In this document: positions 1 to 32,083 of the stretch, in pieces
Layout: every line of letters starts with the position of its first letter
Position numbering within the stretch: position 1 is the stretch's first letter
Notes under the pieces: model-generated
The model's input: the letters and a program-made list of their open reading frames with translations, nothing else
The model's database searches: none
What the model was told of the DNA's origin: nothing
Assembly: GCA_024762835.1 (NCBI GenBank)
Contig: JANTGP010000014.1
Span: 1-32,083 of the forward strand
Direction of reading: 5' to 3'
Length of the DNA stretch: 32,083 bases
Source: Bacteroidota bacterium
GTDB taxonomy: Bacteria > Bacteroidota > Bacteroidia > Bacteroidales > M50B96
Translations under genes and position numbers: made by a program

Positions 1-2323
1 GGTAGTCAATGCAGCCGTTAATGTCTTTTACACTTAGTTCAATATAATAAGTTCCACTTTCACTGTAGGAATGAAATGTTTCCGGTGATGAATTAGACAT
101 TACGGGCGATAAATCTCCAAAATCCCATTCATATCCACTATAGCACGATGTAAAAACATCTTCAGATGCTCCGGCATCAAACAAAACACCTGTATTTGCA
201 CATAATATGGAATCTACATGAAAATCTGCAAAAATATCGCGAACATAAACTTTCATACTATCTGCTAAAACACAGCCTGTTGTAAAATTAAACATTTCGA
301 GAATTACTACATAATCACCGGTGTCCGCATAGGTATGAAAAGGATTAATTACATTTCCTGTATCAATAAAAGTACTGTCGCCAAAGTCCCAGAATATTGA
401 ATCAGTATCAATGGCATTTGAATGGAATAAAAAGCCATGAGGCTCTGAACATATAAAATCGTACGAAATATGGCCTAATGGTGATTGAACATCAATAAGG
501 GGATTTGTAACAGAGTATATATTAAGAACACCATTATAATAATAATGAAAGAGTATATCTATTATTCCTGTATCTGTTGCAAAAGTATAAACAGAAGGGT
601 GATTTTCCGTACATCCTGTAAAACCTGTGTACATCGCATTATAATATGTGTAATAATCAGGCGGTGAACCTGAACATTCGGGGAAGCATGCACAAACATC
701 TAAAACTATCGTATCTCCTGGAGGAGGAGGAGAACAGTAATTAACAGTGATAGTTATAGGATATGAAATATCACTACAGCCTAAGTCATCGGTAATGGTA
801 AGGTAAACATCATAAATGCCCGGAACTAAAAATGTGTGAACTGCTGAATCAACATAGGTTGTTGTACTTGTACTGTCGCCAAAATCCCAGTACCATGATA
901 TAATGTTTCCGGGTGAGTATGATGAATCGCTAAAAGTAACAGTTAGTGGTGCACATCCGTTATTAACATTAGGCATAAACATGGCAACAGGCATGTCAAG
1001 CACAATTGAATCGCCGGGTTCATAATAGTGGTAGCAGCCGTGAGAGCTATAGGCTATGAGGCTTGGGTAAAATACCTGAAGTTCAGGCATATCGTATAGG
1101 CCTGTGTCCTGATTATGGTATAAATGCAAAGGATTCTGGTTGTTGCTTTCTGTACCGTCACCAAATATATACTGCCAACTTACTGCATTTGTTGATGAAT
1201 CGGTAAATTGAATTGACACAGGACTACTACAACTGTACTCGGTATCAAAAGTAAAATTTGAGATAACTTCTTCAACTGTTATCGGTATTGTTGTATCAAC
1301 ATCACATGGCCCAACATTGCAACTCAAATGTACGTAGTAAACCCCCGGATTGGTATAAAGGTGAATTGAATCAAATCCACTTGTTCCATCGCCGTAATTC
1401 CAATAACTGTTCTCATTCCCACACGAAGAATTAAACTTTGCAATATTACAGATAGTGTAATCTACGCTATTGTATAAATCAAAACTTATATCAGGATCGA
1501 TAACATTAATTGTGTAATAAGAATATGCACTGCATCCAAATTCATCAGAAACTGTAAGTGTAATTGTGTAGGTGCCCGGGTAAAATTCCACTTGGTTATT
1601 CATTAATTGCGATGAAGAGCCATTATCAAAATCCCAGGAATAAAAAATTGAATTACTGATTGAAGATGTTGATACCGCATTAGCATCAAAGCTAATTGTC
1701 ATTGGTGTATCACAATTGGTTAAAGTATTAAAATTAGACAAGATACTGGCAGTTGGAGCACTTGACAGGGTTAATAATGAACTAAGTAAAATAAAATCGG
1801 AACATCCATTATTGTCTGTAACCTCAAGCGATACATCATAAATGCCTGAATAATTATAAGTATGAGATATGTTACCTGATGTAGTGGTTTGCATATTACC
1901 ATCGCCATAAGTCCAAATCCACTCAACAATATTTGACGAACTAGCCGAAGTTGAATTGTCTTGGAAATTAGCTTGAAATGGTACACATCCTGTATTCTGA
2001 GAGATTAAGTCGAAACCTGCTGTAGGACTGTCATAAACATTGATTATGGTTGTTTGGCTAACAGGATTACCCGATAGCATTGCGGAAAAAACAACGGTAT
2101 AGGTTCCCGGATTAGGGTATGTGTGATTTGATGTTGGATTGATAGAACTTGATCCGTCGCCAAAATCCCAGTTAATATTCGTGTAAGCACTGTTTGTTGT
2201 TGTAAAACTAACGTTTATTAATGGTGCACATCCAGAAGTTGGTGAGATATTGCTTTGTGAAATGGCATAATTTATATTTCCCAAGAGAAATATTATTAAT
2301 AAATTTAGGTATTTATCTGCCAT
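1..2323 (-). CDS. PKD-repeat secreted protein, C-terminal part beyond window
   Basis: I translated this frame by hand from the ATG at 2323-2321 to the window edge and found no stop, so 774 N-terminal residues are visible. Residues 1-23 form a signal peptide (hydrophobic LLIIFLLG core, then AISQ). The rest is a chain of PKD-type modules, recognised by W/Y-x-F/Y-G-D-G/S signatures near residues 52-57, 137-142, 230-235, 308-313, 383-390, 478-484, 645-650 and 733-737. Each is followed by a G-x-Y-x-V/I-x-L-x-V strand, and many contain a GC or NGCS cysteine motif. Residues about 530-630 break the pattern: a Pro run, then a cysteine-rich stretch. PKD modules are Ig-like folds common in Bacteroidota surface proteins, where they often precede a C-terminal type IX sorting domain; that end is not visible here. 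Adhesion or substrate binding is inference. It is transcribed divergently from the M43-like gene. Confidence 0.93.
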   Translation of the reverse strand, partial: MADKYLNLLIIFLLGNINYAISQSNISPTSGCAPLINVSFTTTNSAYTNINWDFGDGSSSINPTSNHTYPNPGTYTVVFSAMLSGNPVSQTTIINVYDSPTAGFDLISQNTGCVPFQANFQDNSTSASSSNIVEWIWTYGDGNMQTTTSGNISHTYNYSGIYDVSLEVTDNNGCSDFILLSSLLTLSSAPTASILSNFNTLTNCDTPMTISFDANAVSTSSISNSIFYSWDFDNGSSSQLMNNQVEFYPGTYTITLTVSDEFGCSAYSYYTINVIDPDISFDLYNSVDYTICNIAKFNSSCGNENSYWNYGDGTSGFDSIHLYTNPGVYYVHLSCNVGPCDVDTTIPITVEEVISNFTFDTEYSCSSPVSIQFTDSSTNAVSWQYIFGDGTESNNQNPLHLYHNQDTGLYDMPELQVFYPSLIAYSSHGCYHYYEPGDSIVLDMPVAMFMPNVNNGCAPLTVTFSDSSYSPGNIISWYWDFGDSTSTTTYVDSAVHTFLVPGIYDVYLTITDDLGCSDISYPITITVNYCSPPPPGDTIVLDVCACFPECSGSPPDYYTYYNAMYTGFTGCTENHPSVYTFATDTGIIDILFHYYYNGVLNIYSVTNPLIDVQSPLGHISYDFICSEPHGFLFHSNAIDTDSIFWDFGDSTFIDTGNVINPFHTYADTGDYVVILEMFNFTTGCVLADSMKVYVRDIFADFHVDSILCANTGVLFDAGASEDVFTSCYSGYEWDFGDLSPVMSNSSPETFHSYSESGTYYIELSVKDINGCIDY

Positions 2324-2328
2324 TTTAT

Positions 2329-2336
2329 TATTTTTG
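2329..2336 (+). promoter_or_regulatory. candidate -7 box for the M43-like gene
   Basis: TATTTTTG matches the TAnnTTTG -7 consensus on the plus strand. A TTTA at 2304-2307 lies 21 bases upstream as an imperfect -33 element. The predicted leader is about 60 bases, so it would overlap the leader of the divergent PKD gene in antisense. Confidence 0.38.
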
Positions 2337-2355
2337 AGTAATTAATTTAATAGTT

Positions 2356-2387
2356 AGACAACTTTTTGAGAATAACGTTGTCTCAAA
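2356..2387. repeat. two mutually exclusive inverted repeats between divergent genes
   Basis: AGACAAC (2356-2362) pairs with GTTGTCT (2377-2383). TTTGAGA (2365-2371) pairs with TCTCAAA (2381-2387). The two stems share bases 2381-2383, so only one can form at a time. Both lie between the two candidate -7 boxes and could be an operator or an RNA switch in the overlapping leaders; function is inference. Confidence 0.45.
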
Positions 2388-2391
2388 TATA
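2384..2391 (-). promoter_or_regulatory. candidate -7 box for the PKD gene
   Basis: On the minus strand this reads TATATTTG, a perfect match to the Bacteroidota -7 consensus TAnnTTTG. It would give a leader of roughly 55 bases before the ATG at 2323. I see no clear TTTG at the -33 position, which would fall inside the start of the divergent gene. Confidence 0.4.
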
Positions 2392-2402
2392 AAGACTTTT
2401 CT

Positions 2403-3236
2403 ATGAAAATGAAAATAAATTATATTATTGCTCTTCTTTTAGGACTTTTTGTTTCTTATCAGAGCTATTCTCAAAATTTTATTCAATGCTTTGTTGAGGC
2501 AGGTCCTGCACAGATTCAATTTGAAGCTAATAATCCTCAAATGTATTCAACTCAAAGCCTGAGTCCCAGTCAGCGGGTTCTTGCTATTCATTTGCATCTT
2601 GTTGCTAACAGTTTGTATAATTATTATCCTGATACTGCCGGTGTACAGGCGGCATTGCTTAAATTGAATGAAGCTTTTGAACGTTCGGGTATAAGCTTCA
2701 GATATTGCAAAATTGATTCAATAGAGAATTATAAATACAATGATTTTTCAATTGATAACGAAATAGAGGAAGTTAAAACTCTTTATTATAAGGCAGGTGT
2801 TATAAATGTTTTTGTTGTTGGAGAGATTCGTAAGACTGGAATTTATTCGAGAATAGAAGGATATACATTCTTTCCGGGAGGCGATGATATTATTGTTATT
2901 ACAAAACTTGATTTTACATCAAATGGTTTAGCTCATCAAATGGGGCATTTTTTCGGGCTTTATAACACTTACGAAAACGGATTTGGCTTAGAGATGATTG
3001 ATGGAAGTAATTGTAATACTGCAGGCGATTTGATTTGTGATACACCAGCTGATATTTCTGTTGGAATGTTAGGTAGTTATCCTGCCTCAACATTAACAGA
3101 TACAAGTGGTAATAAATATCATCATCCTTTTAATAATATGATGTCGGGTAATAGGTTTAGCAGATGTGTTTTTTCAATTGCCCAAATGAATAAAATGGCT
3201 TACATTTTAGAAAACTACCGATCATATCTAAAGTGA
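2403..3236 (+). CDS. secreted M43 (pappalysin)-like protein with inactivated zinc site
   Basis: The 277-residue product begins with a signal peptide (MKMKINYIIALLLGLFVSY then QSYSQ). Its C-terminal half has the layout of Bacteroidota M43 metalloproteases: the helix AHQMGHFFGLYN at residues 177-188, the downstream NCNTAGDLICDTPAD block, a Met-turn-like NNMMSG and a closing FSIAQMNKM segment. The family zinc motif is HExxHxxGxxH. Here His178, His182 and Gly185 are kept, but the catalytic Glu is Gln179 and the third zinc ligand is Asn188, read directly from CAT CAA ... TAT AAC. The fold is therefore probably kept while proteolysis is probably lost, suggesting a binding or scaffolding role. The frame is intact, so this is not an ordinary decayed gene. 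Start: ATG 2403, with an in-frame ATG at 2409 as an alternative; no Shine-Dalgarno sequence is visible. Confidence 0.88.
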   Translation: MKMKINYIIALLLGLFVSYQSYSQNFIQCFVEAGPAQIQFEANNPQMYSTQSLSPSQRVLAIHLHLVANSLYNYYPDTAGVQAALLKLNEAFERSGISFRYCKIDSIENYKYNDFSIDNEIEEVKTLYYKAGVINVFVVGEIRKTGIYSRIEGYTFFPGGDDIIVITKLDFTSNGLAHQMGHFFGLYNTYENGFGLEMIDGSNCNTAGDLICDTPADISVGMLGSYPASTLTDTSGNKYHHPFNNMMSGNRFSRCVFSIAQMNKMAYILENYRSYLK

Positions 3237-3274
3237 TTTATGCTTTATATATCTGTTTATTGAAAGAAATGAAC

Positions 3275-3290
3275 TGAGCTTGTGAGCTCA
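3275..3290. terminator. small hairpin between convergent genes
   Basis: TGAGCT-TGTG-AGCTCA is a perfect 6-bp stem with a 4-base loop in the 64-base gap between convergent genes. It lacks a following T tract on either strand, so a bidirectional terminator role is only plausible. Confidence 0.3.
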
Positions 3291-3300
3291 ACAGAATTAA

Positions 3301-4419
3301 TTATTGATGTCTTTTGTAGGGTTTTTCAAAACTTAGCAAGCTTGAGCTAAAAGCAAGTGTGACAGGCTCTCCCGATTTGTTATATTTCTTTTCTAATTTC
3401 ATACTGCTACCGGTAATCTTGTTAAGTCCGTTAAGTCCGGCATCGGCAATATCCCAAAAACTTACTCTGTCAGGGTCAATGTTTGTCGATTTTTCCTTTA
3501 ATATTTTTTCTTTAAACAAAATAGTTGCAAGCTGTTTGGGTGTAAGGTAAGAGTCATTAATATCCGGTTTTGCATAATTTTTTATCATAGGACTCATTTG
3601 TCTGACTATCGAAATATTGTTTTCAATTTTGCGAGAAGAAACTCTAATATTTGCCTCTTTTTTAGCCATCAATTCTAAACTTGCCAACTGTTCCCTATTA
3701 ATATTTCCCGATAAACCTGTTTGTATCGCTTTATGCTGAATATTTTGATGTTTTTTTGTGGGGTTTATGTTTTTTCCAGTAGGTATTATTTGTTTAGTTA
3801 CTGTTGCAAACCGATGTGAATTATTATCCGATACTTCTGATTTGTTGCTTTTAATGATTTTTGAGTCAGTAGAACGAACTGAATATTGCCTTTTTTCACG
3901 AATAAAATATCTTGATGAGAAAAAGAATATAGATAATAACAATATAATACTTGCTGCCGCTGAAATTAAAGAGTAAGCTGTTTTTTGATTAATCCCCAAT
4001 AATAAATGCCGCTTTAATGATGATTTATTAGTAAAAGTAATATCTAAGTCGGCTTGTAATCTGGTTTTTAAAAACTGTAAATATTCTTTTTTACCTAAAG
4101 GATGAGTTTCTAAATAGCTATCAAAATTTTCACTTTCTTCTCTTGAAAGTTCATCTTCCATTCTGGCAACTGCTGTTTCGTTAAAGCTTAAATCGCCGAA
4201 TGCCGAGATAGATTCTTTTAGTTCTTCTTTCGATTCAAACTTAATATTCTCAGCTTTTAGAGAAATGTCAAAGTCTTTTATTTCATCAAGCTCGGCTTTA
4301 AGGTCGGGATTATCAATCAAGAATTTTTGGAACTCTAACTGACAGGCAATATCAAGTTCACCTTCCAGATAATCTAAAAAGTAAGCCTCGTAATTTTCTC
4401 TTGTGATTTGCTTATTCAT
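3301..4419 (-). CDS. membrane anti-sigma factor partner of the ECF sigma factor
   Basis: This 372-residue protein starts 16 bases after the ECF sigma gene and is surely co-transcribed with it. The N-terminal cytoplasmic part carries two similar acidic helical modules: residues 13-40 (YFLDYLEGELD...FLIDNPDL) and 86-113 (RMEDELSREES...YLETHPLGKKEY). Both follow the pattern E-x-EL then F-x-x-(F/Y)L-x-x-x-P, typical of anti-sigma domains in Bacteroidota; neither shows the zinc-binding HxxxCxxC motif. One membrane segment lies at about residues 148-168, followed by roughly 200 periplasmic residues that are Lys/Asn/Ser-rich, with an ordered-looking end (WDIADAGLNGLNKITGSSM and then beta-type sequence). 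It probably binds the sigma factor in the cytoplasm and senses envelope state outside. No FecR domain is evident, so this is not a clear TonB-receptor pair. Confidence 0.78.
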   Translation of the reverse strand: MNKQITRENYEAYFLDYLEGELDIACQLEFQKFLIDNPDLKAELDEIKDFDISLKAENIKFESKEELKESISAFGDLSFNETAVARMEDELSREESENFDSYLETHPLGKKEYLQFLKTRLQADLDITFTNKSSLKRHLLLGINQKTAYSLISAAASIILLLSIFFFSSRYFIREKRQYSVRSTDSKIIKSNKSEVSDNNSHRFATVTKQIIPTGKNINPTKKHQNIQHKAIQTGLSGNINREQLASLELMAKKEANIRVSSRKIENNISIVRQMSPMIKNYAKPDINDSYLTPKQLATILFKEKILKEKSTNIDPDRVSFWDIADAGLNGLNKITGSSMKLEKKYNKSGEPVTLAFSSSLLSFEKPYKRHQ

Positions 4420-4435
4420 TATTATTCCTTGTTCT

Positions 4436-4921
4436 TTAAACTACTGCTTCGATACTACCGATATAATTCTTTAAAAATATTCTTGCTCTAAAAATATAAA
4501 CTTTAACCTGAGATTCGTTTAGTCCTGTTATGTCCGATATTTCTTTATAAGAATAACCTTCGTAATCACGCAACATTATCACAGAGCGTTGTTTCTCATT
4601 CAATCTCATTATAGCCTCATTTAATAATTCACTTAAATCGCTGTATTGCTCATCATGCGAATAATCTATTTTCTTGACATTATCAAAGTCGAGCTTTCTT
4701 TTTTCTTTTCTAATTATATCTATCATTCTATGATAAGCTGTTGAGTATAAATATGACTTTGTTTTTTCAAAATCTATTTTATCAACGTTTATCCATAACT
4801 TCTCAAAAGAATCCTGAATAATATCACGAGCCTTTTCCTCATCTCTGATATTCTTAAGAATAAAGCGATATACTCCGTCAGAGTATTTATCAACGCATAT
4901 GTTAAATTCCTTTCTTGTCAT
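4436..4921 (-). CDS. ECF-type RNA polymerase sigma factor
   Basis: The 161-residue length is typical for extracytoplasmic-function sigma factors. Region 2 spans about residues 6-75, with the RDIIQDSFEKLW motif (32-43) used for core binding and the YHRMIDIIRKEKRK segment (63-76) used for -10 recognition. Region 4 spans about 98-151, with the helix-turn-helix GYSYKEISDITGLNESQVK (122-140). Region 3 is absent, as expected. It is first in a two-gene operon with its likely anti-sigma factor. I see no standard TAnnTTTG box on the minus strand in the 192-base upstream gap, which would be compatible with autoregulation from an ECF-specific promoter (inference). Target genes cannot be told from the sequence. 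Confidence 0.93.
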   Translation of the reverse strand: MTRKEFNICVDKYSDGVYRFILKNIRDEEKARDIIQDSFEKLWINVDKIDFEKTKSYLYSTAYHRMIDIIRKEKRKLDFDNVKKIDYSHDEQYSDLSELLNEAIMRLNEKQRSVIMLRDYEGYSYKEISDITGLNESQVKVYIFRARIFLKNYIGSIEAVV

Positions 4922-5061
4922 TCTTTTCCAAAGTCGATTATCAAACGAAACTATTAAGTAAAAAGTTACAGTTGATTTCTTTTTTTTGTTAAAAATAGCA
5001 TTTTATTTTCAATCATTTAATCAGTAGCTATAAATAATGGGATTAATTTTTTTTTACGATT

Positions 5062-5091
5062 ATTGACACAAGCAATTTTCTGTTAGTTTTG
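5062..5091 (+). promoter_or_regulatory. Bacteroidota-type promoter for the phosphatase gene
   Basis: The -7 box TAGTTTTG (5084-5091) fits TAnnTTTG exactly. ATTG (5062-5065) lies 18 bases upstream as a near match to the TTTG -33 element. The start codon follows 22 bases after the -7 box, giving a short leader. Confidence 0.55.
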
Positions 5092-5113
5092 TACAATAAA
5101 AATAATAACTGTT

Positions 5114-5947
5114 ATGAATAAGAAAATCTTTATTTTATTTCTGATTACCATCACGGTATTTTCGTGTAAACGAATTGATAAAACAAATAGTCAAAAGGCG
5201 GAAAAGGATGTAACTACACAAACTGAGACAGAACACTATTCGGGTGAACTTATTATGAGTACCTTGTGGTTTCAGCGTGCGGCCGAGAGAAGAGCTTTGT
5301 CTTATCAGGCTTTTAATATGGCAAAATTGAGTCTTGATAAAAAGCTCAAAGAAATAGATTCTCTCGAAAAACCTGCCATTGTTGTTGATATTGACGAAAC
5401 AATGCTTGACAATAGCCCTTATGAAGGAAGATTAATTAACACAAATGAATCATATTCATCTAAATCGTGGAAAGAGTGGTCGGGATTGGCTATGGCATCG
5501 GCGATTCCGGGTGCTGTTGAATTTTGTAATTATGCTTACGACAAAGGTGTAAGAATATTTTATATTTCGAACCGAAAGGCTGATGAAACAAATATTACTA
5601 TTAATAATATGGCAAGGCTGAGTTTTCCTGATCTTTCCTTGTCACATTTTATGCTTAGGACAGACACCGGGAGTAAAAAGGAAAGACGCGCAAAAGTTTT
5701 GGAGAATTATAAAATTCTTATTTTGATTGGTGATAATTTGGCTGATTTCGATGAGGTATTTGAAAACAGAAGTGATAATTATGGTTTTGATACGGTTGAT
5801 AAACACAAGAGTGAATTCGGCGATAGTTTTATAATGTTACCAAACCCGATGTATGGTGACTGGGTGAAAGCTATTTACAATGGTGATAACAAACTACCTG
5901 AAAGCAAAAAAGAAGAATTAAGAAGGAAATCTCTTATTTCGTTTTAA
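5114..5947 (+). CDS. HAD-type acid phosphatase lipoprotein, e(P4)-like
   Basis: The 277-residue product resembles the 5'-nucleotidase/acid phosphatase lipoprotein e(P4) family. A lipoprotein signal ends in TVFSC, with Cys18 as lipidation site. The HAD motif VVDIDETMLDNSPY supplies nucleophile Asp92 and acid/base Asp94, followed by the family's LDNSPY. A later motif IGDNLADF (Asp207, Asp211) provides the other Mg2+-binding aspartates, and FYISNRK (about residues 153-159) matches HAD motif II. Homologues remove phosphate from nucleotides such as NMN or AMP outside the inner membrane, allowing nucleoside uptake; the exact substrate is not visible. The gene is followed after 27 bases by the TatD-type gene, probably in one transcript. 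Confidence 0.88.
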   Translation: MNKKIFILFLITITVFSCKRIDKTNSQKAEKDVTTQTETEHYSGELIMSTLWFQRAAERRALSYQAFNMAKLSLDKKLKEIDSLEKPAIVVDIDETMLDNSPYEGRLINTNESYSSKSWKEWSGLAMASAIPGAVEFCNYAYDKGVRIFYISNRKADETNITINNMARLSFPDLSLSHFMLRTDTGSKKERRAKVLENYKILILIGDNLADFDEVFENRSDNYGFDTVDKHKSEFGDSFIMLPNPMYGDWVKAIYNGDNKLPESKKEELRRKSLISF

Positions 5948-5974
5948 TAAATAGTTTTATTAGAGCTTAGGTTA

Positions 5975-6745
5975 ATGATATTAGTCGATACGCATTCTCA
6001 TATATTTCTTGAGGAATTTGATGAAGATAGAAAGCTAGTTATACAGAGGGCTTTAGAAAATAATGTTAAGAAAATTTTATTGCCGAATATTGACTCATCT
6101 TCAGCTGAGCCTATGTTATCTCTTGCTGAAGAATATCCTGATATTTGTTACCCGATGATGGGTTTACATCCAACATCGGTAAAAGATAATTGGCAAGATG
6201 AATTGAATTTGGTAAAGAGCTGGCTGAGCAAAAGAAAATTTATTGGTATAGGCGAAATAGGCATAGATTTGTACTGGGATAAAACATTTAAGGAGCAGCA
6301 AATCAGGGTGTTTTCAGAACAAATAAAACTTGCTAAAAAATATGGCCTGCCTTTTGTAATTCATGCACGTGATTCTTTTCCTGAAATATTCAAAGTGCTC
6401 GAAGATAATTATTCAGGATTATATTCCGGTATATTTCATGCATTCTCAGGAAATGAGCAACAAGGATTAGATGCAATAAAAATGGGATTTAAACTGGGTA
6501 TTGGCGGTGTGGTGACTTTTAAAAATGCAGGACTTGATAAAACAATAAAGAAATTAGGCTTCGAACATTTGGTTTTAGAAACAGATTCACCTTATCTTGC
6601 ACCGGTACCTTTTCGGGGAAAAAGAAATGAGAGTGCTTATATTTATAATATTGCACAACGAATTGCTGAAATATTTGATGTTGAGATACAAGAAATTGCT
6701 AAAACATCGACAAAAAATGCAAAAGAAGTGTTTGGATTTGATTGA
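5975..6745 (+). CDS. TatD-family metal-dependent hydrolase (DNase)
   Basis: The 256-residue length and all metal ligands fit the TatD/YcfH family of TIM-barrel hydrolases: THSH near the N-terminus (His7, His9), GEIGID (Glu94), FVIHARD (His130), IFHAFSG (His155) and LETDSPYLAP (Asp204). Members are cytoplasmic 3'-5' exonucleases or D-aminoacyl-tRNA deacylase-like enzymes involved in DNA repair or quality control. The specific paralogue cannot be assigned, so no symbol is given. There is no signal peptide. It sits 27 bases downstream of the phosphatase gene and is probably co-transcribed. The following 157 bases before the next gene contain a small AT-rich hairpin and no other gene. Confidence 0.93.
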   Translation: MILVDTHSHIFLEEFDEDRKLVIQRALENNVKKILLPNIDSSSAEPMLSLAEEYPDICYPMMGLHPTSVKDNWQDELNLVKSWLSKRKFIGIGEIGIDLYWDKTFKEQQIRVFSEQIKLAKKYGLPFVIHARDSFPEIFKVLEDNYSGLYSGIFHAFSGNEQQGLDAIKMGFKLGIGGVVTFKNAGLDKTIKKLGFEHLVLETDSPYLAPVPFRGKRNESAYIYNIAQRIAEIFDVEIQEIAKTSTKNAKEVFGFD

Positions 6746-6786
6746 TGGAATACATGCTTTTTGCTTGAATATGCATATGTTCAGAG

Positions 6787-6805
6787 AAGTTAAATAGCTT
6801 AACTT
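6787..6805 (+). terminator. AT-rich hairpin after the TatD gene
   Basis: AAGTTAA-ATAGC-TTAACTT is a perfect 7-bp inverted repeat 42 bases after the TatD stop. It has few GC pairs and no T run, so termination is uncertain. Confidence 0.25.
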
Positions 6806-6902
6806 AAGTTGAATATTAAAAAAATAGAATAAAATAATAAGGTTTAGTTTAAAATTAATATTTTAGTAAACTCTAAATAATAGAAATTTAAATTATATAG
6901 TT

Positions 6903-8480
6903 ATGAGAAAAGTACTTATCGTTATATCACTACTAACAAGTATCATAAGCTCGTCAATCTTCGCTCAAACAGTTGAAGTTGAGTGGGGTGGACTTAATGA
7001 TTTACCAAAGAAAACAAGATTTAAAAAAGTAATCGGACAAGATTCCGATAAAATATTTCTTGTACGAACAGAAAAAGGGAAATCTTTAAAAAATAGTGAA
7101 ATATGGCTTGAGAGTATTTCAAAAACCACAATGGGGATTGAATCAAGTTATAAACTGAATATCCCTGAGGTATATAATAAGAAATCGAATTTTGAAAGAT
7201 TGTTTTACATTAACAATAAGCTGGTTTTGTTTGTTACTGTAACTGATGCAATTAAAGATAGAGATAATCTTTATGCAATGCATATAGACGAAGATGGTGT
7301 TTCAAGCGGCGAACCTCAGCTTGTTGGTACTATTTCCAGTAATCTCGACGAGAATCTTAGATTTAAGTATAGCGTAACACCTGATAAGAAAAAAGTCCTT
7401 GTTCAATACAATGTTCCTTTTTCAACTTATACAGGCGAACCTATTTATTTTAAGCTGGTTGACTCTAATTTAGAGGTAACAGAAACAAAAAGATTCATAT
7501 TCCCTTATGAGAAACGCAAACTCTCTATCACAAATTTCCAGAGAGGCGAAAGCGGGAATTACTATATTGCTGTTAGAGCTCATCCTAAAAAGCAAAGACG
7601 AACATCGGCACGTGGCGGTAAAAAACCTGTAATTAATTATGTATATTATATCTTGGTTTATAATGCAAAGAAAGATTCACTGCAAGAATATACTATGGTG
7701 GTTGATAAATACAGACCTACAAGTATGACCTTCTCTCTTGACGAGGAAGAAAATGTGTTGCTTTTTGGATTTGGGAATAAGCGTTCGTCAATTGCTCCCG
7801 GAAGTGTTTATTATCAAAAATTAAACCCAAGAACAGAAAAGTTTGAAGTAAAGAGCCTAATGGAATTTTATAAAGACAGAGCTTTCCTTGCTGAGTTTAA
7901 ACAAGAAAGAAATGGCGATGATCCTTCTCACTGGTATAGCTTTTCAAATGGTCGTGTGATTTTTCTTGACAATGGAAGCAAAGTATTTATAACTGAGCAA
8001 TATTACGAAACAAAAAGAATAATCGTCGACCCTAAAGATAAATCTGAGACAGCAATCTATTATTATAATTACAATGATATATTACTGACATGTTTTGACG
8101 AAGATGATCAGCCTCTTTGGTATAGAAGAGTGCCCAAAAATCAATTCAGTACAAATGATAAAGGCTATTATTCATCTTATGCTGTTACTGTTGACATGAA
8201 TAAGATTAAACTTATTTATAATGATAATCCTAAAAATATAAAAAACAAAAGCATCAGTAATACTAAGCAGTTGAAGAATAATATTAATACAAACCCAAGT
8301 GGTATTGCAATGCTTACAACTATTTATAGCGATGGTAATATTGATGTAGCCCCAATGTTCCCTAAATCAGATGCAAAGTATTCTACTTGCCCACGTTTAT
8401 TTGTCGAAGACGATGGTCAATATTTTGTTTATGGTCAGAAAGGAAGTAAGTATAAATACGGTAATTTTTTCTTTGAATAG
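6903..8480 (+). CDS. secreted protein of unknown function
   Basis: The 525-residue product starts with a clear signal peptide (MRKVLIVISLLTSIISSSIFAQ). The mature part has no motif I recognise. It is rich in short beta-strand patterns alternating with polar turns (for example KLVLFVTVTD, LYAMHIDEDG, NYYIAVRAHP, NVLLFGFGNK, ILLTCFDEDDQPLWYRRVP), which suggests a beta-propeller-like architecture. A strongly basic loop, KKQRRTSARGGKK, occurs near residues 227-239. No C-terminal sorting domain is obvious; the end is YGQKGSKYKYGNFFFE. The next gene, a thioredoxin-like protein, follows after 41 bases, so they probably share a transcript. It looks like a Bacteroidota periplasmic or surface hypothetical. 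No function is assigned. Confidence 0.85.
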   Translation: MRKVLIVISLLTSIISSSIFAQTVEVEWGGLNDLPKKTRFKKVIGQDSDKIFLVRTEKGKSLKNSEIWLESISKTTMGIESSYKLNIPEVYNKKSNFERLFYINNKLVLFVTVTDAIKDRDNLYAMHIDEDGVSSGEPQLVGTISSNLDENLRFKYSVTPDKKKVLVQYNVPFSTYTGEPIYFKLVDSNLEVTETKRFIFPYEKRKLSITNFQRGESGNYYIAVRAHPKKQRRTSARGGKKPVINYVYYILVYNAKKDSLQEYTMVVDKYRPTSMTFSLDEEENVLLFGFGNKRSSIAPGSVYYQKLNPRTEKFEVKSLMEFYKDRAFLAEFKQERNGDDPSHWYSFSNGRVIFLDNGSKVFITEQYYETKRIIVDPKDKSETAIYYYNYNDILLTCFDEDDQPLWYRRVPKNQFSTNDKGYYSSYAVTVDMNKIKLIYNDNPKNIKNKSISNTKQLKNNINTNPSGIAMLTTIYSDGNIDVAPMFPKSDAKYSTCPRLFVEDDGQYFVYGQKGSKYKYGNFFFE

Positions 8481-8521
8481 ATTTTTGATAATTCAATCAA
8501 TAAACCCTAATAACTTTTAAT

Positions 8522-9019
8522 ATGAAGAAGATAATCATTTTGACAATATTGTTTTTTTCTGTCTCAATGGCCTGGTCGCAGATTCCTTCAGCAGATGTAA
8601 AAACATTAGATGGAAAGACAATAAACACAAGCACAATATCAAATGATGGTAAACCAATTATTATATCGTTTTGGGCTACTTGGTGTAAGCCTTGCGTAAA
8701 AGAGCTCTCTGCTATTTCTGATGTTTATGAAGATTGGGTTGATGAAACAGGTGTAAAATTGATAGCTGTTTCTATTGACAATGCAAGAAGTATGAAACGT
8801 GTTGCACCTTATGTAAATGGTAAAGCCTGGGATTATGAGGTTTTGCTTGACCCAAATGGCGATTTTAAAAGAGTAATGAACGTTGTTAATGTTCCTCATA
8901 CATTTTTAATTGATGGAAAAGGTAAAGTTGTTTATCAACATACCTCCTATGCCGACGGTGATGAAGAAGAACTTTATGAGTTGGTTAAAAAACTTGCTGC
9001 CGGAGAAAAAATAGAATAG
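8522..9019 (+). CDS. TlpA-like exported thioredoxin-fold protein
   Basis: This 165-residue protein has a signal peptide (MKKIIILTILFFSVSMAWSQ) followed by a thioredoxin fold of the TlpA/ResA type. The active site is FWATWCKPC with Cys55 and Cys58. The family insertion after the first helix and a cis-Pro motif (NVPHTFLIDGKGKVV) are present. Such proteins act in the periplasm, reducing or exchanging disulfides in exported proteins or in cytochrome c maturation. The partner is not evident, but a second CxxC protein (the Omp28-like lipoprotein) lies two genes downstream, so a shared role in envelope thiol handling is plausible. The gene is followed by a strong intrinsic terminator. Confidence 0.92.
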   Translation: MKKIIILTILFFSVSMAWSQIPSADVKTLDGKTINTSTISNDGKPIIISFWATWCKPCVKELSAISDVYEDWVDETGVKLIAVSIDNARSMKRVAPYVNGKAWDYEVLLDPNGDFKRVMNVVNVPHTFLIDGKGKVVYQHTSYADGDEEELYELVKKLAAGEKIE

Positions 9020-9037
9020 TCTCATATTCCTATGAAC

Positions 9038-9073
9038 AAAGCTTTTGTACCATACTACAAAAGCTTTTTTTTT
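9038..9073 (+). terminator. intrinsic terminator after the TlpA-like gene
   Basis: A perfect 12-bp stem, AAAGCTTTTGTA (9038-9049) with TACAAAAGCTTT (9056-9067), encloses a 6-base loop and is followed by Ts to 9073. It separates the thioredoxin gene from the barrel gene, whose ATG is 23 bases further on. Confidence 0.85.
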
Positions 9074-9096
9074 AAATTGAAATATTATAATCAATT

Positions 9097-10803
9097 ATGA
9101 AGAAACAAATACTCAGCTTAATAATATTGCTATTTTCCGGTATTTCGATATATGCTCAAGACACAGAGCAGGCTCAAATACACGGAAATTTTCAATTAGA
9201 TGCACAAACCTACAGGGAGGATCTTAATATTAATGCTTTCCCCGCCGATGAGAAGATGTTGCTTAACAGTTATTCAAATATTATTTATACTAAAGGAAGA
9301 TTCTCTGCCGGAGCCCGATTCGAAGGATATTTAAATTCAATGCAGGGTTTTAAACCTGCCAACGAAGGTGTTGGTTTCCCTTATGCATGGGCAAAATTCG
9401 AAATAGATAACCTCGAAGTTACAGTGGGTAGCTTCTATGAGCAGTTTGGTTCAGGTTTGGTTTTTAGGGCATATGAAGAAAAAACACTTGGCTACGATAA
9501 CGCTATGAATGGTATTCGTTTGAGATATAACATTGGTAATGGTGTTATTTTAAAAGCAGTATATGGGCAACAACGTTTGATGCAAAAGATATATAATAAT
9601 CGAGCTCAGCTTGAGTTAGGTCGGGGAATAGTCAGAGGTCTTGATGGCGAATTCTTTTTAAACGAGTTAGTTCCATTTATGGCAAAGAAAGAAACTCAGA
9701 TTAGTTTTGGTGGTAGTTTTGTTAGTAAATATGAAATAGATGATGACCCAGTTTATAAATTACCACTTAATGTTGCTGCCGGTGCAGGAAGGATGAATGT
9801 ATCACGCGGAAAAATTGATTTTTCAGCTGAATATGCATATAAAAGTATAGACCCTTCGGCAGCCGGAATTGATAATAGTAACGGCAATGTGGGTCAGAGT
9901 TTTATTTACAGAAACGGTCAAGGTGCTTTAGTAAGTGCAAGTTATTCGCAAAAGGGATTAGGTATTTATTTAATGGCAAAGTCAATTGATAATATGAATT
10001 TTCGCTCTGAGCGGAATGCGAAGCTTAATGATTTGAATATTAACTCTATTCCTGATATTACTAAAAATCATACATATAATTTAGCTTCAATATATCCTTA
10101 CGGAACACAGGTAAATGGAGAGGCCGGTATAAGAACCGAGATTAGTTATAAGTTTAAACGGAAAACTGCTTTGGGTGGTCATTACGGTACAATTGTGGGC
10201 TTCAATTATTCACGTATGTTTGGATTAAAAAAGACTCAACTCAACGATTCTGTTTTACTTGTCTCAAATTCAGGTACTGCCGGTTATAATTCATCTTTAC
10301 TTAAATATGGCGATGATTTATTTTATGAAGATATTGTGCTTGAGGTTAATAAAAAAATCAATAAAAAAGTCAAGAGTATTTTTATTCTTCAAAAACTAAA
10401 ATATAATAATTCGATTGTTCATGGTGCAGGTGAGGTCGAAGGTTTTATTGATGCTTATGTCGCAATTGCAGATGTCTCATATAAATTTACTTCAAAAAAG
10501 GTGTTACGAACTGAGCTTCAACATTTATATACAAAACAGGATAAAGGGAGTTGGGCTATGTTGATGTTTGAATACTCAATACCTCACTGGTTTTTTGTTT
10601 TGTCTGACCAATATAACTATGGAAATGAGATTGAAAGTAACAGAGTTCATTATTACAATGCAGCTGTAGTTTATAACTACAAGGCAAACCGCTTTCAGAT
10701 TGGGTATGGCAAAGTTAGAGAAGGAGTTGTATGTACCGGTGGTGTTTGTCGTCGTGTACCTGCATCAAACGGAATAACAGTTTCTATAACAAGTAGTTTT
10801 TAA
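9097..10803 (+). CDS. DUF6029-like outer-membrane beta-barrel protein
   Basis: The 568-residue product has a signal peptide (MKKQILSLIILLFSGISIYAQ). It continues with repeated amphipathic strands and aromatic girdle residues typical of outer-membrane barrels, ending in a Phe (ITVSITSSF), as barrel proteins often do. The opening, with HGNFQLDAQTYRED and then VGSFYEQFGSGLVFRAYEEK (about residues 110-129), resembles what I remember of the DUF6029 family in Bacteroidota; that assignment is from memory. A CTGGVC cysteine pair occurs near the C-terminus. Function is unknown. The downstream Omp28-like lipoprotein starts 11 bases after the stop, so the two are co-transcribed and probably act together at the outer membrane. 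The upstream terminator implies its own promoter or partial readthrough. Confidence 0.85.
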   Translation: MKKQILSLIILLFSGISIYAQDTEQAQIHGNFQLDAQTYREDLNINAFPADEKMLLNSYSNIIYTKGRFSAGARFEGYLNSMQGFKPANEGVGFPYAWAKFEIDNLEVTVGSFYEQFGSGLVFRAYEEKTLGYDNAMNGIRLRYNIGNGVILKAVYGQQRLMQKIYNNRAQLELGRGIVRGLDGEFFLNELVPFMAKKETQISFGGSFVSKYEIDDDPVYKLPLNVAAGAGRMNVSRGKIDFSAEYAYKSIDPSAAGIDNSNGNVGQSFIYRNGQGALVSASYSQKGLGIYLMAKSIDNMNFRSERNAKLNDLNINSIPDITKNHTYNLASIYPYGTQVNGEAGIRTEISYKFKRKTALGGHYGTIVGFNYSRMFGLKKTQLNDSVLLVSNSGTAGYNSSLLKYGDDLFYEDIVLEVNKKINKKVKSIFILQKLKYNNSIVHGAGEVEGFIDAYVAIADVSYKFTSKKVLRTELQHLYTKQDKGSWAMLMFEYSIPHWFFVLSDQYNYGNEIESNRVHYYNAAVVYNYKANRFQIGYGKVREGVVCTGGVCRRVPASNGITVSITSSF

Positions 10804-10814
10804 ATTTTGTAATC

Positions 10815-11684
10815 ATGAAAAAAATAAAAATATTTCAACTTATCTCAATTATTGTAGTTCTGTTTATTTTTGGATGCGATACCGTTGAGGAACCTTATAT
10901 TGAAGCAAATCCTTTTACAGGTGTTTACGATTCCGACCTTCCTATAAGAAAAATATTATTGGAAGATTTTACAGGTTGGGCTTGTGTTAATTGCCCAAGA
11001 GCCTCAGAAGAGATACATAAATTACAAGAATCATTTGGTGGCCATGTAGTTGCTGTTGGTGTTCATTCTGGCTTTTTTGCCGACCCTAATTTAGGGGGCG
11101 GTCCTGATTTTAGAACTGATGTGGGCTTGGAGTTGGGAGGCGACGGGGTGTCTTCAAACGGTTTTTTTAATATATCTGATCAGCCTATGGGTGTAATTAA
11201 TATGAGAAATAAGGATGGTGATTTTCATATTAGTGATGCTGATTGGTCTAAAGAGATTTATGATATTCTAATGGTAAATAAGTTTGCCGATATTGATATT
11301 GATATTAATCTTAACTACGACGATGTAAGCAGAGAGCTTGATATTTCTATCGATTCAAAAGTATTAAACGACCTAAATTCAAAACTTAAGCTTGTAGTAT
11401 TTATTATTGAGAATAATATTATTGGCAAGCAGAAAGATGGTAGTGAGACTAATCCGAATTACAATCATATGCATGTTTTAAGGGCAGGAGTAAACGGAAC
11501 ATGGGGTGATGAGATATCAACCGAGAAACCTGTTCCTTCAAATACTGTTTTTACTAATGATTTTAGTTATACCCTTGACGGAGAATGGGACAGTTCAAAT
11601 TGTGAGGTAATAGCTTTTATTTACGACAGCGAAAGCCTCGAAGTAATTCAGGCTGAAGAAACTGAATTATCAGATGCTCTTTAA
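10815..11684 (+). CDS. Omp28-like lipoprotein with thioredoxin-type CxxC
   Basis: This 289-residue protein has a lipoprotein signal ending FIFGC (Cys21 lipidated). It then has the Omp28 family core: ILLEDFTGWACVNCPRASEE with Cys57 and Cys60 in a thioredoxin-like position, followed by VVAVGVHSGFF. The second half is beta-rich, with the VFIIENNIIG and YNHMHVLRAGVNGTWG blocks seen in Omp28-related proteins. Porphyromonas Omp28 is a surface lipoprotein with a proposed adhesin role; the CxxC motif suggests a redox or disulfide function, which is inference. It lies between two barrel genes with short gaps. The coding sequence ends 10 bases before the preferred start of the next gene. Confidence 0.87.
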   Translation: MKKIKIFQLISIIVVLFIFGCDTVEEPYIEANPFTGVYDSDLPIRKILLEDFTGWACVNCPRASEEIHKLQESFGGHVVAVGVHSGFFADPNLGGGPDFRTDVGLELGGDGVSSNGFFNISDQPMGVINMRNKDGDFHISDADWSKEIYDILMVNKFADIDIDINLNYDDVSRELDISIDSKVLNDLNSKLKLVVFIIENNIIGKQKDGSETNPNYNHMHVLRAGVNGTWGDEISTEKPVPSNTVFTNDFSYTLDGEWDSSNCEVIAFIYDSESLEVIQAEETELSDAL

Positions 11685-11694
11685 AAATCAAAAT

Positions 11695-12327
11695 ATGAAA
11701 ATAAATTTATCAAATTCAAAAAAGTTTTTAATATCAGTAATTTTCATACTCTTTGTTCTTTCCGGAATCCATGCACAGGATTTTAAAGGTGGAATAATGG
11801 GCGGATTAGTATCCAGCCAGGTTGATGGTGATAGCTGGGCGGGTTACAACAAGTCGAGTTTTACGCTTGGAGCTTTTGTTAATCGAAAGTTAAATAATGA
11901 TTTTGGTGCACAAATGGAAATTCGTTACGTAAGAAAAGGGGCTCTTCAGGATGATACAAAAAAAGGCGGTTTGACATATTACAAATCGAAGCTTAACTAT
12001 GTTGAAATACCTTTGAAAGGAAGATATTATGTGAATCGTTTTATTTTTGAGGGTGGTGCAGCACTGGGGGTATTGATAAATTCCTCTGAAGAGGATTTAT
12101 ATGGCGAAATATCAGGATTAGAAGGTACGCCCTTTAATAGAATGGAAATTAGCGGTATTATTGGATTTTCATATACTGTAAGTGAAAACATATTTATCAA
12201 TTTTCATTTACAATATTCGATGTTACCAATAAGAACTAACTTCAGCAACAATATTCAACCATTATATTATTATCAAAAATATTCATTTAATAATCTAATT
12301 GGCTTTTCGCTATACTATTATCTTTAA
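11695..12327 (+). CDS. PorT-like outer-membrane beta-barrel protein
   Basis: I choose the ATG at 11695, giving 210 residues, over the ATG at 11674, which would overlap the previous gene and add seven residues in front of a normal signal peptide (MKINLSNSKKFLISVIFIL...GIHAQ). The mature part fits the small 8-strand barrel family that includes PorT: GGIMGGLVSSQVDGD, TLGAFVNRKL, QMEIRYVRKGA, LNYVEIPLKGRYYV and GGAALGVLI are alternating strands and turns, with a terminal aromatic-rich strand ending LYYYL. PorT itself takes part in type IX secretion, but many paralogues do not, so no gene symbol is given. It closes the envelope cluster; the permease gene follows after 11 bases. Confidence 0.83.
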   Translation: MKINLSNSKKFLISVIFILFVLSGIHAQDFKGGIMGGLVSSQVDGDSWAGYNKSSFTLGAFVNRKLNNDFGAQMEIRYVRKGALQDDTKKGGLTYYKSKLNYVEIPLKGRYYVNRFIFEGGAALGVLINSSEEDLYGEISGLEGTPFNRMEISGIIGFSYTVSENIFINFHLQYSMLPIRTNFSNNIQPLYYYQKYSFNNLIGFSLYYYL

Positions 12328-12338
12328 TAGCATAACTT

Positions 12339-13916
12339 ATGTTCAAAAAAGTTCCCCACACTTATGTAATTATCTTCTCTATTGTCTTGCTGGCTGCTGT
12401 TACAACCTGGGTAATTCCGGGTGGTAAATATGTTAAAACAGAAGTAAACGGACATACTGAAATGATTTACACTTCTGTTGAAAGTCAAATGCAAACCTGG
12501 CAGGTTTTCGGAGCATTGTTTAAAGGATTTGAGCGTCAGTCGGGAATAATTGTTTTTATACTAATGATTGGTGGTGCTTTTTGGATAATGAATGAAAGTA
12601 AAGCGATTGATGTGGGTATATTTTCCTTTCTTAGATATACACATAAACTTGAGAGGTGGAAATTTATTAAATTCTTAGGAGTTCAGAATATAATAATTGC
12701 TTTAATAATGATAATGTTTTCTACACTTGGTGCTGTGTTTGGTATGAGTGAAGAAACTATTGCATTTATTATTATTCTTGTACCTCTGGCAATATCAATG
12801 GGCTACGATTCCATTACCGGAGTAAGTATGGTATTTGTTGCAGCCGGACTGGGTTTTGCCGGGGCTGTTCTTAATCCTTTTACAATTGGAATTGCACAGG
12901 GCTTAGCCGATATACCTCTTTTCTCGGGCTTTGAATACAGACTTGTATGTTGGTTTATTATTACTACTGTAGGCATTGTTTGGGTAATCAGGTATGCACT
13001 TAAAGTGAAAAAAAATCCGCAAAGCTCTATTGTTTACGAAGATGACGAATATTGGCGGAAACGAAAGGCAACAGACCCCGAACATTTGAAATATCATACT
13101 CCCAAAGCTGCATGGATAGTGTATATTATTACTGTCATAGGCTTAGGATTTTTTTCGTATTATTACAGACAAACAGACTTAAAGATTGGTAATTCCGAGG
13201 CTTTAACAATCCCCATAATTCCCATTAGTACAATATTGTTTTTAGTTATTGGATTTTTCTCTTTACGTAAATCTGTCCATTTTTTTATACTCAATCTTTT
13301 ATTGTTTACAATATTATATTTAATAGTTGGAGTAATGGGCTATGGTTGGTATATAATGGAAATTGCCAGTTTGTTCTTTGCCATGGGATTGCTCTCGGGA
13401 ATTGCAATGAGCTATGATGCTAATAGAATTACAAAACTATTCCTTGATGGCGTAAAAGATATTATGTCGGCGGCACTTATTGTTGGATTAGCCGGTGGGA
13501 TAATTGTAATACTCGAAGACGGTAAAGTGATAGATACAATTCTTCATGGCATGTCGGAGTCAATGGAAGGACTTGGGCAGGTTGCAACTGTAAGCATAAT
13601 GTATGGAATACAAACAATAATTAATATTGTTATCCCATCGGGCTCTGCAAAAGCAGCTCTCACAATGCCTATCATGGCTCCTTTCTCAGACCTTGTGGGA
13701 CTGTCGAGGCAAGCCACTGTTATGGCTTTCCAATTTGGCGATGGCTTTACCAATATGATTACTCCAACATCGGGAGTGTTAATCGGCGTGTTAGGTGTTG
13801 CTAAAATACCCTATGATAAATGGCTTAAATGGGTAACACCATTTATTATTGTGCTTATGATCTTGGGTTTCCTTTTACTAATTCCAACAGTTACAATGAA
13901 TCTTAACGGGTTTTAA
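12339..13916 (+). CDS. YfcC/DcuC-type inner-membrane permease
   Basis: The 525-residue polytopic protein starts MFKKVPHTYVIIFSIVLLAAVTTWVIPGG, the usual opening of the YfcC family within the DcuC/ArsB-like ion transporter superfamily. It has many hydrophobic segments. Two conserved re-entrant-type blocks are visible: GAVFGMSEETIAFIIILVPL (about residues 131-150) and, near the C-terminus, NIVIPSGSAKAALTMPIMAP with QFGDGFTNMITPTSG. Relatives exchange or import C4-dicarboxylates, basic amino acids or related anions; the substrate cannot be read from the sequence. A hydrophilic loop (residues about 220-260) separates the two halves. The neighbouring genes give no metabolic clue. Confidence 0.87.
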   Translation: MFKKVPHTYVIIFSIVLLAAVTTWVIPGGKYVKTEVNGHTEMIYTSVESQMQTWQVFGALFKGFERQSGIIVFILMIGGAFWIMNESKAIDVGIFSFLRYTHKLERWKFIKFLGVQNIIIALIMIMFSTLGAVFGMSEETIAFIIILVPLAISMGYDSITGVSMVFVAAGLGFAGAVLNPFTIGIAQGLADIPLFSGFEYRLVCWFIITTVGIVWVIRYALKVKKNPQSSIVYEDDEYWRKRKATDPEHLKYHTPKAAWIVYIITVIGLGFFSYYYRQTDLKIGNSEALTIPIIPISTILFLVIGFFSLRKSVHFFILNLLLFTILYLIVGVMGYGWYIMEIASLFFAMGLLSGIAMSYDANRITKLFLDGVKDIMSAALIVGLAGGIIVILEDGKVIDTILHGMSESMEGLGQVATVSIMYGIQTIINIVIPSGSAKAALTMPIMAPFSDLVGLSRQATVMAFQFGDGFTNMITPTSGVLIGVLGVAKIPYDKWLKWVTPFIIVLMILGFLLLIPTVTMNLNGF

Positions 13917-13958
13917 CTTAGCTGTCCCCTTAACTAAAAAAAATTTAAGTTCTCAATA

Positions 13959-13992
13959 ATTGCAAATTATATTAATTCCTTTTCTAATTTTG
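13959..13992 (+). promoter_or_regulatory. candidate promoter of the flavodiiron gene
   Basis: The -7 box TAATTTTG (13985-13992) matches TAnnTTTG. ATTG (13959-13962) lies 22 bases upstream, slightly long for a -33 element. The box lies inside the longer upstream reading frame that begins at 13960, supporting the start at 14020. Confidence 0.5.
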
Positions 13993-14019
13993 CAAAAAAT
14001 TAATAAATATCATTATAAA

Positions 14020-15225
14020 ATGACAAATAATAAGATATTACAAATTACTCCGGATGTTAAATGGATTGGCATTCTTGATTTTGACATTGTTACTTTTGAT
14101 GTTGTAATGGAAACAGAATATGGTACAACATATAACTCATATTTTATAGATGCCGATAAAAAGACTATTGTTGATACAGCCAAAGAAAAATTCACTGATA
14201 AATATCTGGCAAAAGTTAAAGAACTGGCAAATCCCGAAGAGATTGAATACATTGTCATGAACCATACCGAGCCTGACCACTCGGGAAGTTTGAATGCTTT
14301 ACTCGAAATTGCACCAAATGCAACTGTGGTGGGAAGTGGTAATGCACTTCGTTATCTTAAAGATATTGTTCACAAGCCTTTTAAAACTTTGAAGGTGAAA
14401 GATAATGACACCCTCGACCTTGGAAATAAAACTTTGCAATTTATCAGTGCTCCCAATCTTCATTGGCCCGACACAATGTATACATATCTCGAAGAAGACA
14501 AACTGTTATTTACATGTGATTCATTTGGAGCTCACTTTTGCGACGAAAGAATGTTTGATGACGAAATTGGCTCATGGCCTGATTCTTTTGATTATTACTT
14601 TAATGTAATCCTTAAGCCTTTTAGTAAGTTTATGCTAAAGGCTATTGAAAAGATTCGTCCTCTTGATATTTCAATGATTTGCCCGGGGCATGGTCCTATT
14701 CTGCGGTCAAATTGGAAAAATTATGTTGACTTAACTGAGAAGTATGCTAAAGCATATCTTGAAGAATCAAAATCAGCTGATGCCCGTGTTTTAATTCCCT
14801 ATGTATCAGCCTATGGTTATACCGAGAAAATGGCAAATGTTATTAAAGATGGTATTAAACAAGCCGGTAATATTGAGGTTGAATTATTGGATATAGAACA
14901 TTTGCCTTTAGGCGAACTTGATGCAAAACTAACTTATTCAAATGCAATAATAGTAGGCACTCCAACAATAAACCAGAACACATTATTACCTATCTACCGG
15001 TTATTTGCTGTGATAAATCCTTTACGCGATAAAGGTAAGCTTGCCGGTGCTTTCGGTTCTTTTGGCTGGAGTGGAGAAGGGGCACATATTGTTGAAACAA
15101 ACTTAAGAGCCTTGAAATTAGATTTCTTTCAGCAAAGTATGGCAACCAAGTTTAAAGTTCACGACGAGTCTTATGAGCAGTTAATCAATTATGGTAAATC
15201 ATTTGGCAAAGCTCTTTTGTCTTAG
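14020..15225 (+). CDS. flavodiiron protein (A-type flavoprotein, oxygen/NO reductase)
   Basis: From the ATG at 14020 the product has 401 residues. The in-frame ATG at 13960 is rejected because its extra 20 residues are not part of the family and a promoter box lies within them. The N-terminal metallo-beta-lactamase domain carries the diiron ligands: MNHTEPDHSG (His82, Glu84, Asp86, His87), NLHWPD (His148), FTCDSFG (Asp167) and CPGHGPI (His224). The C-terminal flavodoxin domain starts near residue 260 (VLIPYVSAYGYTEKMA) and includes VGTPTINQNT and GSFGWSGEGA, which bind FMN. Flavodiiron proteins reduce O2 to water or NO to N2O in the cytoplasm of anaerobes and microaerobes. No rubredoxin gene is adjacent. 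The stop lies 1 base from the convergent flippase stop. Confidence 0.94.
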   Translation: MTNNKILQITPDVKWIGILDFDIVTFDVVMETEYGTTYNSYFIDADKKTIVDTAKEKFTDKYLAKVKELANPEEIEYIVMNHTEPDHSGSLNALLEIAPNATVVGSGNALRYLKDIVHKPFKTLKVKDNDTLDLGNKTLQFISAPNLHWPDTMYTYLEEDKLLFTCDSFGAHFCDERMFDDEIGSWPDSFDYYFNVILKPFSKFMLKAIEKIRPLDISMICPGHGPILRSNWKNYVDLTEKYAKAYLEESKSADARVLIPYVSAYGYTEKMANVIKDGIKQAGNIEVELLDIEHLPLGELDAKLTYSNAIIVGTPTINQNTLLPIYRLFAVINPLRDKGKLAGAFGSFGWSGEGAHIVETNLRALKLDFFQQSMATKFKVHDESYEQLINYGKSFGKALLS

Positions 15226-15226
15226 C

Positions 15227-16669
15227 TTACTCGTTGTACTTAAAGATGTTGTAAATTGTTTTAGGACTAATTAGTTTTAAGGCAATTGCCAATAAGAACG
15301 AAGCAGAAACAGCAACAATAAGGTTAAAAGCCCAGGGCATGGGTAAAAGCTTAGAGAAGTAAATTATTACAAATACTGTTAAACTAAATAAAACAAGCTT
15401 TACTATTAAAGTAATGTTTACTTTTAGTTTAAACTTTAATGAGGCAAGAACAATTTGGTAAATTGCGGTAAACATTTGAGTTACTAAAGTTGAAACAGCC
15501 ATTCCCAAAGCCTGATAACGTGGTATAAGAATGATGTTAAGGCTTACATTTAGAATTACACCGGCTCCAGCCATAATGTTTAATGCTCTTAGACTTCCGT
15601 TTGCCGTTAGTAGGCTGCCGAATATATAGGTGAAACCTATCCAAATAAAACTAAACATGAGAATTGCAAATATTACGGCAGATGAACTGTGTAGCTCATG
15701 ATAAAGCAAGGACATAATTTCGCTTCTGTAATATAAAGAGCCAACTGCAATAATAATTGCCGGAACTATCAATAATAATGTTGAAAGTTGAAGCAATTGG
15801 GTAATGTTTTCTTTGTCTTTTATCATTTTAGAAAACATAGGCAGTAGCAAAGCTGCAAACAAATATCCAAACATCGATACTGCATCAAGAAGTCTGTTTC
15901 CTTGTGCATATATTCCGGCTTGCTCTTGTCCATTGTCAACTATACGTTCGAGAATTACCATTCCACTCCAGTTATATACCGACATCAGTAATACAAGAAT
16001 TGCAAAAGGATACGACTGTCGAATAATTGCCCGCAGATAGGTGAAATCTAATTTTAAACGAAGAAATTCACTCTTTTTAAGTACAATAAAAAATATTATC
16101 GCTGTGGTAATCAAATATGATATTGTTTGTACATAAACAAACCACTCAATTTTAAATTCACTCTCGGTGAAATTACCCCAAAGTAAGGCTGAACAAAGAA
16201 CTATCATCAAAGTTTTGTCAAGAACCGATAACAGGCTGTCGGTCTTAAAAAGTTGCAAGCCGCTAATATTTGAACGGAGATACAGAGCAAATGAAATAAG
16301 AAACTGGTTAAAAACCAGAAATATTAAAAGATATAATTGATGTTGATTGTAGCCTATTAGAAGAGCAATACTAAAACTGATAACTGCATAAACAATTGCC
16401 AAAATAAATTTTAACACAACAATATTTGACAGATATTTACTGAGAGTTTGTTTATGTTGCGAAATATGCCTGTTATTATAATTAGTTATCCCCAAATCAA
16501 GCAGGACATTCAGCAATAAAGAAAAGTTGAATAGAGAGATATAAAATCCATAATTACCTGCACCAACAATATTTTGTACTGTACGGTCAATTCCAAAAAT
16601 CCAAAAAGGCTTAATTAAAAGATTAAGGACAAGGAGTAATGCCAGATTTGTTATGAATTTTTTTTTCAA
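15227..16669 (-). CDS. Wzx-type polysaccharide flippase
   Basis: The 480-residue protein is almost wholly hydrophobic, with about 12-14 predicted membrane segments, fitting the MOP/MATE oligosaccharide flippase family. The N-terminal part (LLIKPFWIFGIDRTVQNIVGAGNYGFYISLFNF) has the usual G-x-x-x-Y-G-x-Y motif after the first helix, and the second half (YIFGSLLTANGSLRALNIMAGAGVILNVSLNIILIPRYQALGMA) contains the typical N-x-x-L-N-x-x-L-I-P-x-x-x-x-x-G-x-A pattern. It probably moves lipid-linked glycans across the inner membrane for surface polysaccharide or glycoprotein synthesis. The divergent glycosyltransferase gene supports this. It ends 1 base from the flavodiiron stop, leaving no room for a separate terminator. 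Confidence 0.9.
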   Translation of the reverse strand: MKKKFITNLALLLVLNLLIKPFWIFGIDRTVQNIVGAGNYGFYISLFNFSLLLNVLLDLGITNYNNRHISQHKQTLSKYLSNIVVLKFILAIVYAVISFSIALLIGYNQHQLYLLIFLVFNQFLISFALYLRSNISGLQLFKTDSLLSVLDKTLMIVLCSALLWGNFTESEFKIEWFVYVQTISYLITTAIIFFIVLKKSEFLRLKLDFTYLRAIIRQSYPFAILVLLMSVYNWSGMVILERIVDNGQEQAGIYAQGNRLLDAVSMFGYLFAALLLPMFSKMIKDKENITQLLQLSTLLLIVPAIIIAVGSLYYRSEIMSLLYHELHSSSAVIFAILMFSFIWIGFTYIFGSLLTANGSLRALNIMAGAGVILNVSLNIILIPRYQALGMAVSTLVTQMFTAIYQIVLASLKFKLKVNITLIVKLVLFSLTVFVIIYFSKLLPMPWAFNLIVAVSASFLLAIALKLISPKTIYNIFKYNE

Positions 16670-16716
16670 GCTTTTATTGCTTTGTAATTTTTTTAATTCA
16701 GTTTAAAATAAAAAAA

Positions 16717-16727
16717 AGGCTTTGCCT
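16717..16727 (-). promoter_or_regulatory. attenuator-like hairpin in the flippase leader
   Basis: On the minus strand, AGGC-AAA-GCCT is followed directly by a T run (plus-strand As at 16711-16717). It lies between the candidate promoter at 16751-16744 and the flippase ATG at 16669. The stem is only 4 bp, so premature termination there is a weak inference. Confidence 0.25.
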
Positions 16728-16743
16728 GTTTACTAATTGTTGT

Positions 16744-16751
16744 CAAAATTA
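16744..16751 (-). promoter_or_regulatory. candidate -7 box for the flippase gene
   Basis: On the minus strand this reads TAATTTTG, an exact TAnnTTTG match about 75 bases before the flippase ATG. No clear -33 TTTG is seen. Confidence 0.4.
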
Positions 16752-16783
16752 AAATATTAAACCATCATTTAAGCTTTATTTCT

Positions 16784-16791
16784 TATTTTTG
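16784..16791 (+). promoter_or_regulatory. candidate -7 box for the glycosyltransferase transcript
   Basis: TATTTTTG matches TAnnTTTG. It is back-to-back with the minus-strand box at 16744-16751. A start near 16798 would lead to the small ORF at 16829 and then the glycosyltransferase at 16933. The -33 element is not obvious. Confidence 0.38.
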
Positions 16792-16828
16792 ACCAAATAG
16801 CATTTTTACTAAACTAAAATGCGATTAT

Positions 16829-16936
16829 ATGATGTTAAATCTATTTAAATGGTTGCGACAATATTTTGTATATTCTAAATCTTTATACATAATGATTATG
16901 AATTTTTATTCACTTATTCTTTTTTACGATTTATGA
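16829..16936 (+). CDS. candidate 35-residue hydrophobic leader peptide
   Basis: A short frame opens at ATG ATG (16829) and reads through 35 codons to a TGA that overlaps the glycosyltransferase ATG as ATGA (16933-16936). The peptide starts MMLNLFKWLRQYFVYSKSLY and continues IMIMNFYSLILFYDL: a basic amphipathic N-terminus and a hydrophobic, aromatic-rich end that could span or associate with a membrane. The 4-base overlap is typical of translational coupling, and a candidate promoter lies about 40 bases upstream. A frame of this length can arise by chance in AT-rich DNA and no ribosome-binding site is visible, so the call is tentative. Confidence 0.3.
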   Translation: MMLNLFKWLRQYFVYSKSLYIMIMNFYSLILFYDL

Positions 16937-18060
16937 TAATTGCCGTAAATACAAGACTTTTAATTTCGGGTAAGCTTGAGGGAATTGGTTGGTTTACTTT
17001 CGAGAGCCTGAAAAGAATTACCAGGCAACATCCTGAGCACCAGTTTATTTTTATTTTTGACAGAGATTATAGCAAAGAGATGATATTTGCCGGAAATGTA
17101 AAAGCTATTGTTGCCGGTCCACCTACACGGCATCCTGTATTATGGTGGTATTGGTTTGAATTTGTTATTCCAAAGATTCTTAGAAAACACAAAGTCGATT
17201 TATTTTTAAGCCCTGATGGTTATTCTTCTCTTTCGACTGATGTTAAAACATTGATTGTAATGCACGACATAAATTTTGTGCATCGTCCAAAGGATTTACC
17301 TTTTCTCATAAGACACTATTATAATTTCTTTTTCAAGAGATTTGCACGCAATGCAACAAGATTAGCAACTGTTTCGCAATTTTCTAAAAACGATATTGCT
17401 GAAAGTTTTTTTATCGATAAAGATAAAATTGATGTGGTTTATAACGGGGCTAAATCTGATTATAAGCCATTGGATGAGACACAAAAAAGAAATATTAAAA
17501 ATAAGTATTCCGGCGGAAGCGAATTCTTTGTTTTTGTTGGTGCTCTGCATCCTCGTAAAAATGTTACAAGACTTTTACTTGCTTATGATGAATTTCGCAA
17601 AACTGTTAATACCGATGTTAAATTGATAATTGTTGGCGAGAGGATGTTTAAATCATCTGATATAGCTAAGGCATATAATGGCTTGAAGTTTAAATCGGAT
17701 GTAGTTTTTTCAGGCAGACTTGCACCCCTTGATTTGAGCCAGGTTCTTGCATCTGCTCTTGCTTTAACATTTGTTCCTTTGTTCGAAGGTTTTGGAATTC
17801 CTGTGGTTGAAGCATTTTATTGCGATACTGCTGTTATTACCTCAAATGTAAGCTCACTCCCCGAAGTTGCCGGTAAAGCTGCTTTATTGGTTGACCCTTT
17901 TTCTATTGACTCAATAAAAGATGCCATGATTAAAATATCAAGCGATTCTTATCTTAAAGATGAATTAATTGCAAATGCACGTATCTGGCGAAATAAGTTT
18001 ACTTGGGATAAAACGGCAACTAAGCTATGGCAGAGTATTGAAAAAACATCCAATATGTAA
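16933..18060 (+). CDS. GT4-family glycosyltransferase
   Basis: The 375-residue product has the two Rossmann halves of GT-B glycosyltransferases. The N-terminal domain begins MIIAVNTRLLISGKLEGIG, with a glycine-containing loop for acceptor binding. The C-terminal domain begins near residue 196 (FFVFVGALHPRKNVTRLL), continues through KLIIVGE and VVFSGRLAPLDL, and has the EX7E signature EGFGIPVVE (Glu285, Glu293) that contacts the nucleotide-sugar. Such enzymes transfer sugars from NDP-sugars (often mannose, glucose or rhamnose) during surface polysaccharide synthesis at the cytoplasmic membrane face. The donor and acceptor cannot be read from sequence. The divergent flippase is a likely pathway partner. 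Confidence 0.93.
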   Translation: MIIAVNTRLLISGKLEGIGWFTFESLKRITRQHPEHQFIFIFDRDYSKEMIFAGNVKAIVAGPPTRHPVLWWYWFEFVIPKILRKHKVDLFLSPDGYSSLSTDVKTLIVMHDINFVHRPKDLPFLIRHYYNFFFKRFARNATRLATVSQFSKNDIAESFFIDKDKIDVVYNGAKSDYKPLDETQKRNIKNKYSGGSEFFVFVGALHPRKNVTRLLLAYDEFRKTVNTDVKLIIVGERMFKSSDIAKAYNGLKFKSDVVFSGRLAPLDLSQVLASALALTFVPLFEGFGIPVVEAFYCDTAVITSNVSSLPEVAGKAALLVDPFSIDSIKDAMIKISSDSYLKDELIANARIWRNKFTWDKTATKLWQSIEKTSNM

Positions 18061-18081
18061 TTTGATTAATGCAAAGTTTTA

Positions 18082-21000
18082 TTGAAAAAAGTAATTATAA
18101 TACTAGCTTTCTTAATATCATGCTCTGTCGGTGCTCAGCAGCTTGACAATTATCGTGTGCGTACATTTGTGAGTAAGTCTGATACTGTAATGCTCGATTC
18201 ATTAAGCATTATCCCAACATCTTTTAAAATACTTATTAATGATAAAGCTATTGCAGATTCACTTTTTTCTTTAAAACCTGAAGAGGCATTACTTCATATT
18301 GATAGTTCGCTAATAGGCAGGGTTATTAAAACTCAATACAGAGTTTTTCCTATTGACTTTTCAAAAAAGATATTTCATAAAGATTATTCAAAACTCAGTA
18401 AATCTGAAGAATTGAAAGAAAAAGGATATTATTACAGTTATCAGTCACATAATTCAACAAATTACTTTAAAAATGATTTGCTTGAAAAAAGAGGAGATAT
18501 TTCGCGAGGAATAAGTTTTGGTAATAATCAGGATGTAATTGTGAATTCAAGTCTGAATTTGCAGTTATCCGGTAAGTTAAATAAGGAGTTTGAGATTCGA
18601 GCTGCAATTACAGATGATAACATACCCATTCAACCGGACGGAAACTCACAACAGATACAAGAATTTGACAAGATATATATTCAACTTTTTAATGATAATA
18701 CGGAGATAAGACTTGGTGACTTTGAAATTGAATCAAAACAGGAACGATTTCTCAGACTTAATAAAAAAGCTCAGGGTGCCCTGTTCTCACATACTTACAA
18801 TAAAGAAAGCTATAAGTTTAAGACAACCGTGAGTGCTGCTGTAGCAAAAGGTAAATATAACCGCCTGTCGTTTAAAGGTGTTGAAGGAAACCAAGGCCCA
18901 TATAAACTTCAGGGTTCAGAGAGCGAAAGCTATATAATTATTCTTGCCGGTAGCGAAAAAGTTTATATTGATGGTAAATTACTAGTCCGTGGTCAGGACA
19001 ACGATTATACAATTGATTATAATCAGGCTGAACTTAGTTTTACGCCTAAGCAAATAATTACTAAGGATAAAAGAATAATAATTGAGTTTGAATATTCGGA
19101 AAGAAATTATGCACGATTCATGTTATTTAACAATAATGAGTTTATTGGTAAAAAAGCTCATCTTTTTGTTAATGTTTACTCAGAGCAGGATAGCAAAAAC
19201 CAGCCTCTTCAACAGCAACTTGGTGATTCGCAAAAACAATTATTATCTGAAATTGGAGATAGCTTAAATCAGGCTTTTGTTCCTAATATTGATAGTTTGG
19301 CTTTTACTAACGATAGAATATTATATAGCAAGACTGATAGTATTGTAAATGGTGTTTTATATCCTTCGGTTTACAGATATTCAACAAATCCCGACAGTGC
19401 ACATTATAGTTTGGGCTTTAGTTATGTTGGCGAAGGTTTGGGGAATTATATTATTGCTCAGACAAATGCCAACGGAAAGGTGTACAAGTGGCTTGCACCT
19501 GATGATTCGGGTAATTTGTCCGGGAGCTATCAACCTGTTGTTTTACTTGTTACACCTAAAAAAAAGCAAGTTGTTTGTTTAGGAGGAGAGTATAATTTCT
19601 CACAAGATTTTAAATCAAATTTTGAAATATCTATCAGTAATAACGACATAAATACTTTCTCTAATCGTGATGCCGGTGATAATGTTGGTTTTGCAATTAA
19701 TCTGGGGCTTGAGAAACAGTTGTTCGTTAGCCGGACAAATAAGCATGGCAATGTGATTCTTAAGTATCAGATGATAAATAGAAGTTTTAATGCTGCTGAT
19801 AATTTTAGAGATGTTGAGTATAACTATGATTGGAACAAGGAAAATACGAATACCCTTAATGATGAACATATCCTTGAGTTAAATGTAAACTTAAAAAAAG
19901 ATTCATTGGGTACGATTAATTATAACTCAGCATTTATACAACAAAAGTTTTATCGGGCAAATAAAAATAGTATTTCTGCAAATATTAATAAAGGGACAAA
20001 CAATCTAAAAATAAACAGCAGCTATCTTTTTACTGCTGATAATATTCATAAAACAGGTTTTTTAAGAAACAAAATAGAATATCGTAAAAAAGTATCAGCT
20101 TTAGTTTTTGGTATTATCGAAGAAAATGAAAATAACAGTTGGCGTAAGCTTACGAGCGATTCATTAGGTTTAAATAGTTTTGCTTTCAATCAATTAAGCT
20201 TTATTGCTGAAAATGCCGACACAACAAATAATATGTTTCAGTTGGCTTATATCTCAAGAAAAGATTTATCGCCGGTACAAAACAAAATGTCAATTGCCAC
20301 TGAATCAAGAGACTTAAGTCTCTCATATAGATTATTGACAAAAAAAAGGCAATCGGTAAAAACAATTATTAATTACCGGAAATTGTTGGTTAAAGATACG
20401 ACTCTAAGTACACAAGTAAGTGAGAATACAATTAATTCGCGACTTGAAATGAGATTCAGTTGGTGGAAATCAGCTATTGTTAGTACTTCGTTTTATGAAA
20501 TAGGTTCAGGACTTGAGCAGAAAAAAGAGTATTCATTTATTATGGTTTCTCCCGGGCAAGGTATGTATATATGGAATGACTATAACGGAGACAATGTAAA
20601 GCAATTAGATGAATTTGAAATTAGTACATATCAGGACACGGCAAATTATATAAGAGTTTTTGTACCCAGTAACAATTACGAAAAAATATTGTCAAATCGT
20701 TTTAGCCAGGTCGTTTCTATAAGACCGGATAGATTTTGGAGAAAAGCCGGTGGAGTAAGAAAGTTGCTATCGCATTTTTCAAATAAAACTGCATTTAAGG
20801 CAAACCGTAAAAATTCTCAAGACAATTTTTTGCAAAATGTAAATCCATTTATTATTTCACCTTCAGAAGATAAACTTAAAAGCCTTAATGCTTCTTTCCG
20901 TAACACCTTCTCCTTTAATAAAACCAGTTCTCGTTTCGGTATTGATTATTTATACCAGAATAATAGCAATAAGCTTCTGCTGATAAATGGTTTCGATACA

Positions 21001-21528
21001 AGAATTTATAAGTTTCAGGCTTGGCATATACGGTGGAAACTGAATAAAAAGATAAGCTTGAATGATAATATTGATAAAGGACATAAACAGTATGAATCAG
21101 ACATCTTTCAATCAAAGAATTACAAAATTGATTATCTGCAAAATGACTTTATTCTTTCATGGCAAAGCTCTGTTGATTGGCGTATTTCTTTAAATTATCA
21201 AGCATCTATAAAAAATAACATAAGCAATACAGAGCAATCTAAGGGGCATAATCTCGGATTTAGCTTGGTGTATAATATCTTAACAAAGGGTAATCTAAAC
21301 TGCAACTTCAATCTTATTATGCTTGAGTTTAATAATGAAAATACAAATACCCCAATAGCTTATGAAATGTTAAATGGATTGCAACCCGGTAATAATTATA
21401 CTTGGGCAGTCCAGTATCAATCGAAAATTTCGGATTATTTACAAATAAACCTGAATTATAATGGGCAAAAATCAGAAAACTATCCTTCAGTACACACGGG
21501 AAGCGTAAGTTTAAGAGCTTATTTTTAA
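18082..21528 (+). CDS. large exported envelope protein, probable outer-membrane barrel, TTG start
   Basis: The 1148-residue frame can only start at TTG 18082: the same frame has a stop at 18067-18069 with no ATG between, and the first residues form an immediate signal peptide (KKVIIILAFLISCSVGAQ). LISC could also act as a lipobox. Residues about 267-345 contain VEGNQGPYKLQG, ILAGSEKVYIDGKLLVRG, DYTIDYNQAELSFTPKQI and RIIIEFEYSERNYARF, a module I associate from memory with very large Bacteroidota outer-membrane proteins. Residues 831-846 (WNDYNGDNVKQLDEFE) form an acidic EF-hand-like loop. The second half is made of alternating strands with Asn/Lys turns and ends in an aromatic strand (SLRAYF), as barrels do. 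It starts 21 bases after the glycosyltransferase stop. Function is unknown. Confidence 0.85.
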   Translation: MKKVIIILAFLISCSVGAQQLDNYRVRTFVSKSDTVMLDSLSIIPTSFKILINDKAIADSLFSLKPEEALLHIDSSLIGRVIKTQYRVFPIDFSKKIFHKDYSKLSKSEELKEKGYYYSYQSHNSTNYFKNDLLEKRGDISRGISFGNNQDVIVNSSLNLQLSGKLNKEFEIRAAITDDNIPIQPDGNSQQIQEFDKIYIQLFNDNTEIRLGDFEIESKQERFLRLNKKAQGALFSHTYNKESYKFKTTVSAAVAKGKYNRLSFKGVEGNQGPYKLQGSESESYIIILAGSEKVYIDGKLLVRGQDNDYTIDYNQAELSFTPKQIITKDKRIIIEFEYSERNYARFMLFNNNEFIGKKAHLFVNVYSEQDSKNQPLQQQLGDSQKQLLSEIGDSLNQAFVPNIDSLAFTNDRILYSKTDSIVNGVLYPSVYRYSTNPDSAHYSLGFSYVGEGLGNYIIAQTNANGKVYKWLAPDDSGNLSGSYQPVVLLVTPKKKQVVCLGGEYNFSQDFKSNFEISISNNDINTFSNRDAGDNVGFAINLGLEKQLFVSRTNKHGNVILKYQMINRSFNAADNFRDVEYNYDWNKENTNTLNDEHILELNVNLKKDSLGTINYNSAFIQQKFYRANKNSISANINKGTNNLKINSSYLFTADNIHKTGFLRNKIEYRKKVSALVFGIIEENENNSWRKLTSDSLGLNSFAFNQLSFIAENADTTNNMFQLAYISRKDLSPVQNKMSIATESRDLSLSYRLLTKKRQSVKTIINYRKLLVKDTTLSTQVSENTINSRLEMRFSWWKSAIVSTSFYEIGSGLEQKKEYSFIMVSPGQGMYIWNDYNGDNVKQLDEFEISTYQDTANYIRVFVPSNNYEKILSNRFSQVVSIRPDRFWRKAGGVRKLLSHFSNKTAFKANRKNSQDNFLQNVNPFIISPSEDKLKSLNASFRNTFSFNKTSSRFGIDYLYQNNSNKLLLINGFDTRIYKFQAWHIRWKLNKKISLNDNIDKGHKQYESDIFQSKNYKIDYLQNDFILSWQSSVDWRISLNYQASIKNNISNTEQSKGHNLGFSLVYNILTKGNLNCNFNLIMLEFNNENTNTPIAYEMLNGLQPGNNYTWAVQYQSKISDYLQINLNYNGQKSENYPSVHTGSVSLRAYF

Positions 21529-21602
21529 ATATTATTCAGATAATTGGTAAAGAAAATATATTAAATTTTCGATCTAAATGCACCATGATAATAGCAATTG
21601 CT

Positions 21603-21610
21603 TATTTTTG
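21603..21610 (+). promoter_or_regulatory. candidate -7 box before the two-domain secreted protein
   Basis: TATTTTTG matches TAnnTTTG and lies 35 bases before the ATG at 21646. No good -33 element is visible at the expected distance. Confidence 0.38.
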
Positions 21611-21645
21611 AGAAATAATTAAACGATATTTGAAGATACAATCAT

Positions 21646-22614
21646 ATGAAGCAGATTATTTTATCCATATTATTTTTACAAACTGTTTGTTATGCACAAG
21701 CTGGCTTTGCCAACGATTCTTTAAAAAATGATAGCACTTATATCTCTATACCTGGAACATCAATAAGTTTGTTTCTTCCTGCCGGTTTTTCCAAGGCAAA
21801 TAAATTTCCGGGTATTAAACATCCGGAGTCAGGTGCTTTTATTATGGTCTCAAATCTTAATTCAACATACAGGCAGGTAAAAGCAGGATTTACATCACAA
21901 GGTTTTAAGAGTCAAGGAATGGAATTGCTCGAGTCGAGTGAGCTAAATCTTGAAACAGGGAAAGGGCTACTTTTTAAAGCCAGTAAAAAGAACGGCAATA
22001 TCATATTCAATAAATGGATTCTTATTTTAAAAAACGACAGCTCATCAATAATGATAAATGGAACCTTTCCAAAGTCATTTGACTCGGATATCGCCGCTGA
22101 AGTCCTTGATTGTATTTTATCTGCCCAAATTGATAATAAAAGGGTGATAAAATATGAGGAAGCAGTAAACTTTGAAGTTAATGTTGAGTACACAAAACTT
22201 AAGTTTGCTAAATATTTTGCAGGAACATTAATATTTACTGTTGATGGCAATTTTCCTGCTAAATCGAAAGATAAAACTTCATTTAAAATAGGGTCATCCT
22301 TAGGAATTGTTGAAATAAAGAACCCTCGTGATTTTGCAATTGAGAGCTTGAAAAAGCTTCCTTTCACATTCAATAAAAACATTGAAATTAATCCAATTAA
22401 GATTGATGGATTGTCGGGTTATGAAATAATTGCATACTCAACAGATAAGAAAAGTGGATTTAGACAGTTAATATATCAGTTAATATTATATTCGGGCAAT
22501 AGCTATTATATATTATTAGGAACAGCTTATGATGATTATGAAAATAATTTGAGTTTATTTATTGATGTTTCGAGTAGTTTTAAACAAAGAAAAGGAATTA
22601 AAAAAGAGGAGTAG
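21646..22614 (+). CDS. secreted protein with two similar halves, function unknown
   Basis: The 322-residue product has a signal peptide (MKQIILSILFLQTVCYAQAGFA). The mature part seems to be two copies of one alpha/beta module. The first half holds ISIPGTSISLFLPAGFSK, GKGLLFKASKKNGNIIFNKW, ILILKNDSSSIMINGTFPK and then a helix ending VLDCILSAQ. The second holds LKFAKYFAGTLIFTVDGNFP, LSGYEIIAYSTDKKSGFRQL, LILYSGNSYYILLGTAYDD and a helix ending IDVSSSF. The layout (amphipathic opening strand, antiparallel sheet, closing helix) resembles PsbP/Mog1-like proteins; this is pattern reading only. The C-terminus is strongly charged (KQRKGIKKEE). It is followed by the tRNA gene. Confidence 0.82.
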   Translation: MKQIILSILFLQTVCYAQAGFANDSLKNDSTYISIPGTSISLFLPAGFSKANKFPGIKHPESGAFIMVSNLNSTYRQVKAGFTSQGFKSQGMELLESSELNLETGKGLLFKASKKNGNIIFNKWILILKNDSSSIMINGTFPKSFDSDIAAEVLDCILSAQIDNKRVIKYEEAVNFEVNVEYTKLKFAKYFAGTLIFTVDGNFPAKSKDKTSFKIGSSLGIVEIKNPRDFAIESLKKLPFTFNKNIEINPIKIDGLSGYEIIAYSTDKKSGFRQLIYQLILYSGNSYYILLGTAYDDYENNLSLFIDVSSSFKQRKGIKKEE

Positions 22615-22680
22615 CTAATATTAAGTGACTGTTTTTATATGTATTAGTGTAATTTTAGTAATGTGTTCGAATTTTAGTTT

Positions 22681-22707
22681 TTTGTTTCCTATCTTTTTTA
22701 TAATTTG
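22681..22707 (+). promoter_or_regulatory. weak candidate promoter for tRNA-Ser
   Basis: TTTG at 22681-22684 and TATAATTTG at 22699-22707 resemble the -33 and -7 elements, but the -7 box has an irregular spacing inside it. It lies about 45 bases before the tRNA. Confidence 0.3.
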
Positions 22708-22752
22708 GTACGCTTAAAAAACACAAGTTCTTTGATTGAATAAAGTGCGTAG

Positions 22753-22842
22753 GGAGAGATGACCGAGTGGCTTAAGGTGCTCGCCTGGAAAGCGGGTGTG
22801 CAGCGTGAAACTGTACCGAGGGTTCGAATCCCTCTCTCTCCG
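22753..22842 (+). tRNA. trnS(gga): tRNA-Ser(GGA)
   Basis: The 90-base class II tRNA folds fully by eye. The acceptor stem GGAGAGA (22753-22759) pairs with TCTCTCC (22835-22841), with discriminator G at 22842. The anticodon loop CTGGAAA holds GGA, which reads UCC/UCU serine codons. A long variable arm, GTGCAG with CTGTAC, is diagnostic of serine tRNAs. The T arm is GAGGG-TTCGAAT-CCCTC. No CCA is encoded (CAT follows the discriminator), so the tail must be added by the nucleotidyltransferase. The exbB gene starts 55 bases downstream. Confidence 0.97.
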
Positions 22843-22897
22843 CATACAGATATTTAAAACGAAAAATTAACTAAATTTTAATTTAATTTTATAAACA

Positions 22898-23716
22898 ATG
22901 AAAAGACTATTTGCATTAATAGCCGTATTTGGAATGCTCATGCTAGGAGCTTCTCATTTTATTTTGGCTCAAGATGACACAACTAATGCCGCTACAGAAA
23001 ATGTTGCGATTGATACGAATCAGGTTGCTGCAGATTCAACAGTTGCAACTACAGAAATAGCGGACGCACCTGTTGTTAAAGAAAAATCAATGCACCAGCA
23101 ATTAAAGCAAAAGTTTATTGAAGGTGGTGCCGGCTTTATGGGAGTTGTTTTACTATCTCTTATTTTTGGTCTTGCCTTGGCAATTGAAAGAATCATTTAT
23201 CTTAATCTTGCCTCTACAAACACCGAGAAACTTCTTAGAGAAATAGAGGAAGCAATGGAAAAAGGTGGCGTTGAGGCTGCTAAAGATGTTTGCCGTAATA
23301 CAAAAGGACCGGTTGCATCAATATTCTATCAGGGGCTTGACAGGGCTGACGAAGGAATTGAGGTTGTCGAGAAATCAGTAATTGCCTACGGTAGCGTACA
23401 AATGGGATTGCTTGAAAAAGGTATAACATGGATATCTCTCGCAATTGCAGTTGCTCCTATGCTTGGTTTCATGGGAACGGTAATTGGAATGATTGGAGCT
23501 TTTGATGCTATTCAGGCTGCCGGTGATATTTCTCCTGCTCTTGTTGCAGGTGGTATTAAAGTAGCTCTTATTACAACTGTATCAGGTTTGATTGTTGCTA
23601 TTATTTTACAGATTTTTTACAATTATATTATTTCAAAAATTGATACAATTGTCAATAAAATGGAAGATGCTTCTATCTCTCTTATTGATATCTTAATAAA
23701 GTATAACAAAAAATAA
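22898..23716 (+). CDS. exbB: ExbB/TolQ/MotA-family proton channel subunit
   Basis: The 272-residue protein has the three membrane segments of the ExbB family at about residues 79-101, 176-201 and 222-244. The conserved APMLGFMGTVIGMIGAF block lies in the second and ITTVSGLIVAIILQIFYNYI in the third. It also carries an N-terminal signal-like segment (MKRLFALIAVFGMLMLGAS...AQ) and a 40-residue Ala/Thr/Asp-rich linker before the first channel helix, an extension absent from E. coli ExbB but usual in Bacteroidota. With ExbD it forms an inner-membrane motor using the proton gradient to drive TonB or a related envelope machine. It heads a four-gene operon (gaps 8, 43 and 2 bases). No TonB gene is in the operon. 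Confidence 0.95.
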   Translation: MKRLFALIAVFGMLMLGASHFILAQDDTTNAATENVAIDTNQVAADSTVATTEIADAPVVKEKSMHQQLKQKFIEGGAGFMGVVLLSLIFGLALAIERIIYLNLASTNTEKLLREIEEAMEKGGVEAAKDVCRNTKGPVASIFYQGLDRADEGIEVVEKSVIAYGSVQMGLLEKGITWISLAIAVAPMLGFMGTVIGMIGAFDAIQAAGDISPALVAGGIKVALITTVSGLIVAIILQIFYNYIISKIDTIVNKMEDASISLIDILIKYNKK

Positions 23717-23724
23717 ATCGAATT

Positions 23725-24213
23725 ATGAAAGATAAACTTGCAAGTATTTTAAATATTTTGCTTGTCTTGCTTCTGGCTGTTTCAGCAGTTTTACTTGTTG
23801 TATTTTATTATGGTACAAGCTTGTATAGTTCTGATGCAGAATTTGCAGAGCAAATAAGCGTTTTGGGCTGGAGACTTGATGCATACTTAAACTGGTCTTT
23901 TATTTTAATTGCAATTGCTGCAATTGCTGCAATTGGATTCCCAATTATTAACATGGTAACAAACCCTGCAAGCTCTAAGAAGACTCTTCTTATTGTAGGG
24001 TTAATGGCTGTTGTTGTTGTCGTTAGCTATGTCTTGGCAAATGGAGATATTTTTGAATTTCCTGGCTATAAGAAGTTTTTCTATGAAGACATCACAATGG
24101 ACCCACACACGTTCTCAAGATATGTTGGTACCGGTCTTTGGACAATGTACATTCTTGGAGCAGTATCGGTACTCTCAATGATATATGTTGAGGTTGCCAA
24201 ATTTTTTAAATAA
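23725..24213 (+). CDS. four-helix membrane protein within the ExbB/ExbD operon
   Basis: The 162-residue protein starts 8 bases after exbB. It has four hydrophobic segments at about residues 8-28, 57-77, 87-104 and 133-157. A soluble acidic loop (SSDAEFAEQISVLGWRLDAY) sits between the first two and another (EFPGYKKFFYEDITMDPHTF) between the last two. I do not recognise a catalytic motif. Its place between channel and ExbD genes suggests a Bacteroidota-specific accessory subunit of the motor. Codons for the second helix contain a 9-base tandem repeat (23911-23937). Function is inferred only from context. Confidence 0.85.
   Translation: MKDKLASILNILLVLLLAVSAVLLVVFYYGTSLYSSDAEFAEQISVLGWRLDAYLNWSFILIAIAAIAAIGFPIINMVTNPASSKKTLLIVGLMAVVVVVSYVLANGDIFEFPGYKKFFYEDITMDPHTFSRYVGTGLWTMYILGAVSVLSMIYVEVAKFFK
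23911..23937 (+). repeat. 9-base tandem repeat in coding sequence
   Basis: GCAATTGCT occurs twice exactly and a third time with two changes, encoding an Ala/Ile-rich helix. Slippage would add or remove three residues without a frameshift. Confidence 0.6.
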
Positions 24214-24256
24214 AATTGTGATACCGGAAAACGGTAAATAATCATAAATTATAATT

Positions 24257-24832
24257 ATGGCAAGAAGAGAATTACCTGAAATAAATGCAGGCTCAATGGC
24301 AGATATTGCCTTTCTTTTGTTGATCTTCTTTCTCGTTACAACTACGATGGATGTTGATTCAGGCTTGTCTCGTAAGTTACCTCCTATTCCCGAGGAAACT
24401 ACGGAAAAGCCGCCCGAGATTAAAGAGCGGAATGTTTTTATTGTTCTTATCAACAGTAAGAATCAACTTCAGGTTGAAGGAAAATTGATGAGAATTGAGG
24501 ACTTGAAAAAAAGTGCAAAAGAATTTGTTGAAAATCCGGCTGATAAGAAAAATTTACCCGAAAAGGAAGCAAAGGATATTCCTTTCTTTGGTAACTATAT
24601 GGTTTCGAAAGGTGTTGTGTCTTTACAAAACGACAGAGGTACTTCATATGAAACATATATTGCTGTTCAGAATGAATTAATTGCTGCATACAATGAGCTT
24701 AGAAATGAACTTGCACAACGCAGATTTGGTAAGGCATTTTCTGATTGTAACGAGGACCAGCAGAAAGCAATTAAGAAAATTTATCCTCAACGTATTTCAG
24801 AGGCTGAACCTAAAAATATTGGAGGAAAATAA
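24257..24832 (+). CDS. exbD: ExbD/TolR-family protein, first copy
   Basis: The 191-residue protein has the ExbD start: a short basic N-terminus, then SMADIAFLLLIFFLVTTTMD, in which Asp16 corresponds to the proton-translocating aspartate of the single membrane helix. A proline-rich stretch (LPPIPEETTEKPPEIKERN) follows, then a periplasmic domain beginning VFIVLINSKNQLQVEGKLM. The domain is longer than in E. coli ExbD (141 residues), with an extra helical tail (YIAVQNELIAAYNELRNELAQRRFGKAF) after the usual core. The stop lies 2 bases before the second ExbD gene. Two different ExbD copies in one operon suggest a hetero-oligomeric stator or two stator forms. Confidence 0.94.
   Translation: MARRELPEINAGSMADIAFLLLIFFLVTTTMDVDSGLSRKLPPIPEETTEKPPEIKERNVFIVLINSKNQLQVEGKLMRIEDLKKSAKEFVENPADKKNLPEKEAKDIPFFGNYMVSKGVVSLQNDRGTSYETYIAVQNELIAAYNELRNELAQRRFGKAFSDCNEDQQKAIKKIYPQRISEAEPKNIGGK
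24821..24826 (+). promoter_or_regulatory. strong Shine-Dalgarno sequence before the second exbD
   Basis: GGAGGA lies 8 bases before the ATG at 24835, inside the last codons of the first exbD. It is one of the few clear Shine-Dalgarno sequences in the window and fits translational coupling. Confidence 0.5.
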
Positions 24833-24834
24833 TT

Positions 24835-25305
24835 ATGGCTAAATTTCAAAGAAAAGGGAAAGGAGGAACACCTGCAATATCTACAGCATCATTGCCTGAT
24901 ATCGTTTTTATGCTTCTGTTCTTTTTTATGGTAACAACCGTAATGCGTGAAACGGATTTGATGATTAAAGTTAATGTGCCATACGCTACCGAGATTAAAA
25001 AACTTGAAAAAAAATCGCTGGTTAGCTATATTTATATTGGAGAGCCTAAAGAACAATATCAAAGAAAATTTGGTACTGAGCCAAGAATTCAACTTAATGG
25101 CCAATTTGCAAGTGTAAATGATATTATTTTGTTTATCACAAGCGAAAGACAAGCTCATGACGAAAATGAAGTGCCATTGTTAACTACATCGCTAAAAGTA
25201 GACGGTAAAACTAAGATGGGAATTATTACCGATGTAAAACAAGAGCTTAGAAAGTGTTCTGCTCTGAAAATTAATTATTCAACCAAAAAAGGAACTAAAC
25301 CATAA
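24835..25305 (+). CDS. exbD: ExbD/TolR-family protein, second copy
   Basis: This 156-residue protein starts 2 bases after the first ExbD copy. It has a basic, Gly-rich N-terminus, then SLPDIVFMLLFFFMVTTVM, with Asp22 as the likely proton-carrying residue. The periplasmic part (KVNVPYATEIKKLEKKSLVSYIYIG, then RIQLNGQFASVNDIILFITSE and MGIITDVKQELRKCSALKINYSTKKG) matches the ExbD fold of sheet plus helices. It is distinct in sequence from the first copy, so it is an old duplication or separate lineage rather than a recent copy. It is the last gene of the operon and is followed by an intrinsic terminator. Confidence 0.94.
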   Translation: MAKFQRKGKGGTPAISTASLPDIVFMLLFFFMVTTVMRETDLMIKVNVPYATEIKKLEKKSLVSYIYIGEPKEQYQRKFGTEPRIQLNGQFASVNDIILFITSERQAHDENEVPLLTTSLKVDGKTKMGIITDVKQELRKCSALKINYSTKKGTKP

Positions 25306-25323
25306 GATATTAATTGTTTTAAT

Positions 25324-25356
25324 AAAAAGGAGACTATTTCAGTCTCCTTTTTTTTT
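25324..25356 (+). terminator. intrinsic terminator of the ExbB/ExbD operon
   Basis: AAAAAGGAGACT (25324-25335) pairs with AGTCTCCTTTTT (25341-25352) around a 5-base loop, with Ts running to 25356. It lies 18 bases after the second exbD stop. Confidence 0.9.
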
Positions 25357-25377
25357 GCTAAACTTTTCAACATGCAC

Positions 25378-25406
25378 TTGACTTTATACTTTTTTGCATA
25401 AATTTA
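25378..25406 (+). promoter_or_regulatory. candidate dnaE promoter
   Basis: TTG (25378-25380), 18 bases of spacer, then TAAATTTA (25399-25406), one mismatch from TAnnTTTG. This would give a leader of about 135 bases before dnaE; the 193-base gap shows nothing else I can call. Confidence 0.35.
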
Positions 25407-25549
25407 CAAGTCGGAAAAACGATTGAATTGTAAAATTAACTGCTTTGAAAGATAACTAAATAGAGTTTTATTCTCTTTCGTCATGTCATTAGTATAAGGT
25501 TTGATTTGTTGCTTTTCCAATTTTAATAATCTCAGTAAATAATAAAGCG

Positions 25550-28500
25550 ATGAAAGATTTTGTCCACTTGCATGTCCATACCCAATATTCAATTCTTGAT
25601 GGTGCTTCTAATATTCCAAAGTTGATAAAGAAAGCAAAAAACGATGGGATGAAGGCTTTGGCAATAACAGATCATGGAAATATGTTTGGTGCTAAAGTGT
25701 TTCATAATCAGGCAAGGAAAGAAGGACTTAAACCTATTCTTGGTTGCGAGGTTTATGTTGCAAGCTCCTCGAGGTTAAGCAAAAAAAACAAGGAAGACAG
25801 AGGAGGTTATCATCTGATTCTACTTGCAAAAAATAAAACAGGCTATAAAAATTTAATAAGAATTATTTCTTTGGCATGGACAGAAGGCTTTTATTACAAA
25901 CCACGTATTGACAAAGAGCTTCTTAGAAAATATCACGAAGGAATTATTGCATCAAGTGCTTGCCTTGGTGGTGAAGTGCCAAAAGCAGCGTATAATTTCG
26001 GGATTGACAAAGCTCGCGAAGTTGTAAAGGAATTTGTCGATATCTTCGGCGATGACTTTTATCTTGAGCTTCAAAGACATAAATCGGGGAATCCTGAAAA
26101 AGATAAAGATGTTTACGAAAAGCAAGTTGTTGTTAATAAAATACTTTTGGAATTAGGCCGCGAATTGTCTGTTAAATGTATAGCAACTAATGATGTGCAT
26201 TTTATTAATGCCGAAGATTCCGAAGCTCACGATAGATTGATATGTTTAAGCACGGGAAAAGATTTTGACGACCCCAAAAGAATGAGATATACAACTCAGG
26301 AATTTCTAAAAACAAGAGATGAAATGAGTGCGCTTTTTGCCGATATTCCCGAAGTATTGGAAAATACAGTTAATCTGGCTGAAAAAATAGAGGATTATGA
26401 TCTTAACCGGAATGCCATTATGCCAGAGTTTGAAATTCCTGAAGACTTTGGCACATTGGCACAATACAAAGAGAAATTTAGTGAAACCGATTTAATTGAA
26501 GAATTTGGACAAGAGGCATATTCAAATCACGATAGCTTTGAGAAAGTATTGCGTATAAAGCTTGAATCCGATTACCTAAAAGAAAGAACATATGATGGTG
26601 CAATAAAAAGATGGGGAAGCCTAAGTGACGAAATAAAAGAACGACTCGACTTTGAGCTTGGGGTAATAAAAAGAATGGGGTTTCCGGGCTATTTTCTTAT
26701 TGTTGAAGATTTAATTGATGCAGCTCGTGAAATGGATGTTGCCGTTGGACCGGGAAGAGGCTCTGCTGCCGGTTCAGCTGTTGCATATGCAATTAGAATA
26801 ACAGAAATTGATCCTATAAAATACAATTTACTTTTCGAGAGATTTTTAAATCCCGAAAGAATCTCAATGCCTGATATTGATATTGATTTTGATGATGATG
26901 GCAGAGATGAAGTCTTAAAATGGGTTGTAGAGAAGTATGGGAAAGATAAAGTTGCCCATATCATTACCTTTGGAACAATGGCTACAAGAATGGCAATAAA
27001 AGATGTGGCAAGAGTACAAAAACTATCTCTGTCGGAGGCAAACAGACTGGCAAAACTTATTCCGGAACGTCCGGGTGTGACTTTTGAAGATGCATATAAA
27101 GAGGTTGAGCAACTTAGGAAAGAGAGAGAATCAAAGGATAAACTTATTGCCGAAACATTAAAATATGCAGAGACCCTTGAGGGCTCTGTAAGGCAAACAG
27201 GTTTACATGCCTGTGGTGTAATTATTGGCCGCGATAATCTTATTGAACATATTCCTGTGTGTATAAACAAAGAGTCTGATTTTCTGGTAACCCAATATGA
27301 TGGTAAACATATTGAAGATGTAGGAATGTTAAAAATGGACTTTCTTGGTCTTAAAACATTATCAATAATTAAAGATGCAATTGAAAATATTAAGCTTTCG
27401 AGAGGCATTGATGTAGATGTAAGTCAGGTTCCTCTTGACGATGAAAAAACATATGAGCTATATAGTAATGGCGAAACAACAGGCTTATTTCAATTTGAGT
27501 CAGATGGGATGAAAAAACATCTTAAAGAACTTAAGCCTAACAGGTTTGAAGACTTGATTGCGATGAATGCCTTATACCGTCCGGGACCAATGGAATATAT
27601 ACCTTCTTTTATCAAGCGTAAGCATGGAAAAGAAAAGATTGAATACACTTTCCCCGAGATGGAAGAGTATTTAAAAGATACCTACGGAATAACGGTATAT
27701 CAAGAACAGGTTATGCTCCTTTCTCAAAAAATGGCAGGCTTTACTAAAGGTCAGGCAGATTCACTCCGTAAAGCAATGGGAAAGAAGAATAAAGAAATGA
27801 TGGATAAAAATAAAAGCCTTTTTATCGAAGGATGCGTGAAAAATCATTTTGATGTAAAAAAGGTAAATAAAATTTGGGACGACTGGGAAGCTTTTGCTAA
27901 ATATGCTTTCAACAAATCTCATTCTACATGTTATTCATATATCTCGTTTCAAACAGCATATCTAAAAGCTCATTACCCTGCCGAGTTTATGGCGGCTGTG
28001 CTTAGTCGTAATATTACAGATATTAAAAAGATAACCATTTTTATGGACGAGTGTAAAAGGATGGGTATTAGAGTTCTTGGTCCTGATGTAAACGAAAGCT
28101 ATAATAAGTTTATAGTAAATAAAAATGGTGACATTCGTTTTGGTTTAGCCGCAATTAAAGGTATGGGGGAATCGGCTGCTGAGAATATTATAAGCGAAAG
28201 GGAAAAAAATGGGACATACAAGAGTATTTTTGATTTTGTTTCAAGAGTTAATTTGCAGTCGGTAAATAAGCGTAATATCGAAGCTCTTGCATATTCGGGA
28301 GGCTTTGATTGCTTTTCCGAAATTAGCCGACATCAGTTTTTCTTACCAAACGGAAACGATACAAGCTTTGTTGAAACATTAATACGTTTTGGAGGCAATA
28401 TGCAGACTGATAAAAATACGACTCAACAAAGCCTATTTGCTGATATGCCGGACTTACAAATTAAAGAACCCTCAATACCTAACGGGCCTGAATGGAGTAC

Positions 28501-29149
28501 TCTTGCAAAGCTTAGTAAAGAAAAGGAACTAATAGGTATTTACCTTTCATCACATCCTCTAGATGAATACAAATACCAGATAAAGAATTTTTGTACGAAT
28601 AACTTGAGTGATTTGAATTCTTTGGAAGATTTAAGAGGTCGTAATGTAGTTGTGTCGGGAATAATAACTGATGTTTTTGAAGGAACTACAAAGAATGGTA
28701 AGATATACGGTTCAATGACTTTAGGAGATTACTCAGACACCTATAAGTTATTCTTATTTGGTAAAGATTATTTGAAATTCAAGTCATATTTTACTTTGGG
28801 TTATTCGGTATTGATTATGGGAGTTGTACAGGAAAGGTCATACTCTTCTTCGCAAGAATTAGAATTTAGAGTAAAAGAAATCGAGATGCTTTCCACAAGT
28901 TTTGAGAATACTAAAAAACTTTTAATAAAATTACCTTTAAATAATATTACAGATAGTTTAATTGATAATTTAATAGAAATTTCAAATAAAAATAAAGGAA
29001 AATCAGAGTTGCAATTTGTTATTTTTGATGACGAAGATAAATATTCGATAAATATGTTTTCCCGAAAATTTCAGATAAACATAACAGCCGAATTGTTAAA
29101 TTATCTCGAGAATGAACAAAAGCTTGAGACAAAGGTTTATTTGAATTAA
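25550..29149 (+). CDS. dnaE: DNA polymerase III alpha subunit
   Basis: The 1199-residue length is close to E. coli DnaE (1160). The N-terminal PHP domain begins FVHLHVHTQYSILDGAS (His6, His8, His10) and includes AITDHGNMFG, retaining metal-binding residues. The polymerase palm carries GPGRGSAAGSAVAYA and the catalytic MPDIDIDFDDDGRDEVL (Asp442, Asp444). Next come LYRPGPMEYIPSFIKRKHG and the AFNKSHSTCYSYISFQTAYLK fingers region (both quoted in part as family hallmarks), then an (HhH)2 region and an OB-fold domain near residues 1030-1110 (RNVVVSGIITDVFEGTTKNG). It is the replicative polymerase catalytic subunit in the cytoplasm. It has its own upstream gap and is followed by trxA with a separate promoter. 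No frameshift is visible. Confidence 0.98.
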   Translation: MKDFVHLHVHTQYSILDGASNIPKLIKKAKNDGMKALAITDHGNMFGAKVFHNQARKEGLKPILGCEVYVASSSRLSKKNKEDRGGYHLILLAKNKTGYKNLIRIISLAWTEGFYYKPRIDKELLRKYHEGIIASSACLGGEVPKAAYNFGIDKAREVVKEFVDIFGDDFYLELQRHKSGNPEKDKDVYEKQVVVNKILLELGRELSVKCIATNDVHFINAEDSEAHDRLICLSTGKDFDDPKRMRYTTQEFLKTRDEMSALFADIPEVLENTVNLAEKIEDYDLNRNAIMPEFEIPEDFGTLAQYKEKFSETDLIEEFGQEAYSNHDSFEKVLRIKLESDYLKERTYDGAIKRWGSLSDEIKERLDFELGVIKRMGFPGYFLIVEDLIDAAREMDVAVGPGRGSAAGSAVAYAIRITEIDPIKYNLLFERFLNPERISMPDIDIDFDDDGRDEVLKWVVEKYGKDKVAHIITFGTMATRMAIKDVARVQKLSLSEANRLAKLIPERPGVTFEDAYKEVEQLRKERESKDKLIAETLKYAETLEGSVRQTGLHACGVIIGRDNLIEHIPVCINKESDFLVTQYDGKHIEDVGMLKMDFLGLKTLSIIKDAIENIKLSRGIDVDVSQVPLDDEKTYELYSNGETTGLFQFESDGMKKHLKELKPNRFEDLIAMNALYRPGPMEYIPSFIKRKHGKEKIEYTFPEMEEYLKDTYGITVYQEQVMLLSQKMAGFTKGQADSLRKAMGKKNKEMMDKNKSLFIEGCVKNHFDVKKVNKIWDDWEAFAKYAFNKSHSTCYSYISFQTAYLKAHYPAEFMAAVLSRNITDIKKITIFMDECKRMGIRVLGPDVNESYNKFIVNKNGDIRFGLAAIKGMGESAAENIISEREKNGTYKSIFDFVSRVNLQSVNKRNIEALAYSGGFDCFSEISRHQFFLPNGNDTSFVETLIRFGGNMQTDKNTTQQSLFADMPDLQIKEPSIPNGPEWSTLAKLSKEKELIGIYLSSHPLDEYKYQIKNFCTNNLSDLNSLEDLRGRNVVVSGIITDVFEGTTKNGKIYGSMTLGDYSDTYKLFLFGKDYLKFKSYFTLGYSVLIMGVVQERSYSSSQELEFRVKEIEMLSTSFENTKKLLIKLPLNNITDSLIDNLIEISNKNKGKSELQFVIFDDEDKYSINMFSRKFQINITAELLNYLENEQKLETKVYLN

Positions 29150-29176
29150 TGAGTAAATTTTTAGGCTAATTTTATT

Positions 29177-29207
29177 TTTTCAAAATATAGAAATTAATTT
29201 ACATTTG
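29177..29207 (+). promoter_or_regulatory. trxA promoter
   Basis: The -7 box TACATTTG (29200-29207) is an exact TAnnTTTG match, with TTTT (29177-29180) 19 bases upstream as an approximate -33 element. The leader would be about 75 bases. Confidence 0.5.
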
Positions 29208-29290
29208 CACATTAATTTATTGGCTAGATTTATTAATCCAAACAATTATCTAATTAACTGAAAATATTAACTTTAAAATAATTAATTATT

Positions 29291-29608
29291 ATGACACTTG
29301 AAGCAACAGATGCTAATTTCGAAGGACTTGTTTTACAAAATAACAAATTAGTATTGGTAGATTTTTGGGCAGAGTGGTGTGGACCATGCCGGATGGTTGG
29401 CCCAATTGTAAGCGAACTTAGTGAGGACTATAAGGGCGAAGCTGTTATGACAAAATTAGATGTTGACAGCAACCCTACTATTGCTCAGCAATTTGGCATT
29501 AGAAATATTCCTACTCTATTATTTTTTAAAAACGGAAGAGTAGTTGACAAGCAAGTAGGAGCAGTTCCTAAATCTGTTTTGTCTAAAAAAATTGATGCCT
29601 TATTATAA
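29291..29608 (+). CDS. trxA: thioredoxin
   Basis: The 105-residue protein is a standard cytoplasmic thioredoxin with no signal peptide. The active site is FWAEWCGPC (Cys30, Cys33). The motif DVDSNPTIAQQFGIRNIPTL contains the cis-Pro that faces the active site, and the C-terminal FFKNGRVVDKQVGAVPK strand-turn is typical. It reduces disulfides in cytoplasmic proteins, for example ribonucleotide reductase, using thioredoxin reductase, which is not in this window. It has its own promoter box and a strong terminator, so it is probably a single-gene transcript. Confidence 0.97.
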   Translation: MTLEATDANFEGLVLQNNKLVLVDFWAEWCGPCRMVGPIVSELSEDYKGEAVMTKLDVDSNPTIAQQFGIRNIPTLLFFKNGRVVDKQVGAVPKSVLSKKIDALL

Positions 29609-29631
29609 TTTTGAAGAAATTGTATAGTTTT

Positions 29632-29668
29632 ACAAAGGCATAAGATATCTTATGCCTTTGTTTGTTTT
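29632..29668 (+). terminator. intrinsic terminator of trxA
   Basis: Bases 29632-29661 form a perfect 30-base palindrome centred between 29646 and 29647 (CAAAGGCATAAG on the left arm), followed by a T-rich run (TTGTTTT). It lies 23 bases after the trxA stop and 18 bases before the next start codon. Confidence 0.82.
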
Positions 29669-29686
29669 ATAGAAAAATTATCAAGC

Positions 29687-30607
29687 TTGAAAAATATTAT
29701 TGATATACAGCAATTTCAGCAATTCGACAACTTGGAATTTGTTGCACGTGGTGTGGTTGAGGGTTTTATAACCGGTTTACACCGTAGCCCTTTTCATGGT
29801 TTCTCTGTTGAATTTGCCGAACATAGACTATACAATCGTGGTGAATCTACTAAACATATCGACTGGAAATTATTTGCCCGGACAGAAAAACTATTTGTTA
29901 AGAGGTACGAAGAAGAAACAAACCTCAGATGTCATATTGTAATTGATACTTCTTCGTCAATGATGTTTCCGTATAATAGTGGAATCCAAACAAAATTAGC
30001 CTTTTCGGTTTACAGCTCTGCTGCCCTTATTTATTTACTTCGTAAACAAAGAGATGCAGTTGGCTTATCCTTATTTTCTAATGAAATTGAGTTACACACC
30101 CCCGCCAGATTATCATTGGTTCATGCAAAATTGTTATATGGGCATTTAAATAATTTGCTTAATACGGATTTCTCTAAAGATAATAAAAAAACGAAGGCTT
30201 CTGTTGTTCTTCATCAAATAGCCGAGAGTATTCATCAACGTTCTTTGGTTATTTTATTTAGCGATATGTTTGATAGTGCCGATACGGAGGAGGTCTTTTC
30301 TGCTTTGCAGCATTTACGGCATAATAAACACGAAGTTATTTTATTTCATGTAAAAGATAAAAAACTAGAGCAACAATTTGAATTTAAAAATCGTCCTTAC
30401 AAATTCGTAGACCTTGAGAATGGCGAGGAAGTTAAATTTAATCCTGTTGATGTGAGAGACGAATATACAAGTGCTGTTAATGATTATTTTGACGCACTGA
30501 AATTAAAATGTGGACAATATAAAATTGATTTGGTTGAGGCTGATATAAATGATGATTTTGAAAAGGTTTTACATGCCTATCTTATAAAAAGAAGTAAATT
30601 AATGTAA
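29687..30607 (+). CDS. DUF58-family protein with VWA-like fold, TTG start
   Basis: The 306-residue product fits the DUF58 family: HRSPFHGFSVEFAEHRLYNR and GESTKHIDWKLFARTEKLFV form the conserved core, followed by HIVIDTSSSM, which gives a MIDAS-like DxSxS site. A second strand-helix pair (LVILFSDMFDSADTEEVFSAL) completes a von Willebrand A-like fold. Bacteroidota DUF58 proteins usually lie beside MoxR ATPase and BatA/BatB genes in stress-tolerance or complex-assembly operons, but none is seen here. The start is TTG 29687: no in-frame ATG occurs before residue 91, and the family core begins before that. It lies 18 bases after the trxA terminator, with no clear promoter, so partial readthrough is possible. 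Cytoplasmic, no membrane segment. Confidence 0.92.
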   Translation: MKNIIDIQQFQQFDNLEFVARGVVEGFITGLHRSPFHGFSVEFAEHRLYNRGESTKHIDWKLFARTEKLFVKRYEEETNLRCHIVIDTSSSMMFPYNSGIQTKLAFSVYSSAALIYLLRKQRDAVGLSLFSNEIELHTPARLSLVHAKLLYGHLNNLLNTDFSKDNKKTKASVVLHQIAESIHQRSLVILFSDMFDSADTEEVFSALQHLRHNKHEVILFHVKDKKLEQQFEFKNRPYKFVDLENGEEVKFNPVDVRDEYTSAVNDYFDALKLKCGQYKIDLVEADINDDFEKVLHAYLIKRSKLM

Positions 30608-30629
30608 AATTTAGGTATTGAATACTATT

Positions 30630-31001
30630 ATGAAAGCTTCAACTTATTACTATTTCCCAATGATACTTTGGGCGGCTCTGATATTTGTTTTATCTGCAAT
30701 TCCCGGCGATGCAATAACTTTACCTGCTTTTTGGAATGCAGACAAAATTGCTCATATATTTATGTATTTTATCCTAGCGGTTTTAATCCTGTTTTCTTTA
30801 ATTTGGACTCAAAGGTCAATCTCAATTACCGAATCATCTATATTGACTTTTCTTATTTCAATTTCTTACGGAGGAATAATTGAAATTCTTCAGCAATATG
30901 TATTTATTCATCGTCATGGAGATTTCTTAGATTTTATTGCTAATTCAATTGGTGCTGCACTTGGAGTTGCTGTCATGCTTTATTATCGAAAGAAATATTA
31001 A
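30630..31001 (+). CDS. VanZ-like small membrane protein
   Basis: I prefer the ATG at 30630, giving 123 residues; the in-frame TTG at 30618 would add only four. There are four hydrophobic segments: YYFPMILWAALIFVLSAIPG, IAHIFMYFILAVLILFSLIW, ESSILTFLISISYGGIIEIL and FIANSIGAALGVAVMLYY. The motif DKIAHIFMYFILA after the first loop and the late HRHGDFLDFIANSIGAALG are typical of VanZ-like proteins. VanZ gives low teicoplanin resistance in enterococci, but the function of chromosomal homologues is unknown, and no resistance role should be assumed. It overlaps no gene and sits between DUF58 and lplA with gaps of 22 and 1 bases. Confidence 0.87.
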   Translation: MKASTYYYFPMILWAALIFVLSAIPGDAITLPAFWNADKIAHIFMYFILAVLILFSLIWTQRSISITESSILTFLISISYGGIIEILQQYVFIHRHGDFLDFIANSIGAALGVAVMLYYRKKY

Positions 31002-31002
31002 T

Positions 31003-31947
31003 ATGTTTTGCATAAGAAGCCCATATACTGATGTTTATTATAATCTCGCACTTGAGGAGTATCTTTTGCGAAATTTTAATGATGATTTTTTTATTCTTTA
31101 CATCGATAATCCGGCTGTTGTAATTGGTAAGCATCAAAACGCTTTAGCCGAGGTTAATTTAAAATATATTACCCAAAAGGATATTAAACTTGCTCGCAGA
31201 CTATCAGGTGGTGGTACCGTTTATCACGATTCGGGAAATCTGAACTTTAGCTTTATTTCGACTTCAAAAGATGATAAGCCGGTTAACTTTAGGAAATATC
31301 AAAAGCCAGTTGTCGATGCATTATCCGCAATGGGATTAACAATTGAGGTGGGTAAGAGGAATGACTTATTTATTGAAAATTTTAAAGTATCGGGTAATGC
31401 TGAACATATTTTTAAGAATAGGGTACTTCATCATGGAACTTTGTTATATAATTCAGATCTCGAAACTTTATCAAATGCATTAGGTGTAACCGGGGGAAAA
31501 TATCTTGATAAAGCCGTTCAGTCAAAACGTAGTAAAGTTGCAAATATCTCTTCATTTTTAAATAGCATCAGTCCAGTAGAAAGTTTTAGAAGTGAAATAA
31601 TGAAATCCCTTCTGAATTATGATAGCTCGAATATTATGTATGAATTATATAATGACGACAAGCTTGAAATAGAAAAACTCGTAGTCTCAAAATTTGCAAC
31701 ATGGGACTGGAATTTTGGATATTCGCCAAAATATATTTTTAATAATAAATTTGAGACAACAGAAGGGAAACTTGAAGTAAAGCTTCATGTCGAAAAGGGA
31801 AATATTAAGGGTGCAGAGTTTTTGTTAAACGGAAAGTCTACTAATGAGTTTAATTTATTATCAGATAGCTTAATTGGTTTGAAACATTATCCCGAAGAAA
31901 TCAAGAGGCTGAAAAGCAATTTTGATTTGCTTTCGCTTTTATTCTAG
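31003..31947 (+). CDS. lplA: lipoate-protein ligase A
   Basis: The preferred start is ATG 31003, 1 base after the VanZ stop, giving 314 residues; the in-frame ATG at 30937 would overlap the VanZ gene. The N-terminal catalytic domain has the family motifs RRLSGGGTVYHD (residues 65-76), NLNFSF, and NFKVSGNAEH with the lipoyl-AMP-contacting Lys128, followed by HHGTLLYN. A smaller accessory domain (WDWNFGYSPKYIF onwards) matches the LplA C-terminal domain. The enzyme activates lipoate with ATP and attaches it to lysines of E2 and GcvH proteins in the cytoplasm, salvaging exogenous lipoate. It ends before the terminal palindrome. Confidence 0.95.
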   Translation: MFCIRSPYTDVYYNLALEEYLLRNFNDDFFILYIDNPAVVIGKHQNALAEVNLKYITQKDIKLARRLSGGGTVYHDSGNLNFSFISTSKDDKPVNFRKYQKPVVDALSAMGLTIEVGKRNDLFIENFKVSGNAEHIFKNRVLHHGTLLYNSDLETLSNALGVTGGKYLDKAVQSKRSKVANISSFLNSISPVESFRSEIMKSLLNYDSSNIMYELYNDDKLEIEKLVVSKFATWDWNFGYSPKYIFNNKFETTEGKLEVKLHVEKGNIKGAEFLLNGKSTNEFNLLSDSLIGLKHYPEEIKRLKSNFDLLSLLF

Positions 31948-31982
31948 TGTTAAGTCAAGTATAAAGTTTCGGTTAGGACAAA

Positions 31983-32083
31983 GTTATTTTTTGTGTTTTG
32001 TAAAATTAGAAAAAGTAAGCATAGCCGTAGCTATGTGAGTCTTTTTATAATGAAGCAAAACCGAAAAAGAACAAGTATTCGGG
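31983..32083. repeat. long imperfect palindrome, cut by the window edge
   Basis: The centre is CATAGC-CGTA-GCTATG (32020-32035). Moving outward, AAAAAG (32010-32015) pairs with CTTTTT (32041-32046), ATTA with TAAT, GTTTTG (31995-32000) with CAAAAC (32056-32061), and TTTTT with AAAAA (about 31988-31992 with 32064-32068), with small internal loops. The total is about 90 bases with further sequence beyond the edge. It lies after lplA and may terminate it; its length and layered structure also suit a dispersed REP- or MITE-like element. No coding frame of note lies in it. Confidence 0.6.

Follow-up and report, generated by a model that had tools for sequence, protein, structure and literature searches.

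The lower pappalysins of MEROPS family M43, such as ulilysin, mirolysin, and cytophagalysin, carry the zinc-site motif HExxHxxGxxH, and in ulilysin and mirolysin the tyrosine located two residues past the Met-turn methionine has been described as a "tyrosine switch" (PMC11674741). Both enzymes also have a cysteine switch (Cys23) (PMC8259862, PMC11674741). Replacement of Glu by Gln in PAPP-A (E483Q) was reported to yield a proteolytically dead protein, with cleavage of IGFBP-5 abolished (PMC6498606). Additionally, inactive ADAM metzincins (ADAM2, 7, 11, 22, 23, and others) keep the metzincin fold and the Met-turn, have substitutions at catalytic or zinc residues, and are retained for protein-protein interaction (PMC11266112). 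That review mentions neither M43 nor the pappalysins, and the literature on M43 and pseudopeptidases yielded no report of a pappalysin that is naturally inactive.

The type B surface complexes of Bacteroidota provide the second point of comparison. In P. gingivalis (PG1035-PorP-PorE) and F. johnsoniae (Fjoh_3952-3950), genes for a type B CTD protein, PorP/SprF, and PorE follow each other in this order; PorP/SprF proteins are the cognate shuttles of type B substrates, and PorE has been proposed as the cell-wall link of type B complexes (PMC9143113, PMC12618676). The window organism has the corresponding genes, its type B protein being a PKD protein, probably in the same order. The searched parts of the text of these two papers contained no description of a fourth, M43-like gene, and a literature search on M43 and SprF gave one fish-pathogen genome paper.

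The window analyzed in this study, a stretch of 32,083 nucleotides from a Bacteroidota contig, contains a gene at 2403..3236 (+) for a putative pseudoprotease with the M43 (lower-pappalysin) fold. The frame runs unbroken from ATG to stop and encodes 277 aa plus stop, and the product matched PF05572 (Peptidase_M43, Pfam) at 24.2 bits, just over the cut-off of 23. The N-terminus is hydrophobic and ends in SYSQ, and the structure model has a predicted helix at residues 5-19 with low pLDDT at 20-25; a Sec signal peptide is predicted for residues 1-23 (2403..2471, +), with probable cleavage before Q24. A pro-segment-like region follows (residues 24-53; 2472..2561, +), as judged from the structural alignment of residues 24-277 to proulilysin 18-321, and Cys29 is located close to where mirolysin and ulilysin have their cysteine-switch Cys23. 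Among intact relatives, L049, L051, and L052 have Cys-Gly right behind the signal peptide (QMSCG, QCG, and QTKCG), which resembles the mirolysin cysteine-switch QRTCG; the window clade has kept the Cys and not the Gly.

Searches with the NCBIfam T9SS domains detected no C-terminal sorting domain of type A or type B on the window protein, and no T9SS sorting domain on any of the 55 family rows tested. The initial annotation had described the protein as secreted; Sec export is the more fitting term, as there is no T9SS C-terminal domain, and a periplasmic or outer-membrane location without a T9SS tail seems probable. Convergent to the M43-like gene, the window also carries genes for an ECF sigma factor, at 4436-4921, and for a probable anti-sigma protein, at 3301-4419; this pair (3301-4921, -) is not conserved next to relatives of the gene.

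Residues 178-188 of the window protein read HQMGHFFGLYN (H178-Q179-M-G-H182-F-F-G185-L-Y-N188; 2934..2966, +), with the codons CAT for H178, CAA for Q179, and AAC for N188. Gln179 thus stands in place of the general base Glu and Asn188 in place of the third His of HExxHxxGxxH. In addition, the Met-turn N245-M-M247-S-G249 (3135..3149, +) has Gly249 at the switch-tyrosine position. The ORF and codons confirmed the motif and the intact frame given in the initial annotation; its description of a doubly mutated site holds for Gln179 and Asn188, but the defect is triple. Both sequence hallmarks of an active M43 enzyme, HExxHxxGxxH and Met followed by the switch Tyr, are missing. The substitution in PAPP-A E483Q is the identical change at the general base, although it was engineered and the remaining zinc-site residues were unaltered. 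Because three catalytic residues differ and PAPP-A E483Q was reported dead, the window protein is very likely catalytically inactive. Ser253 also replaces a Cys conserved in the family (96% of the Glu-less relatives and 90% of the intact ones have it).

A single-protein sequence search of solved structures gave nothing meaningful (best E 0.28, an unrelated dynein chain). The AlphaFold2 model, built on a 55-row alignment (pLDDT 86.8, pTM 0.84), had PAPP-A, ulilysin, and mirolysin as its most significant Foldseek matches. VIA-align superposed it on proulilysin with Z 20.2 over 237 residues at 3.4 Å, on promirolysin with Z 19.6, and on PAPP-A with Z 17-19, and the top 18 structural matches were all pappalysins (Z 17.4-20.2), compared with 13.7 for other metzincins. 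The model is alignable from residue 24, indicating that the pro-segment is included. The M43-like identity proposed earlier is borne out by both Pfam and the fold. The likeness to the lower pappalysins comprises the whole fold with the pro-segment-like region (Z 19-20), the HxxxHxxG helix frame, the Met-turn Met, and C212/C255 at the pappalysin disulphide positions. However, the window protein differs from these enzymes in having Gln, Asn, and Gly for the base Glu, the third His, and the switch Tyr, in lacking a T9SS C-terminal domain, and in being encoded within a PKD/PorP/PorE module.

The nearest orthologues, L020 and L003, are 56% (over the aligned domain) and 41% identical to the window protein, respectively, and both have the motif HQ..H..H, with the Met-turns MSS in L020 and MSN in L003. 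The three proteins form one clade (SH-aLRT 98-99) in which Gln179 and the missing switch Tyr are common to all, and the third His is kept in L003 and L020. Since L020 and L003 also have Gln179 and lack the switch Tyr, the window motif is not an assembly error. Being common to all three, Gln179 and the tyrosine loss probably date back to the ancestor of the clade; Asn188, from its distribution, is a newer change found on the window branch alone. With all three zinc His kept, L003 and L020 may still bind zinc. The initial annotation had proposed looking for orthologues that share Gln and Asn; the Gln was recovered in L003 and L020, but these have His where the window branch has Asn. Canonical sister orthologues, put forward earlier as evidence against a pseudoprotease, are absent from the immediate clade; outside it, HExxHxxGxxH/MSY members are common among more distant family members, and the relative from Flavilitoribacter nigricans DSM 23189 (L074), for instance, is intact. 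Between the window gene and that of L020, pN was 0.30 and pS 0.77, the synonymous sites being saturated, so that dN/dS is used as an inequality only, without a number; the comparison indicates purifying selection on the window gene. Gln179 in two sister lineages and this selection support the earlier suggestion of a pseudoprotease kept for another role.

Profile searches across the order and across genome contigs revealed that M43 proteins of ~250-320 aa form a family spread throughout the Bacteroidota, and PF05572 matched 46 of 55 family rows at E<=0.001. Of the 89 module-type proteins in the final set, which includes a few proteins at contig ends with unreadable context and a few non-module M43s of 344-369 aa, 34 had lost the Glu, 19 of these having Gln; members with HE..D (Asp as third ligand) were left out of this inactive count, and the inactive fraction is biased because the search profiles included inactive members. 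The switch Tyr was also lost in 33 of the 34 Glu-less proteins and kept in 48 of the 55 with Glu. By contrast, none of the 43 longer M43 relatives had lost the Glu, and in an earlier set the Glu was missing in 27 of 66 module-type proteins versus 0 of 43 longer M43s (P 1.1e-7). All 34 Glu-less members have intact reading frames, with N135, C204, G208, D209, C212, D213, T214, N245, M247, and Q261 conserved in 100% of them, and the fold and disulphide residues are invariant in inactive family members.

The losses were repeated. The best tree, from a quick IQ-TREE run with the motif columns left out, SH-aLRT as the only support measure, and many of the deep branches unresolved, required 13 changes of Glu state, of which 6 are forced by starred (well-supported) branches. 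An independent-pairs test of Glu versus Tyr loss found 4 pairs on starred branches, too few for significance, and the association is therefore given as counts. At the same syntenic place within genus g247, L165 and L169 are intact, L179 and L183 have HQ..N, and L182 has HT..H; likewise, genus g218 includes HE..D, HA..D, and HQ..D members. The Gln and Asn pair also occurs in L114, L179, and L183, with close relatives (L079, L097, and L102) intact, and its presence in both the window and genus g247 (L179, L183) means that it arose at least twice.

Several other motif variants were observed in the family. HExxHxxGxxD, with Asp as the third ligand and with Phe, Leu, or Arg in place of the Met-turn Tyr, was found in L086, L092, L164, L171, L174, L082, and L087; from their motifs, these relatives are possibly active, or intermediates toward inactivation. 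L100 has REL-GR..H, in which the first and second His are replaced by Arg, yet the Glu and Tyr are kept. Genome G262 contains two copies of the PKD/PorP/PorE module (L125 and L127), each with its own Glu-less M43, with the motifs HQ..H..H and TM..H..S.

Neighbourhood clustering identified three recurrent partners beside the M43 family: a PKD-repeat protein that carries a type B C-terminal domain (in most cases about 1,200-1,550 aa long, with a maximum of 2,050), PorP/SprF, and a PorE-like OmpA/PD40/TPR protein. Many of the family loci come from fragmented MAGs; among the 79 family genes with readable context, 72 had a PKD type B protein within 4 genes, and 46 had the PKD gene immediately upstream on the opposite strand. 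The corresponding count was 0 of 24 for longer M43s with context (Fisher P 1.5e-17 against 72/79), and 46 of the 47 family genes away from contig edges had a PKD neighbour. This association was seen in MAGs that carry the labels Bacteroidales, Saprospiraceae, Chitinophagales, and Flavobacteriales, and it is kept in rearranged loci with the same-strand order PKD-PorP-PorE-M43 (L127, L128, and L136). These counts favour the initial guess that the divergent PKD protein is a partner of the M43-like protein, with synteny read as association, not as proof of physical contact.

In the window itself, the divergent PKD-repeat surface protein (PKD_4/PKD match) occupies 1..2323 (-), where 774 aa are encoded before the gene runs off the contig start. 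The 79 bp between the two genes (2324..2402) probably contain divergent promoters, an arrangement likewise found in most relatives. Contig C253 of the same genome (G000) overlaps the left end of the window by 281 bp at 98.2% identity, and the PKD protein continues there with a T9SS type B C-terminal domain (TIGR04131, 58.1 bits). A PorP/SprF gene is located directly downstream (C253 2320-3330; TIGR03519, 133.8 bits), with a product 58% identical to that of L129. The best PorE orthologue, 45% identical to that of L053, is encoded on contig C153 (NF052230, 302.8 bits, below the 600-bit cut-off). At its other end, C253 can be joined to C153 by a 44-bp overlap of 100% identity inside a repeat, in which case PorE would follow PorP/SprF. 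A dispersed repeat of the CAGTCGGCAGTC type separates PorP/SprF from PorE, at L147 (C253 3332-3604) and L155 (C153 7175-7489), and probably caused the assembly break there. SprA is present in the genome, which is 90% complete and in which no second M43 was found. One candidate on C32 (E 0.036) was dismissed, as the match falls within a flippase-like membrane protein.

These observations could be read in other ways. The site might be altered yet live, with zinc coordinated by His178, His182, and Asn188 (or water instead of the latter) and hydrolysis being slow or different, with Gln179 or another base. His178 and His182 are still there, Gln occurs with all three His in L003, L020, L026, L050, and L099, and Glu occurs with an Asp third ligand in L086, L092, and L174, as Asp is the third zinc ligand in snapalysins. 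However, the window protein lacks the Glu, the third His, and the switch Tyr, the same Glu to Gln change ends IGFBP-5 cleavage by PAPP-A (PMC6498606), and in other lineages the site is fully erased (T-M/L..H..S, E-L..I..R, A-G..L..H) while the gene and the module remain; residual catalysis is therefore improbable. The varied substitutions at the Glu site (Q, L, M, V, K, T, A, and G) would be expected without constraint, and Cys253, conserved in the family, is missing from the window copy too, as though protease activity had become dispensable and the gene were drifting to loss. This is unlikely, given the intact frames of the 34 Glu-less members, the spread of inactive clades across many species (a seven-row T..S clade, a six-row clade, and the window clade), the invariant structural residues, and the pN and saturated pS between the window gene and L020.

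Two further possibilities concern the target of the protein. It could regulate an active M43 enzyme in the same cell, a mode known for pseudopeptidases of other families (PMC11266112), but no second M43 was detected in the 90%-complete genome, and both module copies of G262 carry Glu-less members, making such a role very improbable. The M43-like gene might instead have nothing but a promoter region in common with the PKD operon and act on an unrelated target, for example an environmental ligand. Its mostly divergent, separate transcript fits this idea, and synteny by itself is no proof of contact; the association nevertheless spans four MAG labels, survives rearrangement, and is missing from the longer M43s, and we regard mere promoter sharing as rather unlikely.

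The inactivity and the module membership of the window protein are well supported by the sequences, and the repeated loss of catalytic residues within one four-gene cluster suggests that the protein is now kept for binding, not cutting. We consider it probable that it is a Sec-exported pappalysin-fold pseudoprotease acting as a non-catalytic partner of the PKD/PorP/PorE surface complex. It would be the fourth part of a surface module consisting of the PKD type B protein, the PorP/SprF shuttle, and the PorE-like peptidoglycan anchor, to which we infer that it binds. A protein that travels with the module, is exported, has no T9SS tail, and keeps the cleft fold fits best with a periplasmic or outer-membrane partner. 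For intact family members, the target is probably another component of this complex, with the PKD protein or the shuttle as the simplest candidates, and they may trim the PKD protein or the anchor partner. In the window lineage and several others, the general base, at least one zinc ligand, and the switch tyrosine have been lost with the fold staying in place, and such a protein probably holds or escorts its partner, uncut, via the cleft or the surface. The inactive ADAMs would offer a parallel, although these are eukaryotic proteins of family M12 fused to disintegrin and other domains. More tentatively, type B adhesin modules could carry a dedicated pappalysin-fold subunit whose essential role is non-catalytic, with protease activity as an add-on; the catalytic site would then have been discarded repeatedly because the essential role does not require it, and the subunit would bind, perhaps hold or gate, the PKD adhesin at the PorP/PorE anchor.

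Pseudoproteases are well studied in animals and little described in bacteria. Since close intact and inactive pairs occur at one syntenic place, some of them within one genus, this family would allow catalytic and non-catalytic roles to be separated directly. Additionally, the M43-like protein is a candidate fourth component of the type B/PorP/PorE surface-anchor complexes, the composition of which is still being worked out.
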